NCBI GenBank assembly: GCA_008015505.1
Contig: SSFR01000008.1
Location: 124,001-188,000, forward strand
DNA length: 64,000 nt
Source: Pedobacter sp.
Lineage (GTDB): Bacteria > Bacteroidota > Bacteroidia > Sphingobacteriales > Sphingobacteriaceae
Direction: 5' to 3'
Positions 1-64,000 of this stretch are shown here, piece by piece (position 1 is the stretch's first letter; every line of letters starts with the position of its first letter). Position numbers and translations under genes: made by a program. Under the pieces are notes generated by a model. That model saw only the letters and a list, made by a program, of their open reading frames with translations, made no database searches and was not told the DNA's origin.

Positions 1-346
1 CACTAAATCTACTAATTGACAAACATTAATAATTTAAGTGAATTTATAAAAACTGACTTACACATTTTAATCGATCAACAATTACGCCAATTATTCACAA
101 TAAGTCAATTTTGTCAAGTAAAATTCGCATGTAATACTAGTACACTAAATGTAATAAAATTCAGACATTAAATCAATCGAGAAAATCATTTAAGTCCCCA
201 TCTCTTTTTGTCACACCTATCAATTTTGTGCTAATCTTCCATAACCTGACACAATCAACAAAAACATCAATTAAATTTATTTTTATAATAAATTTATTAA
301 ATAATAATTTAATTTATTAAATAATAGTATTATTTTTTATTATATT
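1..346. other. AT-rich intergenic stretch, no gene seen
   Basis: I find no convincing reading frame, RNA gene or strong hairpin here on either strand. The last ~110 bases are almost pure A/T with short overlapping A/T palindromes, as is common just upstream of Bacteroidota promoters. The window starts inside this region, so its full extent is unknown. Confidence 0.6.
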
Positions 347-354
347 TACATTTG
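347..354 (+). promoter_or_regulatory. Putative -7 box (TACATTTG)
   Basis: TACATTTG fits the Bacteroidota primary-sigma -7 consensus TAnnTTTG and follows an A/T-rich tract. It would start transcription near 358-360, so a TTG start at 352 is unlikely and ATG 361 or 400 is favoured for the T9SS cargo gene. I see no clear -33 TTTG. Confidence 0.45.
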
Positions 355-399
355 ATACAAATGTCAAACTTTCGGCCACTTGCGTTCAGGAGGACTTCT

Positions 400-978
400 A
401 TGAAGAATATCTACTTCCGAATTTTCTTATCCATCATCGTTCTTATTGGGCTGTCCCTTGGGCCAAGATGGGGCTATGCCATTCAACAAAAAATACTGCC
501 CTCTACAGATAGCACAAAAAGAGCAAAAAATATTTCTGATACACGCATCAACAAACCCGTTGACTTGGGCATTAACAAAGAGCTAAAATTGATGTTCGCC
601 TCTTTTGGCTCCATAGCGAATAACTTATTTAGTTCAGGGGGCTCCTCACAAACAAATCGCGCTATGGATATACCATCCTCTATGAGCAGTAATGAGGATG
701 ACAAAGTTTTAAACAATGTGGTCGTATACCCAAATCCAGTATACATCTCCGAACAATTAAATATAACTTATCGTATAAGTAAAGACACCAATATAACGAT
801 CAAACTTATGGATGTCTTGGGAAATGAAATATATACCTTCCTGCCTGCAGAACATGTGACTGTTGGAGAATGGACAAATTCTTTCCCTATCCCATCACGG
901 CTTAATAGTGGCATGTCCTATTTTGTACAAATCATAGCGGGGAAAGATGTGGTAGTCAAGCGTATTTCGGTGATATAA
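400..978 (+). CDS. Short secreted protein with T9SS type A sorting domain
   Basis: A 192-residue protein. The first ~27 residues form a signal peptide (MKNIYFRIFLSIIVLIGLSL, then a small-residue site near GYA). Residues ~30-115 are polar, low-complexity and without a recognisable domain. The last ~85 residues are a T9SS type A C-terminal domain: VVVYPNPV, then TYRIS, IKLMDVLGNEIY and a final KRISVI strand. Such domains carry cargo across the outer membrane and are normally cut off or used for surface attachment. The start at 400 is chosen because AGGAGG lies 7 bases upstream and it gives a clean signal peptide; ATG 361 is the alternative. There is almost no cargo besides the sorting domain, so the function is unknown. 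Confidence 0.8.
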   Translation: MKNIYFRIFLSIIVLIGLSLGPRWGYAIQQKILPSTDSTKRAKNISDTRINKPVDLGINKELKLMFASFGSIANNLFSSGGSSQTNRAMDIPSSMSSNEDDKVLNNVVVYPNPVYISEQLNITYRISKDTNITIKLMDVLGNEIYTFLPAEHVTVGEWTNSFPIPSRLNSGMSYFVQIIAGKDVVVKRISVI

Positions 979-1020
979 TCCCGATATTGCGCCTTCATTT
1001 CTAAATCACATTCAAAATCC

Positions 1021-1635
1021 ATGAAGATTATTGCCGTAGGACGCAATTACGCTGCACATGCCAGTGAGCTAAACAATCCTATCCCGACCACACCAATCAT
1101 TTTTATGAAGCCAGATACAGCTCTGTTAAAGGATGGAAGCCCTTTTTATCATCCAAGTTTTTCAAATAATATCCATCATGAAATTGAAATCGTCTTGAAA
1201 ATAGCCAAAGAAGGCAAACATATCGCCGAAAAATTTGCTCATAATTATTTTGATGAGATTACACTTGGAATCGATTTTACGGCCCGCGATATTCAACAAA
1301 AATGCAAAGAAAATGGATGGCCCTGGGAACTGGCCAAATCCTTCGACTGCTCTGCACCTATAGGCCATTTTATCTCTAAAAAGAAATTCTCCAACTTATA
1401 TGAAGATCTACCATTTCGACTCGATGTCAATCAACAAATCAAACAACAAGGGAACACCCAAAATCTAATTTTTTCATTTGAGTACCTGATTTCATTTGTA
1501 TCCCAATACATCACGCTGAAAAAAGGAGATTTATTATTTACTGGTACTCCTGAAGGTGTTGGCAAGATCAACATTGGGGATCATCTACAGGGATATCTAG
1601 CCAATGAAAAATTACTCGATTTGCATATTCGATAA
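1021..1635 (+). CDS. Fumarylacetoacetate hydrolase (FAH) family protein
   Basis: 204 residues, the length of the short single-domain FAH branch (YcgM/FAHD1-like). Conserved pieces are AVGRNYAAHASELNN at the N-terminus, FMKPDTALL, the metal-binding HHEIEIVLKI, GIDFTARD and DLLFTGTPEGVG near the end. Family members hydrolyse or decarboxylate beta-diketo acids such as acylpyruvate or oxaloacetate with Mg2+ or Mn2+; the substrate cannot be told from sequence. It begins 42 bases after the T9SS cargo gene on the same strand and converges with the MFS gene. Confidence 0.88.
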   Translation: MKIIAVGRNYAAHASELNNPIPTTPIIFMKPDTALLKDGSPFYHPSFSNNIHHEIEIVLKIAKEGKHIAEKFAHNYFDEITLGIDFTARDIQQKCKENGWPWELAKSFDCSAPIGHFISKKKFSNLYEDLPFRLDVNQQIKQQGNTQNLIFSFEYLISFVSQYITLKKGDLLFTGTPEGVGKINIGDHLQGYLANEKLLDLHIR

Positions 1636-1669
1636 TGGCTAATTAAAGCCTATAAGCAGTACAGGATTA

Positions 1670-2947
1670 TCACTTAGCGCTTATTTCCCCAAAAGTGGCA
1701 GTATTTAGGCCAAAAGCAGCCTTGGTCTTCAAATAGGTATAACCCACAATGAGCAGTGTCATTCCTCCTCCAAATAGCACAGAAGGAACGACTCCCATTA
1801 GCCGAGCAGAAACCCCCGACTCAAATGCACCTAGTTCATTAGATGAGCCAATAAACATTGAGCTGACAGCAGAAACACGCCCTCGCATCCCTTCAGGTGT
1901 TAAAAGCTGTAAGATGTTAGTACGAATAATCACGCTGACGCTATCAAAAGCCCCCTCACAAAACAGAAAAGCAAGAGAGAGATAGAAATTCCTTGAAAGT
2001 CCAAAGCAAACGATTGAAGCTCCAAATCCTGCTAATACAAGTAACAAATTGCGCCAGGGTTTATTCATAGGAGAATAATAGGTCATCAATGTCATGGTCA
2101 AAACAGCTCCAATAGCCGGTGCTGCGCGCAACAAGCCTAAGCCCTGAGCACCTACTTTTAGAATTTCATCCGCAAAAATGGGCATTAAAGCCACTGCTCC
2201 TCCAAAGAATACAGAGAAAAGGTCTAAGCTGAGTGCACTTAACATGAGTTTACTTTTCCATACAAACTGTACGCCTTCCAATAGGCTTTTGAAAATGTTT
2301 TCCTTTGGAGTAAATTTTGGAGGATGATCGGCTACAAAAAAAGCGATGGCCACCAATGAAATAAACATACAAGCAACAATTACCAAAAAGCATGCGGTCG
2401 CGCCAAAATATCCATATAATAATCCTCCTGCAGCTGGGCCAACAATAGTAGCCAACTGCCAGCTTGAACTATGCCAGGTAGCTGAATTGGGATAATGTTC
2501 CTTAGGTATCATTTCAGACATGAGGGAAAACCCCGTCGGCGCATAAAAGCCCCGAGCAATTCCTATGCAAAAGATCGTCAAGTAGATAATCCAAAGTTCA
2601 ATCCGATTTGGAAGATAAGCGTCGATAGAAGGCATGGTTACCACTAATAAAATGATAGAACAAACTAGCATAGTGGCAAGAACCCATACGAGAAGTTTTT
2701 TCTTATCGGATTTATCAGCGATATAACCACCATAGAGTGCAATACCAATGGATGGTATGGCCTCAGCTAAACCAATTAGTCCCAATGATAAAGGGTCCTT
2801 CGTTAGATTATAAACATGCCATCCAACAATGACAGCCTGCATTTGATAACCAAATGTTAAAACAAAACGCATCGTGATGTAGGCCCGAAATTCCGGATAG
2901 CGTAGCGAGATATAGGGATCTTTTCTTGTTCTATTTTGAGTTTTCAA
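1670..2947 (-). CDS. MFS transporter, EntS-like (MFS_3)
   Basis: 425 residues with about 12 hydrophobic segments. The N-terminal pattern PEFRAYITMRFVLTFG and the loop GGYIADKSDKKK after helix 2 are typical of the MFS_3 branch that includes enterobactin exporter EntS and macrolide exporters. It is probably a proton-driven exporter in the inner membrane; the substrate is unknown. The start is a TTG at 2947; no ATG lies before the conserved EFRAY segment, so a non-ATG start looks necessary. It lies 60 bases downstream of hutI on the same strand, with a decayed inverted repeat between them. Confidence 0.85.
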   Translation of the reverse strand: MKTQNRTRKDPYISLRYPEFRAYITMRFVLTFGYQMQAVIVGWHVYNLTKDPLSLGLIGLAEAIPSIGIALYGGYIADKSDKKKLLVWVLATMLVCSIILLVVTMPSIDAYLPNRIELWIIYLTIFCIGIARGFYAPTGFSLMSEMIPKEHYPNSATWHSSSWQLATIVGPAAGGLLYGYFGATACFLVIVACMFISLVAIAFFVADHPPKFTPKENIFKSLLEGVQFVWKSKLMLSALSLDLFSVFFGGAVALMPIFADEILKVGAQGLGLLRAAPAIGAVLTMTLMTYYSPMNKPWRNLLLVLAGFGASIVCFGLSRNFYLSLAFLFCEGAFDSVSVIIRTNILQLLTPEGMRGRVSAVSSMFIGSSNELGAFESGVSARLMGVVPSVLFGGGMTLLIVGYTYLKTKAAFGLNTATFGEISAK

Positions 2948-2954
2948 TGGGTTA

Positions 2955-3000
2955 GAGCTTGTTTAATTTATCATTCAATACCAATGAATTAAATTAATCG
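2955..3000. repeat. Decayed copy of the GAGC inverted-repeat family
   Basis: GAGCTTGTTTAATTTAT at 2955-2971 matches the outer arm of the intact copies elsewhere in the window. It is followed by an imperfect reverse-complement arm (AATGAATTAAATTAATCG, 2983-3000), so the piece could still fold. It lies just downstream of hutI and 8 bases upstream of the MFS start. No clear flanking duplication remains. Confidence 0.45.
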
Positions 3001-3007
3001 GTGGTGT

Positions 3008-4249
3008 TCAAGACAATTTTCCGTTCAAAATGACTTTTTGTACCTGACTAGCTCCAAAAGCGTAAGGCAAGTAGGCCAAGGAAGGAATCTCTTTTGTGAT
3101 CAATAAATTAGCTTTTTTCCCTCGGCTGATACTTCCATAGGCATGTGACAATTCCAAAGCAGCTGCTCCATTTAACGTAGCTGCATGAATGGCTTCTTCA
3201 GGAAGCATTTTTTGCTTGATACAGGCCAACGAAACTACCAGATTCATATTTCCTGAAGGAGATGATCCAGGATTAAAATCTGAAGCCAATGCCACGGGAA
3301 TATTGGCTTGCATCAATTGCCGCGCATCTGCAAAAGGGATTCCCAAAAACAGGGAGCAATTGGGAAGTATGGTGGCGATGGTTTCACTATTTGCCAAGGC
3401 CTGGATGGCTTGCTCATTCAATACCTCGAGATGATCAACAGATATCGCATGGTGTTTCACACCGACTTCAACGGCTCCTGTAGCGGATAATTGATTGGCA
3501 TGTATTTTAGGTCTTAGTCCATATTTTGCTCCTGTTTCTAGCAACAAAGAGGTCTCATCAACTGAAAAAAAGCCACGCTCGCAGAATACATCGATATAGT
3601 CAGCCAGACCTTCATCGGCTATTTGAGGCAATAGTTGATTGATAAGTATATCGAGGTAGGCATTATGATTGTTTTTATATTCTTGGGGATAGGCATGAGC
3701 TCCTAAAAAAGTCGCTTTAATAGGGATTGCAGCCTTTTCTTTGAGCTTCCGAATCACGCGGAGCATTTTTAATTCACTTTCGAGGCTTAGGCCATAACCA
3801 CTTTTAATCTCAATAGCTCCTGTTCCCGTTTGGATTAAATCATTTAATCGTTTTTGAGCGAGCTCGAAAAGTATTTCTTCTGGGCAAGCCTGTAACTTTT
3901 TGGCTGAATTCAGAATACCACCCCCTGCAGTAGCAATCTCTTCATAGGTTTTACCTTTTATTTTGAGTACAAACTCTTCTTCACGACTAGCAGCAAAAAC
4001 CAAGTGTGTATGCGAGTCGCACCAGGTGGGAAGTACTAGACATCCTTCAGCATTGATCTCAAAGGTATGAGGAGGTATGGTATCCCTGCTTAGTTCTTTC
4101 ATCTCCCCGAAATCCTTAATAATATCCCCCTCGATGAGTAGCCAAGCATGATTGAGGGTAGGCAGATTAGCCATCTCTCGTCCTGGAATGATTCTGGTCT
4201 GAGGAGTATGAGTGCCTACTAGGGTCTTAATGTGCGTAATGAGTAACAT
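3008..4249 (-). CDS. hutI: Imidazolonepropionase
   Basis: 413 residues from ATG 4249; a TTG 24 bases further upstream is less likely. Amidohydrolase-fold enzyme of histidine degradation that opens 4-imidazolone-5-propanoate to N-formimino-glutamate. Seen: metal-site motif DSHTHLVFAASREEEF, IEIKSGYGL, FLGAHAYP, HANQLS, SVDHLE and ASDFNPGSSPSGNM, all characteristic of HutI. Length fits the family. No hutH, hutU or hutG is in the window, so it is either detached from the rest of the pathway or the pathway lies elsewhere. It probably leads a two-gene unit with the MFS gene downstream. Confidence 0.95.
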   Translation of the reverse strand: MLLITHIKTLVGTHTPQTRIIPGREMANLPTLNHAWLLIEGDIIKDFGEMKELSRDTIPPHTFEINAEGCLVLPTWCDSHTHLVFAASREEEFVLKIKGKTYEEIATAGGGILNSAKKLQACPEEILFELAQKRLNDLIQTGTGAIEIKSGYGLSLESELKMLRVIRKLKEKAAIPIKATFLGAHAYPQEYKNNHNAYLDILINQLLPQIADEGLADYIDVFCERGFFSVDETSLLLETGAKYGLRPKIHANQLSATGAVEVGVKHHAISVDHLEVLNEQAIQALANSETIATILPNCSLFLGIPFADARQLMQANIPVALASDFNPGSSPSGNMNLVVSLACIKQKMLPEEAIHAATLNGAAALELSHAYGSISRGKKANLLITKEIPSLAYLPYAFGASQVQKVILNGKLS

Positions 4250-4344
4250 TTGTAAATGTTTGGTGCCTAACAATTATGAGCTTGTTTGATCTCGAAAAAT
4301 ACTCGTCAAATGATTGAATTCGCTATGAACTCTATAACTATTCT

Positions 4345-4821
4345 TTATCCCAAAAATCGTTTCTTTTCTTCTTCAGTAGGTATTCGGCAGCTAGTTTTAC
4401 CAAATAGTTTGAATCGATTTCTGGCAATATAACAGTAAATACAATCTGCAAGGGATTTGGGAACTAGACTAATAAGCCAGCCAATTACTCGCCAAAATTT
4501 GTTTAAGCTTAAAAAGATTTGCTTCATAGCAGTGCTCTTGTCATAGATCCGCTGATTGTGGTAAAAATAAATAGTGTCTAGATGAATAGTGATATTCTTT
4601 TCTTTTAAGAACTGAATAGCAAATGCTGATTGAAGAGATGAGAAATAAAGTGTCTGAGATCCATCAATACGGATAAAAAAGTCCACTGCCCAATTGCAAA
4701 GGCCACATTCTCCATCAAAAAAAACGATCTTATCCAAGTGAGTCAATTTTTGGTTAAGAATAAGTGTTGTCTCAATCAAGGTAAACAAACTTTCCCCATA
4801 CAAATAGAGGGAATTCCCCAC
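4345..4821 (-). CDS. DCC-family thiol-disulfide oxidoreductase (DUF393)
   Basis: The conserved core starts with DKIVFFDGECGLCNWAVDFF, which carries the DxxCxxC signature of the DCC/YuxK family, thioredoxin-like proteins of unknown specific role. It continues with FSSLQS and a tail rich in basic residues. The longest frame (158 residues) uses a GTG at 4821 and overlaps the end of anmK by 46 bases; a TTG at 4746 or 4737 would give the usual ~130-residue length and no overlap. I consider the shorter form more likely but cannot decide from sequence. Confidence 0.82.
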   Translation of the reverse strand: MGNSLYLYGESLFTLIETTLILNQKLTHLDKIVFFDGECGLCNWAVDFFIRIDGSQTLYFSSLQSAFAIQFLKEKNITIHLDTIYFYHNQRIYDKSTAMKQIFLSLNKFWRVIGWLISLVPKSLADCIYCYIARNRFKLFGKTSCRIPTEEEKKRFLG

Positions 4822-5948
4822 TGAGGCCCAAAATCAATCGGTGTTTTGGCCATGCATTCATTTGCTAAAATGGCGAAAAGTACTGCTTCTTTCGCATCGG
4901 GAGAAATACCGAGCTCTGCTGTTGTCCGAAACTGAATGAGTGGAAAAGCACATTGGATCTGTTGCATCAATAATGGATGATGTACCCCCCCTCCGCTCAG
5001 ATATATATGTAGGTGTGCTGCATGCTTTAAGCAAATTTTGAGGGCAAGAATAATTGCTTGTGCAGAGAACGCAGCTAAAGTAGCTAATACCTCCTCTGGT
5101 TTAAGATGCATAGTCCCAGATCGCTCTTGTGCGTGAATAAGATAAGTCAAGTTAAACAGTTCGGGACCAGTAGTTTTAGGAAAAGGTTCTTTAAAAAAAG
5201 AGTGGCCCAATAGCTCTGCGAGTAACAATTGATTTATATCTCCCGTTTGGGCAAGCATGGCATCCTTATCAAAATATAGTCCGGGGTAATGCTGCTGTAC
5301 ATAATGATCCATCAAGGTATTACCAGGACCAATATCTGTTGAGAACACCTTATGTGCATCCTTACTAGCAGGTAGATAAGTTAGATTGGAGATACCTCCG
5401 ATATTGAGTAAAACTCGGTTTTCCTCAGAATTAGCAAATAAAATGTAATCTCCGTAAACAGCTAATGGGGCCCCCTGCCCTCCTACGGCGACATGTTTTT
5501 GTCTGAAATCGCATAAAGTAATAATACCTGTTTTAGCCGCTATGTGATCCCCATCTCCTAGCTGTAAGGTGGAGTTGGGATAGTTTTTTAAGCCGTGTAG
5601 ACGCCTGGGGGCATGAAAAACCGTTTGCCCATGACTTGCAATTAGATCAACCTCGCTCGGTGAAACATTCCAATGTTTGAGTGCGGATAGAATCATGTCG
5701 GCATGTTTAAGGCCAATCCATGCATGAAGCAAACACACCTTTTGTAGGTCAACATCACGTTTGAAGCAAATATTTTTCAGCTCCGATTTAAATGTGTTAT
5801 CGTAGTTGATGGTTTGAAAATGGACTAGCTGAAGCTGTGTATTCGTCCCAGTTCCTCTGCAGACACATAAAGCAATGTCGAGTCCATCTAGCGAGGTGCC
5901 CGACATCAATCCAATAATTTTGCGCTCCGTTTGGGAGGCAATACGCAT
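4776..5948 (-). CDS. anmK: Anhydro-N-acetylmuramic acid kinase
   Basis: 390 residues from ATG 5948; a TTG 24 bases upstream is also open. AnmK phosphorylates and opens 1,6-anhydro-MurNAc to MurNAc-6-P, recycling cell-wall sugar. Seen: GLMSGTSLDGLDIALC near the N-terminus (ATP-binding/catalytic segment), ASHGQTVFHAP, LQLGDGDHIAAKTGI, DFRQKHVAVGGQGAPL, LNIGGISNLTYL and STDIGPGNTLMDHY. Size is typical. An inverted-repeat element (5990-6150) lies 41 bases upstream, between this gene and the preceding tolC-like gene on the same strand. Confidence 0.95.
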   Translation of the reverse strand: MRIASQTERKIIGLMSGTSLDGLDIALCVCRGTGTNTQLQLVHFQTINYDNTFKSELKNICFKRDVDLQKVCLLHAWIGLKHADMILSALKHWNVSPSEVDLIASHGQTVFHAPRRLHGLKNYPNSTLQLGDGDHIAAKTGIITLCDFRQKHVAVGGQGAPLAVYGDYILFANSEENRVLLNIGGISNLTYLPASKDAHKVFSTDIGPGNTLMDHYVQQHYPGLYFDKDAMLAQTGDINQLLLAELLGHSFFKEPFPKTTGPELFNLTYLIHAQERSGTMHLKPEEVLATLAAFSAQAIILALKICLKHAAHLHIYLSGGGVHHPLLMQQIQCAFPLIQFRTTAELGISPDAKEAVLFAILANECMAKTPIDFGPQWGIPSICMGKVCLP

Positions 5949-5989
5949 GAGTTTATTTAAACTTTTATTCAATCCAATAGAAAAAATTA

Positions 5990-6150
5990 GAGCTTGTCTA
6001 AAGTTTATTTTATGAAGCTATTGCCGGTTATTTTTGAGCGAAATGAGGCAGATTTTGGAGCCATAGCAGGGCAATATGGTGAAAAAATCCAACGAAATTG
6101 CAGCCAAAAAGAACCAAAAGAGCAAGATAAAATAAATTTTAGACAAACTC
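5990..6150. repeat. MITE-like inverted-repeat element, copy 1 (161 bp)
   Basis: The left arm GAGCTTGTCTAAAGTTTATT starts at 5990. The right arm ends at 6150 and matches its reverse complement at 22 of 24 positions. The interior carries a second, smaller inverted repeat (AGATTTT...AAAAATC, CCATAGC...ATATGG). TTA occurs on both sides (5987-5989 and 6151-6153), as expected of a 3-bp target duplication; the right TTA is also the stop codon of the tolC-like gene on the minus strand. The interior is near-identical to copies at 8601 and 36885. No transposase is encoded. Confidence 0.88.
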
Positions 6151-7611
6151 TTAATTACAGTCGTTCGAAGCTAAACATTTACCCAGGTAAAAATCAATGG
6201 TTTTTCGGCGAAATAGTAGATCATATTCTGCTTTGATCAATTCAAATTGCGCATTGTTCATATCTGTTTGTGCTTTGTTATAGTCAATTGAATTAACAAG
6301 ACCAACATGATATCGTTTTTCAATAGCATCAAAAGCGTCTTTGGAAGCAATATAAGCCGCTTGAGTAGAAATATGTTTTTTTTCCGCCGCTCGAACATCT
6401 AGTACAGCCTGATTAATCACCTTGTTCAGATTGTTTTTGGCTAGTTGTTCAGCCACTTTGGCATGCTCGTAATTAACTTTGGCGCGGCTAATAGACGAGC
6501 GCGCCGAAAGCCCATTGAAAATCGGGATGGTCACTCCAATGGCAATTGATTGACCAAAATTATCTTTCATCTGGCTGAAGAAAGGTGTTTTTTCATAGAC
6601 GGGTCGAACGTTAGGTGTGTAGACCGGTTGATTAGTACTTCCATCATAACCAATGATAGAAGAAGTTCCATCGAATACTTGACCTACCAGACGCTGGTCA
6701 TTGTTAGAGAATCGGGAAGTTAGTTGTCCCTGTAATACAATACGGGGATATAAATTTCCTCGGGCCACCTCAACTCCTTTACCTGAAGCTATACGTCGGT
6801 ACTCAGTAGATTTAATTTCAGGAAAATGGACCAAGGCAGTGCGGTAAACATCTAAAGCTGAATAATTACTGGAGTCTGTCTTTATTTCTTCAATTATTGG
6901 TTTTTCTACGTTAAAAGAAATAGCAGGATCACGTTCCAAGAGCTGTGCTAGATTGAGAAAGGATAAATCTAGCTGATTCTGCGCATTGGTCACATTTAGT
7001 TCCGCGGCGGCTAACTGTGCTTTAGCTTGCGATAAATCAGCCAATGTCTTACTACCTGCATCAAAAAGTTGCTGTTCCCGATCCATTTTTTGATGACTAA
7101 CTTCCAACTGTTGTTTGGCCGCTAAAAGAATGTCCTTATTGGTCAAGACTTGTAAGTAGGTATTAATGACATTTAGGGTTAAATCGTTTTTGATTTTTTT
7201 TGTGTTGCTTTTGTCAGCTTCCAATAAATATTTGTTTTGTGAAATTTGATGCAGCTTTTGGAAACCCTGAAATAACGTAGCCTCGGATAGTAAGCCAATA
7301 TTACCCGAACTAAGCTGTGTGTTTACAAACTGGTTAGTCGTTGGATCGATACTACGGCCATAACTTGAGCCCACACTATTATTACTGTTCAGGTTAGGGT
7401 ATAAGGCAAGTTTAGATTGATTTAAAGTTTCATCCGCAAGGGCTTCCGTTAATTGGGCCTGTTTGATCTGTAAATTGTTTTTTAGTGTGATTTCAACAGC
7501 TTGCTTTAAGGTAATTTTTTCCTGTGCGGAGCTTATCGTAGTAAAAAACAACAGGAAAATAAAAGGAAGAGTAGTTCTTTTATTAGTGAATATATGGCGA
7601 GTAAATATCAT
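6151..7611 (-). CDS. TolC-family outer membrane protein
   Basis: 486 residues. N-terminal signal peptide (FIFLLFFTTISSAQ), then two repeats of the outer membrane efflux protein fold: ITLKQAVEITLKNNLQIKQ at the start of the first half and long alternating heptad helices such as LDVYRTALVHFPEIKS in the second. It would form the outer membrane channel of a tripartite exporter or type I system. No membrane-fusion or pump gene is next to it, so its partner is elsewhere. It is divergent from yicC. Its stop codon is exactly at the edge of inverted-repeat copy 1. Confidence 0.9.
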   Translation of the reverse strand: MIFTRHIFTNKRTTLPFIFLLFFTTISSAQEKITLKQAVEITLKNNLQIKQAQLTEALADETLNQSKLALYPNLNSNNSVGSSYGRSIDPTTNQFVNTQLSSGNIGLLSEATLFQGFQKLHQISQNKYLLEADKSNTKKIKNDLTLNVINTYLQVLTNKDILLAAKQQLEVSHQKMDREQQLFDAGSKTLADLSQAKAQLAAAELNVTNAQNQLDLSFLNLAQLLERDPAISFNVEKPIIEEIKTDSSNYSALDVYRTALVHFPEIKSTEYRRIASGKGVEVARGNLYPRIVLQGQLTSRFSNNDQRLVGQVFDGTSSIIGYDGSTNQPVYTPNVRPVYEKTPFFSQMKDNFGQSIAIGVTIPIFNGLSARSSISRAKVNYEHAKVAEQLAKNNLNKVINQAVLDVRAAEKKHISTQAAYIASKDAFDAIEKRYHVGLVNSIDYNKAQTDMNNAQFELIKAEYDLLFRRKTIDFYLGKCLASNDCN

Positions 7612-7671
7612 GTTAATGATGGGCTTATTTAGAATTTAGACACTAAGGTACAAGTCTACACTAATTAATTC

Positions 7672-7679
7672 TATCTTTG
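7672..7679 (+). promoter_or_regulatory. -7 box TATCTTTG directly before yicC
   Basis: A perfect TAnnTTTG box ends 3 bases before the ATG at 7683, which predicts transcription beginning at or next to the start codon. It decides the start: the upstream in-frame TTG (7677) overlaps the box. Confidence 0.6.
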
Positions 7680-7682
7680 CAC

Positions 7683-8558
7683 ATGATAAAATCAATGACA
7701 GGATACGGCTTGGCCTCAGCATCTTTTACTGGAGTAAAGTACACTGTCGAGATCAAATCCCTAAATTCTAAATTTTTAGAACTCTCTTTAAAAATCCCCA
7801 AAACATTTTCCAGCAAAGAGTTTGCTTTACGCAACGAATGTACCAAACGGATAGAGCGTGGTAAAATCAGTATTTCCATACAGGCAGAATATGCAGAAGG
7901 AGCTACTCGAGCTGCAATCATCAATCAAGAATTATTGAACAGCTATTATTTGCAACTAAAGCAGATATCCGACAATTTGGGAGACAGGGGCACAAATTTA
8001 TTAGGTCTTGCTGTAGGTTTTCCTGAAGTAATGCAGCACGAAAAAGGAGAAGCTAGTGAGGATGAATGGCGGGGGGTGTATCAAGTTTTTGAGGAAGCAC
8101 TGAACAACTTCGAAAATTTCCGGATTGATGAGGGGGAGGTACTCAAAAAAGATATGATTATTCGGATCAATCATATTTTATCGGGTATAAAATCGATTGA
8201 GGTACAGGAGCCCAGTCGTATTGAAGTTGTCCGAGATCGTCTAAATCACTATCTGGAACAAAGCATAGGCAAGGAACATATCGATCATAATCGCTTAGAA
8301 CAAGAACTCATCTTTTACATTGATAAGCTGGATATCACCGAAGAGAAAATTCGCTTGAGAAGCCACTGTGATTATTTTCTTCAAGCGCTTGATGATCAGG
8401 ATGCAAGCGGGAAAAAATTAGGCTTTATTTCTCAAGAAATTGGCCGCGAGATCAATACCCTGGGGTCAAAAGCAAACGATGCCCTCATCCAGCGTTTGGT
8501 AGTTGGAATGAAAGAAGAACTTGAAAAAATAAAAGAGCAATTGCTCAATGTATTGTGA
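7683..8558 (+). CDS. yicC: YicC/YloC-family endoribonuclease
   Basis: 291 residues beginning MIKSMTGYG, the hallmark N-terminus of the YicC family, with SLNSKFLELSLKIP, the central helices, and the conserved C-terminal block DKLDITEEKIRLRSHCDYF ... GKKLGFISQEIGREINTLGSKAND. E. coli YicC is reported to be a endoribonuclease involved in RNA decay. Start at 7683 fits both the family N-terminus and the promoter. In many genomes yicC is followed directly by gmk; here an inverted-repeat element lies between them. Confidence 0.93.
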   Translation: MIKSMTGYGLASASFTGVKYTVEIKSLNSKFLELSLKIPKTFSSKEFALRNECTKRIERGKISISIQAEYAEGATRAAIINQELLNSYYLQLKQISDNLGDRGTNLLGLAVGFPEVMQHEKGEASEDEWRGVYQVFEEALNNFENFRIDEGEVLKKDMIIRINHILSGIKSIEVQEPSRIEVVRDRLNHYLEQSIGKEHIDHNRLEQELIFYIDKLDITEEKIRLRSHCDYFLQALDDQDASGKKLGFISQEIGREINTLGSKANDALIQRLVVGMKEELEKIKEQLLNVL

Positions 8559-8600
8559 TATCTCATCGCTGATTCACCCGACTTTATTTCAGTGCATTAA

Positions 8601-8754
8601 GAGCCTATTAAATTTTATTTTATGAAATTATTATAGGTCATTTTGAGCGAAATGAGGCAGATTGTGGAGTCATAGCGTGGCTCCTATGGCGAAAGAATCT
8701 AACGAAATTGCAGCTAAAAAACCGATAAGAATAAAATAAATTTTAAACAGGCTC
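8601..8754. repeat. MITE-like inverted-repeat element, copy 2 (154 bp)
   Basis: The arms begin GAGCCT on the left and end AGGCTC on the right, pairing over ~23 bases with one gap; the interior is strongly similar to copies 1 and 3. TAA flanks both ends (8598-8600, 8755-8757). It is 42 bases after the yicC stop and 10 bases before the gmk start. The GAGCCT variant is present in both arms, unlike GAGCTT in the other copies. Confidence 0.85.
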
Positions 8755-8764
8755 TAAAAAATTC

Positions 8765-9349
8765 ATGGAAGGAAAATTAATCATATTCTCGGCCCCTTCG
8801 GGTGCAGGTAAAACAACTATTGTACATGATCTGTTAAGTAAATTACCCGATGAGCTCGTGTTTTCTATCTCAGCGACCACCCGCGAAAAAAGAGTAGACG
8901 AGATAGATGGCAAAGATTATTATTTTATTAGCAAAGAAGAATTTTTGCATCGAATTGCACAAAAAGAGTTTGTGGAGTTTGAGGAAGTATATAGGGATAC
9001 CTTTCATGGTACCCTTCGTTCGGAGATGGAGCGAATCTGGAAGAAAGGCAAACATATTATTTTTGATATTGATGTGGAAGGTGGTTTACATTTAAAAAGA
9101 AAATATGGCGCCCGAGCACTAGCCATTTTTGTACAACCCCCATCATTTGAAGTATTGGTAGATCGTTTAACCAGTCGAGGAACAGATAAACCAGAAAAAT
9201 TACTTGAGCGGATTGAAAAAGCAAAAAAAGAGCTTACCTACGCCGACAAATTTGATGTAATCCTGAAAAATGATCATCTAGAAACAGCGTGTGCTGAAGC
9301 TAAGCGTTTAGTCTCTAATTTTTTAAATAAAAACAAGTCCAATACATAG
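8765..9349 (+). CDS. gmk: Guanylate kinase
   Basis: 194 residues. P-loop FSAPSGAGKTT at the N-terminus, then SISATTREKRVDEIDGKDYY (GMP-binding), FVEFEEVYRDTFHGT and DIDVEGGLHLKRKYG. Converts GMP to GDP with ATP. Full-length and intact. It probably once shared a transcript with yicC; the repeat copy 2 now forms most of the spacer, leaving only 10 bases before the ATG, so either the element is read through or it supplies the promoter region. Confidence 0.97.
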   Translation: MEGKLIIFSAPSGAGKTTIVHDLLSKLPDELVFSISATTREKRVDEIDGKDYYFISKEEFLHRIAQKEFVEFEEVYRDTFHGTLRSEMERIWKKGKHIIFDIDVEGGLHLKRKYGARALAIFVQPPSFEVLVDRLTSRGTDKPEKLLERIEKAKKELTYADKFDVILKNDHLETACAEAKRLVSNFLNKNKSNT

Positions 9350-9404
9350 CTGTAACTGGTGCATTTACCCCCCCTATGATGGGCCCCAAGCACAAGAACA
9401 GGTG

Positions 9405-11813
9405 CTATTTATTTTTATCTAGTATCTGGAAGGTTTGCACAAGCCGATTGCCTTTATCGTCTACTAAAGTCAGTACATGCTTACCTGGCAGGGGATCAAG
9501 TGCCAGCTGATGAACTGAAACAGTTGCCCCAATAAACCCTTCATCCAAATACCAAAATATTCGGGCATGAAGATCATGATGGGCTGCATTTACAATAGTT
9601 TTACCTCGCTTGCCATCTATTTCTAAAGGGACATAAATCTTTGCATCATTTTTGGGATAAATAAGTTCCATTTCCTGCCGCCATTCCCGATTAGCTACAC
9701 AAGCCGGATCAAAAGGAGGCAAAGGTTTATACGATCGGTGGCGCATTTTGTAATAATACTCCATCGATGGGGGCAAAATAAACCAAGATTGGTGAACCAT
9801 ATTCGTAACTGATTCGCAATCGGAGCTTACTTGATAAGTTTGTGATCGGTTCAGATGAATCAACTGATGATAAGGACATATGGAAGTTTTATATCCATTC
9901 AAAGGAATATAAAGCGTATCCTTTTGCGTACAATACGCTCCAGATTTAAAGCCACTTTGAGTACAAATGGGCGTTAAAGTGAGGTTGGTATAAGGAATAT
10001 CAAACCATTTTCCTTTGGGCAACAAATCGAAAATATCAAACAAAATGGGCGCTGCTGCTTCTATCCCAGTTAGCCCTGGTCTCCCCTCATTATCTGCATT
10101 TCCAACCCAAACGCAAACCACGTATGAAGGTGTTAAACCTATAGCCCATCCATCACGAAAGCCAAAACTAGTGCCTGTTTTCCAAGCTATCTTTTGTGAA
10201 GAAGAAAATTGCTCCCAAAGCAACTCTTCACCTGGACGCATCACCTCTTGCATCGCCTGGAAAGTATACCACAACGAACCATAGTCCAGGCAACTAGCCA
10301 CCTGAAAAGCAGTCTTTTCTTTTTTTATACTTGTTTGAATATAATTTGGCAAATGGTAATCTTTTGGATCATATTTTCCAGAGTAACGACTATAATGTTT
10401 GAGCGTTCGCGCCATGCTTGCATACACCCCACCTATCTCCCACATCGAAACCTCACATCCTCCCAAAATCAATGATAAACCATAAAAATCAGCTGGCTTT
10501 TTTAAAGTAGATATACCCAACTTTTGTAACTGCTGATGAAATCGCTCGTATTTATATTGCTGCAACATTTTCACGGCAGGAATATTTAAGGAACGATACA
10601 ATGCTTTGGAAGCAGGCACAGCACCATCATAACCTAAATCAAAATTTTTTGGTGTATATCCGCCTATCTGTGTGGGAACATCAGGGACCAAACTATGTGG
10701 TAAAAGTAATCCATCTGAAAGCATACTGGCGTATAACAAGGGTTTGAGGATACTTCCTGGACTCCGCAAAGCAGGAATCATATCCACATGGCTCTCCGAT
10801 TCCGGATTATTAGACGGATCAATGATATTGCCCACATAGGCCAAAGTATTTCCTGATTCTACATCTAACACCAAAGCAGCCGCATTATTGATTCCATTGG
10901 ATTTGAAATGTGGTTGATAACGCTGCAAAAGCGCTTGTACATGGGCTTGTAAGGTTTGTTTAAGCGTCGTTTTTACACGTGTACTATTTAAATGAAACCC
11001 AGCAAAATCCATTTTAAAACGAGAAAGCAAGTGAGGGGCTAGCTGTGGCAATGGAATAGGTTGATCAGGAATGGGTTCCAGTTTGGCTAACTGAGCTGTC
11101 GCTTGGTCCATTTGTCGCTGAGCAACCAGTTTATCCAATAATTGATTCCGTTTTCTGAGTAATTTTTGGCGGTTTTTCCCCGGATGAACTAACGAGGGTG
11201 CATTAGGTAATACAGCCAAAGTGGCCATTTCTCCCCAAGATAATTGCTCCGGACTACGCCCAAAATATCGCCAAGCTGCGGCGTCTAAACCTACTACATT
11301 AGTACCAAAGGGTGCATTTGCTGTATATAAAGCCAAAATAGCTGCTTTAGAATAAGACAACTCCAAACGCATCGCCAGCACAACTTCCAACATCTTTTGC
11401 CAAAGTGTTCTAGGCTTTTTACGACTTAAACGAATCACCTGCATGCTAATGGTGCTTCCACCACTCACAACCTGTTTATTTTTCAGATTTTGTTTAAACG
11501 CCCTCGATAACGCTAAAGGGTCAAAACCCCAATGACTATAAAAGCGTTTGTCTTCAAAAGCAATAATGCACCTGGCAAATTTTTCTGGTACCTCATTCGT
11601 TAAAGGGAATCTCCACTGCCCATCTCCAGCAATGGAAGCTCCAAGAAGAATTCCCTTTTCATCTTCGATGACATAAGATGTAGGTGAATCAAATAGCAGA
11701 TTGGGCAAACTCGTCCAAAACCAAATGAAAAGAATAAAAAACAAGCCAATCCATACCTTATAGGATAACTTCCAAGCAAAAAGTATCCTAATTATTCTAC
11801 CACCTCTATCCAT
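9405..11813 (-). CDS. pbpC: Penicillin-binding protein 1C
   Basis: 802 residues. One membrane anchor at ~19-36; GT51 glycosyltransferase with catalytic-site motif EDKRFYSHWG at ~87 and SGGSTISMQVIRL; transpeptidase with SxxK in SPGSILKP, SLN in SLNIPA and KTG in WKTGTSFGFRDGW; then a C-terminal BiPBP-type domain. Bifunctional enzyme that polymerises and crosslinks peptidoglycan in the periplasm. Its start overlaps the end of the alpha-2-macroglobulin gene by 22 bases. This PBP1C/alpha-2-macroglobulin pairing is well known in Gram-negative bacteria and is thought to guard and repair a breached envelope. Confidence 0.95.
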   Translation of the reverse strand: MDRGGRIIRILFAWKLSYKVWIGLFFILFIWFWTSLPNLLFDSPTSYVIEDEKGILLGASIAGDGQWRFPLTNEVPEKFARCIIAFEDKRFYSHWGFDPLALSRAFKQNLKNKQVVSGGSTISMQVIRLSRKKPRTLWQKMLEVVLAMRLELSYSKAAILALYTANAPFGTNVVGLDAAAWRYFGRSPEQLSWGEMATLAVLPNAPSLVHPGKNRQKLLRKRNQLLDKLVAQRQMDQATAQLAKLEPIPDQPIPLPQLAPHLLSRFKMDFAGFHLNSTRVKTTLKQTLQAHVQALLQRYQPHFKSNGINNAAALVLDVESGNTLAYVGNIIDPSNNPESESHVDMIPALRSPGSILKPLLYASMLSDGLLLPHSLVPDVPTQIGGYTPKNFDLGYDGAVPASKALYRSLNIPAVKMLQQYKYERFHQQLQKLGISTLKKPADFYGLSLILGGCEVSMWEIGGVYASMARTLKHYSRYSGKYDPKDYHLPNYIQTSIKKEKTAFQVASCLDYGSLWYTFQAMQEVMRPGEELLWEQFSSSQKIAWKTGTSFGFRDGWAIGLTPSYVVCVWVGNADNEGRPGLTGIEAAAPILFDIFDLLPKGKWFDIPYTNLTLTPICTQSGFKSGAYCTQKDTLYIPLNGYKTSICPYHQLIHLNRSQTYQVSSDCESVTNMVHQSWFILPPSMEYYYKMRHRSYKPLPPFDPACVANREWRQEMELIYPKNDAKIYVPLEIDGKRGKTIVNAAHHDLHARIFWYLDEGFIGATVSVHQLALDPLPGKHVLTLVDDKGNRLVQTFQILDKNK

Positions 11814-14800
11814 TTCCCTGGTAAACGAGCTTGAATCCCTTGGTCATACATGGCCTCACAAGCAACACTAGGTAAATAGTAACGCCCTACATAGGAAGCA
11901 TTCAGTAATACTTGATAAGTATACGTTTTGTATTTAGGAAGATTGAAATAGGTTAATACGCGATCATCGCGAATATCTTTATAGGCATAAGGAGCGGAAA
12001 TTAGTTGGTTCTCCTGATCACTTAGGCGCGTATTAATAATCTCCCAGCCCGATGGAAAAATCTGAGTCAATGCCATTTGTTCATAATCGCTCCGCTTCCC
12101 AGGATTCATCAGGGTTACTTCAGCGACAAAATCCGTGCCTTGTGCTAGCTTGTCAGGATTAATGATTTTCCCTTTTAGTGTTTTATAAATGATCGACATC
12201 GTCAAAATATCCGAATCATTAACTATGGGTGGATTTACTCCCATAGGTGCTTGCCCCTGCCTAATCACACGCACATACAAACGCCCTTCTCCCAGATTAG
12301 TAATAGCAAATGTGCTCTGAGCGTTCGAATTAATGGCAATCTGATTCATCGTCGCTGAAGCCGAAACAGATTTTTTAAGCCCATTTAGTGTATAGATATA
12401 ATTCATTTTAGCTCCTGATTTATTCTGGCCAAGATACTTAGCTATAGAAATCAGTGTATACGCAGTAGTTTGCGTGCTATACCACTGCGGATCTGCTAAG
12501 CGAGCAGCAAGCTGGGTCATTAGTTTTGAAGCCTCCGTTTTGTTACCTAATTCGGTTAAAGTTTCCAAGATCATGGCTTGGTCACGCAAATCGGAACCAA
12601 AAGTTCCACCCAATTCTTTATATGACTTAATCTGATAACTAAGTCCTTTGACAAGTCCGACGGCTACCGCCCTTTGCCCAATTAATTGGTAAGCGGCAGC
12701 AAGTCTCCATTTGGCTACTACAGATAAGTATGGAAATTCTTTAAGACGATTCATTGCACCTATTTCAGGTGATTTAGCCAGTGCTAATAGATAAAGTCGA
12801 TATGCTTGACTCAGATCAGCTCCATAAAAATGGTTACTTTTTGGAGCCCACGATGTGGCTTTGTTACGCTGATAACGCTTCCATATTTCTAAAAATCCGA
12901 CAGGTAAGTTATAACCTCTCGCTTGGGCCTCCAACATAAAATGACCCACATAATTAGTACCCCACTCATCTGCTTCTTGCTCACCAGGCCAATACGCCAA
13001 TCCTCCATCCGTAGTTTGAAAAGCCTTGAGCCGGTTGATCCCTGCCTTAATATTTCTTTCGATAGTCGTTTTGCGCCCTTCACTTAGATCGGCTAGCTGA
13101 GGAAGCATCAGTTGAGCAAATGCCGCTGAGGTAATCTGCTCCACACAGCCATGAGGATATTGAACCAGGTAGCCCAGTCTTTTGCTCAAGTTCAGACTAG
13201 GAATGGATGATACCTCTATCGTAGCCAAATTAGCTCCTTGTGTACCAATTGGTACCACTGTAGATGCCCAACTTTTTCCCTTTTCCAATTCCGTTCCACT
13301 TACATCAGTAATGTATGGATTAGGATTTCGCACATCCAACTCCACCTCATATGCTGCTTTTTCCAACCCGCTTCGAGCTATTATTTTCACCTTGGCTATC
13401 CCTACACCATCTTTTACCTGTACATCTGCTGCTATCATTTTTTCTCCAGATTGAGTAAAGCTGATCATTTGACTCGCGTTCTTTACACTAAGCAAGCCTG
13501 AGGCCTGTACTTCTACCTGCACATTTTTGATATTATTTTCCGTAGCAAAAACAGTAATGGGTAGTTTAAAATGCTCATTAGGCCCAATCATGCGAGGCAA
13601 AGTAGCTAAGAGCATCAAAGGCTTTTTCACAGCTACTGCTTTTTCTGCAGAACCATAAGCCCCATCTTGCCCAGCAATAACCATCACCCGCAAAGACCCA
13701 ATATAAGGTGGCAGCTTCATTTGATGGGTCTTTCTCTCCCCATTACCAATATGAAATGGCCCCATAAATTTCACAATGGGCTTGAAACGATTGGCTTTTG
13801 CTGGATTCACATTTCTATTAATACTGGCGTCTCCTCCAATACTTAATATTCGCTCTAGATCGCCTCCCCAAGCACCAATCACGTAGTCGAATAAGTCCCA
13901 TGTTTTTACCCCTAGTGCTTCACGTGCATAAAAACTAGCATGTGGGTCCGGTGTTTTAAACCGAGTAAGGTCTAATAATCCCTCATCCACCAAAGCCAAA
14001 TGATAGGTCATCGCCTTTCCTGCAGCCTCTCCGATAGTAATGGCTGTAGCAGATTCCGGCCTAAGAATATTAGGCATAGCTATGGTCGGCTTTAATACAG
14101 TTTTTGGATTCTCAACAAGAATAGGAATCACGCCATACATCCGAATGGGTAAATCATTAGCCGTTTGCGCATGTGGCTGTAATAGGGTTACATTGGCAAA
14201 TACATTCGGAGCCATTTCTTTTTCCGCCCTAAACGAATATTTCGTTTGTCCCTTTTCTGTTTGTATCCACCATGATTTTAATACCCGTGTACCATTTTCT
14301 ATACTAATTAAGGCACGACCTCCGCCACTACTAGGAATAGTCAGAATAACCTCTTCGCCCACTTTGTATTTTTCTTTATTCGAAGCGAAAGAAAGCATGG
14401 AGGCATCTGTTGGATTATTTTGTTGTTCACGCTGTGCCCAACCTGACCAATCGATATAAACAGTCTTTCCACTGACATGCCCACTTTGTACATCCTTAAC
14501 CAGAATAAGGTAACGCCCCCAATCTGGTTGATTGATACGCAAAGTCCAATTCCCAAGTCCGTTCTGGAGCGTGATGGTTTCTTTTTTCAACAATTGATTG
14601 TGCCGATCCTGAGTAAAGTGACTTAGATTTTCCTCTCCCTGATCCCACCACCAACGCCATTGAATCTTATAAAGTGCCACCTCAATTTTGCGCTGGCCTG
14701 ACATGAGTTCACCATTAGGATCTACATCAACAATATTCACCGTGTGATTTTGATCGGTAAGCAACATTCCAGATAATTTATCTCCCTCAGGTAGGCGTAA

Positions 14801-17380
14801 GCCTACATACGAGTTATACATATAGTAGGGAATGGAGAAATTATCGATACTAAAATTTCCTCCTGGTTCAAATACCTTTGTCATCAAATTCGTCCGTAAT
14901 ACACCAGGTGCATTCATCTTTGGTTTTAGATTTGCCCCAAAACTTGCTCGACCCCGTTCATCTAAAGGACCATCAAAAATGGTCATCGTTTCAGCGGCAA
15001 AAATATTTGTAGGATCATCAAAGCTATAACCTGGATACTGCTTGAAACTGGTTTGATCTGCTGTTAAGGAGACATCTATTTTGGCTTTCAGATTTTGAGC
15101 CGCCGCTCCAAATAGCCATTTAGCACTCAATGTAGCCCCGCTAAAGAACCCTTTCAACAATTTGGTTTTGCCTCCAAAGTCTAAGTTAATTTTTAGCCTA
15201 TTAGGCATAATTGTTTCTACTTTGATCGTCTTTTGAAAGAGTGCGGCACCCACTTTCACCTTCGCTTGCCAATTACCTGTTGGTGCACCAGCTTCAGTTG
15301 CTGTACGGAAGGTACAAACGCCATAAAGCAATTTGTTTTGAACAATTCGTTTGTTCAATTGACCTTGAGGTGTATATAATTCAAAAACGACAGGCTCATC
15401 CTCAGGATTTTTTTGAGCCTTCTTTTCCATCATAAAACCAACAAAAATAGAATCACCAGGCCGCCATACACCCCGGTCAGCATATAAAAAGCCTTTAATC
15501 CCCTTTTGAATTGTTTCTCCTCCTACATTGAATCGACTCAAGGGAAGCGATGATCCATCATCTAGCTTCAAGTAACCTCGCTGCCCCCCTTTACTCGCTA
15601 GTAATAAATAAGGTTTACGATTGGGACTTAAAAAAGCCAGTCCTTGCTGATCGGTCGTTACGGTTTGTAAAACCTGCTGCTGATAATCAAGAACCTTCAA
15701 TGTTACCTCAGACAAAGGCTTTGTAGTTAAAATATCCGTAGCAGCAATGACCATCGAATGATCATTGCCCTGCTTAACAATTAATCCAATATTAGAAGCT
15801 AATACGTTACGAACTGCCCAGTGTTCATTGGTATAATAGGAGTTTGAACAAGGGTCATCCTTGTGATTCCAATCATAATCCTGGGGGTAATAATTATTAT
15901 ATCGATTCCAAAACTCATCATCCTCGTCAATCTTATCTCCCCACTGATAGCTAGAATATTGATTTTCTTTGTCGTCCCCTACCTGGCATTTAAATAGCGA
16001 GTAAGATTTTCGAAACCCAATTGTTACACGATAAAGTGCGCCCGGCTCAGCACGTAAAAGTTTATCCAGGTCCAGTGCGAAGCGGTTCTTTCGTTTGAGA
16101 TTCAATGACGGATCAGTATCCAAACGGATCGTTTTAACTACGACGGGCTTGGCCACTCGACGTAGTTCCCATTCTCCATTCAGATCATTCACTTGCAAAT
16201 GCTGAGGCACATTACTTTCATGAATTTTGACAATGGTCACATCTACTGCTTTCAAATTAATAGCCTCAAATGGAACTGTTAATTGATTAGAGGAAGGTAG
16301 GATAACACCCTTACCAGGTATGGCAACACGCGGCAAATGATTCTCAAAAGTGACTTTAGATGTATTAGTTTTCGTAAACTTCTTAGCCACAATATTTTCT
16401 ATCCCCTGATGAATAGAAGCCGTATAAAGCCCTTCCAAACGATCTGGCGCATATATTCTTACTTCACTTCCATCAATGATGTAACGCAAATTACTGATAT
16501 CATTAATCGTGATCAATCCATTTAGATCCTGTTTGGATGACAAAGGACAAGAAAATTGAACTAATACATATTGCTCTGGTTCTTGTACGGCTTTAATATC
16601 TAACACCTTAAACGAGCCCAGTTCTGGAACTTTTACCCTATGAGACCCCTGAATATCTGCCCCAATTACCTTTCCATTCCATTTTAAGATCAAGTCTTTT
16701 TCTGCTTTTCCCAGCAGAATGCTATCTATTTTGAATCTAGAACTGTTTTCAGCAGTTTGATGATCCCAGCGTATCACTAGAGACTTGCTATCACATTCAG
16801 CCTTTAGCAATTGTTCAATCTGAGCTGGTTCTTGGGTGTCTGAAAAAAATAAAGTTCCTGCAAAGTTCATTCGATCAAGGGAGGCACTGCCAGCAGACTT
16901 TAAGCCATCGTATTCCAACCTGAAAGAAGGAGCTATTACCTGAACTTGAAATGCAAACTCTCCTAATCCCGGTGGAACCTCAATCACCTTATTTAACTTA
17001 AAACTTACATCGTATACCTTATTCGGATCAAGATCTTTATAAGGCTCAAACACAATTGTCCGATCATCCACCCAATAGGTTTTCCCTTTTACAGCAGGAC
17101 TAAACGTGAACAAAGTCCTTTCTTCAGCATCTATTGCATGGGGCAATATAGCCCTATCACTTGCCAATCGAATACGTATACTACCTCGCTTAGAGATCAC
17201 CCCAGAGGTATACGCTTCGATATATTTCTCATAAACAGGGTTGACTTCCCTAATTACATTTTTCCTAGAGAAAATCATCCAAACGATAACAACAATGCTA
17301 ACAGCAATCGTTATACCAACAATAGCGGCTATAACTAGTAAACCTCTGTTTTTACTACCGAAAAAATTAAGCTGAATCAT
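11792..17380 (-). CDS. Bacterial alpha-2-macroglobulin
   Basis: About 1862 residues, the usual giant size. N-terminal membrane anchor (GLLVIAAIVGITIAVSIVVI) followed by successive beta-sandwich MG domains and an alpha/alpha-barrel thioester domain. The thioester motif CVEQ is intact in YPHGCVEQITSAAF, near residue 1410. Traps proteases covalently through the thioester in the periplasm. Unlike the E. coli homologue, I see no lipobox cysteine, so attachment should be by the transmembrane helix. ATG 17380 is preferred to the TTG 6 bases upstream. It lies 18 bases after the ferritin-like gene and overlaps pbpC, so it is probably one transcript. Confidence 0.94.
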   Translation of the reverse strand: MIQLNFFGSKNRGLLVIAAIVGITIAVSIVVIVWMIFSRKNVIREVNPVYEKYIEAYTSGVISKRGSIRIRLASDRAILPHAIDAEERTLFTFSPAVKGKTYWVDDRTIVFEPYKDLDPNKVYDVSFKLNKVIEVPPGLGEFAFQVQVIAPSFRLEYDGLKSAGSASLDRMNFAGTLFFSDTQEPAQIEQLLKAECDSKSLVIRWDHQTAENSSRFKIDSILLGKAEKDLILKWNGKVIGADIQGSHRVKVPELGSFKVLDIKAVQEPEQYVLVQFSCPLSSKQDLNGLITINDISNLRYIIDGSEVRIYAPDRLEGLYTASIHQGIENIVAKKFTKTNTSKVTFENHLPRVAIPGKGVILPSSNQLTVPFEAINLKAVDVTIVKIHESNVPQHLQVNDLNGEWELRRVAKPVVVKTIRLDTDPSLNLKRKNRFALDLDKLLRAEPGALYRVTIGFRKSYSLFKCQVGDDKENQYSSYQWGDKIDEDDEFWNRYNNYYPQDYDWNHKDDPCSNSYYTNEHWAVRNVLASNIGLIVKQGNDHSMVIAATDILTTKPLSEVTLKVLDYQQQVLQTVTTDQQGLAFLSPNRKPYLLLASKGGQRGYLKLDDGSSLPLSRFNVGGETIQKGIKGFLYADRGVWRPGDSIFVGFMMEKKAQKNPEDEPVVFELYTPQGQLNKRIVQNKLLYGVCTFRTATEAGAPTGNWQAKVKVGAALFQKTIKVETIMPNRLKINLDFGGKTKLLKGFFSGATLSAKWLFGAAAQNLKAKIDVSLTADQTSFKQYPGYSFDDPTNIFAAETMTIFDGPLDERGRASFGANLKPKMNAPGVLRTNLMTKVFEPGGNFSIDNFSIPYYMYNSYVGLRLPEGDKLSGMLLTDQNHTVNIVDVDPNGELMSGQRKIEVALYKIQWRWWWDQGEENLSHFTQDRHNQLLKKETITLQNGLGNWTLRINQPDWGRYLILVKDVQSGHVSGKTVYIDWSGWAQREQQNNPTDASMLSFASNKEKYKVGEEVILTIPSSGGGRALISIENGTRVLKSWWIQTEKGQTKYSFRAEKEMAPNVFANVTLLQPHAQTANDLPIRMYGVIPILVENPKTVLKPTIAMPNILRPESATAITIGEAAGKAMTYHLALVDEGLLDLTRFKTPDPHASFYAREALGVKTWDLFDYVIGAWGGDLERILSIGGDASINRNVNPAKANRFKPIVKFMGPFHIGNGERKTHQMKLPPYIGSLRVMVIAGQDGAYGSAEKAVAVKKPLMLLATLPRMIGPNEHFKLPITVFATENNIKNVQVEVQASGLLSVKNASQMISFTQSGEKMIAADVQVKDGVGIAKVKIIARSGLEKAAYEVELDVRNPNPYITDVSGTELEKGKSWASTVVPIGTQGANLATIEVSSIPSLNLSKRLGYLVQYPHGCVEQITSAAFAQLMLPQLADLSEGRKTTIERNIKAGINRLKAFQTTDGGLAYWPGEQEADEWGTNYVGHFMLEAQARGYNLPVGFLEIWKRYQRNKATSWAPKSNHFYGADLSQAYRLYLLALAKSPEIGAMNRLKEFPYLSVVAKWRLAAAYQLIGQRAVAVGLVKGLSYQIKSYKELGGTFGSDLRDQAMILETLTELGNKTEASKLMTQLAARLADPQWYSTQTTAYTLISIAKYLGQNKSGAKMNYIYTLNGLKKSVSASATMNQIAINSNAQSTFAITNLGEGRLYVRVIRQGQAPMGVNPPIVNDSDILTMSIIYKTLKGKIINPDKLAQGTDFVAEVTLMNPGKRSDYEQMALTQIFPSGWEIINTRLSDQENQLISAPYAYKDIRDDRVLTYFNLPKYKTYTYQVLLNASYVGRYYLPSVACEAMYDQGIQARLPGKWIEVVE

Positions 17381-17398
17381 ATACAATTCTAGAATAAA

Positions 17399-18022
17399 CT
17401 AGTAAGACATTGGAGCCGATACCTCGCTATGAAGCGCTTCAAGCCACTGATCGAATAACTTATTTTCAATCTTAATAGCTTGGTTGGCATATGTTTCCCA
17501 CTGGGGAGAGAAGCTCACAAGCTGATGGATCATCTCCTCAAGATGCCCCTCTTCCTCGGCAATAATTGATTTTACATTAACCTTACTTCCAGCTGTATCT
17601 AAGACCTCCTGATAAATCGGATAAAGTGCATCTGCTCGCACTTCAATGGCATATGTAACCAATAAGTAAGCTGCAAACCTCAGCGCATCCCCACTTAAAT
17701 TAAGCACGGATTTTAAGTATCTGCACACTTGTATATCGAGCATATCCAAATAATATCGACTCTCCGAGGGAGCCAATAAATAGGCACTGGCATAGGTCGG
17801 ACAAAAACGTTGATCCAGCTTAGCAATTTGTTTTTTCAGGTAAAAAGCATGTCGATGCTCTTCGGCAGCATGCTTTAACATCATTAACGTGACCTCTGTC
17901 TTATGCTCGCTGGCAGAAATCTTCCGCGCACCTGAATTTTCCATGAAGGAAAGGGTATTTAGCCACCCAGCATGCTGCTCATTGTTTGCTACTATTTCCC
18001 TGATTAATTGTTTAACATCCAT
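17399..18022 (-). CDS. Ferritin-like protein with full diiron ligand set, linked to bioA
   Basis: 207 residues, predicted all-helical. I do not recognise a named family. Possible diiron ligands follow the four-helix ferritin-like pattern: E28, E55-x-x-H58 (EEHRH), E127 (IEVRADALYP) and E157-x-x-H160 (EEEGH). That fits an oxidase/oxygenase or iron-binding role in the cytoplasm; there is no signal peptide. Its ATG is one base after the bioA stop, which implies translational coupling; the alpha-2-macroglobulin gene follows 18 bases on. A role next to biotin synthesis is inference from position only. It could also be a general stress diiron protein. Confidence 0.75.
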   Translation of the reverse strand: MDVKQLIREIVANNEQHAGWLNTLSFMENSGARKISASEHKTEVTLMMLKHAAEEHRHAFYLKKQIAKLDQRFCPTYASAYLLAPSESRYYLDMLDIQVCRYLKSVLNLSGDALRFAAYLLVTYAIEVRADALYPIYQEVLDTAGSKVNVKSIIAEEEGHLEEMIHQLVSFSPQWETYANQAIKIENKLFDQWLEALHSEVSAPMSY

Positions 18023-18023
18023 G

Positions 18024-19325
18024 CTAAAATAGCTTTAATGCTTCTTTAATTTTTTCGTAAATATAGCCTAATTGCTCATCGGTAATGACATAGGGCGGTA
18101 AGATGTAAATGATATTGCCCAACGGACGTAATAGGACTCCTTGTTGTAAAAAATAGTCGTACAACTGGTTTCTAAGCTGATTGAGATAAGATGTTCCATC
18201 ATCCGTAATCCACTCTAAAGCTAGGATGGTTCCCGTCCTACGAATATCTTTGAGCTTAGGATGCCCTTTAATACTTTCCATAAATTCCACGTGTTGCTTT
18301 TCAATTCGTGCAATATGCTGCATGGTTTCTGGCTTTTCCATCAAATCAATACTGGCCAAAGCTGCTGAACAGGCCACAGGATTAGCCGTAAATGAATGCC
18401 CGTGAAATAAGGTCTTCAGCTGATCATCGGACAAAAAGACCTCATAAATTTTTTTGCTACAACTCGTTACACCCAAAGCCATCGTTCCACCGGTAATTCC
18501 TTTAGAGAGACACATCACATCTGGCTGTTGGTAGAGATATTCCGAAGCAAAAAGCTTGCCGGTGCGTCCAAAACCTGTCATCACTTCATCAGCAATGGTT
18601 AATACCTCTTCTCGCTGACAATGTGATAAAAGCTCATCCAAATACCGAGCCTCATACATCAACATACCAGCTGCTCCTTGTACCAGTGGCTCAAAAATGA
18701 AAGCCGCTAAATCCGACTTAAGACTCGAAATTTGTGATTTGATGGCTTCAATATTACCCTCATTCGGAAGATCAATATAAACTACCTCAAACAAAAAATT
18801 TTCAAAATGTGCCGTAAAAATACTTCTTCCACTCACAGCCATCGCTCCAAAGGTATCCCCATGGTAAGCATGATTAAAAGCCAAGACTTTGGTACGTGCC
18901 GTCCCTTGATTACTCCAGTACTGAATACACATTTTTAGTGCAACTTCAACTGCTGTAGAACCATTATCTGAATAAAAAATCTTCTGCTGGCTAGCCGGCA
19001 ACATCGCCAATAAACGTTCCGCTAGTTCTACGGCCGCGGGGTGCGTAAAACCTCCAAAGATCACATGCTCCAACACCTTAAGCTGTTCAAAGACTTTCTC
19101 AGCAATATAGGGATGCGCATGCCCGTGAATATTTACCCACCAAGAAGAAATCGCATCGATATATTTTTTGCCTTGATCATCAATGAGGTAAACACCTTCT
19201 CCACGAACGATGGGAACAGGGGGGACAGCTGTTTGCGCCTGCGTGTATGGATGCCATATTGTAGCTTGATCTCGCTCTATGAGTGTTTTTGTTATCAAAT
19301 GATCTGTTACTTCAGCCAAACTCAT
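18024..19325 (-). CDS. bioA: Adenosylmethionine-8-amino-7-oxononanoate aminotransferase
   Basis: 433 residues, class III PLP aminotransferase. BioA-specific motifs: IWHPYTQ (KAPA/SAM site), AISSWWVNIHGHAHP, FYSDNGSTAVEVALKM, FNHAYHGDTFGAMAVSG, ADEVMTGFGRTGK and the PLP lysine in CLSKGITGG. It makes 7,8-diaminopelargonate in biotin synthesis, using SAM as amino donor. No bioB, bioF, bioD or bioC is in the window. First gene of an apparent four-gene unit, with a ferritin-like gene 1 base downstream. Confidence 0.95.
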   Translation of the reverse strand: MSLAEVTDHLITKTLIERDQATIWHPYTQAQTAVPPVPIVRGEGVYLIDDQGKKYIDAISSWWVNIHGHAHPYIAEKVFEQLKVLEHVIFGGFTHPAAVELAERLLAMLPASQQKIFYSDNGSTAVEVALKMCIQYWSNQGTARTKVLAFNHAYHGDTFGAMAVSGRSIFTAHFENFLFEVVYIDLPNEGNIEAIKSQISSLKSDLAAFIFEPLVQGAAGMLMYEARYLDELLSHCQREEVLTIADEVMTGFGRTGKLFASEYLYQQPDVMCLSKGITGGTMALGVTSCSKKIYEVFLSDDQLKTLFHGHSFTANPVACSAALASIDLMEKPETMQHIARIEKQHVEFMESIKGHPKLKDIRRTGTILALEWITDDGTSYLNQLRNQLYDYFLQQGVLLRPLGNIIYILPPYVITDEQLGYIYEKIKEALKLF

Positions 19326-19373
19326 ATTTTATTTAGTTTATAAAGTAAAATGCGATGCTAAACCACCCTCTAT

Positions 19374-20573
19374 TTAAGACGGAACCACCCGACAAAGTAA
19401 CCCCTTTAAATACTCTCCCTCAGGAAAAGAAGATCGTATGGGATGATCAGCAGGTTGACAAAACTGTTCAATGAACTGAATCTCTTTTCCCGCATCTAAG
19501 GCTGCCCACGCTAGTATTTGCTTGAACAAAGCCATATCAACAGCTCCTGAGCAGGAAAACGTAGCCAAAAGCCCCCCATCTTCGAGCAATAATAATGCTT
19601 GTCGATTGAGATCTTTATAAGCCCTAGAGGCTTTTGTTAATGTAGATCGTGATGGCGCATATTTGGGTGGGTCAAGAATGATCAGATCAAATTTTTCAGC
19701 ACTTTCACGAAACGCACGTAACTGTTTGTTCACATCCGATTGAAAGCAACGATGCTTCACCTGGCTGAAGCCATTCAACTGCATATTTTGCTTCAGCGTT
19801 TCAATAGCCAGAGCCGAACTGTCTACACTGGTAAGTTCCCTAGCCCCGCACTGCGCTGCATGAAGTGTAAAGCCCCCTGAATAACAAAAACAGTCGAGTA
19901 ATCGCTTGTTTTTAGCAAATTGGGCCACGCGATGACGATTATCTCTTTGATCGCAATAAAAGCCTGACTTTTGCCCCTCAGCAATATTGACCCGATAGCT
20001 GATCCCATGCTCCTTAACCAAGACAAAAGGAGGAGGCTCCTCTCCCATCAAGATTCTTCCAGACACCTCAGTCATCCCCTCATGCGCCCTGGAAGCATCA
20101 TCACTACGATCAATTATACCTTTAGGTCGCAACAGCTTATTCAATTCATCCAAAATTATAGGCTTGATGCACTCGATACCTGAGCTTAGAATCTGCACGG
20201 ATAAATAATCAGCAAAGCGATCTACAATTAGTCCTGGTAAGAAATCAGCTTCACTAAAAATTAGGCGGTAGGTATTGGTATGTACTTCTTGGAATAAACT
20301 ACTTCGAAACTGGACTGCTTGCTGAATACGCCCACGCCACCATTGCTCATCCATAGCGGCATTGGGATTCCATTCGAGTAATCGCAAGGATACTCTTGAC
20401 CGATCATTAAAAAAACCATAGGCCAGAAACTGTCCCCGATAATCCGTTAGTTTAACAATATCTCCATTCTCAGGTTTGTCACTAATTGGTTCTAGTGCCC
20501 CCGAAAATACCCAGGGATGTCGTTGTAGCACTGCTTTATCTTTCCCTTTCTTCAGCCGTAAAGTATAATACAT
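19374..20573 (-). CDS. RlmI-type rRNA (cytosine-C5) methyltransferase
   Basis: 399 residues from ATG 20573. N-terminal PUA domain (RLKKGKDKAVLQRHPWVFSGA), then a Rossmann methyltransferase with EGQKSGFYCDQRDNR, LLDCFCYSGGFTLHA (SAM loop) and DPPKYAPS. Homologues such as RlmI methylate C1962 of 23S rRNA; the exact target here is inferred. The upstream in-frame TTG overlaps the -7 box at 20580-20587, so ATG 20573 is favoured, leaving a leader of only a few bases. Runs toward bioA on the same strand. Confidence 0.9.
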   Translation of the reverse strand: MYYTLRLKKGKDKAVLQRHPWVFSGALEPISDKPENGDIVKLTDYRGQFLAYGFFNDRSRVSLRLLEWNPNAAMDEQWWRGRIQQAVQFRSSLFQEVHTNTYRLIFSEADFLPGLIVDRFADYLSVQILSSGIECIKPIILDELNKLLRPKGIIDRSDDASRAHEGMTEVSGRILMGEEPPPFVLVKEHGISYRVNIAEGQKSGFYCDQRDNRHRVAQFAKNKRLLDCFCYSGGFTLHAAQCGARELTSVDSSALAIETLKQNMQLNGFSQVKHRCFQSDVNKQLRAFRESAEKFDLIILDPPKYAPSRSTLTKASRAYKDLNRQALLLLEDGGLLATFSCSGAVDMALFKQILAWAALDAGKEIQFIEQFCQPADHPIRSSFPEGEYLKGLLCRVVPS

Positions 20574-20579
20574 AAGGGG

Positions 20580-20587
20580 CAAAGGTA
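20580..20587 (-). promoter_or_regulatory. -7 box TACCTTTG for the RlmI-type gene
   Basis: Read on the minus strand, TACCTTTG ends 6 bases before the ATG at 20573. It matches TAnnTTTG and rules out the TTG start inside it. Confidence 0.5.
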
Positions 20588-20602
20588 CTGATCTTTACTT
20601 TT

Positions 20603-20626
20603 GAGCTTGTCTAAAGTTTATTTTAT
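20603..20626. repeat. Solitary arm of the GAGC inverted-repeat family
   Basis: GAGCTTGTCTAAAGTTTATT, with TTAT after it, is identical to the left arm of copy 1, but no interior or right arm follows. It ends 3 bases from the stop codon of the chalcone-isomerase-like gene. Confidence 0.7.
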
Positions 20627-20629
20627 GAT

Positions 20630-21193
20630 TTAAAGTCCTAGTAATGCCTTTTTTAGGCGATTATCTACTGGAGCGTCTGACAGCCAAATGCCAAATAGCG
20701 CTTTTTTAAAATCAAATCCCTGAATGACCCCTTTTAGCTGGTTATTTTTGAATGTCTTTATCCCTACTCCTGGCAGATACCAGATATCGAAAATATCACC
20801 TTCAGAGATTTTTTCCTTGTCGAAGGTATGAATAAAGGCTTCTATTCTTTCTTTCAATGGAGCAATTGTCCCACCTGTTGATTGATTAAATCCTTCACGA
20901 ATTGCTTGGCTCATATTCTTACTATTAACCAGCCCTGAAGTGATTTGAATACGTAAAGCTTCTGGCTTGTCTACCCGACAAATATCATGCCCGTTCTTAT
21001 TTTTTGCAGAAAGATAAAGCCCTGCTACATATACTTTAAATAGCATTTGTTTGCGAATGCCCCCTCCATTCAGCACCAGCTCTTCCTTATCGTGGGTAAG
21101 TTTGACGGGGAGGGATACACCACTTAAAACCATCTGTGCTTGAGCGGTAAAACCCAGCATACATAGTAAAAGAAAAATAGATATTGCTTTCAT
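20630..21193 (-). CDS. Chalcone-isomerase-like secreted protein
   Basis: 187 residues with a cleavable signal peptide (AISIFLLLCMLGFTAQAQ). The body matches the chalcone isomerase-like fold: LPVKLTHDKEELVLNGGGIRK, FKVYVAGLYLSAK, FNQSTGGTIAPLKERI and a DIWYLPGVG segment. Bacterial members are periplasmic and of unknown function; some may bind fatty acids. It has its own promoter (21220-21227) and a strong terminator upstream closes the TonB receptor gene, so it is likely transcribed alone or with the downstream methyltransferase. Confidence 0.85.
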   Translation of the reverse strand: MKAISIFLLLCMLGFTAQAQMVLSGVSLPVKLTHDKEELVLNGGGIRKQMLFKVYVAGLYLSAKNKNGHDICRVDKPEALRIQITSGLVNSKNMSQAIREGFNQSTGGTIAPLKERIEAFIHTFDKEKISEGDIFDIWYLPGVGIKTFKNNQLKGVIQGFDFKKALFGIWLSDAPVDNRLKKALLGL

Positions 21194-21219
21194 GTGTATT
21201 TAGTTGGTTACTTGTCGTT

Positions 21220-21227
21220 CAAAGATA
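21220..21227 (-). promoter_or_regulatory. -7 box TATCTTTG for the chalcone-isomerase-like gene
   Basis: Perfect TAnnTTTG on the minus strand, 26 bases before the ATG at 21193. Confidence 0.55.
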
Positions 21228-21272
21228 ATAGATCATTTTTTCAACCCTCACACGGACTTAAATGCCATCAAC

Positions 21273-21345
21273 AAAAACAACCCAATCGATACCCCTGACA
21301 AAAATGTTTAATTCATTAATCAAGGGTATCAATTAGGTTGTTTTC
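21273..21345 (-). terminator. Strong hairpin terminator of the TonB receptor gene
   Basis: AAAACAACCCAATCGATACC on one side pairs with GGGTATCAATTAGGTTGTTTT on the other (about 21 of 23 positions), with a ~28-base A/T-rich loop. On the minus strand it ends in GTTGTTTTTGTT. It lies 47 bases after the receptor stop and could work in both directions. Confidence 0.75.
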
Positions 21346-21392
21346 ACTATTTCCTCTAATCTATATGTGCAGATCAAAGGTAGGCCCTATCA

Positions 21393-23327
21393 TTAAAAGC
21401 CTACATTCAATGCCACTAAAAAGTTTTGCTGTGCTTGAGGGAAGTAATAATCCTTGTTGATAAGAAAACCCTTATCAACATAATTATAGTTCGCTGCATT
21501 GATGGTATTTATATCATAGGTTGCACCAAAGATATTATTCACTAATAAAGAGGCCCCTATATTTTTCAAACGCTTGAACGAACTTGTATAGCGCAATCGC
21601 AAATCGTGCACAAAAAAGGCATCAATACTGTTGTTGTCATTACTTGTATTATCTCTGTACTGCTTGCCTATATATTTATTGATTAACGCAACCTCCGTTT
21701 TTTTACAAGGACTAAAGGCTATTTGACTGGCAGCTACCAAATTAGGAGAACTTGAAATGGCTGTATTGGTGTACACTACTTTTGAATCAGGATCAGTAAA
21801 TATCTTGATGCGATTCTGGCTCAACACCCCCGTAGTCGTCCAAGTCAATCTGGGATGAATTTGAACTTTACCCTCCAATTCTACACCAACACGATAACTG
21901 TCGGGAACATTCACATCCAAAAATTCGCCCACTGCATTGCGTCTTCCAAGAGCAACTAACTGATCTTTATAAAATAGTCCAAAAATATCCACACCAAGAG
22001 TAAGTTTCTCTCTTTTAGTATTATAACCTATCCCAATATTATTCCAATGTTGTCTTTGAGGTCTGGTAGTTGGTGTCGAGTTAATGAATTGTTCCCGCCT
22101 AGGTTCATTATTAGCAATCGAATAAGAAACATACACTTTGTCCTTTTCATTTAACTGATAGCTTATACCTAGCTTAGAATTAAAGAAATTAAACTGAGAC
22201 CCCTGCCCAATATCACCCAAGCTACCATTAAATCCTGAAAATGTATACTCCACTCGACGATATTGCAAATCAGCCAAGAAAGCAAATTTCCCTATTTGAT
22301 AATTAGCCCCACCAAAAGTATGATAAACATCTTTATCGGCCTGATCAAACGCATACCGCGATGGATTGTTCACTTGAAGGTTTTGTGCCCATAATACATC
22401 CCCGAAATGCGTACCATTATATTTATAGTAATTTCCACCCCAAACAAGTTTCAAGTTTTTCTGCGGCACATGATTAAGCGCATAAGTAAGCCCATAAAAA
22501 TCAGTATCCAAATGCCGACGACGCACTAATCCTCCGGTTATGTTATTCACAGGAAGACTATAGTTTGAGAAATATTGATTGCCTGGATTTTCCTCAAAGA
22601 AACCGTGCGCACGAGAATAATGTGCAGCCCCACTCACTGATGTTTTAGGTGAGAAATGATAGGCATACAATGCTTGAAGATGTGTTTGCTCATAATTATC
22701 TGTTTGTCCCTCGTAGCTATAAGGATTATTATTCCGATTGGCGATCATTTCATTTTGGGGAACAGTGGCCCAAAGCTCATTAGTATACTCTTGTCCTAAA
22801 AATGCATTAACCCGAAGAAGACTTTTTGTCCCGTAATAAGCTCCAGTGATAAAGTAGGATCTGATATCGCAATTGCTTCGGTTCATAAAACCATCTGAGT
22901 TGATATAGCTTAGTCGCCCATCTAAGCTAAACTTGTTATTGACCAAACCTGAGCCTCCTTTTAAAATTGTCCTCCAGGTACTTAAAGAACCATACGTATT
23001 ATTTAATTCGAGATATACAGAATCTCTCCGAGGCGTAGATTGCACATTCATAAATGCACCAAAAGAACCTGCACCATTATCTGCATACCCAGGACCACGC
23101 TGCAACTGATTATTGTCAACAGAATATGCAAAGTCTGGCATTGTAATAAAATATGAATGCTGACTTTCGTGCTCATTAAAAGGAATGCCATTAATCGTAA
23201 TGGCATAGGGGACCACCAGACCTGTAGCCGTTGCATGTTCATTACCCTTCCCGTTTCCTGAAGACTGAGCTACAGCCAAGAAAGGAATCATGGCTACCAC
23301 AAAAGCGATCAATAAGTTTTTTTTCAC
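21393..23327 (-). CDS. TonB-dependent receptor lacking the N-terminal plug half
   Basis: 644 residues. Signal peptide MKKNLLIAFVVAMIPFLAVA, then only ~20 residues before TINGIPFNEHESQ and NQLQRGPGYADNGAGSFGAF, which in relatives lie well inside the plug domain. The rest is a normal 22-strand-type barrel (NNTYGSLSTWRTILKGGSGL, RLSYINSDGF) ending in an aromatic strand FLVALNVGF. Missing are the carboxypeptidase-like domain, TonB box and the first plug half including the VRGS-type segment. No remnant is seen upstream, so this is an in-frame deletion. It may be non-functional for TonB coupling or work as an open porin-like barrel; barrel and signal peptide are intact. Confidence 0.82.
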   Translation of the reverse strand: MKKNLLIAFVVAMIPFLAVAQSSGNGKGNEHATATGLVVPYAITINGIPFNEHESQHSYFITMPDFAYSVDNNQLQRGPGYADNGAGSFGAFMNVQSTPRRDSVYLELNNTYGSLSTWRTILKGGSGLVNNKFSLDGRLSYINSDGFMNRSNCDIRSYFITGAYYGTKSLLRVNAFLGQEYTNELWATVPQNEMIANRNNNPYSYEGQTDNYEQTHLQALYAYHFSPKTSVSGAAHYSRAHGFFEENPGNQYFSNYSLPVNNITGGLVRRRHLDTDFYGLTYALNHVPQKNLKLVWGGNYYKYNGTHFGDVLWAQNLQVNNPSRYAFDQADKDVYHTFGGANYQIGKFAFLADLQYRRVEYTFSGFNGSLGDIGQGSQFNFFNSKLGISYQLNEKDKVYVSYSIANNEPRREQFINSTPTTRPQRQHWNNIGIGYNTKREKLTLGVDIFGLFYKDQLVALGRRNAVGEFLDVNVPDSYRVGVELEGKVQIHPRLTWTTTGVLSQNRIKIFTDPDSKVVYTNTAISSSPNLVAASQIAFSPCKKTEVALINKYIGKQYRDNTSNDNNSIDAFFVHDLRLRYTSSFKRLKNIGASLLVNNIFGATYDINTINAANYNYVDKGFLINKDYYFPQAQQNFLVALNVGF

Positions 23328-23403
23328 GTTTCTAAATAATTTTGGAGTTAGACTTTTTAGCTACTACTAAACATACCTGATCACAGACACTCTAGTAACG
23401 AAA

Positions 23404-23411
23404 CAAATATA
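23404..23411 (-). promoter_or_regulatory. -7 box TATATTTG for the TonB receptor
   Basis: TATATTTG on the minus strand matches TAnnTTTG and lies 76 bases before the receptor ATG, in an otherwise featureless 210-base gap. Confidence 0.45.
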
Positions 23412-23537
23412 TTTTTTATCTGTAATTAAATAAGGAGGGTTTAAAAAATATAATAATTAGCTAACATTGAGCTAAGACTATCCGGTTAATTTTAGTTAAA
23501 AAAGAAGTCCTCTTGGCCCCTTTAAAACACTTTTTCT

Positions 23538-24800
23538 TTATTCTTTTTGTTTTGCAATAATCCATGTAATTGTAAGGCCCATTAGAATAGGATAATATGC
23601 ATATGGAATAATCCGAATGGACTCAACAGCTGCAAACTTAGCTGTTATTAATAGCTGTATTCCATAAGGAATAAGTCCTTGAACTACACAAGAAGTCATA
23701 TCTAATAAACTTGCTGTTCGTGCCGCACTAAGCTGGTATTTGTTCTTAATCTGTTTTAAAATAGGCGCTGTTACAACCAGACTAACCGTATTATTAGCCA
23801 CGCAGATATTTACCACGCTGACTGTAAGCACCATCATAGTCTCTGCTAGCCTTTTATTTCTAATCCTTAACAACAGACTATCCAGGATATAATTAATTCC
23901 TCCATTATCTTGAATGATGGCAATAACCCCGCCAACAAGTAGCGTAATAATTACCATGTCGGACATACTGGCAAACCCTGCTCCAATAATTTCCATAATC
24001 TTCACCAAAGAATAACCTTGTACTAAAGCCAAAATCAAACCACTAATGAGGCCTAAAAACAAAGACACAAAAACATGAACCCCAAATAGTGAAAGCACCA
24101 ACACAATTAGATAAGGACTCATCAACAGCAAGGACTGCTGCCCCTGTGATGAGACAAACTGAAAATCATAATTTAATGAGGTGAGATAGTAAGCCAAACA
24201 GGTCAACACCGCTGCGGGCAATATGTAACGTAGATTAGTCAATAGCTTCTCCCTACTGGAACAGTCCATCGCTTGAGTAATGGCAATAGTCGTGTCCGAA
24301 ACAAGCGACAAATTATCCCCAAACATAGCACCACTCAGCACAGCAGCCACCGCAATCTCAACTGGGAATCCAGTAGTATTCGCTAAACTTACTGCAACAG
24401 GCACCAACGAGACCAAAGTTCCCACGGAGGTCCCCATCGCCATTGAAATAAAACATGCCATCAAAAATATTCCCACTAAAAAAACGCTCGGAGGGAAAAT
24501 CGCAAGGCCATAGTTAATCAAAGCATCAATCGAACCCAAAGATTTAGCCAGGTTAGAAAACCCTCCAGCCAAGGTGAAAATAAAGCACATCAAAATAATA
24601 CCAGACTGTCCTGCACCATTGATCAAGACCTGTAATCGATCACTAAACAACGCCCTTTTACTTTGGAACAAGGCTACCACAATACTAAATAACAACAGTA
24701 ATGGAACCGAAAGACTATAAAAGTCATGCAATAACATCCCTCCAACCAAGTATAAACTTAGAAATAGAAGTATAGGTGATAGTGTTAAAAAATTACGCAT
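23538..24800 (-). CDS. NhaC-family Na+/H+ antiporter
   Basis: 420 residues from ATG 24800, with ~11-12 hydrophobic segments. Conserved NhaC features: ACFISMAMGTSVGTL, VLSGAMFGDNLSLVSDTTI and NNTVSLVVTAPILK. Secondary transporter in the inner membrane exchanging Na+ (or an organic ion such as malate/lactate in relatives) for protons. The start overlaps the last 8 bases of ispG, so the two are translated from one transcript. Confidence 0.9.
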   Translation of the reverse strand: MRNFLTLSPILLFLSLYLVGGMLLHDFYSLSVPLLLLFSIVVALFQSKRALFSDRLQVLINGAGQSGIILMCFIFTLAGGFSNLAKSLGSIDALINYGLAIFPPSVFLVGIFLMACFISMAMGTSVGTLVSLVPVAVSLANTTGFPVEIAVAAVLSGAMFGDNLSLVSDTTIAITQAMDCSSREKLLTNLRYILPAAVLTCLAYYLTSLNYDFQFVSSQGQQSLLLMSPYLIVLVLSLFGVHVFVSLFLGLISGLILALVQGYSLVKIMEIIGAGFASMSDMVIITLLVGGVIAIIQDNGGINYILDSLLLRIRNKRLAETMMVLTVSVVNICVANNTVSLVVTAPILKQIKNKYQLSAARTASLLDMTSCVVQGLIPYGIQLLITAKFAAVESIRIIPYAYYPILMGLTITWIIAKQKE

Positions 24801-26805
24801 CGCACACCTCCATCCAATTCCCATCTTCCTTAATTAGATCAATCAAGGCATTTAACGCATCACTAGAGGCTATATTCTTCTTCACTACCTCTTTTCCTCG
24901 ATAGAGTGTGATCTTATCTGGACCAGTACCCACGTAACCATAATCCGCGTCAGCCATTTCTCCGGGGCCATTCACAATACAGCCCATAATACCAATCTTA
25001 AGCCCTTTTAAGTGGTCAGTTTGACTTCGGATCATTTGTGTAGTAGTTTGTAAATCAAACAAAGTTCGTCCACAGCTTGGACATGAAATATATTCCGTTT
25101 TGGATATACGCGAACGTGTAGCTTGTAAAATACCAAAAGAAGTAGAGAGGATTGCTTTAGCAGGAATTCCGGGGGCATCTATCCATAAACCATCACCTAA
25201 ACCATCGATAAGTAATGCCCCAACATCTGTGGCTGAAAACAGCTGAAATTTTGAGCTAATCTCATCCGAATTAATACTAGAGCCCACCCAATCGGAATCT
25301 GCATAGGTCCTCCGGACGATGACAGGCACAGATAGATCCATCTTCATCAATTGAAAAAAAACATCCCTTTGCTCAGCCATGCCATGGCACGAATCTGTTT
25401 CTAAAACAAAAACCAATGTATCGTCTATAGGAAGCCGATTAAAAGCATTCGTTTGAATGATTTTTTTAGAAATACGGACCAGATTTAAAGAAGCACATTT
25501 AAGATTAGCACCAAGATACTCATCGAGGGTATATAGCGGATGACAATTGGCCTTATTTGACAAGGTTTTCCATGTCGCATAATTATACAACTGCTTGAGA
25601 TTTCCGGGGAAATTAAACGAAGGCAACTGATCAGCCAAGTAAACAAAATCAGTAGACTGATCAGCCATATGATATTTGTCTAGTAAGGGTGTATAGCAGT
25701 ACCCCACCTGATCTAAGATGTTAGGGTTTTTTAAATTTTTGTCAGACAGATCGATAACAACTCGGGGAACCTGGTGACCACCGATAAAGGTATTTAGCTC
25801 TTGCGTATTACGCCTAGCATAGATATATGGACTGAAGTTAGTAGGCAAATGCACCGCATCTCTTTCATTCTTGGGGGTTTCTTTCTGTAATAATGCCCGA
25901 TGGTGGTATCTACCTACCAATGCAGCAGCTACAGGAATCTCAAATTCTGGCTCCTCCGTCAAAGAAACACGAATGGTATCCCCAAGTCCATCTTCCAATA
26001 AAGCACCTATACCCACAGCTGATTTGACGCGTCCATCTTCTCCATCACCAGCCTCTGTTACCCCTAAATGCAAGGGATAGTTCATCCCCTCCCTAACCAT
26101 GGTTGCCACCAATAAGCGATAAGCTTGAACCATCACTTGTGGATTACTCGCCTTCATAGAAATAACCAAATTGTAATAGTTCATATCCTGGCACATGCGA
26201 ATGAACTCCATGGCTGATTCAACCATACCACGCGGCGTATCCCCGTAATGGCTCATAATGCGATCCGACAAAGACCCATGATTAGTGCCAATACGCATAG
26301 CCGTACCATACTCCTTACAAATCGCTACTAGAGGTTTGAACTTAGCATAGATACGCGCTAACTCGGCTTCGTATTCCGATGCGGTGTACTCCACATTCTC
26401 GAAGCGCTTTTTATCAGCATAATTCCCCGGATTGATACGCACCTTCTCAACCAGCCGAGCAGCAACCTCTGCTGCATTTGGTGTAAAGTGGATATCTGCA
26501 ATCAAGGGAACATGGCATCCCCTTTTAATTAATTCCTTTTTGATAACCGCTAGATTACTTGCTTCTTTGACGCTTGGGGCAGTAATTCGTACGTATTCGC
26601 ATCCAGCCCTAGCCATACGCATAGCTTGCTCTACAGTTCCTTTAGTATCTAGGGTATGCGTAGTAGTCATACTTTGTACTCGGATAGGCTGATGCCCTCC
26701 CATTTTTACGTCGCCTATGGCAACCTCACGTGTTAAGAACCGAGCATACTGATTTAGAGAAACACAGTAAGCCTCGGGGAATGTATATAGCGAATTCGTA
26801 CTCAC
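24793..26805 (-). CDS. ispG: 4-hydroxy-3-methylbut-2-enyl diphosphate synthase, long form
   Basis: About 670 residues: TIM barrel (GGHQPIRVQSMTTT, YVRITAPSV, HFTPNAA, RINPGNYADKKRF), a large central insert of ~250 residues, and the C-terminal [4Fe-4S] domain with CPSCGRTLFD and GCIVNGPGEMADADYG. The long three-domain form is typical of plants, Chlamydiae and Bacteroidota. Penultimate steps of the MEP isoprenoid pathway. The start is set at GTG 26805 because a -7 box ends 4 bases upstream; the TTG at 26823 would be upstream of transcription. A later in-frame start is possible. Confidence 0.95.
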   Translation of the reverse strand: MSTNSLYTFPEAYCVSLNQYARFLTREVAIGDVKMGGHQPIRVQSMTTTHTLDTKGTVEQAMRMARAGCEYVRITAPSVKEASNLAVIKKELIKRGCHVPLIADIHFTPNAAEVAARLVEKVRINPGNYADKKRFENVEYTASEYEAELARIYAKFKPLVAICKEYGTAMRIGTNHGSLSDRIMSHYGDTPRGMVESAMEFIRMCQDMNYYNLVISMKASNPQVMVQAYRLLVATMVREGMNYPLHLGVTEAGDGEDGRVKSAVGIGALLEDGLGDTIRVSLTEEPEFEIPVAAALVGRYHHRALLQKETPKNERDAVHLPTNFSPYIYARRNTQELNTFIGGHQVPRVVIDLSDKNLKNPNILDQVGYCYTPLLDKYHMADQSTDFVYLADQLPSFNFPGNLKQLYNYATWKTLSNKANCHPLYTLDEYLGANLKCASLNLVRISKKIIQTNAFNRLPIDDTLVFVLETDSCHGMAEQRDVFFQLMKMDLSVPVIVRRTYADSDWVGSSINSDEISSKFQLFSATDVGALLIDGLGDGLWIDAPGIPAKAILSTSFGILQATRSRISKTEYISCPSCGRTLFDLQTTTQMIRSQTDHLKGLKIGIMGCIVNGPGEMADADYGYVGTGPDKITLYRGKEVVKKNIASSDALNALIDLIKEDGNWMEVCDA

Positions 26806-26809
26806 AATG

Positions 26810-26817
26810 CAAAGGTA
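26810..26817 (-). promoter_or_regulatory. -7 box TACCTTTG directly before ispG
   Basis: TACCTTTG on the minus strand, between the DUF4403 stop and GTG 26805. The spacing predicts transcription starting at the GTG, i.e. a leaderless message. Confidence 0.5.
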
Positions 26818-26823
26818 TGACAA

Positions 26824-28143
26824 TTAAACAAGCACCCAATCTGGGTCAAGTGTGCGTACAGCTCGCCCAGCACTTTGTGCAATTACACGAACACTAACAT
26901 CACCTCTGGCATGAAAACGAAACATAAATGCAGACTCCATTAGAACAACCTCCTTTAATGACAAAGAAGTTACTTTGGCTGATACCATCCCTTTTAGCTT
27001 TTCATTTTTTTTGAAAAAATTATTCACCTGCCTTATACCACTCTCTATATAAGGGTTGAGAGGTAAAACAGCATACTGCTTGATAACTCTAGTAAGTATG
27101 CCCGTAAGATTTACTGTTTTTAGCAACACGCCGCTTTTAGAATCTATGGCATGATTAATCTGATCCAGATATATTTCATTTTTCTGTGCCCGGTATGCAG
27201 GCAAACAAACTAGTTGATGATTCCCCGCAAATACCCCTCCTTGTAGGCGAATATTAATCTCAATACGACTACCTGATAACTGTAAATTAATTTTAGTGAT
27301 CAGAGATGAGCCCACTATCTTACCAAGCATGCCACCCCTCTCCCTAGGCTCTTCTACCAAACCATCAGCTGTCAGACTCCGCCCAAGAAGACTTTTTTGT
27401 AGAATATCCGTAAGACCCAAATACGAGACAAAAATAGGCACACGTGCTTCGAGACTCCCCATAGGAATAATACTATGATTATTGAACTGTATACCAGCAC
27501 CATTAAAACATAAATGAGGTCTCTGCCCTACACTAACTTCGAGCTGAGCATGCATCTCTAGGTTAATCGCTATTTTCCCCCGTTGAATTAAAAGTTTACT
27601 GGTGTAAATGGTTAAGGGTTGTACTGCATACCATGTGTGATGGACTTGATTTACCTCTTTGGCGGCGCACACTTTCTCCAACTGCTTGATAATTGTTTCT
27701 TTATTACAATAGGATGATATCTTGCTAGCCAATAGCGGCTTGAGAAAGCCTATAACTTTATTACTTAGATAATCTTTAATGGTAGTAGCATAAAAAAAAG
27801 ATGTTGTCCCTGTGTCCCAAGCAACTTGAATTACTTCCAATCCAGGAGTTAGTTCGAAATTCTCAAAAGTCAAAGTGGTTTTTACTTGCAGCCTTCCTGT
27901 AAAGGTGGGCATTCCAACCAATAGCTTCCCTGTCCATCTATTCTGATAATCAAAAGGGACCTCTACTCTGATATGCATATTGATACACAACATACCTGCC
28001 TCTTCCGAAATAATCAACTCAGACAGCTTCCACACACGAGTAGCTATATGATTATCCCGCTGATTATTAACCATTATATTAGACTGATTGATTACCGGCC
28101 CGTTAGGTATTTTCTGATTTAATTTATTTTGTAGTTCGTGCAA
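26824..28143 (-). CDS. DUF4403 family protein, N-terminus possibly frameshifted
   Basis: 439 residues from a TTG at 28143. The body shows the DUF4403 pattern of two related halves of alternating beta strands, e.g. VEVPFDYQNRWTGKLLVGMP, LKPLLASKISSYCNKETI and LQLSGSRIEINIRLQGG. Function unknown; family members are mostly predicted lipoproteins or envelope proteins. The frame is open upstream through residues reading IHLPLEIDL, a typical family opening, until a TGA at ~28178, and no signal peptide is in frame. A short frame at 28173-28274 could supply the missing start if one base is restored. It ends right before the ispG promoter. Confidence 0.75.
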   Translation of the reverse strand: MHELQNKLNQKIPNGPVINQSNIMVNNQRDNHIATRVWKLSELIISEEAGMLCINMHIRVEVPFDYQNRWTGKLLVGMPTFTGRLQVKTTLTFENFELTPGLEVIQVAWDTGTTSFFYATTIKDYLSNKVIGFLKPLLASKISSYCNKETIIKQLEKVCAAKEVNQVHHTWYAVQPLTIYTSKLLIQRGKIAINLEMHAQLEVSVGQRPHLCFNGAGIQFNNHSIIPMGSLEARVPIFVSYLGLTDILQKSLLGRSLTADGLVEEPRERGGMLGKIVGSSLITKINLQLSGSRIEINIRLQGGVFAGNHQLVCLPAYRAQKNEIYLDQINHAIDSKSGVLLKTVNLTGILTRVIKQYAVLPLNPYIESGIRQVNNFFKKNEKLKGMVSAKVTSLSLKEVVLMESAFMFRFHARGDVSVRVIAQSAGRAVRTLDPDWVLV

Positions 28144-28172
28144 GTCAATCTCTAAAGGAAGATGAATATAAC

Positions 28173-28274
28173 CTAACTGTCATGTATGGTATTTGCACTT
28201 ACAGGAGCTGTCACAGCTGGGACAATAGACGCTTGCCCAGTACTTGAGAATAAAAACGAGAAAGGATTCTTCAT
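28173..28274 (-). pseudogene. 33-codon frame, possible severed N-terminus of the DUF4403 gene
   Basis: ATG at 28274 opens MKNPFSFLFSSTGQASIVPA and ends in NTIHDS-stop. Its last codons overlap the upstream extension of the DUF4403 frame, offset by one base. Adding one base near 28178 would join them into a protein running ...SANTIHDxQLGYIHLPLEID. It could be a real frameshift, a sequencing error, or an unrelated short frame. Confidence 0.4.
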
Positions 28275-28363
28275 TTCATACTATAGTTTAAACCAAAATA
28301 TGAAAATTAGAATTTATTATAATTTAATTATATTTTAATTAACAATTTTTAACATAATTCTTT

Positions 28364-28378
28364 GTGCTATTTTAGCAC
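28364..28378. promoter_or_regulatory. Short palindrome GTGCTATTTTAGCAC upstream of the deacetylase
   Basis: A 5-bp-arm inverted repeat (GTGCT/AGCAC), 24 bases before the GTG start at 28403, after a long A/T tract. It could be an operator or just chance. Confidence 0.25.
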
Positions 28379-28402
28379 GAGTTTTATTCACCCACATACA
28401 TC

Positions 28403-29023
28403 GTGTATTTTGTAAAATCACCGCTTTGGTTACAATATATTTACCCCTCACTCATCTGGCATAAGGATCGGAAGGAAAAGCATGTTTATCTCACTTTTGA
28501 TGATGGGCCTATTCCAGATATTACCCCCTTTGTTCTACATACATTGAGACAATTTGATGCCAAAGCAACTTTTTTCTGTGTAGGGAATAATTTAACCCAA
28601 TATCCGGATATCCATCAGCAAGAAAAGCATACTAATCATGCCATAGGTAATCATACTTATAATCACCTCAACGGATGGCAAACAGCAGATGATCATTATT
28701 TAGCTGATATCAAACAATGTGGCCAACTTATTTCAACGAATCTATTCCGCCCCCCACATGGGAAAATCAAAAGATCACAAATAGCCAAACTAAAAAAGAT
28801 GAATCCATTGCTGCAAGTGATTATGTGGGATGTATTAAGCTATGATTTTGATCAAAAAATAAGCCCACAACAATGCCTAGATCATGTATTAAAAAATACT
28901 CAGAATGGCTCAATCATTGTTTTTCATGATAGCTTAAAAGCATTTGGCCGATTGGAATACACATTGCCTCAAACATTAAAACACTTAACCAGTGAAGGTT
29001 ATTCCTTTGACGCATTGGAATAA
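28403..29023 (+). CDS. Polysaccharide deacetylase (NodB homology)
   Basis: 206 residues from GTG 28403. NodB-domain motifs: TFDDGP (catalytic Asp and metal Asp), HAIGNHTYNHLNGW (metal His pair), LFRPPHGKIKRSQ, WDVLSYDF, and IIVFHDS. It would remove acetyl groups from a glycan such as peptidoglycan or an exopolysaccharide. No signal peptide is evident. Size and N-terminus (VKSPLWLQYIYPSLIW) match the short Bacteroidota clade. It converges with the T9SS type-B gene. Confidence 0.88.
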   Translation: MYFVKSPLWLQYIYPSLIWHKDRKEKHVYLTFDDGPIPDITPFVLHTLRQFDAKATFFCVGNNLTQYPDIHQQEKHTNHAIGNHTYNHLNGWQTADDHYLADIKQCGQLISTNLFRPPHGKIKRSQIAKLKKMNPLLQVIMWDVLSYDFDQKISPQQCLDHVLKNTQNGSIIVFHDSLKAFGRLEYTLPQTLKHLTSEGYSFDALE

Positions 29024-29036
29024 AAGAGACTTAAAT

Positions 29037-30368
29037 TTATTTAATAATATCTATATCCCCTCCAATGGGGGCACTACCGTCTTCCAAATCGATGATATAA
29101 TAGTAAGTTGCCGGAGCCAATGTATTGTTATGAAAAGTGCCTGTCCAAGGAGTATTATACCCTACCGACGAATATACTACCTCTCCCCATCTATCAAATA
29201 CGCGAATATTACACTTTGGATATTGCTCTAAACCTTTAATATCCCAGGTATCCTCTATGCCATCCCCATTAGGTGTAAGTGTTTTTTGAACATGTACCGG
29301 CATAGATAATACCTTAACACTAACAGGGAATATGGGCCCCTCGCATCCATTAACCCCAGTTACGGCTACATAATACGTATGCGTACCCAAGGACAGATTA
29401 GACTCAGTAAGCACACCATTAACCACTCCAGCACTAATTGTGCTGATTTTATCTACCGAAGTATACCAAGTATAGGTTGGAGATACAGCATTACTACTTG
29501 GTGTAAACACTGCACTTTGATCAGAATAAATTACCCCATTACCTGTCACAGCAACAGATGTAACATGCAAAGGAGCAGGAAGAGTGACAACGAATGTCTT
29601 TGGGTCACCCAAAGTAGTCGCAGCACCGTTAGAAGTGCCATTAGCTAGTATAACAGTCGCTGTTAGCTCTGGAGTTACCATATAAGAAACTGTTTCACTT
29701 CCAATACCTGTATTAGTAACGATATCCTGAATGATACCGCTGCCTAAAGGCCCTTGTACACTCACCGTACTACTATTACTTACCGTCGAAGACCAGGCAT
29801 AAGAAGTATATAGGTTATCAGCTACTAGGCTTTTATTTACTGGGTTTCCAGAACAAACTGTAACATCACTTGGCTGAACCAATATAGGCTTAATAAAAGT
29901 TTGCACATCACTAATATTATTGTTTGGATCTGAATCTGTGAATCCGATGGGATCTATTTTTGTCCTAATAATAGCAGAAGGACTCGTTGACGTAACTGTA
30001 CCAGTATATGTAAAAACTACTACGTCTCCACTATGAAGAGATGACACCTCACACATATAACTACTCGCCGTATTGCTCGTATTAGTCACCACCCCAGCCC
30101 CATTAACATTCACTGCAGAACTAAGGGTCATCCCTTCAAAATTCAGGGTCAAAGTACCAGCGAAAGAAGATACAGAAGCTACAGACAATGAAACTGTCGT
30201 TACATAACTAATTACAGTACCTGCTACTTGAGGACCACTGATAGTAGGCGATATTTGGGTAGCTATCGATAAATCCTGAGCATTTACCCTAGTCATACTG
30301 ACGCACCAAAAAAGTGCTGCCATCAATACCAAGCTTAACTTATTCTTTAAAAAGATCATTCTGAACAT
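29037..30368 (-). CDS. Secreted protein with T9SS type B (gliding-associated) C-terminal domain
   Basis: 443 residues from ATG 30368 (or 440 from 30359). Signal peptide IFLKNKLSLVLMAALFWCVS, ending VNAQ. Then an N-terminal beta domain resembling DUF11-like repeats (TNTSNTASSYMCEV), an Ig/PKD-like middle (PTYTWYTSVDK) and the type-B sorting domain: TLTPNGDGIEDTWDIKGL, FDRWGEVVYSSVGYN, PATYYYIIDLEDG. Probably a surface or matrix adhesin exported by T9SS. A longer frame reaches 30446 but adds a non-signal extension, so I reject it. Confidence 0.88.
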   Translation of the reverse strand: MFRMIFLKNKLSLVLMAALFWCVSMTRVNAQDLSIATQISPTISGPQVAGTVISYVTTVSLSVASVSSFAGTLTLNFEGMTLSSAVNVNGAGVVTNTSNTASSYMCEVSSLHSGDVVVFTYTGTVTSTSPSAIIRTKIDPIGFTDSDPNNNISDVQTFIKPILVQPSDVTVCSGNPVNKSLVADNLYTSYAWSSTVSNSSTVSVQGPLGSGIIQDIVTNTGIGSETVSYMVTPELTATVILANGTSNGAATTLGDPKTFVVTLPAPLHVTSVAVTGNGVIYSDQSAVFTPSSNAVSPTYTWYTSVDKISTISAGVVNGVLTESNLSLGTHTYYVAVTGVNGCEGPIFPVSVKVLSMPVHVQKTLTPNGDGIEDTWDIKGLEQYPKCNIRVFDRWGEVVYSSVGYNTPWTGTFHNNTLAPATYYYIIDLEDGSAPIGGDIDIIK

Positions 30369-30551
30369 ATTCAAATACTTGCAAGCCCCCAGCTTCCACC
30401 AACCCAATGACTGTCTCCTTCCAAAAGCAGTAACACACTTCACCAAGCAAAATCACGATATTGGGTCGTACACCAATGCCACCGCATAAGCTTGCATTTT
30501 AACCTTAATATAAATTTAAGAAAAAATTTAATTAAAGTTTACATTCATATC

Positions 30552-30588
30552 GAAAAAATAAAATTAAGCTCAATAGCGAATAATTGAG
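30552..30588 (-). terminator. Probable terminator after the aldehyde dehydrogenase gene
   Basis: On the minus strand CTCAAT, 8 bases, ATTGAG, followed by CTTAATTTTATTTTTTCG. It lies 6 bases after the dehydrogenase stop. The stem is only 6 bp and weak. Confidence 0.4.
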
Positions 30589-30594
30589 TACCTC

Positions 30595-32157
30595 TTAGAG
30601 ATCAAACCTAATTCCCTGAGCCAGAGGAAGCTTATTTGAGTAATTGATGGTATTGGTTTGTCTACGCATATATATTTTCCAAGCATCGGATCCAGACTCT
30701 CTACCTCCACCTGTTTCTTTTTCTCCACCAAAAGCCCCACCTATTTCAGCACCCGACGTTCCAATATTAACATTAGCAATACCACAATCTGATCCAGCAC
30801 AAGATAAAAACTGCTCTGATTCACGCAAATTAAGTGTCATGATGGCAGAAGACAAACCTTGAACCACCCCATTTTGCATAGCAATAGCTTGCTCTAGTGT
30901 TTTGTACTTCATCAAATACAAAATAGGAGCAAATGTTTCATGCTGAACAATCTCAAAGGCATTTTCTACTTCAGCAATACAAGGCCTTACATAGCAACCT
31001 GACTCAAAACCCTCACCTTGCAATACGCCACCTTCAACAATAAATTTTCCACCTTCAACTTTGCACTTTTCAATGGCAGAAAGATAATTCTGTACAGCAT
31101 CCTTATCAATCAACGGACCTACATGATTGTGCGAATCTAAAGGATTCCCTATCCTCAACTGCTGATATGCTTTAACCAACTTCTCTTTGAACGTATCATA
31201 CACACTTTCATGAATAATCAAACGACGAGTACTTGTACAGCGTTGCCCAGCAGTCCCCACAGCACCAAAAACAGCACCAATCAATGCCATATCCAGATCA
31301 GCATCTTGGGAAATAATGATGGCATTATTTCCCCCCAACTCCAATAAAGCGCGTCCCAAACGTGCCCCAACTGTAGCACCAACTGCCTTACCCATACGTG
31401 TAGAACCCGTGGCCGAAATTAAAGGAATAGACTGATCAGCACACATCAACTCACCAATCACTCGATCACCAATGAGCAAACAGGAAACTCCTTCAGGAGC
31501 ACCATTAGCATCCAAAACCCGCTGCACAATGCGCTGACAGGCAATGGCAGTAAGCGGCGTTTTTTCTGAAGGCTTCCACACACAAACATCTCCACATACC
31601 CAAGCTAATGCTGAATTCCAGCTCCAAACCGCTACCGGAAAATTGAACGCAGAAATAATCCCAACAAGACCTAATGGATGCCACTGCTCGTACATGCGAT
31701 GCAATGGACGCTCCGAATGCATTGTCAAACCATATAGTTGACGCGACAAGCCTACCGCAAAGTCACAGATATCGATCATCTCCTGCACCTCTCCATAGCC
31801 TTCTTGCAAACTTTTTCCCATCTCGTAAGAAACTAGCATCCCTAAATTTTCTTTGTTTTCACGCAAAGCTTGACCTAATTGGCGTACGACCTCACCACGC
31901 TTAGGTGCTGGCCAGTTGCGCCACGCCTGAAAAGCCTCCTGCGCCTTGCGAATAGTCTGATGGTAGTTATCTACATCAGCAAACTTGACCGAAGCTATTT
32001 CTTTGCCATCAACAGGGGATACAATAGAACGGATGGATGCCTGACTACTACTCTGCCACACTTTTCCCGTACTACAAGCATCATTAATGGGACCGATACC
32101 TAGGCTATTTAGTAATGTACTTAGGTTGCTCAATATAGTTGGCGTTTCAATATGCAT
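30595..32157 (-). CDS. Aldehyde dehydrogenase, ALDH7 / aminoadipate-semialdehyde type
   Basis: 520 residues. NAD-dependent ALDH fold: FNFPVAVWSWNSALAWVCGD, WKPSEKTPLTA, ATGSTRMGKAVG, catalytic-region LELGGNNAIII and the active Cys in GTAGQRCTSTRR, and ETGGGRESGSDAWK near the end, which is characteristic of the ALDH7A1/antiquitin group. Likely oxidises alpha-aminoadipate semialdehyde in lysine degradation, by family analogy. Monocistronic by context, with no lysine-degradation neighbours. Confidence 0.9.
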   Translation of the reverse strand: MHIETPTILSNLSTLLNSLGIGPINDACSTGKVWQSSSQASIRSIVSPVDGKEIASVKFADVDNYHQTIRKAQEAFQAWRNWPAPKRGEVVRQLGQALRENKENLGMLVSYEMGKSLQEGYGEVQEMIDICDFAVGLSRQLYGLTMHSERPLHRMYEQWHPLGLVGIISAFNFPVAVWSWNSALAWVCGDVCVWKPSEKTPLTAIACQRIVQRVLDANGAPEGVSCLLIGDRVIGELMCADQSIPLISATGSTRMGKAVGATVGARLGRALLELGGNNAIIISQDADLDMALIGAVFGAVGTAGQRCTSTRRLIIHESVYDTFKEKLVKAYQQLRIGNPLDSHNHVGPLIDKDAVQNYLSAIEKCKVEGGKFIVEGGVLQGEGFESGCYVRPCIAEVENAFEIVQHETFAPILYLMKYKTLEQAIAMQNGVVQGLSSAIMTLNLRESEQFLSCAGSDCGIANVNIGTSGAEIGGAFGGEKETGGGRESGSDAWKIYMRRQTNTINYSNKLPLAQGIRFDL

Positions 32158-32297
32158 ATTCCGATTTTTCGACCAAGTTAATAATCTTAATATAAAACAT
32201 GTTACTCTATCAAGTCAACAACAGAAAAAATTAATACAATATAATAATTAGATAAAAAATTAGACTATAAAACTGTTATCAAAAGCATACAATTTGC

Positions 32298-32305
32298 TAT
32301 CTTCG
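32298..32305 (+). promoter_or_regulatory. -7-like box TATCTTCG directly before guaA
   Basis: One mismatch from TAnnTTTG (TTCG for TTTG), ending 3 bases before the ATG at 32309. The spacing is the same as at yicC, suggesting a leaderless start. The same TATCTTCG occurs before aconitase. Confidence 0.45.
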
Positions 32306-32308
32306 CGC

Positions 32309-33838
32309 ATGACTGAAAAAATTATCATTCTCGACTTCGGCTCGCAATATACCCAACTGATCGCTCGACGAGTACGCGAATTAAATGTATACTGTGAAAT
32401 TCATCCATATAACCATCTTCCCAAGTGGGACCCAAGCATTAAAGGGATCATTCTGTCAGGAAGTCCATATTCCGTTCGGCAAGATGATGCTCCAAAAATA
32501 GATATCTCATCACTCCAAAAACAATGTCCTGTATTGGGTGTTTGTTATGGCGCACAGTACATCGCACATAGCTTGGGAGGCGAGGTAAAGGCTTCCTCAA
32601 CGCGTGAATATGGAAGGGCTCATTTGAGCTACATGAAGGATGAAAGCCCATTACTTAAGCATATTTCGCCTTCTTCACAAGTTTGGATGTCACATGGTGA
32701 TACGATCACCTCAGTAGCAGATGATTTTGAAATTATTGCGAGCACTGACTCAGTCAAAATAGCGGCCTACCAAATCAGAAACACTAACACCTACGGTATA
32801 CAGTTTCATCCGGAAGTAACCCATAGCACTGATGGTCAACGATTGATTCAAAACTTCTTGATCGATATCTGCGGATGCTCACAAGACTGGACGCCCGATA
32901 CCTTCATCGAAACAACCATCGCCACTCTTCGAAAAAAACTGGGTGGAGATAAAGTAATTTTAGGCCTTTCCGGAGGGGTTGATTCTTCTGTTGCAGCCGT
33001 TCTTTTGCATCAAGCTATTGGCGAAAACTTGTATTGCATTTTTATAGACAATGGCCTATTACGCAAACATGAGTTTGAACAGGTGTTAGAATCTTATCGC
33101 CATTTAGGCCTAAATGTCCGCGGAATTAATGCCAAAGACCGATTTTTAAGTCAGCTTGCGGGAATAAAAGACCCAGAACAAAAACGAAAAACCATCGGAC
33201 GTGTCTTCATCGAGGTATTCGACGATGCCGCACATGAGGTCCAAAATGTAAAATGGCTTGCTCAGGGAACGATCTATCCCGATGTCATCGAATCAGTATC
33301 AGTTAAAGGCCCTTCAGCAACAATCAAGTCACATCATAATGTTGGCGGATTGCCCGATTTCATGAAGCTCCAAGTTGTAGAACCACTGAATACTTTATTT
33401 AAAGACGAGGTTCGACGTGTAGGAAAGGCCCTTGGAATGGATACTACGCTTTTAGGCCGTCACCCATTTCCGGGTCCGGGTTTAGCTATTCGTATTTTAG
33501 GTGATATCACATCCGAAAAAGTAGCATTACTTCAAGAGGCTGATGCTATTTTCATCCACCATTTAAAGGCATCGGGCTGGTACGATCGTGTATGGCAAGC
33601 TGGGGCTATTTTCCTCCCTGTACAATCGGTAGGTGTAATGGGTGATGAGCGAACCTATGAACATGTGATTTGCTTACGTGCCGTAGGCTCTATCGATGGA
33701 ATGACTGCCGACTGGAGTCACTTGCCCTATGAATTACTAGCCAAAATATCCAACGACATTATCAACCAAGTCAAGGGAATTAATCGCGTAGTATACGACA
33801 TCAGCTCCAAACCCCCAGCAACAATCGAATGGGAATAA
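32309..33838 (+). CDS. guaA: GMP synthase (glutamine-hydrolysing)
   Basis: 509 residues. Class I glutamine amidotransferase first ([20 protein letters not shown]; nucleophile in [23 protein letters not shown]), then the ATP-pyrophosphatase with PP-loop [15 protein letters not shown], and the dimerisation domain ending [11 protein letters not shown]. Converts XMP to GMP. The nucleophile motif reads GVCYGAQ rather than the commoner GICYGMQ, as in a subset of Bacteroidota. ATG 32309 fits the family N-terminus; the longer frame adds five residues that overlap the promoter. The rRNA methyltransferase gene follows after 4 bases. Confidence 0.97.
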
Positions 33839-33842
33839 ACAA

Positions 33843-34997
33843 ATGCGAGCTGAACAATATTTGCGCACATTTATTCGTGCTTTAGATGCATTTACGCAGA
33901 CTACCCCGCTAGCCAAATTTCTGCCCAATTTTTTCAGACAGAACAAACAAATGGGGTCCAGTGACAGGCGTACCATATCGCGTCTACTTTACAACTATTT
34001 TCGTTTGGGAAATGCTTTAAAAGAATGCGCTCTTGAGCAGCGTCTGAGCTATGCTGAATTTTTATGTAGTCAGAGTGAGTCTTCTTTTTTACAGCGTTTT
34101 CGCCCTGATCTGAATGAACATATAACCTGGCCTATCAGCGAAAAAGTAGCTTTTCTAAAGCAATATATAGGCTTTCACTTACAGGACGTTTTCCCTTTTA
34201 CAGCCCACCTTTCGTCGGGCATCGAGGAAGCCCAATTTCTTCAGTCTTTCTTCATCCAGCCTGATTTATACATCCGCATCCATCCTGGCAAAGAAAATTG
34301 GATTAAAAGCAGGCTTAGCAAAGAACAAGTTTCCTTTCGCACGGTGACAAGCCATACACTAGCCTTGGCTAATAGCACCCCATTAGATCGACTACTCGGC
34401 AAAGGCCACTACGAAGTTCAAGACCTTTCTTCGCAACAAACAGCCGAGCATTTTAAACCCCAAGCTAGGGACTATTGGTGGGACGCCTGTGCTGCCTCAG
34501 GAGGTAAATCTTTATGCCTGCTTCAAGAACAGCCTAATATCCAATTACTGGTTTCGGATGTCCGAACAAGCATATTGAAAAATTTAGACGATCGCTTCGA
34601 TCGAGCAGGTATCAAGAAATATAGCAAAAAAGTCATTGACCTGGCAAAAGGTGCCGAACTAGACTTTTCTCACGATACTTTTGATGGGATTATTCTGGAT
34701 GCCCCCTGCACAGGATCGGGAACCTGGGGACGAACGCCTGAGCTCATTAGCGGGTTCAAGGAATCTAGCATCAATACCTTCCAAAAACTACAACAAAGTA
34801 TTGCATCTCACATATTGTCTTATTTAAAGCCGAACAAACCCCTGATTTATATTACCTGCTCTGTTTTTAAAGAAGAAAATGAGGAAATTGTTGACTTTTT
34901 AATCCAAAAACATGGTCTACGTCTAGAATCAATGCAAATTTTGAAGGGCTATGAGCAAAAAGCCGATACAATGTTCGTAGCAAGACTACTACGATAA
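33843..34997 (+). CDS. RsmB/NOL1-like RNA (cytosine-5) methyltransferase
   Basis: 384 residues. The N-terminal ~180 residues are a NusB-like/RsmB-like helical region; the rest is a SAM methyltransferase with WWDACAASGGKSL (normally CAAPGGK), ILDAPCTGSGTWGRTPE (catalytic-pair Cys) and YITCSVFKEENEEIVDFL (second Cys). Both catalytic cysteines are present. Target is 16S rRNA in the well-studied homologue; here it is inferred. It starts 4 bases after guaA, so it is presumably cotranscribed, and converges with lipB. Confidence 0.9.
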   Translation: MRAEQYLRTFIRALDAFTQTTPLAKFLPNFFRQNKQMGSSDRRTISRLLYNYFRLGNALKECALEQRLSYAEFLCSQSESSFLQRFRPDLNEHITWPISEKVAFLKQYIGFHLQDVFPFTAHLSSGIEEAQFLQSFFIQPDLYIRIHPGKENWIKSRLSKEQVSFRTVTSHTLALANSTPLDRLLGKGHYEVQDLSSQQTAEHFKPQARDYWWDACAASGGKSLCLLQEQPNIQLLVSDVRTSILKNLDDRFDRAGIKKYSKKVIDLAKGAELDFSHDTFDGIILDAPCTGSGTWGRTPELISGFKESSINTFQKLQQSIASHILSYLKPNKPLIYITCSVFKEENEEIVDFLIQKHGLRLESMQILKGYEQKADTMFVARLLR

Positions 34998-35034
34998 ACA
35001 CATTTTTTCCGCCGAGACTAACACCCGCTAGCTA

Positions 35035-35733
35035 TCATCCCTCCAATTGCATTCCAAATAATGTAGCTAAATGCCCAAGCATCACCTGTTTCACCTCCTC
35101 CATATCTAGTCTCTGGCCCAATTCCTTTTGCATCGAGGTCACCGCTTTATCCCCAATTCCACATGGAACAATATGATTAAAATGATCAAGGCTCGTATTC
35201 ACATTGAGCGCAAAACCATGCATGGTCACCCATCGGCTACAGCGAACGCCCATGGCACAAATCTTCCTTGCTCGAAAGGTATCAGGTTCTAGCCAAACAC
35301 CAGTATATCCTGGATAACGCCCAGCCTGAATCTTGTAGTTAGACAAAGTCAAAATAACTGCCTCTTCCAATGTGCGTAAATACTGATGAATGTCCGTAAA
35401 GAAATTATCCAGATCTAAAATGGGATAACCAACTAACTGACCAGGACCATGATAGGTTATGTCTCCTCCCCGATTAATTTTATAATAGGATGACTCATGT
35501 ATTTTAAGGCCTTGCTCATCAAGCAGTAAATTCTCCACCTTCCCACTTTTCCCCAAAGTGTACACATGCGGGTGCTCCACAAAAATCAAATAGTTAGGCG
35601 TTTGTTCAACCTGTTCAAGCGTGCGATTCTTGGTCTTTAGCTCTACTGTTTGAGCAAACAATGCTTCCTGCCTATCCCATGCTTCCTGATAATCAACCAA
35701 ACCCCAATCTTGAAAGATGACTCGCTTATTCAT
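35035..35733 (-). CDS. lipB: Octanoyl-ACP:protein N-octanoyltransferase
   Basis: 232 residues. LipB motifs: RGGDITYHGPGQLVGYPI, catalytic Lys in KICAMGVRCSRW, HGFALNVNTSLDHF and the catalytic Cys in IVPCGIGDKAVTS. Transfers octanoyl from ACP to lipoyl domains, the first step of endogenous lipoate synthesis. No lipA nearby. Confidence 0.95.
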   Translation of the reverse strand: MNKRVIFQDWGLVDYQEAWDRQEALFAQTVELKTKNRTLEQVEQTPNYLIFVEHPHVYTLGKSGKVENLLLDEQGLKIHESSYYKINRGGDITYHGPGQLVGYPILDLDNFFTDIHQYLRTLEEAVILTLSNYKIQAGRYPGYTGVWLEPDTFRARKICAMGVRCSRWVTMHGFALNVNTSLDHFNHIVPCGIGDKAVTSMQKELGQRLDMEEVKQVMLGHLATLFGMQLEG

Positions 35734-35759
35734 GGCTTATCTCGTGCTAATTCTAGATA

Positions 35760-35767
35760 CAAAAATA
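35760..35767 (-). promoter_or_regulatory. -7 box TATTTTTG for lipB
   Basis: TATTTTTG on the minus strand fits TAnnTTTG and leaves a 26-base leader before the lipB ATG. Confidence 0.45.
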
Positions 35768-35824
35768 CAGGCCTTTTTTATACTTGAAGACACTCTTCGC
35801 CGTTGAAGCTTAAAAACCTGAATC

Positions 35825-36886
35825 ATGAAAGTTCAAGCTAGTGCAGTTTCACTTACAAACAACCTATTCTTCATCCTCATTTGCTTATTTCTCATCTCTT
35901 GTGCCAAGCCCCAAATTGATACCCTAAAAACATTGCCCGAATGGGGCCCTTCTCGATGGATGGGAACCCTACCGTCTAATCTATCCCTTGCTCAAATTTC
36001 TATACCTGGCACACATAAATCCAATGCGCTATATGGATGTAATTTTGATATTCGAATACCCATAGTAGGCGTTCAAACAGGCGACCTGTGGAAATGTCAG
36101 GATAAACCTATAAAAGAACAATTAAAAATGGGAATCCGTTATTTAGATATATGTTGTCGTCGCTACGGAAACGCATTTATCATACACCATAGTATCATCT
36201 ATCAACATCTCAATTTTCAAGATGTTTTAGACGCGTGCATCTCTTTTCTACAAGAAAATCCATCAGAGACCATTATTCTGAAAATACAAGAGGAACAAGT
36301 AGCATTTGAACCCCAAGCTGGCACCGACTCTTTCATTAACATATTTAATACATATACTAATCAGTACCCAGATTTATTCTATAAACCTACAAATCGTAAT
36401 GCCCGAGTCATCCCCACACTAGGAGAGGCAAGAGGCAAAATTATCTTCTTAAAAAGATTTGAAGGCTCCCTCCAATCTCCACTAGGAATGGATATAGCCA
36501 TCACCGAAAACACCACCTCAACTTATAATATTTCTGCAACAGAAAAATTGAGGGTACAAGATTTTTATAAGCCCAAGAATGCTACAGAAAAAATCACCTA
36601 CTTTTTACCCCTATTAGAAGAGTCTTTCGGACAAAACACACAAGTTTCTACCCTATACCTTAATCATACCAGTGCTTGCCTACTACATACCATTTCAGTT
36701 ATTGACCAAACAATCCCAGCTCCGTACTACATCAGTATTGCCAAAGACATGGGCAACTTCCTATTAAACACACTCAAAAATAAAGGAAAAGGAAACACGG
36801 GAATTGTAGCCATGGATTTCGTGAGTCCTTCTCATTGTGATGCCATCATTAAAACAAATGCTCTTATTGGTCGAAAGAAGCAATGA
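35825..36886 (+). CDS. Lipoprotein with PI-specific phospholipase C X domain
   Basis: 353 residues. Lipobox LISC with Cys26. PI-PLC X fold: ISIPGTHKS (general-base His64), QLKMGIRYLDI (Arg105), IIHHS (second catalytic His region 121-122), then FLQENPSETIILKIQEE. Most relatives have GTHDS; here Lys65 replaces the Asp, so catalysis may be altered. It could cleave phosphoinositides or GPI anchors, or, as for several bacterial members, another phospho-lipid. Its stop codon TGA is completed by the first two bases of repeat copy 3. It has no operon partner. Confidence 0.85.
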   Translation: MKVQASAVSLTNNLFFILICLFLISCAKPQIDTLKTLPEWGPSRWMGTLPSNLSLAQISIPGTHKSNALYGCNFDIRIPIVGVQTGDLWKCQDKPIKEQLKMGIRYLDICCRRYGNAFIIHHSIIYQHLNFQDVLDACISFLQENPSETIILKIQEEQVAFEPQAGTDSFINIFNTYTNQYPDLFYKPTNRNARVIPTLGEARGKIIFLKRFEGSLQSPLGMDIAITENTTSTYNISATEKLRVQDFYKPKNATEKITYFLPLLEESFGQNTQVSTLYLNHTSACLLHTISVIDQTIPAPYYISIAKDMGNFLLNTLKNKGKGNTGIVAMDFVSPSHCDAIIKTNALIGRKKQ

Positions 36887-37046
36887 GCTTGTTTAGAGTT
36901 TATTTTATAAAATTATTGCAGGTTATTTTGAGCAAAATGAGGCAGATTTTGGAGCCATAGCGGGGCTTCTATGGTGAAAAAATCTAACGAAATTGCAGCC
37001 AAAAGAAACCAAAAGAATAAAATCAAATAAACTCTAAACAAGCTCA
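36885..37046. repeat. MITE-like inverted-repeat element, copy 3 (162 bp), in the PI-PLC stop codon
   Basis: The outer 21 bases of both arms (GAGCTTGTTTAGAGTTTATT plus T) are perfect reverse complements. The interior is near-identical to copies 1 and 2. AAT flanks both ends (36882-36884, 37047-37049). Removing the element and one AAT restores AAG CAA TAA, so the ancestral gene ended in TAA; insertion changed it to TGA using the element's first two bases. Confidence 0.92.
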
Positions 37047-37056
37047 ATAAACCCAA

Positions 37057-38304
37057 TTAGTTTTTGTCTCCAAAAATATGACTGATAATTCGCTCTGTTG
37101 CCCCCCGCTGAGACCGAACATATTCTTTTGCTAGTTTACCACAGTTACCTAAGTAGACTTCATCATTCAATTTGTTCAAAATAAATTCTAGCTCGGACAA
37201 CTGTTTTATCGAAAAAGCAGCACCTAGCTCGATCATATCTTTTGCTTCTTGGAACTTCTGATAATTAGGACCGAACAAAACAGGCAACCCAAAGGCTGCA
37301 GCCTCCAACGTATTATGAATACCCGATGACCCAAAACCACCACCGATATAAGCAAGTTGCCCATACTGATAAAGTGATGAAAGCATACCAACATTATCGA
37401 TGATCAATATAGAACATGCTGCATTGTACACCTGCGACTTCGATTCAAGCACTGAGTAACGAACTACAATATGGTCCTCCAGTACCTGTTCCAGATGAGC
37501 TATTTTATCTTCACCTACTTCATGAGGTGCAATAATCCACTTCCAAGTAGGATATTTTCGAATCACTTGTGCCAATAGCTTTTCATCCTCAGGCCAAGTA
37601 CTTCCAGCAATGAATGTTTTCGCCCCGCCACAAAATATTTTTATCAAATTCAAAGACTTAGGATGCAAAGCATTGTCAGCTACACGGTCAAACCGAGTAT
37701 CTCCACTAACTGTTACCTGATGAATAGAAAGCGCTTCTAACAAGTGTTTACTTTCTTGATTTTGAACAAAAAAATGCGACACACAGTGAAGCATCCTTCG
37801 ATGCAGTCCTCCATAAAATCTAAAAAATGGCTGATTTTTTCTAAAAATGGCTGATATGATATACAAGGGCACACCCCGAGTACGCAACTCATCAAAATAA
37901 TGATACCAATATTCATATTTGGTAAAAATGGCCATCACGGGATTGATTAGTTTCACCAGCTCCCTTGCATTAGCTGCAGTATCAATTGGAAGGTAAAATA
38001 TATGATTTGCTAATGGATAGTTTTTTCGTATCTCATATCCTGAAGGAGAAAAGAAAGTAATCAAAATAGGAGCCTCTTGTTCCTTTACTTTTAATCGTTC
38101 TATTACTGAACGTCCTTGCTCAAATTCACCAAGCGAAGCAAAATGAAACCAGATGTATGATATATTGGGTTTTATTTCTTGTCGGATTTTAGCTAATAAA
38201 TTCTTTCGACCATCAAGCCATGCCCCTGCTTTGACGCTTTTCACTGCAACCAAACGTATACATAAGACATAAAGCCAAATTCCAAAATCATATAAAAAGA
38301 CCAT
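37057..38304 (-). CDS. waaA: 3-deoxy-D-manno-octulosonic acid (Kdo) transferase
   Basis: 415 residues. N-terminal membrane helix (FGIWLYVLCIRLVAV), GT30 glycosyltransferase with WFHFASLGEFEQGRSVIE, ITFFSPSGYEI, IFTKYEYWYHY, GSTWPEDEKLL, IIAPHEVGED and GFGSSGIHNTLEAAAFGLPV. Adds Kdo to lipid IVA in the inner membrane during LPS assembly. A repeat element ends 10 bases after its stop. It is divergent from the sugar-nucleotide cluster, which serves the same surface layer. Confidence 0.94.
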   Translation of the reverse strand: MVFLYDFGIWLYVLCIRLVAVKSVKAGAWLDGRKNLLAKIRQEIKPNISYIWFHFASLGEFEQGRSVIERLKVKEQEAPILITFFSPSGYEIRKNYPLANHIFYLPIDTAANARELVKLINPVMAIFTKYEYWYHYFDELRTRGVPLYIISAIFRKNQPFFRFYGGLHRRMLHCVSHFFVQNQESKHLLEALSIHQVTVSGDTRFDRVADNALHPKSLNLIKIFCGGAKTFIAGSTWPEDEKLLAQVIRKYPTWKWIIAPHEVGEDKIAHLEQVLEDHIVVRYSVLESKSQVYNAACSILIIDNVGMLSSLYQYGQLAYIGGGFGSSGIHNTLEAAAFGLPVLFGPNYQKFQEAKDMIELGAAFSIKQLSELEFILNKLNDEVYLGNCGKLAKEYVRSQRGATERIISHIFGDKN

Positions 38305-38538
38305 GTTGAATAGTTTATGATGAAAATATGATTCATTATTTAATTATCGAATTGGGACTAAAACATGTGTCAATTTAAACCAATAATAGATCCAAAAAAC
38401 TCGAATTCTTATCGCCTAATGAATACTTTTTAGCTAGTTTTGAAACCAATAGAGCCGCATTGATGACTTAAACCCAGCTAAAATCAATAAAAAACCTTGA
38501 ATTTAGTAAGGAGAGCCTGCCAAAAACAATTAAAAATT
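38305..38538. other. Intergenic stretch before the frameshifted peptide gene
   Basis: No intact gene or strong hairpin. GAGCCTG at 38514 resembles the outer end of repeat copy 2 but the similarity fades afterwards, so I do not call it a copy. Confidence 0.4.
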
Positions 38539-38804
38539 ATGAGAAGATTAGAAGATATCTTAGGGCTTGAGGCTTTGAACACTCGGGAATTAATTTAAAA
38601 GGCGGTGAGCCCGTTATAGCTATAGCAATAGTCCTGGGTATCTATACAGTAGTTGGTGGAACTCCAGGAATTGTTTTTGCACTATTTTGTGCTAAAAAAA
38701 TTCCAGTCACCATCGCGGTTATTATCGTCCCAGATAGTTTGGGTAATTTTTGGCTCTCAAAATACTCCAATTGGAATCAAACGGGGTTGCAACCAAAAGA
38801 ATAA
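38539..38804 (+). pseudogene. Frameshifted double-glycine leader peptide gene
   Basis: ATG 38539 opens MRRLEDILGLEALNTRELI and stops at once. One base added near 38592 would continue as RELNLKGG-E, giving a leader of the GG type found in Bacteroidota natural-product precursors (…LN.KEL…KGG). The second frame then runs 67 codons from the GG: a hydrophobic segment EPVIAIAIVLGIYTVVGG, TPGIVFALFCAKKIPV, a VTIAVIIVPD strand and a tail ending LQPKE-stop. The tail falls in a decayed repeat arm. It is either a pseudogene, a sequencing error or a programmed frameshift. No exporter or modification gene is nearby. Confidence 0.5.
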
Positions 38805-38829
38805 AATTAGATAAACTTTAAACAAACCC
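38786..38829. repeat. Decayed right end of the inverted-repeat family
   Basis: TTGCAACCAAAAGAATAAAA and the following ATAAACTTTAAACAAACCC match the right end of copy 3. The left arm is absent. It lies 8 bases before the ugd ATG. Confidence 0.65.
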
Positions 38830-38837
38830 TTAAATAC

Positions 38838-40169
38838 ATGAAGATAGCTGTTATCGGTACCGGATATGTTGGCCTAGTTACAGGTACCTGCCTTGCTGAA
38901 ACAGGCAATACCGTCATCTGTGTAGACACCAATAAAGACAAAGTAAGCCAAATGCAACAGGGCGTGATCCCCATTTACGAGCCCGGCCTAGATAGTTTAT
39001 TTCATCGCAATATTAGTCAAGATAGGCTTCACTTTACTAGCAATTTAGCCGAGGCCATTACTGAAGCTCAGATCATTTTTTTGGCTTTGCCTACCCCTCC
39101 AGCAGCGGATGGATCTGCCGACTTAAGCTATGTTTTGAATGCTTCCAAAGATATTGCCAAACTCATCGATGATTATAAAATTATCGTCACCAAATCTACT
39201 GTTCCAGTAGGTACGGCAGACAAAGTTGCTAAAGTATTTCAAGAACATACTTCCATAGCAGTCGATGTGGTTTCAAATCCCGAATTTTTACGAGAGGGTG
39301 TGGCAGTAGATGATTTCATGAAACCCGATCGAATCGTCATCGGCTCGCGAAGTGAACGAGCTCAGAAACTCTTAACAGAGCTTTACGCTCCTTATGTTCG
39401 TCAAGGCAATCCTATCATCTTCATGGATGAACGTTCTTCAGAACTAACCAAATATGCTGCCAACTCTTTCTTAGCGACTAAGATTTCATTCATGAATGAA
39501 ATTGCCAACCTCTGCGAACTACTGGGCGCTGATGTGGATGCCGTACGCAAGGGCATTGGCTCCGACGAAAGGATTGGTAAACGATTTCTTTTTCCCGGAG
39601 TCGGATACGGTGGTAGCTGTTTCCCCAAAGACGTACAAGCATTGGCACAATCAGCTAAAGATTGCAAGTACGATTTTAAAATACTAAATGCAGTGATGAA
39701 CGTCAATGCTCTTCAGAAAAAAGTATTAGTTGAGAAAATGCACAAGTATTATCACAACAACCTGAAAGGGAAAAAAATTGCTATTTGGGGACTTGCCTTC
39801 AAACCTGAAACAGATGATATTCGTGAAGCCCCTGCCTTGTATATTATCGAAGAACTGTTAAAAAATGGCGCATCGATTACTGCTTTTGATCCCGAAGCGA
39901 TGGGACATGTTCAGCAGCTTTTTGGGAACAAAATAGCTTTTGCATCTAATCCATACGAACCTTTAAAAGATGCCGACGCCTTGGCCATTATTACAGAATG
40001 GTCAGCATTCAGAAATCCTGATTTCGAACAAATGGGCAACCTGATGAAAAATAAAGTCATTTTCGATGGACGAAACTTATATGATCTACAAAAGATGATT
40101 GATTTAGGGTATTATTATAATAGCATTGGCAGAAAATTGATTAACCAAGAACAATTGATCAATGGATAA
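38838..40169 (+). CDS. UDP-glucose 6-dehydrogenase
   Basis: 443 residues. N-terminal NAD fold (MKIAVIGTGYVGLVTGTCLAE), VVSNPEFLREGVAVDDFMKPDRIVIG, the central KYAANSFLATKISFMNE, the catalytic Cys in GVGYGGSCFPKDVQAL, and C-terminal UDP-binding GLAFKPETDDIREAPA. Oxidises UDP-glucose to UDP-glucuronate. First of a sugar-nucleotide cluster; 38 bases later the decarboxylase uses its product. Preceded directly by a decayed repeat end. Confidence 0.96.
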   Translation: MKIAVIGTGYVGLVTGTCLAETGNTVICVDTNKDKVSQMQQGVIPIYEPGLDSLFHRNISQDRLHFTSNLAEAITEAQIIFLALPTPPAADGSADLSYVLNASKDIAKLIDDYKIIVTKSTVPVGTADKVAKVFQEHTSIAVDVVSNPEFLREGVAVDDFMKPDRIVIGSRSERAQKLLTELYAPYVRQGNPIIFMDERSSELTKYAANSFLATKISFMNEIANLCELLGADVDAVRKGIGSDERIGKRFLFPGVGYGGSCFPKDVQALAQSAKDCKYDFKILNAVMNVNALQKKVLVEKMHKYYHNNLKGKKIAIWGLAFKPETDDIREAPALYIIEELLKNGASITAFDPEAMGHVQQLFGNKIAFASNPYEPLKDADALAIITEWSAFRNPDFEQMGNLMKNKVIFDGRNLYDLQKMIDLGYYYNSIGRKLINQEQLING

Positions 40170-40207
40170 TACTTTGAATAGGTTCAAAAAACAAGAATTA
40201 GGATTAC

Positions 40208-41242
40208 ATGAGTAATGATTTAATAAAAACTCCCTCTCCTTTGGAGAGGGTTGGGGTGAAACCTAGAAAACGAATATTGATCACCGGCGGTGCTGGTTTT
40301 TTGGGCTCACACCTATGCGATCGGTTTATCAGGGAAGATTTTCATGTAATTGCCATGGATAATCTCATCACAGGTGACTTGCGAAATATCGAACACTTAT
40401 TTCATTTAGAAAATTTCGAGTTCTACCATCACGATGTCTCCAAATTTGTGTATGTACCAGAACACTTAGACTATATTTTACACTTTGCCTCCCCTGCAAG
40501 TCCAATTGACTATTTAAAAATCCCCATCCAGACCTTAAAAGTAGGTTCACTGGGGACTCATAATCTGCTCGGCCTTGCCCGTGTCAAAAGTGCACGAATA
40601 CTGGTTGCATCTACTTCTGAAGTATATGGCGATCCAACCGTAAATCCACAGCCAGAGGAATATTTTGGCAATGTCAATCCAGTTGGTCCACGAGGTGTTT
40701 ACGATGAGGCAAAGCGCTTTCAAGAAGCAATTACAATGGCCTATCATACTTTTCATGGTATGGAAACCCGCATTGCCCGTATTTTCAATACCTATGGCCC
40801 ACGTATGCGCTTGAATGATGGACGTGTATTACCTGCTTTTATTGGCCAGGCTTTACGTGGAGAAGATTTAACTGTATTTGGGGATGGCTCACAAACACGC
40901 TCCTTTTGTTACGTTGACGATTTAGTGGAAGGCATTTATCGTTTGTTATTTTCTGATTACAGTCTACCAATGAACTTAGGTAACCCCGATGAAATTACAA
41001 TCAAACAATTCGGAGAAGAGGTCATCAAGCTCACAGCAACTAATCAAAAAATGATTTTCAAAACGCTTCCCCAAGATGATCCCAAACAACGTAGGCCTGA
41101 TATTACCAAAGCCAGAGCCATTTTAGACTGGGAACCCAAAATAAACCGTTCCGAAGGATTGAAAATCACCTATGAATATTTCAAATCACTACCCGAGCAC
41201 GAAATCTCTCATAAAGACTTCACCCTTTACAATAAAAAGTAA
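40208..41242 (+). CDS. UDP-glucuronate decarboxylase (UDP-xylose synthase)
   Basis: 344 residues, extended SDR. NAD loop [64 protein letters not shown], and the catalytic [10 protein letters not shown] (YxxxK); these are typical of the short UXS enzymes. Produces UDP-xylose. The conserved enzyme begins about residue 21 (RKRILITGG). The preceding N-terminal residues ([10 protein letters not shown]) are encoded by a palindromic repeat read in frame (40232-40250). A downstream start is not obvious. Stop overlaps the galE ATG by one base. Confidence 0.93.
40232..40250. repeat. Palindrome CCCTCTCCTTTGGAGAGGG inside the decarboxylase start region
   Basis: A 19-base imperfect palindrome (8-bp arms CCCTCTCC/GGAGAGGG), followed by TTGGGGTGAA. 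This resembles a dispersed short repeat I remember from Bacteroidota and other genomes, normally intergenic. Here it is in frame as codons 9-15 of the UXS gene. Confidence 0.6.
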
Positions 41243-42273
41243 TGTCAGCTAAAAAGATACTTGTTACGGGTGGAGCGGGATTTATTGGTTCACATACAGC
41301 AGTCGAACTATTCGAAGCCGGTTACGAGGTGATCATTATTGATAATCTTTCGAATTCCAATCGAAAAATCATTACCCAAATTGAAAAAATTACAGGCAAA
41401 CATCCACTATTTTATAAGCTAGATCTCTGTGACGAAAAAGCCACCGCTGATTTGATCAGAACACATACAGATATCTCAGGCGTAATCCATTTTGCCGCTT
41501 TAAAAGCCGTCGGAGAATCCGTCGTACAGCCATTACGCTATTACCGAAATAATTTGTACAGCCTGATCAATTTGGTGGAAACCTGTGTCGAACGTCCTAT
41601 ACATTTCGTTTTCTCCTCTAGCTGCACCATTTATGGCCAGCCAAATCAGTTGCCTGTAACAGAAGATGCACCCATTAAACAAGCAACATCCCCTTATGGG
41701 AACACCAAACAAATTGCGGAGGAAATCCTAAATGAAACAGCCGGAGTCAATGCTCATTTGAGCTGTATTGCACTGCGATATTTTAACCCAGTTGGGGCTC
41801 ATCCTTCCGCCTTAATTGGTGAACTACCCATTGGAACACCACAAAACCTGGTACCATATATCACTCAAACCGCTATGGGCAAACACAAACTAATTACTGT
41901 CCATGGCAATGATTACCCTACACCAGATGGCACTTGCATTCGTGATTATATCCATGTGGTTGACTTAGCTAAAGCACATGTCTCGGCACTACAAGCCTTG
42001 GAAAATAATCCTTCGGACAAACGATATCGAGCTTACAATATTGGTACTGGCAAAGGGTATTCGGTACTAGAAGTGATCCGTACTTTTGAATCAACAACTG
42101 GTATCAAGCTGAATTACCGAATCGGCCCACGAAGAAATGGGGATATCGAACAGATTTATGGAGCAGTTTCAAAAGCAGAAAAGGAACTAAACTGGAAGTC
42201 CTCACACACTTTAGCTGAGATGATGCAATCAGCCTGGGAATGGGAAAAATATATCAATCGTCATCCATTTTAA
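41242..42273 (+). CDS. galE: UDP-glucose 4-epimerase
   Basis: 343 residues, extended SDR. ILVTGGAGFIGSHTAVELFE, IIDNLSNSNRK, GVIHFAALKAVGESV, FSSSCTIYGQP, catalytic SPYGNTKQIAEE (YxxxK) and YFNPVGAHPSALIGE. Interconverts UDP-glucose and UDP-galactose. TAATG junction with the preceding gene indicates coupled translation. A repeat-family element begins 4 bases after its stop and separates it from rfbB. Confidence 0.95.
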   Translation: MSAKKILVTGGAGFIGSHTAVELFEAGYEVIIIDNLSNSNRKIITQIEKITGKHPLFYKLDLCDEKATADLIRTHTDISGVIHFAALKAVGESVVQPLRYYRNNLYSLINLVETCVERPIHFVFSSSCTIYGQPNQLPVTEDAPIKQATSPYGNTKQIAEEILNETAGVNAHLSCIALRYFNPVGAHPSALIGELPIGTPQNLVPYITQTAMGKHKLITVHGNDYPTPDGTCIRDYIHVVDLAKAHVSALQALENNPSDKRYRAYNIGTGKGYSVLEVIRTFESTTGIKLNYRIGPRRNGDIEQIYGAVSKAEKELNWKSSHTLAEMMQSAWEWEKYINRHPF

Positions 42274-42276
42274 TAT

Positions 42277-42426
42277 GAACTTGTTTAAATTTTTAATGTG
42301 AAGTAATTAAATAAAGAGGGTTCACATTAAAACACCTACCAATCAAATAACTTACTAGCCTCTTCAACCACCTTCATTAAATTAAAACAAACCAACAAGA
42401 GCCACTTAAAAACTTTAAACAAGCTT
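42277..42426. repeat. Inverted-repeat element, copy 4 (150 bp), same ends, different interior
   Basis: The left end GAACTTGTTTAAATTTTTAA pairs with the reverse complement of the right end over ~20 positions with few mismatches. TAT flanks both ends (42274-42276, 42427-42429). The interior does not match copies 1-3; it contains ATGTGAA...TTCACAT and a Pro/Thr-like A/C-rich stretch. It begins 4 bases after galE. Confidence 0.7.
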
Positions 42427-42464
42427 TATAAAAGAACTCCTTTCATCAAAGTAAAACACCCCAC

Positions 42465-43526
42465 ATGAAAACCAAAAAAATACTCATTACAGGCGGCGCA
42501 GGATTTATTGGCTCACATCTGGTGAGACGCCTGGTCAATACTTATCCTCATTACCAGCTTATTAATTTAGATAAGCTGACTTATGCCGGCAATCTATTGA
42601 ATCTGAAAGATGTTGAACACAAGTCCAACTATAAGTTCATCAAAGGAGATATTGTTGATCATCTGTGGATAGACCAATTATTTGCCACTGAGCAATTTGA
42701 CGCCGTTATTCACCTGGCTGCCGAATCGCACGTAGATCGGTCAATTACCAATCCACTAGACTTCGTTATGACTAACGTCATCGGTACGGTTAACCTCCTT
42801 AACGCAGCACGTAAATATTGGAAAGATGATTTGTCTAGCACCCGTTTTTATCATGTGTCTACCGATGAAGTATATGGAACACTAGGTGAAACAGGCCTAT
42901 TTACGGAACAAACCGCCTATGATCCCCATAGCCCCTACTCAGCCTCAAAAGCAAGTTCTGATCACTTTGTTCGAGCTTATCATGATACCTACGGCTTAAA
43001 TACGGTTATATCCAATTGCTCGAACAATTATGGATCTTTTCATTTTCCTGAAAAACTGATTCCACTAGCCATTCACAATATAAAAAACAACAAATCTATA
43101 CCCGTTTACGGTAAAGGGGAAAATGTACGCGATTGGCTATGGGTAGAAGATCATGTACGTGCTATCGACTTAATTTTTCACCAGGCAAAGCCCGGAACAA
43201 CCTATAATATCGGTGGCCATAATGAGTGGAAGAACATCGATCTCATCCGTTTGCTCTGCAAGATTATGGATCAAAAGCTTGGTCGTGTAGCAGGCACTTC
43301 AGAAAAGTTAATCCAATTCGTCACCGATCGCCCTGGGCACGACCTACGCTATGCCATAGATTCAACCCAGCTTCAACAAGAACTTGGCTGGACACCCAGT
43401 GTCACCTTCGAAGAAGGTCTGGAAAAAACAGTTGGGTGGTATCTAACTAATGAGGAATGGCTATCCCACGTTACATCAGGTGATTATCAGACTTACTACC
43501 AGGAACAATATGCACAACGAACATAA
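42465..43526 (+). CDS. rfbB: dTDP-glucose 4,6-dehydratase
   Basis: 353 residues, extended [47 protein letters not shown], the catalytic STDEVYGTLG, SPYSASKASSDHFV (YxxxK), and NCSNNYGSFHFPEKLIPL and VRDWLWVEDH. Makes dTDP-4-keto-6-deoxyglucose, the entry to rhamnose and other deoxy sugars. rfbA, rfbC and rfbD do not follow, so the rest of the pathway is elsewhere. It converges with hemD. Confidence 0.96.
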   Translation: MKTKKILITGGAGFIGSHLVRRLVNTYPHYQLINLDKLTYAGNLLNLKDVEHKSNYKFIKGDIVDHLWIDQLFATEQFDAVIHLAAESHVDRSITNPLDFVMTNVIGTVNLLNAARKYWKDDLSSTRFYHVSTDEVYGTLGETGLFTEQTAYDPHSPYSASKASSDHFVRAYHDTYGLNTVISNCSNNYGSFHFPEKLIPLAIHNIKNNKSIPVYGKGENVRDWLWVEDHVRAIDLIFHQAKPGTTYNIGGHNEWKNIDLIRLLCKIMDQKLGRVAGTSEKLIQFVTDRPGHDLRYAIDSTQLQQELGWTPSVTFEEGLEKTVGWYLTNEEWLSHVTSGDYQTYYQEQYAQRT

Positions 43527-43607
43527 AAATACGAACCTTTTGCATCAATTAATTCATCGGATTTTTTTCAGAAACCCGGTAAAAAATGGCCCTAACTTCA
43601 AGCAATA

Positions 43608-44381
43608 TTATTTATTCACCTCCTTGACATACTGCTCAATGGCCATAATCATACTAGGAACATCTTTTTGGGGGGCAATAATGTCCAAAATAAGATGATG
43701 CTCGGCAACAGCTTTATGTGTACTTGGTCCAAATGCAGCAATACGCGTGGCATTCTGCTTAAAATCAGGAAAGCTATGGAACATGGAATGAATACTCGAC
43801 GGACTAAAAAACACAATGATATCATAAAATACATCAGCAAGGTCCGAGAGATCACTAAAAACTGTTCGAAATAATACTGCAGACTTGAAGTTATACCCGT
43901 TTTCTTGAAGAAATTTTTGCGTTTCTTCAGCAGCAACATCTGAACAAGGATAAAGGAATGTTTCGGTGTGATGTTTTTTTAAAACATCTGCTAAATCTGA
44001 AGCAGTTTGCTTCCCAAAGAAAATTTTCCGCTTCCGATATTGAATATATTTCTGGAGATAAAGCGCAATGGTTTCCGATATACAGAAATACTTCATCTCT
44101 GGAGTTATTTCATGCCTCATTTCCTCACAAACTCTAAAGAAATGATCTACGGCATTCTTACTCGTAAAAATAACTGCAGTAAAATCACTCAAATGAATTT
44201 TCTCTTTTCGAAAATCTTTTGCAGGAACGCCCTCTACATGAATGAACGATCTAAAGTCAACCTTTAAGGCGTACTTCTTTGCAAGATCATAATAAGGTGA
44301 CTTCCCATTATCTGGCTTGGGAAGCGTCACTAAGATGGTTTTCACCTTTTTTTCTCTCTCTTTCACGGTTGCCGTTATCAT
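43608..44381 (-). CDS. hemD: Uroporphyrinogen-III synthase
   Basis: 257 residues from ATG 44381; a TTG at 44393 overlaps the upstream stop by 4 bases and may couple translation instead. N-terminal KVKTILVTLPKPDNGKSPYY, VDFRSFIHVEGV, VIFTSKNAVDHFFRVCEE, TFLYPCSDVAAEETQKFL and VFFSPSSIHSMFHSFPDF fit the Bacteroidota HemD clade. Closes hydroxymethylbilane to uroporphyrinogen III in heme synthesis. The adjacent DUF4271 gene is its usual neighbour in this phylum. Confidence 0.88.
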   Translation of the reverse strand: MITATVKEREKKVKTILVTLPKPDNGKSPYYDLAKKYALKVDFRSFIHVEGVPAKDFRKEKIHLSDFTAVIFTSKNAVDHFFRVCEEMRHEITPEMKYFCISETIALYLQKYIQYRKRKIFFGKQTASDLADVLKKHHTETFLYPCSDVAAEETQKFLQENGYNFKSAVLFRTVFSDLSDLADVFYDIIVFFSPSSIHSMFHSFPDFKQNATRIAAFGPSTHKAVAEHHLILDIIAPQKDVPSMIMAIEQYVKEVNK

Positions 44382-44389
44382 TGACCCAA

Positions 44390-45460
44390 TCAAAACCCAA
44401 GAACTTTAATTAGAACTATTACAGGACAGATTTCAAGAACACAAAGGTATATAAATAAATAAGCTATTGAAAATTGATATCCAAATAAAATCCTAAAAAA
44501 TGCCCTAAATAGTTGAAAAACAAAGAGTAAAATCAATAAAATAAGTGTTGCATAGCTACCTATTTTAACCAAAGAGTATGGTAATAAGCTAAGTGAAACA
44601 ACTATTGGTAAAAAAATTATCGCAATATTAGCAAAGAACAAATATAAAGTCGCAATATGCTCTTTTATTGGACGATAGATATCAAAAAGAAAACCTAATA
44701 GACGTAACAAAAGCACTTTAGTAGTAAATAAACCCATCACAATACCCGAAGAGACCAAAAACCACTGAAATCCTTTATCTAAAAATTCATTATTGACTGC
44801 ATTCCCAAACAAATAGATGTACATCCCAAATGTTAAACCAAACAAAATATACAGAAATAGAAATACCCATGAATTAAATAGATTATCGTCCTTATTCTTT
44901 CTCAAAAGGGATCGATTACTATAAAATAAATGGATTACCTCCGATAATTGCTTAGAAAAAATCACCCTGATCAAAGCAAAAAAGACGACCAGTGCAAAGA
45001 TTGTCCCAATAACCCATATTTTTCGCTTCGGACGTATTTTACCTTCAATAATTCGAAACGTATGGCTTTTAGAGAAGCGCTTTCCCCAGGCTTGAAAATT
45101 AAAATTTTCAACCTGATACTGTTTGATTAAACTATCAACAAAAAGGTTAGATCTATTTGGATTTGGACGTTTAACCCAAAGTAACGACAATGAATCTTCG
45201 AGCATTTTCAAGGAGTCTTTCAGATATTTTTTCTGTGCCCAAGCAATAGAATCAGCTTGAGAAGACTCCCCTTGAGAAATATTCAAATGCTTCCGGCGTA
45301 CCTCAGCAACAGAGTCTAACTGATACGGATATAGCTTGTGAGAGGCCGGCGGCTGACTAGACCACCTTATTCTTATCTCATTAACCGATACACTCCCCGC
45401 CCAGGTCGTTACCCGTACACCTAATAAAATGACGAAAAACAAAAACAACCTTTTAGCCAT
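44390..45460 (-). CDS. DUF4271 membrane protein
   Basis: 356 residues. Signal-like N-terminus (FLFFVILLGVRVTTWAG), a ~110-residue polar region, then six or so membrane helices in the C-terminal half (IWVIGTIFALVVFFALIRVI ... LFIYLCVLEICPVIVLIKVL). DUF4271 is regularly found beside hemD in Bacteroidota; function unknown. It overlaps or abuts hemD and begins ~100 bases downstream of the aconitase, with two short repeat remnants between. Confidence 0.82.
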   Translation of the reverse strand: MAKRLFLFFVILLGVRVTTWAGSVSVNEIRIRWSSQPPASHKLYPYQLDSVAEVRRKHLNISQGESSQADSIAWAQKKYLKDSLKMLEDSLSLLWVKRPNPNRSNLFVDSLIKQYQVENFNFQAWGKRFSKSHTFRIIEGKIRPKRKIWVIGTIFALVVFFALIRVIFSKQLSEVIHLFYSNRSLLRKNKDDNLFNSWVFLFLYILFGLTFGMYIYLFGNAVNNEFLDKGFQWFLVSSGIVMGLFTTKVLLLRLLGFLFDIYRPIKEHIATLYLFFANIAIIFLPIVVSLSLLPYSLVKIGSYATLILLILLFVFQLFRAFFRILFGYQFSIAYLFIYLCVLEICPVIVLIKVLGF

Positions 45461-45465
45461 ATCTG

Positions 45466-45491
45466 GGAGTCCGTTTAAAGTTTACTTAAAG
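45466..45491. repeat. Decayed arm of the inverted-repeat family
   Basis: GAGTCCGTTTAAAGTTTACT matches the arm consensus and is followed by AAAGAGGCTC, a degraded opposite end. It lies directly in front of the DUF4271 ATG. Confidence 0.4.
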
Positions 45492-45504
45492 AGGCTCTGA
45501 CAAA

Positions 45505-45553
45505 GAGCTGGTCTAAAATTTATAATGAATTAAAATAAACTTTAGACCAGCTC
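45505..45553. repeat. 49-bp minimal inverted-repeat element (arms only)
   Basis: GAGCTGGTCTAAAATTTATA is joined almost directly to its reverse complement (…TAAACTTTAGACCAGCTC), with no interior. The outer 13 bases pair perfectly and most of the next 6 do. AAA flanks both sides (45502-45504, 45554-45556). It begins 14 bases downstream of the aconitase stop and could serve as its terminator. Confidence 0.8.
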
Positions 45554-45566
45554 AAAAAGAAGAAAA

Positions 45567-47834
45567 CTATTTCGCTTGATTCATACGAATGATATTCAAT
45601 GCTCCCCCCGCTTTAAACCATTCTATTTGTTGCTCATTGTAAGTATGATTTACTTCAAATGACTCTGTTTTACCATCAGCATGATGCAGAACAATAGTGA
45701 GTGGCTTAGCCGGAGCAAAAGAGGTCAAACCTGTAATATCAAACGTGTCATCCTCCCTAATCCGATCGTAGTCTGCAGGATTAGCAAAAGTAAGGGCCAA
45801 CATCCCCTGCTTCTTCAGATTGGTTTCGTGAATACGAGCAAAAGATTTAACCAGTATAGCACGAACGCCCAAATGACGTGGCTCCATCGCAGCATGCTCA
45901 CGTGAAGAACCTTCGCCATAGTTCTCATCACCTACTACGATAGAACCAATACCCGCAGCTTTGTAAGCTCGCGCAGTGGCTGGCACAGCACCATACTGCC
46001 CCGTTAGTTGATTTTTAACAGTGTCGGCCTTATCATTAAAGAAGTTAATCGCACCTATGAGCATATTATTCGAAATATTATCCAGATGCCCACGAAACTT
46101 TAACCAAGGTCCAGCCATAGAAATATGATCTGTGGTACATTTCCCTTTGGCCTTGATCAATAATTTAAGTCCACTCAAATCCTGACCTTCCCAAGCCTTA
46201 AATGGATCTAGCAATTGTAAACGGTCTGAATGAGGATCAACCAACACCTCCACACTGCTACCATCTGCTGCTGGCGCTTGATAGCCTGCATCTTCAACAG
46301 CATACCCTTTTTGAGGCATTTCTAAACCTTGAGGCTCTTCCAAACGAACCTTCTCCCCTTTTTCATTCACTAGCAAGTCTGTCAATGGATTAAAGGTCAA
46401 ATCTCCAGCAATAGTCATGGCTGTAACGATCTCAGGTGAAGCTACAAAAGCATGTGTATTTGGATTCCCATCATTACGTGATTTAAAGTTTCGGTTGAAA
46501 GATGTGAGGATCGAGTTCTTCCGCGTCGGATCATCACTATGTCGCGCCCATTGACCAATACAAGGCCCACAAGCATTAGCTAATACCACTCCATTCATTT
46601 TTTCGAACGTATCCAAATAGCCATCACGCGCTACTGTATAACGCACCATCTCCGAACCTGGAGTAATGGTAAACTCCGACTTAGCTTTCAAGTTTTTATC
46701 CACAGCTTGTTTAGCCACCGAGGCCGCCCGTGTAATATCCTCATAGGATGAATTGGTACACGATCCAATAAGCCCAACTTCTAATTTTTGCGGCCATCCA
46801 TTTTTCCGAACAGCGTCTGCAAATTTAGAAATCGGCCATGCCATATCTGGCGTAAATGGACCATTGATATGTGGCTCCAACGCAGAAAGATCAATTTCAA
46901 TCACTTGATCAAAGTATTGCTCTGGATGAGCATATACTTCTTCGTCACCCGTCAAGTGATGCTTAATCTGATCTGCCAAATCTGCCACCTCTGTACGACC
47001 CGTGTTTCGGAGATAAAGTGCCATTTTATCATCGTAACCGAAGATGGAAGTAGTCGCCCCAATTTCAGCGCCCATATTACAGATCGTTCCTTTACCTGTT
47101 GCAGAAAGTGAGCATGCCCCATCACCAAAATATTCTACAATACAACCTGTTCCTCCTTTTACAGTCAAAATACCCGCAACCTTCAGAATCACATCTTTAG
47201 CGGAAGCCCAGCCAGATAATTTTCCAGTTAGTTTAACCCCAATCAACTTGGGAAATTTCAGCTCCCATGCCAGACCAGCCATCACATCACAGGCATCTGC
47301 ACCACCCACACCAATGGCAATCATTCCCAAACCACCTGCATTGGGTGTATGCGAATCCGTCCCAATCATCATCCCACCGGGGAATGCATAATTTTCTAAA
47401 ACTACCTGATGGATAATACCCGCTCCCGGCTTCCAAAATCCAATACCGTATTTATTCGACACAGAAGCCAAAAAATCAAATACTTCTTTATTCTGCGTAT
47501 TGGCTGTTGCTAAATCTGCTACCGCCCCTACTTTGGCTTGAATAAGGTGATCGCAATGTGCCGTAGAAGGCACAGCCACTCTTGCCCTGCCAGCCTGCAT
47601 AAATTGCAGCAAAGCCATTTGAGCAGTGGCATCTTGCATCGCCACACGATCAGGGGCAAAATCCACATAAGAAGTACCCCGTTTGTATGCCTCACTAACC
47701 CCACTCTCCCACAAGTGAGCATATAAAATCTTTTCCGTTAATGTCAAAGGCTTACCTACTACCCTACGCGCATTCGCAATACGGCTTTCATAGTTCTTAT
47801 AAACCTTTTTAATCATATCTAAGTCAAATACCAT
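45567..47834 (-). CDS. acnA: Aconitate hydratase
   Basis: 755 residues, the mitochondrial-type length usual in Bacteroidota. [4Fe-4S] ligand regions: [15 protein letters not shown] and [11 protein letters not shown]. Substrate motifs [14 protein letters not shown] and [17 protein letters not shown], and the swivel domain [17 protein letters not shown]. Interconverts citrate and isocitrate in the TCA cycle. Promoter candidate TATCTTCG lies at 47883-47890. The symbol is by family similarity; it could also be called acn. Confidence 0.94.
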
Positions 47835-47882
47835 CTTTTTCTTGATTTTAGTTTAATCCGGGGGAGTTTAATGCACTTCTTG

Positions 47883-47890
47883 CGAAGATA
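47883..47890 (-). promoter_or_regulatory. -7-like box TATCTTCG for aconitase
   Basis: Identical to the box in front of guaA (TTCG variant of TTTG), on the minus strand, leaving a ~48-base leader before the aconitase ATG. Confidence 0.35.
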
Positions 47891-47949
47891 CTAAAAAACC
47901 ACTTTTAGATTAGGTCTAAATAGGAGGCAGCAGGGTTGGTATAAATTGA

Positions 47950-47957
47950 TATTTTTG
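47950..47957 (+). promoter_or_regulatory. -7 box TATTTTTG for aspS
   Basis: TATTTTTG fits TAnnTTTG and is 23 bases upstream of the aspS ATG, in the divergent gap with aconitase. Confidence 0.4.
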
Positions 47958-47980
47958 TAATTCTAATTAGAATTTGACCA

Positions 47981-49750
47981 ATGCTCCGAACACATACTTG
48001 TGGTGAATTAACTATTCGTGATTTAGGGAAAGAAGTAACACTAGCCGGCTGGGTCCAAAAATCACGCGACCTTGGCGGGATGACCTTCATAGATATCCGT
48101 GACCGATATGGGGTCACTCAATTGACATTCAATGCCAATGAAGATGCCAAAATCTGCACTCAGGCACGAGAATTAGGACGAGAGTTTGTAATTCAGATTA
48201 GTGGTAAGGTCATTGAACGTTCCAGTAAAAACCCAAAAATTACAACGGGAGATATCGAAATCAAAGTTTCACGGCTTCAGGTATTGAATACCGCCAAGCT
48301 CCCCCCATTCTTGATCGAAGACGACACTGATGGTGGAGATGATCTACGCATGCGCTATCGTTATTTGGACCTCAGACGCAATCCGGTCCGAAATAATCTC
48401 ATCTTGCGTCACAGGATGGCCCAAGAAGTGCGCAACTATCTAAACGGATTAAATTTTATCGAGGTAGAGACTCCTGTTTTGATCAAATCAACACCTGAGG
48501 GTGCACGTGACTTTGTAGTTCCTAGCCGGATGAACGCTGGAGAGTTTTACGCTTTACCTCAATCGCCCCAAACTTTCAAACAGTTGCTAATGGTTTCGGG
48601 GTTCGATCGTTACTTTCAAATTGTGAAGTGTTTTCGAGATGAAGACCTGCGTGCCGATCGTCAGCCGGAATTTACACAAATAGACTGCGAAATGGCTTTC
48701 ATTGAACAAGAAGACATCCTTAACGTCTTTGAAGGTCTTGTCCGTCACTTATTCAAAAGCATCAAAGGGATCGATATGGATACTTTCCCGCGCATGACCT
48801 ATGCCGATGCCATGCGCCTGTACGGGTCTGATAAACCCGATCTACGCTTCGAGATGAAATTTGTCGAATTGAAATCACCAGAGAAACAAGCAAACCCCAT
48901 TCTTAACCCAAGATCAGGTTTTCCGATATTCGACCAAGCCGAATTAGTCATTGGCATCAATGCCAAAGGTTGTGCCGAGTATACCCGAAAACAATTAGAT
49001 GAACTCACTGATTTTATCAAACGCCCGCAAATTGGGGCTACTGGCCTAATCTATTGCAGACACCAGGCTGATGGCATACTCAAGTCGTCTGTGGATAAAT
49101 TCTTCGATGAAGTACAACTCCAGAAGTGGTCTCAAGCCTTTGAATCAAAGCCTGGTGATCTAATCTTGATCTTAGCAGGATCGGGTGATAAAGTGCGTAA
49201 ACAACTTAGCGAACTTCGCCTGGAGATGGGGAATCGCTTGGGCCTACGCAACAAAAACACTTTTTCACCACTTTGGGTTCTTGATTTTCCACTGCTAGAG
49301 TGGGATGAAGAGTCGCAGCGCTACCATGCCATGCATCATCCCTTTACTTCACCCAAAACGGAAGACATCTCCTTATTAGATACCAATCCAGCCCAAGTAC
49401 GGGCCAATGCTTACGACATGGTTCTCAATGGAGCTGAAATTGGCGGCGAGTCCATCCGCATCCATGATAAAAATTTGCAGGCTTTAATGTTCAAACATTT
49501 AGGTTTTAGCAAAGAAGAAGCACAAAAGCAGTTCGGTTTCCTGATGGATGCATTTGAATTCGGCGCTCCACCACATGGGGGTATCGCGTTTGGATTTGAC
49601 CGCATCGTGTCGCTTTTCGCTGGATTGGATTCGATTCGTGACGTGATTGCCTTCCCTAAAAATAACTCGGGCCGAGATATAATGATCGACTCACCATCCA
49701 CCATCTCAGATGAGCAATTGAAGGAGTTAAAGCTAGGTGTTGAAATTTGA
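47981..49750 (+). CDS. aspS: Aspartate--tRNA ligase
   Basis: 589 residues. OB-fold anticodon domain ([20 protein letters not shown]), class II catalytic core ([54 protein letters not shown]), bacterial GAD-type insertion and motif 3 [12 protein letters not shown]. Charges tRNA-Asp. Length and order match the bacterial family. A decayed repeat begins 10 bases after the stop. Confidence 0.97.
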
Positions 49751-49760
49751 AAAACATACA

Positions 49761-49786
49761 GAGCCCACTTAAATTTTATCGGACTC
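49761..49786. repeat. Degraded short member of the inverted-repeat family
   Basis: GAGCCCACTTAAATTTTATC followed by GGACTC, about 26 bases in all. Both ends fit the family and pair partly. No flanking duplication. It lies 10 bases after aspS. Confidence 0.4.
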
Positions 49787-49807
49787 TTAAGCTTAATTAC
49801 TTATCTC

Positions 49808-50167
49808 ATGAAGATCAAAAAGACAAAGACACCTGAAAACACAGATCAGCTACAAGCCATCAACGAAAAAATTATTGCTCAAGGTGAGACCTTGCCGCTT
49901 GTACAACTCAAAGATGGCACTAGTGTACAAACTGGAACGGTTGCAACCATGTTGCACAACATCAACTTGTATAACAATGGTGCTAGAGGTGAAGTTGAAA
50001 GAGAGCTTGAATTGGCTATCCCTACACTGATCAAAGTAGGGCTGTTTGATCTATTCTCAGTGGATGAATGGCTTAATGGCGAAAATTTAGGGCGTAACTT
50101 TGTTGGGGAAAAATACAAAGAATATATCAACAACCCTACTCATAATCAAACACCTCAATATGAGTAA
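49808..50167 (+). CDS. Conserved hypothetical protein, about 119 residues
   Basis: 119 residues, no signal peptide or membrane segment. Notable patterns are LQAINEKIIAQGETLPLVQL, TVATMLHNINLYNNGARGEVE and KVGLFDLFSVDEWLNGENLG, which look conserved and alpha-helical with a compact fold. It resembles a small uncharacterised family I cannot name with certainty (possibly DUF7709). Located between aspS and ffh on the same strand, with 67 bases before ffh. Confidence 0.7.
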   Translation: MKIKKTKTPENTDQLQAINEKIIAQGETLPLVQLKDGTSVQTGTVATMLHNINLYNNGARGEVERELELAIPTLIKVGLFDLFSVDEWLNGENLGRNFVGEKYKEYINNPTHNQTPQYE

Positions 50168-50234
50168 ACACACAATGTCCTACTCACAAAATGCCTATGG
50201 ACAGATGATTAAGAATTAATGGAATATCAATAAC

Positions 50235-51575
50235 ATGTTTGAAAACTTACAGGATAAACTAGACAGAGCCTTCAAGGTTTTAAAAGGCCAGGGAAATATC
50301 ACCGAAATAAACGTGGCTGAAACCGTCAAAGAGATACGAAAAGCGCTCCTAGACGCAGATGTCAACTATAAAACAGCCAAATCCTTTACCGATAGTGTGA
50401 AAGAAAAAGCGATTGGGCAAAATGTATTAAAGAGCATTGCACCAGGTCAGTTACTAACCAAAATCATGAACGATGAGCTCATCGCCTTGATGGGTGGAAC
50501 TACCCAAGACATCAACCTGACAGCCAATCCAAGCATCATACTCATTGCCGGACTCAATGGGGCGGGTAAAACCACCTTTACAGGTAAACTGGCCAACTAC
50601 TTAAAAACCCAAAAAAGCAAAAAGCCTTTGCTAGTTGCAGCCGATGTTTATCGCCCAGCAGCTATTGATCAACTGGAGGTTTTAGCTTCGCAAATTGAAG
50701 TTCCTGTCTTCACCAATCGAAACTCAAAAGATCCTGTCGAAATAGCCAAATCAGCCATTTCAGAAGCTAAAAAGAATGGACAAAATATAGTTCTCATAGA
50801 TACCGCGGGTCGCTTAGCCATTGACCAGGAGATGATGGATGAGATTGCTCGCGTAAAAGAGAGCACACAACCTCATGAGATTCTTTTTGTAGTAGATGCC
50901 ATGACTGGACAAGATGCGGTCAATACGGCTAAAGCCTTTAATGATCGCTTAGATTTCACTGGCGTGGTCTTAACCAAACTAGATGGTGATGCCCGTGGGG
51001 GCGCTGCCTTATCGATCAAGTCGGTAGTCAACAAGCCGATTAAATTTATCGGAACAGGTGAAAAGATGGATGCCTTGGATGTTTTCCACCCCGATCGGAT
51101 GGCTTCACGTATTCTGGGAATGGGCGACGTGGTTTCGCTGGTGGAACGCGCTCAACAACAATTTGACGAAAAAGAAGCTGCTGAACTTCAAAAAAAAATC
51201 CGCAAAAATAAATTTGACTTCAACGATTTCCTCTCACAAATACAACAGGTTAAAAAAATGGGGAACATGAAGGATATCATCGGCATGATCCCCGGCCTGG
51301 GCAAAGCTGTTAAGGATATTGATATTGACGATAATGCCTTTAGGCCCGTTGAGGCAATCATCCGCTCGATGACTCCCGCTGAGCGCGAAAACCCAGATTC
51401 AATTAATCAAAGTAGACGCATGCGTATTGCTAAAGGATCGGGAACAAATATTACGGAGGTTAACAAGCTCCTCAAGCAGTTTGATGATATGCGTAAAATG
51501 ATGAAGCAATTTTCTAACCCACTAGCTGCAGCTAAAATGATGCGGGGAATGCCTAAAATGCCTTTTGGGAGATAG
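50235..51575 (+). CDS. ffh: Signal recognition particle protein
   Basis: 446 residues. N-domain helices, GTPase G domain (LIAGLNGAGKTTFTGKLA, ADVYRPAAIDQL, IDTAGRLAIDQEMM, VVLTKLDGDARGG) and the methionine-rich M domain at the C-terminus (FDDMRKMMKQF, AAKMMRGMPKM). Binds 4.5S RNA and targets nascent membrane proteins to FtsY. A strong terminator follows. Confidence 0.97.
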   Translation: MFENLQDKLDRAFKVLKGQGNITEINVAETVKEIRKALLDADVNYKTAKSFTDSVKEKAIGQNVLKSIAPGQLLTKIMNDELIALMGGTTQDINLTANPSIILIAGLNGAGKTTFTGKLANYLKTQKSKKPLLVAADVYRPAAIDQLEVLASQIEVPVFTNRNSKDPVEIAKSAISEAKKNGQNIVLIDTAGRLAIDQEMMDEIARVKESTQPHEILFVVDAMTGQDAVNTAKAFNDRLDFTGVVLTKLDGDARGGAALSIKSVVNKPIKFIGTGEKMDALDVFHPDRMASRILGMGDVVSLVERAQQQFDEKEAAELQKKIRKNKFDFNDFLSQIQQVKKMGNMKDIIGMIPGLGKAVKDIDIDDNAFRPVEAIIRSMTPAERENPDSINQSRRMRIAKGSGTNITEVNKLLKQFDDMRKMMKQFSNPLAAAKMMRGMPKMPFGR

Positions 51576-51626
51576 ATTAAAATTAAATTTAAGTTTCTTA
51601 TTAAGTATTATAATAGCTCGTTACAT

Positions 51627-51686
51627 AACCAGGGGCCATATGATATATTCGATAAAAATATACACATGGCCCCTCTGGTTATTTTT
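51627..51686 (+). terminator. Strong rho-independent terminator of ffh
   Basis: AACCAGGGGCCATATG pairs with CACATGGCCCCTCTGGTT around a loop of ~18 bases, followed by ATTTTTC. The stem is about 16 bp with one bulge. It also carries A-rich sequence upstream, so it could end transcripts coming from the opposite side. Confidence 0.8.
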
Positions 51687-51788
51687 CACTCGCGTATTGT
51701 GCTCTCATCGGTCTTAGAAGTTCCGGAGAGTCGTCACTTCATTGAGTTTGATTCAGATTTGAGAACATTTACTCATGACAAGTTTCAC

Positions 51789-52040
51789 TTAAGCTTGTCC
51801 TCCCTTAGATCCAAAATATTGACTAAATACTGCTAAAAGGCTATCATCAATATTAATCTCGTATTTATGAACGCTATATGTATCTGGAACACGGTCTCCT
51901 TTAGCATCTATTTTTCCTTCTACTTTATCTACTGTAAACGTTCCCCCGACGGACTTTCCACCAGTCGTTAATACCAAGTCTTTTGAACTTAATGCCATTA
52001 CTTGCATTGAATCAAGTGTAATTAATTTTGAATTTTTCAT
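51789..52040 (-). CDS. Short precursor peptide with double-glycine leader
   Basis: 83 residues from ATG 52040, preceded by an A-rich leader (AATAAATCTTAAA). Residues 1-28 (MKNSKLITLDSMQVMALSSK, then DLVLTTGG) look like a GG-type leader as in Bacteroidota bacteriocin/natural-product precursors; cut after GG28 leaves 55 residues starting KSVGGTFTVDKVEGKIDA and ending SQYFGSKGGQA. The core is polar, rich in Asp/Lys/Gly and lacks Cys, so it is not a typical lanthipeptide or cyclised RiPP substrate. No exporter or modifying enzyme is nearby. A longer frame to 52085 adds an unlikely hydrophobic start. Confidence 0.6.
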   Translation of the reverse strand: MKNSKLITLDSMQVMALSSKDLVLTTGGKSVGGTFTVDKVEGKIDAKGDRVPDTYSVHKYEINIDDSLLAVFSQYFGSKGGQA

Positions 52041-52213
52041 TTTAAGATTTATTGTTTTTATAAATAAATTATTAATTATAATCAACTACAACTAAACAGT
52101 CAATTATAGCTTAACACCCAGGAATATACTTAACCATAAAAAACAGAATTTATTGTAAAGAGGCTACATTATAAATTTTCATCTAGGAATTGATCTTAAC
52201 GTCAGTTTTTCAC

Positions 52214-52221
52214 TAGCTTCG
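52214..52221 (+). promoter_or_regulatory. -7-like box TAGCTTCG before yifB
   Basis: TAnnTTCG variant of the -7 box, 19 bases before the ATG. Confidence 0.3.
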
Positions 52222-52240
52222 TCGGCCAATCTTATTAGCA

Positions 52241-53779
52241 ATGCCTATTAAAACCTATGGGAGCGCCGTTTATGGCATAGAAGCCATCACCATTACAATC
52301 GAAGTAAACATTAGTAGCGGCACCAAGTATCATATTGTCGGACTGCCCGATAACGCTGTAAAAGAGAGCATGCTCCGAGTCGAGAGCGCTATTCACAATT
52401 CTGCCTATCGTATGCCCCGACAAAAAATCGTAGTCAATCTAGCCCCGGCTGATATTCGCAAGGAGGGCTCTGCCTATGATTTAGCGATAGCCATGGGTAT
52501 TTTGGCAGAATCTGATCAAATTCAAACCGAAAAGCTGGGCCAATACCTCATCATGGGCGAGGTTTCTTTAGATGGGGGAATACAACCCATTAAAGGTGCC
52601 CTTCCCATTGCCATCCAAGGAAAAGCAGATGGCTTCAAAGGCTTGATTCTTCCCCAAACCAATGCCCGAGAAGCAGCTATTGTTGAAGATTTTGAGATTT
52701 TTGGCGTAAATACACTTGAAGAGGTTATCCAGTTCTTTAATCATTCAAGATCACTAAAACGTACCATTGTCGATTCGTCACAAGAGTTTCTAAATCAAGT
52801 CGGTCATTACGAAAATGATTTTTCAGACGTTCGCGGACAAGAAAATATCAAACGTGCACTGGAGATAGCAGCGGCGGGTGGGCATAATGCCCTGCTCATC
52901 GGCCCCCCAGGTGCGGGGAAAACCATGCTAGCCAAGCGTTTCCCAAGTATTCTCCCCCCTTTAAACCTCTACGAAGCATTAGACACCACCAAAATACATT
53001 CCGTTGCAGGTAAATTAGCAGCCTCTGACTCCTTAATGACCACGCGACCATTCCGATCACCACATCACACCATTTCAGATGTGGCTCTAGTTGGTGGTGG
53101 CACAAATCCTCAACCTGGCGAAATATCCCTAGCCCATAACGGCGTTTTATTTTTAGACGAACTCCCCGAATTCAAACGAACAGTGCTTGAAGTAATGCGT
53201 CAACCATTGGAAGAACGAAGAGTAACCATATCCAGAGCCAAATCCAGTATCGATTATCCAGCTAGCTTCATGTTGGTAGCTTCGATGAATCCTTGTCCTT
53301 GCGGTTTTTATAATCACCCCGAAAAAGACTGTGTTTGTGCACCAGGAATTGTTCAAAAATATTTAAGTAAAATATCTGGACCGCTGCTTGATCGGATTGA
53401 TTTACATGTTGAGGTAACCCCTGTTAACTTCAATGAATTGGCTTCTAGTCGCTCTGCTGAAAAAAGTGGCACCATCCGTCAGCGTGTAACAGGGGCCCGA
53501 AATATTCAAGTAAAACGCTTTGAACAGGTGCCTAACATCTTCTGCAATGCACAAATGAGCCCTCAAATGGTACGTGACCTATGCCCAATCAGTGAGGCTG
53601 GCCAAGATCTATTAAAAGGAGCTATGGAAAAATTGGGTTTATCTGCCCGTGCATACGACCGCATCTTAAAAGTCTCTAGAACCATTGCTGATTTGGCTAA
53701 TACCGAAAGCATTGGGGTCAATCATCTAGCAGAAGCCATTCATTACCGTAGCTTGGATCGAGAAGGTTGGGCGGGTTAG
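52241..53779 (+). CDS. YifB-family Mg-chelatase-like AAA ATPase (ComM)
   Basis: 512 residues. Lon-like N-terminal domain ([34 protein letters not shown]), AAA core with Walker [18 protein letters not shown] and [19 protein letters not shown], a zinc-binding [13 protein letters not shown] and the C-terminal helical lid. Homologue ComM is a hexameric helicase assisting branch migration in natural transformation. Complete. Confidence 0.94.
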
Positions 53780-53879
53780 GGGATATTAAAATTAAAATAT
53801 CTTAAATTTGTATATAGCCCCAGTAATTGGAAAATCAAAAAGTAATTTACATCGATAACAGTATTCTAAATTTCAGCCA

Positions 53880-54071
53880 ATGATAAACCTATTTATAGCA
53901 CACCCCAAAACCAACGAGCGATTGGAAGCAATGAAGGCCTTTGTAAAGGCTCTAAAAATTGACTTTGAGATCGAGGAACCATACAATACAGAGTTTGTAA
54001 AAGGGGTACTTAAAGCTAAACGAGATATCGCGGACGGAAAAGGCGTTAAGATTAAAACTCAAGATTTGTGA
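53880..54071 (+). CDS. DUF2683-like orphan antitoxin
   Basis: 63 residues: IAHPKTNERLEAMKAFVKAL, FEIEEPYNTEFVKGVLKA, and a final GKGVKIKTQDL. This matches the short antitoxin-like DUF2683 group (NERLEAMKAFxKALKxxF...YNxEFV...), normally followed at once by a RelE/ParE-type toxin. Here the next gene, 39 bases on, is a histidine kinase, so the toxin is missing, or the protein has another role. The usual last residues (often W-K) are absent. Confidence 0.6.
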   Translation: MINLFIAHPKTNERLEAMKAFVKALKIDFEIEEPYNTEFVKGVLKAKRDIADGKGVKIKTQDL

Positions 54072-54110
54072 AATTAATACGTCTTTAAAAGGACACTACT
54101 TTTAAAGTAC

Positions 54111-55133
54111 ATGAAACTACGTGTCCTAGCTTTTATTAATGCATTGGCTGTAGCTATTTCTCTAGGCAGCATCAATTTTTACTTTAGACATAGCTGGTAT
54201 GATTTGTTTCTTACTTTCTCTATCTCACTACTCATTGGCTTTCTAATTTTTTATTACCTAATTGAACGTTACATATACAGTAAGATCAAACTTATCTATA
54301 AGCTCATTCACAGTTTGAAATTAGGTAAAGACCTAAAAGAAGCTTTAGGAGAATCAATCAGTTCGGATCCAATGAGCAATGTGGAACATGATGTAAAAGC
54401 ATGGGCTAAGGATAAAAAAATAGAAATCGAAACTTTAAAGCGTCAAGAAGAATTCCGAAGAGAATTTCTAGCTAATCTTTCACACGAGTTTAAGACACCT
54501 CTTTTCGCACTACAAGGCTATATTGAAACTCTAAAAGATGGAGAAGCCCTTGATCCCCGGCAGACACAGCACTTTTTGAACAAAGCCTCCAAAAACTTGG
54601 ACCGATTAAATCTCTTGATCACAGATCTGGATGAAATATCAAAACTAGAGCGCGGTGAACTACCCATTCATTACAAAAAATTTGATATCTCGACACTCAT
54701 TACAGAGGTACTTGATTCCTTCGAACTGAAAGCCCAAAAATATCAAATTCAACTCCTTTTTAAAGGGAAACATCATCACATGGATGTAAAAGCTGATCGA
54801 GGAAAAATCCGACAAGTACTAACCAATCTGATCGACAACTCACTCAAATATGGCAAAGAAGGGGGCACCACTACACTAAAATTATTTGAATTACACGAGC
54901 AAATCCTCATTGAGGTAACTGATGATGGCTGCGGCATTGAAGAAAAATCTCTTCCACGTGTATTTGAGCGCTTTTATCGCATTGAAAAGAGTAGGTCTAG
55001 AGAGACTAGTGGTTCCGGCCTGGGTTTAGCCATCGTCAAGCACATCATCGAAGCCCACCAACAAACCATCAATGTAAGAAGTACAGAAAATATAGGCTCC
55101 ACTTTTGCATTCACTTTACAAAAAGCGAAATAG
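54111..55133 (+). CDS. Sensor histidine kinase, PhoR-like
   Basis: 340 residues. Two membrane helices close together (~7-27 and ~32-52), a short cytoplasmic linker, HisKA with phospho-accepting His125 in ANLSHEFKTP, then HATPase: NLIDNSLKYG (N box), VTDDGCGI (G1), ERFYRIEKSR (F) and GSGLGLAIV (G2). The periplasmic loop is only a few residues, so it may sense via the membrane or a partner. The phosphate genes downstream suggest PhoR-type function. No response regulator is next to it. Confidence 0.9.
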   Translation: MKLRVLAFINALAVAISLGSINFYFRHSWYDLFLTFSISLLIGFLIFYYLIERYIYSKIKLIYKLIHSLKLGKDLKEALGESISSDPMSNVEHDVKAWAKDKKIEIETLKRQEEFRREFLANLSHEFKTPLFALQGYIETLKDGEALDPRQTQHFLNKASKNLDRLNLLITDLDEISKLERGELPIHYKKFDISTLITEVLDSFELKAQKYQIQLLFKGKHHHMDVKADRGKIRQVLTNLIDNSLKYGKEGGTTTLKLFELHEQILIEVTDDGCGIEEKSLPRVFERFYRIEKSRSRETSGSGLGLAIVKHIIEAHQQTINVRSTENIGSTFAFTLQKAK

Positions 55134-55171
55134 ATTTTCAAAATCTTAACATTAAATTAATATTACCGCAC

Positions 55172-55179
55172 TAACTTTG
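55172..55179 (+). promoter_or_regulatory. -7 box TAACTTTG for the phosphate uptake pair
   Basis: TAACTTTG fits TAnnTTTG, 68 bases upstream of the PhoU-like ATG. The A/T-rich CTTAACATTAAATTAATATT just upstream could hold a PhoB-type site but I cannot support that from one copy. Confidence 0.5.
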
Positions 55180-55247
55180 CGAAGTTAAACGGGCCAGTGT
55201 TTTGATCGCCTCTGAAAGACCTATACAACACATGAAACAATAATCAA

Positions 55248-55895
55248 ATGTCATTAAATAGTATATTCCAGTACTTCGTCCCGAAGGATAGAAAATTTTT
55301 CCCCCTTTTTGAACAAGCAAGCACTAACCTCATTAAACTTGGCGAAACACTCGTCGAAGCAGTTAACACAACCGATACCGACAAACAAGCTGAATTATTC
55401 AAAGAAATTGAAAAGCTAGAACATGTAGGTGACGGCATTACCCATCAAATTTATCTCGAACTAAGCAAGAATTTTATTACCCCTTTTGATCGGGAAGATA
55501 TTCATCATCTAGCCGATGCTTTGGATGATATTGCTGACTACATCCATGGCTCAGCCAACCGCATGGCCTTGTATCGAGTGGTTACTATTACAGAGCCGAT
55601 TAAAAAGCTTGCTGAGCTGATATTACAAGCCTGTGTGGATTTAGATAAGGCCATACACGAATTACGCAACCTCAAAAACATCAGGAATGTAGCCGATTCA
55701 CTGATCCGAATCAATAGTGTAGAAAATCAAGCCGACTATATTTTTGACCAAGCTGTTGCCGATTTATTCGAACACGAAAAAGACGCAATTACACTCATCA
55801 AATACAAAGAAGTCCTGGCTGCACTCGAAACCGCTACCGATATGTGTGAAGATGCCGCTAATGTGCTAGAAAATATCTTGGTGAAAAATGCTTAA
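55248..55895 (+). CDS. PhoU-like (DUF47) protein
   Basis: 215 residues, all-helical. Metal-cluster segments typical of DUF47: FKEIEKLEHVGDGITHQI, ITPFDREDIHHLADALDDI, DYIHGSANRM and KYKEVLAALETATDMCEDAA. Cytoplasmic partner of PiT transporters, thought to gate transport in response to phosphate. The pit gene starts 7 bases after its stop, one operon. Confidence 0.93.
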   Translation: MSLNSIFQYFVPKDRKFFPLFEQASTNLIKLGETLVEAVNTTDTDKQAELFKEIEKLEHVGDGITHQIYLELSKNFITPFDREDIHHLADALDDIADYIHGSANRMALYRVVTITEPIKKLAELILQACVDLDKAIHELRNLKNIRNVADSLIRINSVENQADYIFDQAVADLFEHEKDAITLIKYKEVLAALETATDMCEDAANVLENILVKNA

Positions 55896-55902
55896 CTAAA
55901 AA

Positions 55903-56961
55903 ATGACTTTACTCTTTATAATTATTGGCTTAGCACTCATTTTTGATTACATCAATGGTTTTCATGATGCCGCAAACTCAATCGCTACAGTGGTTTCAAC
56001 CAAAGTGCTAAGCCCTTTTCAAGCTGTTATTTGGGCGGCATTTTTTAATTTTTTGGCTTACTGGCTATTTGATTTAAAAATTGCAGACACGGTAGCTAAA
56101 ACAGTCAATACGCTTCATATCAATTTGTATGTAATTCTAGCTGGGATCATTGCGGCCATTTGCTGGAATCTGCTAACCTGGTGGTTTGGTATCCCTTCTA
56201 GCTCATCACATACTCTCATTGGTGGATTAACCGGTGCGGCCTTAGCTCATGGCGGACTATCAGTAGTGAATTTAGCTGTAGTAGGCAAGATTGTTGCTTT
56301 CATTATACTTGCTCCTGTTATTGGAATGACTATTGCTTATACCATTACCATCATCATAATCAACATCTGCCAACGCGCTAATCCCAGCCGAGCTGAATGG
56401 TGGTTCCGAAAGCTTCAATTGATATCTTCAGCACTATTTAGTCTGGGACATGGCGGGAACGATGCACAAAAAGTAATGGGTTTAATTGCTGCAGCCGTTA
56501 TTGTGTATCTTCAAGATGCCCATCTGGTAATGGAAACCATCCCAACATGGCTACACATCAACTACGAAGTGGTTAGCGGTAAAGTAAGTATTAAACACAT
56601 TCCTGAATGGATTCCACTAGCCTGCTATACTGCTATTGCCTTGGGAACAATGAGCGGGGGTTGGAAAATTGTTAAAACAATGGGATCACGAATTACTAAA
56701 GTGACTCCACTAGAAGGAGTCGCTGCTGAAACCGCCGGAGCAATCACCCTGTTTTTTACGGAACATTTTAAGATCCCCGTATCAACCACACATACTATCT
56801 CAGGATCGATTATAGGTGTCGGTTTAAGTAAGCGTATTTCAGCCGTACGCTGGGGAGTAACCATTAACCTGCTTTGGGCTTGGATATTAACTATTCCTAT
56901 TTCTGCTGGACTTGCTGCATTGGTTTACTATGTTCTACACCTTTTATTCATTACCTTCTAA
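55903..56961 (+). CDS. Inorganic phosphate transporter, PiT family
   Basis: 352 residues with ~10 helices. PiT repeats: DYINGFHDAANSIATVVSTK in the first half and ALFSLGHGGNDAQKVMGL in the second; GIPSSSSHTLIGGL and IPVSTTHTISGSI are the matched substrate loops. Proton- or sodium-coupled phosphate uptake in the inner membrane. It is followed by a large palindrome (56970-57058) and converges with the DUF885 gene. Confidence 0.95.
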   Translation: MTLLFIIIGLALIFDYINGFHDAANSIATVVSTKVLSPFQAVIWAAFFNFLAYWLFDLKIADTVAKTVNTLHINLYVILAGIIAAICWNLLTWWFGIPSSSSHTLIGGLTGAALAHGGLSVVNLAVVGKIVAFIILAPVIGMTIAYTITIIIINICQRANPSRAEWWFRKLQLISSALFSLGHGGNDAQKVMGLIAAAVIVYLQDAHLVMETIPTWLHINYEVVSGKVSIKHIPEWIPLACYTAIALGTMSGGWKIVKTMGSRITKVTPLEGVAAETAGAITLFFTEHFKIPVSTTHTISGSIIGVGLSKRISAVRWGVTINLLWAWILTIPISAGLAALVYYVLHLLFITF

Positions 56962-56969
56962 AAAATATA

Positions 56970-57058
56970 TCTGAACTATGATTCGTCTGTTTAGAATAAT
57001 TTTTAAAAATGCTACACGCTATTATAAACAACACCATTCTAAAAAATCATAGTTCAGA
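56970..57058. terminator. Bidirectional hairpin with perfect 14-bp arms between convergent genes
   Basis: TCTGAACTATGATT at 56970-56983 and its exact reverse complement at 57045-57058 enclose 61 bases, with a nested pair TTTAGAATAA ... ATTCTAAAA. It separates the convergent pit and DUF885 genes, so it could end both transcripts. The TCTGAAC...GTTCAGA ends recall a short repeat found in many Bacteroidota genomes (from memory, not checked). Confidence 0.65.
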
Positions 57059-57092
57059 AAATAAAATGCGCAATAGTATTTTGAACAAAATT

Positions 57093-58865
57093 TTACTGTG
57101 CCGCCGCCCAAGTATCTATTTTTCTCTCTAGAATACTTAAAGGCATCGAGCCATCTTTCAATATTTGGTCATGAAAACCTGGTAGCTGAAATCTTGCTTG
57201 CAAGCGTTCCTGGCATCTTTTACGTAGCTCTTGTATTTTCATAGAACCCATTTTATATCCCAATGCCTGTGCCGGTATAGCCATGTAACGTTCGATTTCA
57301 GCTGTCGCTCCTTGCTCACTGATTGCTTCATGATCCATCATATATTTGATTGCCTGCTCACGGGTCATCCCCTTGGTATGAATAGCCACATCAACCACTA
57401 AACGAACAGCACGATGCATCTCATCGCCTAAAGCCCCCATATACTGATAAGGATCGGTATATAGCCCCAGCTCTTTCCCCAATGATTCACAGTATAATGC
57501 CCAACCTTCCACATAAGCATTATGCGTACAAAAGCGCCGAAACCTGGGTAGCGCTGTGTTCTCTTGCTGTAATGATATTTGATAGTGATGTCCTGGAATA
57601 GCCTCATGTAAAAACAATGATTCCATACCTGAAGTAACATTAAAAGTCTTCGCATCTAAAATCGGAACATAAAAAATGCCTGGCCGAGACCCATCAGCTG
57701 AACCCTGATTATATTCGGCACTTGCTGTAGCCGCTCTAAAAGCCTCCGTTTGCCGAATTTCAAAAGGTGTTTTGGGAACCTGGTTAAACATTTTTTTCAG
57801 ACTAGGCTCCATTTTGATATGGATGGCTTCAAAAGCATCTAATACCTCTTTTGGCTTTTTATAAGGCATGAACTTTTTATCCGTTTTCATATAGTCGAAA
57901 AAAGCCTTCATATCTCCCTTAAAACCAACTTGTTTTTTGACAGAATCCATAAGTGTGCCAATACGAGCAACTTCTTTAAGTCCTATTTGATAAATTTCCT
58001 CAGGACTTTTAGTAGTGGTTGTTTGTTGTTTTACCAGGAAGGTGTACATCTTCTTCCCTTCGGGGAGCGCTGAATAGCCCGAGGTGCTTCTGGCTTTGGG
58101 AAGGTACTCTCTTTCTAAATAGTCTCCTAGCTTTTTATAAGTAGGTACCACTTCTGTCTGAATGGCATTGCAATAGGCTTCGACCAATCGATTTTTAGTG
58201 GGCTCAGAAAACGACTTTGGCATCTTGTTAATTGGCCCATAAAATAAACTCTTCTGGGGCTCTTTGACAATCATACTTTGCATTTGAGGGATCATCTTTA
58301 CAACTAAAGCCTTAGGTAACACAATACCCTTCTGAACCCCTTTTTGGAAATTAGCAATGGCTGTATCGGCCCAAACAGAAAATGCCGAAATACGCTTTAG
58401 CCAATTATCATAATCCTTTTCCGTTTTAAACGGCTGCATCCCCTCCCCAGAACCCATTTGCCCTATCATCAGTGGTAAAGAGTTCATCTGATCGAAGGGC
58501 AAGTATTCAAAATGATGCTTCTGGGACGCTAAGCCTAGTTCAAGTGCATCTTTTAGAATATCATAGGATAGCTGATCACCTGGGCTTAGATGTTCACGCT
58601 GATAGGCATTAAGCTGATCTAAATACTTTTGATAAAAATCATGCTCGTCTTTGAGAAACCTAGCCGATCCATTGTTGGGCAGTAAATCGTTATAACGATC
58701 GTCTCCAGCCGCAGTGGCTTCAAGCGGGTATAACTTCAATCGATCTTCATAATACTGACCAAGCAGTGCTGAAAAGTTTTGAGTGCCTTTAGTTTCTGTT
58801 TGCTGAGCCCTGCGGCATGCTACAGCACTAAGAAAAATAATAGAAATAATTGCTACTTGTTTCAT
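57093..58865 (-). CDS. DUF885 family lipoprotein, putative metallopeptidase
   Basis: 590 residues. Lipobox SAVAC with Cys17. DUF885 features: LYPLEATAAGDDRYND near the N-terminus, FLHEAIPGHHYQISLQQ (HExxxGHH, zinc-site-like), YVEGWALYCESLGKELGLY and MTREQAIKYMMDHEAISE. Family members are predicted metallocarboxypeptidases at the cell surface; substrate unknown. Own transcription unit, closed by the palindrome downstream. Confidence 0.88.
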   Translation of the reverse strand: MKQVAIISIIFLSAVACRRAQQTETKGTQNFSALLGQYYEDRLKLYPLEATAAGDDRYNDLLPNNGSARFLKDEHDFYQKYLDQLNAYQREHLSPGDQLSYDILKDALELGLASQKHHFEYLPFDQMNSLPLMIGQMGSGEGMQPFKTEKDYDNWLKRISAFSVWADTAIANFQKGVQKGIVLPKALVVKMIPQMQSMIVKEPQKSLFYGPINKMPKSFSEPTKNRLVEAYCNAIQTEVVPTYKKLGDYLEREYLPKARSTSGYSALPEGKKMYTFLVKQQTTTTKSPEEIYQIGLKEVARIGTLMDSVKKQVGFKGDMKAFFDYMKTDKKFMPYKKPKEVLDAFEAIHIKMEPSLKKMFNQVPKTPFEIRQTEAFRAATASAEYNQGSADGSRPGIFYVPILDAKTFNVTSGMESLFLHEAIPGHHYQISLQQENTALPRFRRFCTHNAYVEGWALYCESLGKELGLYTDPYQYMGALGDEMHRAVRLVVDVAIHTKGMTREQAIKYMMDHEAISEQGATAEIERYMAIPAQALGYKMGSMKIQELRKRCQERLQARFQLPGFHDQILKDGSMPLSILERKIDTWAAAQ

Positions 58866-58961
58866 TTTAGTTTTTAATGATAAGCAGCAATTATAACGAA
58901 ATAGGATTAGTCCAATATTAGAGGACTTAGAGGCCCCGTTTAAAACTTTCAGAATTTTCTT

Positions 58962-60323
58962 CTATCCAGAAATAGCATTAATAATATCATATTGAGTAAT
59001 GATTTCTATCTTTCCTTGCTCGTCCTCCACCAAAACAGCTGTATTATCTTTATTAATCATAGTGGATAATTGATCAATGGATGTATTCAAATCCACAAAT
59101 GGGAAAGATGGAGTCATGATTTTCTCCACCGGTTGTGATTTAAGCGATGGACTTTCTAGAATAGCATCCAAAATATCACTTTCGGTAAGCTTGGCAATGA
59201 TCATCCCTTTTTGGGTAACAGGTATTTGAGAGATATTTAATGTCTTAATGACATTAATTGCTTCTAAAATAGTCTTATTACAATCGATGGTAATCATCTC
59301 TTGAAGACCTCGTTTGACAAGAATAGATTGGACAGTTAGTTTTTCATCTTTCAAAAAGCCACGCTCTCTGAGCCAATCCTCGTTATACATTTTAGCCACA
59401 TAACGCGATCCATGATCATGAAAAATCACCACAACCACATCACCTTCCTTCAATTCATCTTTCAACTGCAACAATCCAGCCACAGCTGATCCAGCCGAAT
59501 TACCCGCAAAAATGCCTTCCTTTCGGGCAATCTCTCGGGTCATCAATGCAGCGTCTTTATCGGTTACTTTTTCAAAACGATCAATGGTATCGAAGTCCAC
59601 ATTGCGGGGCAAAAAATCTTCTCCAATGCCCTCAGTGATGTAAGGATAAATCTCTGCTTTATCAAAAATGCCGGTTTCCTTATATTTTTTAAATACGGAA
59701 CCATATGTATCGATTCCCCAGACTTTAATGGAAGGATTTCTCTCTTTCAAATATTTTCCCGCTCCCGAAATCGTTCCTCCAGTACCTACTCCTACCACCA
59801 AATGAGTGATTTTACCCTCTGTTTGCTCCCAAATTTCTGGCCCAGTTTGCTCATAATTAGCCTGAGTATTAGATAGGTTATCATATTGATTCGGTTTCCA
59901 TGAATTTGGTGTTTCCCGCTCCAAACGACTCGATACCGAATAATAAGACCTGGGGTCCTCTGGGTCTACATTGGTCGGACAGACTATCACCTCTGCTCCA
60001 AAAGCACGCAATGCATCAGCCTTCTCTTTAGATTGCTTATCAGTGGTTGCAAAAATACATTTGTACCCTTTAATCACTGCTGCAATGGCAAGCCCCATTC
60101 CAGTATTACCAGAGGTGCCCTCAATGATGGTCCAACCAGGTTTAAGCAAACCTTTCTTTTCCGCATCCTCAATCATCTTTAATGCCATACGATCTTTGAT
60201 CGAATTACCCGGATTAGTTGATTCTATTTTTGCTAGAACCGTTGCTTTGATATCCTTGGTTATTGCATTTAATCGAACTAAGGGTGTATGGCCAATAGTT
60301 TCTAAAATGTTGTTATACCACAT
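58962..60323 (-). CDS. Cystathionine beta-synthase-like PLP enzyme with CBS pair
   Basis: 453 residues. PLP domain: VRLNAITKDIKATVLAKIES, PLP Lys in NPGNSIKDRMALKM, GTSGNTGMGLAIAAV, VGVGTGGTISGAGKYL and GNSAGSAVAGLLQ. C-terminal two CBS motifs (SILVKRGLQEMITIDCNKTI and KIMTPSFPFVDLNTSI) that regulate by adenosyl compounds in relatives. It makes cystathionine from homocysteine and serine, or acts as a cysteine synthase; sequence alone does not decide. Confidence 0.93.
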   Translation of the reverse strand: MWYNNILETIGHTPLVRLNAITKDIKATVLAKIESTNPGNSIKDRMALKMIEDAEKKGLLKPGWTIIEGTSGNTGMGLAIAAVIKGYKCIFATTDKQSKEKADALRAFGAEVIVCPTNVDPEDPRSYYSVSSRLERETPNSWKPNQYDNLSNTQANYEQTGPEIWEQTEGKITHLVVGVGTGGTISGAGKYLKERNPSIKVWGIDTYGSVFKKYKETGIFDKAEIYPYITEGIGEDFLPRNVDFDTIDRFEKVTDKDAALMTREIARKEGIFAGNSAGSAVAGLLQLKDELKEGDVVVVIFHDHGSRYVAKMYNEDWLRERGFLKDEKLTVQSILVKRGLQEMITIDCNKTILEAINVIKTLNISQIPVTQKGMIIAKLTESDILDAILESPSLKSQPVEKIMTPSFPFVDLNTSIDQLSTMINKDNTAVLVEDEQGKIEIITQYDIINAISG

Positions 60324-60394
60324 AGGTTAGTAGTGTATATTGAAAATTTGTGTAAAATGACCAATATTTATTTAGGCCCCGACAATACTCATAA

Positions 60395-60418
60395 AACAAT
60401 AAAGCCCACAAAGTGGGC
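60395..60418 (-). terminator. Terminator of the AMP nucleosidase gene
   Basis: Read on the minus strand GCCCAC, TTT, GTGGGC followed by TTTATTGTTTT, 30 bases after the gene's stop. Confidence 0.7.
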
Positions 60419-60447
60419 AACGGGCTGATGCACTAGAAAAGTGTTTT

Positions 60448-61305
60448 CTAGAATTTGAGATGCTTAACCGTCAATCCATTATTTATCAACTGCTTTAAGG
60501 AGTCGATCCCCACCTTTAAATGTGTATCAACATAAGCTTCCGTAACTTTAGAATCACTTTCAGCTGTTTTTACACCTTCTGGAATCATAGGCTGATCGGA
60601 TACGAGCAACAATGCTCCTGTGGGTATTTCATTGGCAAAGGCTGTCGAAAAAATAGTCGCTGTTTCCATATCGATAGCCATGGCGCGCAAGCTTTGCAAA
60701 TACTTTTTAAAAACCTTATCGTGTTCCCAAACGCGTCGATTGGTCGTATAAACTGTGCCTGTCCAATAGTCCCTTGAATGATCTCGAATAGTTGTCGAAA
60801 TTGCTTTTTGCAAAGCAAAAGAGGGTAGTGCAGGAACTTCTGGAGGGAAATAATCATTCGATGTTCCCTCCCCCCTTATCGCTGCAATGGGCAATATCAA
60901 ATCACCTAATTTATTTTTCTTCTTTAATCCACCACATTTACCCAAAAACAAAACTGCCTTGGGGTGAATAGCCCCTAAAAGGTCCATAACGGTGGCTGCC
61001 ATTGGACTTCCCATTCCAAAATTGATTATAGTAATCCCGTCAGCAGAAACAGTCTGCATTGGCCTATCTAAGCCAATAATCGGTGCATTGTCATGCCATT
61101 CAGAGAACAACTTCAAATACCCAGAGAAATTAGTCAGCAGAATATATTTCGTAAACTGGTCCAATGGCCTACCTGTATAACGAGGTAGCCAGTTATTTAC
61201 AATATCAACTTTATTTTTCAATCCGTTTTTCGATTTAGGCTCTACTATTTCAGTACTCCCTGTTTCCTTAACAGTATCTGGTTGGGTCATTGTTAGCTCA
61301 CTCAT
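60448..61305 (-). CDS. amn: AMP nucleosidase, short Bacteroidota type
   Basis: 285 residues. Nucleoside phosphorylase fold: TRYTGRPLDQFTKYILLTNF, IINFGMGSPMAATVMDLL, AVLFLGKCGGLKKKNKLGD, AIRGEGTSNDYFPPEVPALP and AIDMETATIFSTAFAN with LLLVSDQPMIPEGVK. Splits AMP into adenine and ribose-5-P. About half the length of the E. coli enzyme, as usual for this clade. Followed by a small terminator. Confidence 0.93.
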   Translation of the reverse strand: MSELTMTQPDTVKETGSTEIVEPKSKNGLKNKVDIVNNWLPRYTGRPLDQFTKYILLTNFSGYLKLFSEWHDNAPIIGLDRPMQTVSADGITIINFGMGSPMAATVMDLLGAIHPKAVLFLGKCGGLKKKNKLGDLILPIAAIRGEGTSNDYFPPEVPALPSFALQKAISTTIRDHSRDYWTGTVYTTNRRVWEHDKVFKKYLQSLRAMAIDMETATIFSTAFANEIPTGALLLVSDQPMIPEGVKTAESDSKVTEAYVDTHLKVGIDSLKQLINNGLTVKHLKF

Positions 61306-61366
61306 ACAATCAATTCAATTAATACACAGAGCAGCCTCTACTCAAATTGGATAAAAAGCCTTCTGC

Positions 61367-62605
61367 TTACGCTACTTTCAATTTTTTTAAATCAGATTCT
61401 TCAAATTTTCTCATGGCATAGTCCAATGTGATGAGTAATTCTTTTTCATGTGCATTGGAAGGGATTTCAAACATGGCATCAATCATAATAGCCTCGCAAA
61501 TTGCACGTAATCCCCTCGCCCCTAATTTGAACTCCATCGCTTTATTGACAATAAACTCAAGTACATCTTGGTCAAAGTCAAGTTTTACATGTTCGTATTC
61601 AAATAGCTTTTTGTACTGCTTAACCAATGAGTTACGAGGCACTGTCAAGATATTTAACAGCGTTTCTCTATCTAACGGGTTTAAGTGCGTAATTACTGGT
61701 AAACGACCAATCAGCTCGGGGATTAGTCCAAATGCTTTTAAATCCTGTGGTGTAATGTATTTGTAAAGATTTTTTAGATCTATTACCGCTTCGTTTTTAT
61801 TCATCCGATATCCTACCGTTTGGGTACGCAAACGATTGGCAATCTTTTTTTCGATGCCATCAAAAGCCCCCCCCGAAATAAACAGAATATTATTTGTATT
61901 AACCGGAATCATCTTTTGGTCAGGATGCTTACGTCCACCCTGTGGCGGAACGTTAACTATCGTACCCTCTAAAATTTTCAGTAAGGCTTGTTGTACACCT
62001 TCACCAGAAACATCACGCGTAATTGATGGATTATCACTTTTCCGAGCGATTTTATCCACTTCATCGATATAAACAATACCTCGCTCTGCAGCTGCAACAT
62101 CATAATCAGCGGCTTGCAATAGCCGAGTAAGTATGCTTTCTACATCCTCACCCACGTAGCCTGCTTCTGTTAGCACAGTAGCATCACAAATACAGAAAGG
62201 CACATCTAGTATTTTAGCTACTGTCTTGGCTAAAAGTGTTTTTCCCGTACCCGTCTCACCAACCATAATAATGTTTGACTTCTCAATCTCTACCTCATCT
62301 TTATCGATCTTTTGATTCAAGCGTTTATAATGATTATAGACAGCAACGGCCAACACCTTCTTCGCCTGATCCTGACCAATAACATATTGATCCAGATGGG
62401 TTTTAATCTCCATGGGCTTGAGCAATTTCGCTGCAGCCTTAGTAACCTTAGTTTTGGATACTTTCTGCTCCTCTTCTACAATTTGAACTGCCTGAGTAAT
62501 ACACTTATCACAAATTTGCGCATCTATTCCCGCAACCAGCATCTGGATATCTTGCTTCTTTGCTCCACAGAAAGAACAGGTAATATCTTTAGAATTTTTA
62601 CTCAT
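61367..62605 (-). CDS. clpX: ATP-dependent Clp protease ATP-binding subunit ClpX
   Basis: 412 residues. N-terminal zinc-binding domain (CSFCGAKK ... CDKC), Walker [29 protein letters not shown], Walker [28 protein letters not shown]-type pore/sensor segments and [13 protein letters not shown] at the end. Unfoldase feeding ClpP. Lies 50 bases downstream of clpP, in the standard tig-clpP-clpX order. Confidence 0.97.
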
Positions 62606-62655
62606 TATCTCGTACCAAAAGCTATTCAGACAATTGAATTAGCTCAAATCCACAT

Positions 62656-63354
62656 TTATTTTTTTTCTGAGGCGTTAGACAACACCTCGTCGATCATGCC
62701 AAACTCCTTTGCTTCATTAGCAGTCATCCAGTAATCCCGGTCGGAGGCTTTTTCCACCCAATCATATGTTTGTCCCGAATGATCAGAGATGATGTCATAA
62801 AGTTCTTTCTTAAGCTTTAGCATTTCCCTTAAATTAATTTCCATATCAGCAGCAACTCCCTGAGCCCCCCCTGATGGTTGATGAATCATTACTCGAGAAT
62901 GGGGTAAAGCTGCCCGTTTCCCTTTGGCGCCTGCACAAAGCAATACAGCTGCCATTGAAGCGGCCATACCTGTACAAATAGTAGCCACGTCCGGAGCAAT
63001 GTATTGCATCGTATCATAAATACCTAAGCCGGCATAAACAGATCCCCCGGGAGAATTGATATAGATTTGGATATCACGCTTAGAATCTGCAGACTGTAGG
63101 AAAAGTAGCTGCGCTTGAATAATATTGGCAATACCTTCATGCACCGCATCCCCCAGAAAAATGATACGATCCATCATCAAACGAGAAAAAACATCCATTT
63201 GAGCCACATTCAACTGGCGCTCCTCAATGATATAAGGAGTCATTGAGGTGGGATAGGTATGCTGCACCCGACCAATGAAACGATCTACATGCTGGCTTCC
63301 AATACGGTGATGCTTGACAGCATATTTACGAAACTCTCGTTTGTCCATGTTCAT
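62656..63354 (-). CDS. clpP: ATP-dependent Clp protease proteolytic subunit
   Basis: 232 residues. Ser133 in CTGMAASMAAVLLC, His158 in SRVMIHQPSGGAQG and the Asp further on complete the catalytic triad. Substrate-entry QLNVAQMDVFSRLMMDRIIF and IYINSPGGSVYAGLGIYDT are conserved. N-terminus is longer than the processed E. coli form and basic (MNMDKREFRKYAVKHHRIGS), as in Bacteroidota. ATG 63348 is an alternative start. Cotranscribed with tig upstream and clpX downstream. Confidence 0.96.
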   Translation of the reverse strand: MNMDKREFRKYAVKHHRIGSQHVDRFIGRVQHTYPTSMTPYIIEERQLNVAQMDVFSRLMMDRIIFLGDAVHEGIANIIQAQLLFLQSADSKRDIQIYINSPGGSVYAGLGIYDTMQYIAPDVATICTGMAASMAAVLLCAGAKGKRAALPHSRVMIHQPSGGAQGVAADMEINLREMLKLKKELYDIISDHSGQTYDWVEKASDRDYWMTANEAKEFGMIDEVLSNASEKK

Positions 63355-63391
63355 ATTCTTCCTTGATTTATTTGAAAAATCAGACCTAATT

Positions 63392-64000
63392 TTAAGTCAA
63401 TTTGCTAAACTCTGTGCTGGTTATTTCTACCTTGCCTAAAGTAACTACATTTTTCAGGTAATCAAACACGTGACTAGCTTTTACCTCTTCCAAGGTGCGA
63501 TTAAGATTGTCCTTATCTCGTAAAAATGTAGTCGCATACTGATCCAGTTGATCTGCTGGAAGAGCCCCAGGAGCATACATCTTAAATTGTGCTTCAAGAC
63601 GACTCTTCGCTGCCTGGAATATCTCCTCGTATTTTATCTCAATATGGTTCTCTTTGATAATTTGGTTTTCAATCAGCGTCCACTTTAACTGTTTAACAAA
63701 TGCGGCATAGCCTTCTTCCAGCTCTTGGTCCGTAATTTTTTCATTAGTTGCTTTTAACCATCGCTTTAAAAATGCGTCCGGCAAGTCGACATTAAACTTC
63801 TCCAAACCAAGCTGGTATAAATCATATTGCAGCCTTTGCTCGGCATTTTGCACCATCATGGATTCAATTTCCTGCGTAACCTTTTCTTCGAACGCTTCTT
63901 TTGTCTTTACGACATCCTTGCCAAATACTTTATCGAAAAACTCCTGATCCAGATCACTTTCCTCCAGTCGGTTGATATTTTTGATGGTTACTTGAAATGC
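63392..64000 (-). CDS. tig: Trigger factor, C-terminal part (cut by the window end)
   Basis: The frame is open to the last base of the window, so the gene's N-terminal ribosome-binding and PPIase regions lie beyond it. About 202 residues are visible: VTIKNINRLEESDLDQEFFD, the helical arms with KTKEAFEEKVTQEIESM, and QNAEQRLQYDLYQLGLEKFNVDLPD (this last stretch falls in two conserved pieces). This is the C-terminal chaperone domain. It is placed 37 bases before clpP, the usual tig-clpP-clpX cluster. Confidence 0.9.
   Translation of the reverse strand, partial: AFQVTIKNINRLEESDLDQEFFDKVFGKDVVKTKEAFEEKVTQEIESMMVQNAEQRLQYDLYQLGLEKFNVDLPDAFLKRWLKATNEKITDQELEEGYAAFVKQLKWTLIENQIIKENHIEIKYEEIFQAAKSRLEAQFKMYAPGALPADQLDQYATTFLRDKDNLNRTLEEVKASHVFDYLKNVVTLGKVEITSTEFSKLT

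Follow-up and report, generated by a model that had tools for sequence, protein, structure and literature searches.

Repeated elements in the window

The window, i.e. the whole stretch of 64,000 nucleotides analysed, comes from a Sphingobacteriaceae genome (G000; 2.34 Mb in 26 contigs) and carries on its forward strand five short elements, each bordered by a matching triplet, as the preliminary description had reported. The first, at 5990..6150, is full-length and has ends of type A (the end types are given below) and a TTA duplication at 5987-5989 and 6151-6153. The second, at 8601..8754, is 154 bp long with type C ends and a TAA duplication, and the third, again full-length, lies at 36885..37045 and has type B ends and an AAT duplication, to which base 37046, earlier counted as the last of the element, in fact belongs. 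Only these three structured MITEs have an interior in common, and at 79-86% identity it is not the near-identical sequence that it was first taken to be. The element at 45505..45553 (49 bp, AAA duplication) consists of two arms without an interior, and that at 42277..42426 (TAT duplication) encloses an unrelated one; the ends of the latter are of the same kind, as had been stated, except that the outermost bases are imperfect (GAAC../..GCTT). In alignment, its positions 4-42 and 121-149 correspond to the two ends of a 948-bp IS described below, and 42277..42426 therefore probably arose from this IS by internal deletion. A right-end fragment is found at 38791..38827 (+). In the 5990 copy, the apical core, comprising TTTTTGAGCGAAATGAGGC, an inner hairpin, and AACGAAATTGCAGCCAAAAA, occupies approximately 6029..6112 (+), and by sequence comparison it appears to be the part of the element that is conserved across the phylum.

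The insertion at 36885 provides the last two bases of the TGA stop codon (36884-36886) of the open reading frame 35825-36886, so that the original end of this gene may have been replaced.

A solo left arm of 26 bp, whose partner arm is absent, lies at 20603..20628 (+). Such solo ends number 30 among the 100 end matches listed in G000 (other examples are L032:1015(-), L034:934(+), L037:983(-), L045:964(-), L073:617(+), and L076:570(-)), and each is one arm of ca. 18-27 bp beginning exactly at GAGC and followed by unrelated sequence. Several precede apparent gene starts by 40-100 bp, some resemble hairpins cut down to 30-40 bp, and in L036 a remnant of ca. 31 bp has TTA on either side. Slippage between an arm and the right duplication was considered as their source and rejected (9 of 30 against 7.3 expected, p 0.26).

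A genome-wide family with 3-bp target duplications

A search of the whole genome with the element, as earlier proposed, scored 40 places for the 161-bp unit at the DNA level and found the end motif 254 times, against 26 for a reversed control pattern, while a covariance model built from 31 copies gave 80 distinct members, truncated and expanded ones included. Exact 3-bp flanking duplications accompany 42 of the 80 members, compared with 3.8 expected (1000 permutations, maximum 10), and a 4-bp flank match occurs in none; the duplication therefore measures 3 bp and does not simply result from A+T-richness, which bears out the original claim of transposition. The members are mostly 146-218 bp in size, with arms of ca. 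24 bp, and have no coding capacity: no reading frame stays open in most copies, and 41 of 58 full-length copies have stops in all six. Being short, dispersed, and non-coding, with terminal inverted repeats and a constant duplication, the elements are MITEs. As to an autonomous partner, ISs with matching ends exist, their transposase genes are broken, and no intact copy was seen.

As many as 77 of the 80 members lie outside simple ORF-based gene models, many of them close to stop codons. This location would also suit a functional structured element kept near gene ends by selection, be it an RNA processing or termination signal or a protein-binding hairpin, whose spread as a MITE would be old and incidental. 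Recent multiplication in G000, where copies of type A are up to 98.8% identical, and the 3-bp duplications at unrelated sites argue against this alternative, which on all the evidence given here and below we regard as unlikely. Long hairpins in many intergenic copies are likewise reminiscent of REP/BIME-like repeats, which a Y1 tyrosine (RAYT/IS200-type) transposase mobilises via single-stranded hairpins. Here, however, terminal inverted repeats are combined with 3-bp duplications, and IS5-family elements carry matching ends; Y1 transposition is not known to duplicate its target. A REP/BIME-like origin is thus extremely improbable.

A subfamily of 209-218 bp (L038, L039, L043, L049, L204, L205, L208, and L209, all in G000) has an extra segment of ca. 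50 bp (..TTTAATTTATTTTTCAAAGGTATTCAACTGTTCGCTTCGCTCGG..) within the inner hairpin. A MITE at C8:168812-168972, inside a broken IS5-type gene, was considered as proof of an empty site and rejected, as the joined flanks gave no recognisable frame on both sides.

End types and candidate partner ISs

Four end types are distinguished among the MITEs of G000: A (GAGCTTGTCTAAAG), B (GAGCTTGTTTAAAG or ..TTTAGAG), C (GAGCCTGTTTAAAT), and D (GAGCCGGTCTAAAG and variants), the left and right ends being of the same type in 69 of the 80 members. Copies of type A differ least from one another (mean identity 92.9%, maximum 98.8%), the averages for the other types being 85-89%, and judged by similarity type A would be the youngest.

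The link to the IS5 family made in the preliminary description is upheld by a 948-bp IS in the same genome (C1:154310-155257, i.e. L031:1011-1958), with ends GAGCTTGTCTAAAGTTTT and flanks AGA/AGA, whose first 17 nucleotides are identical to the type A ends. A transposase gene between matching ends, which it had proposed to look for, is thus present; it is of IS5 type and split by frameshifts, the broken protein scoring 50.3 bits with PF13340 (above the cut-off) and 71.6 bits with NF033580 (below it). The other copies of this IS in G000 are fragments, and this genome yielded no intact transposase with matching ends; nor did the 40 contig-end stretches examined (nine short contigs at one end) contain any end or transposase sequence of a hidden IS. 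With all the related transposase copies found here broken, the elements in G000 are probably dormant at present. A second IS, of 858 bp, is found in another genome, G355 (C22:79572-80429). Its type C ends are the same as those of the G355 MITEs, its IS5 transposase has one internal stop (NF033580 179.6 bits, cut-off 110), and its flanks, TTA/TAA, are not an exact repeat. One end-matched complete IS, and no more, was seen per end type. The transposases of the two ISs barely align with each other and therefore belong to different groups.

The structured interior of ca. 160 bp, read directly, shares just its terminal bases with the 948-bp and 858-bp ISs. The elements had been taken for non-autonomous derivatives of a DDE transposon; their non-autonomous nature and an IS5-type partner are supported, but only 42277..42426 aligns in the manner of a derivative, and with this exception the sequences do not support an origin from either IS by simple deletion.

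Distribution and target preference

In its own genus the element is patchy (2 of 20 genomes), the sole other carrier by DNA search being G019, with a 163-bp copy flanked by TAA. Its wider spread was traced with covariance models and by a pattern scan of species contigs. In a sample of the Sphingobacteriaceae, 20 of 151 genomes gave matches, spread over 7 of 25 genera, and the pattern scan found the core in Pedobacter, Parapedobacter, and Pelobium, in MAGs of the Chitinophagaceae, one of which has many copies, in Niabella hibiscisoli, and in Flavobacterium pectinovorum, where only a degraded element was seen. The model scan of a phylum sample added, among others, G355 and G258, and gave at least 6 of 395 genomes, a lower bound, as seven candidates were scored per genome. 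The ca. 160-bp hairpin MITE thus occurs in several families, being found in other genera of the Sphingobacteriaceae, in Chitinophagaceae, and in Flavobacterium. Plasmid and phage collections gave no match to the element.

In G355, MITEs with type C-like ends occupy at least 12 places, and the seven of these that were read as sequence are flanked by TAA or TTA. In JAGKWS01 (G152, the Chitinophagaceae MAG C8_D7_6) there are 46 forward and 46 reverse end matches against none for the control; the element ends here are GAGCCTGTTTAAGATTT / GAGCCGGTTTAAGATTT (records L109-L147), and this assembly represents a second, independent amplification of the ca. 160-bp element. No PF13340 transposase was found in it. 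Most carriers have few copies and no matching transposase, which speaks for the functional element introduced above, while the patchy occurrence within the genus speaks against it. A PF13340-type IS was rejected as the general partner in other genera, being present in just 1 of 7 other carriers. The G355-type transposase is absent from 15 other carriers. ISs from other genera that share a group with a candidate partner showed no matching triplets. The transposases searched for as movers were the PF13340 type and one other, so a different DDE family could be the mover.

Two elements of 173-174 bp in G428 (L168, L174) have GAGCCTGTTTAAATTTTATTT ends, TAA-type flanks, and an unrelated interior; the same ends therefore carry other interiors, too.

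Outside G000, the flanking triplets match in 46 of 67 copies, and in 43 of these they are TAA or TTA. Where nearly every flank is TAA or TTA, many matches will arise by chance (21 by permutation), yet the observed 46 exceed the permutation maximum of 31. For types A and B in G000, only 4 of 28 duplications are TAA/TTA (Fisher p 2.7e-12 against 43 of 46, related copies in this comparison being not all independent). Target preference, as read from these flanks, thus seems to have shifted along with end type, from TAA/TTA to mixed A/T-rich triplets, and a change of transposase would be the simplest explanation.

Hairpin structure and covariation

The 36885 copy folds over its whole length into an imperfect hairpin (z -8.2). 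In an alignment of 39 sequences, 95.5% of cells pair and 25 of 43 pairs are changed on both sides, with a covariation score of 0.297 compared with 0.134 for shuffled and at most 0.093 for slid alignments; 17 of the 39 come from the pattern scan, in which part of helices 4 and 5 is prescribed, and conservation in these two helices is thus partly imposed. Pairing is preserved across genera via compensatory change, and the set of sequences found by the model has the same core. In G258 (L173, L181), the length and the apical core are retained and the arms and ends replaced, the retention of the core being biased upward because the covariance model used includes it.

That the ca. 160-bp length, the pairing, and the unpaired bases of the core are conserved from one family of the phylum to another speaks for the functional element under selection. 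On the other side, no Rfam release 15 covariance model matched any of seven loci, up to an E-value of 1, and part of the covariation of the inner stems has another possible source. These stems are bimodal in G000: in ten copies they are perfect over 13-18 bp (C25:24693, C19:5735, C16:31943, C11:26486, C8:163822, C25:33378, C9:45038, C8:189068, C8:186425, and C1:199754), and in the others over 3-8 bp. In the perfected hairpins the template was in some cases the left arm and in others the right, which suggests template-switch correction of quasi-palindromes, a process described elsewhere (PMC8794818, PMC7202029). As the ten stems fit template switching, the covariation may be partly mutational, and its reading as a sign of RNA function is weakened. 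Template switching is no explanation for the unpaired conserved bases around the apical hairpin.

Proposed mechanism

We are confident, short of certainty, that the elements are non-coding, mostly ca. 160-bp MITEs, folded over nearly their full length into imperfect hairpins and moved in trans by IS5-family transposases with a 3-bp cut. The transposases would bind and cut ends of ca. 14-18 bp in trans, and insertion would proceed through a 3-bp staggered cut. The passage from TAA/TTA targets of the type C-like elements in other genera to the mixed A/T-rich targets of types A and B in G000 would reflect recruitment by a transposase of a different IS5 group; the arms would be rewritten together, and the apical core (GAGGC..hairpin..AACGAA) kept, being either recognised or structurally needed.

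More tentatively, and with the balance somewhat against it, this widely shared hairpin may combine a pair of modules: ends that can be exchanged to fit a transposase, and a conserved apical hairpin, with a sequence-specific internal loop, that has a function of its own. If so, the ends would suit whichever IS5-type transposase is present, the target changing from TAA/TTA to an A/T-rich triplet of almost any kind, and the apical part would be bound by a protein or be active in transcripts or in transposition. Such a construction would explain the survival of the element across genera that have no resident transposase.

Comparison with known systems

Most descriptions of bacterial MITEs present them as having arisen by deletion from a local IS within one species. 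An element whose size, structure, and core are constant across families while its ends and targets change offers a natural experiment on transposase switching. Its apparent compensatory covariation, which probably includes homogenisation of the arms by template switching, calls for caution in inferring RNA function, and once annotated the element accounts for dozens of spacers between genes, and for the ends of some genes, in carrier genomes. The core string GAGCGAAACGAGGC was not found in the literature, subscription papers and ISfinder lying outside the scope of the search, which makes this limited evidence of novelty.

The closest relatives described in the phylum are the MITEs of P. gingivalis and of Cardinium. 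The former, MITE464/PgRS and BrickBuilt (PMC4596501), are likewise intergenic and have IS5-family terminal repeats, GAGACTGTTGCA / GAGACCTTTGCA, close to GAGCCTGTTTAAA of the present elements. They differ in having internal tandem repeats and in being confined, as far as described, to Porphyromonas. The Cardinium MITE (PMC9769881), also multiplied in one lineage of the Bacteroidota, derives from an intact IS982 that probably maintains it and is unique to one strain, whereas the G000 element is IS5-type and widely shared, with no intact partner found. The Correia/NEMIS elements of Neisseria (PMC2229807) are high-copy MITEs of 107/155 bp with 24-bp terminal repeats and hairpin transcripts, and differ in their TA termini, their other ends, and their host. 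The best analogue for breadth is ERIC (PMC2229807, PMC10969869), a 127-bp intergenic hairpin MITE found in many genera in 30 to 711 copies, for which effects on mRNA have been described. It is set apart by size, termini, and taxon (PMC2229807), having TA termini and a 7-bp terminal repeat, in contrast to the long arms, 3-bp duplication, and IS5-type ends of the G000 elements.
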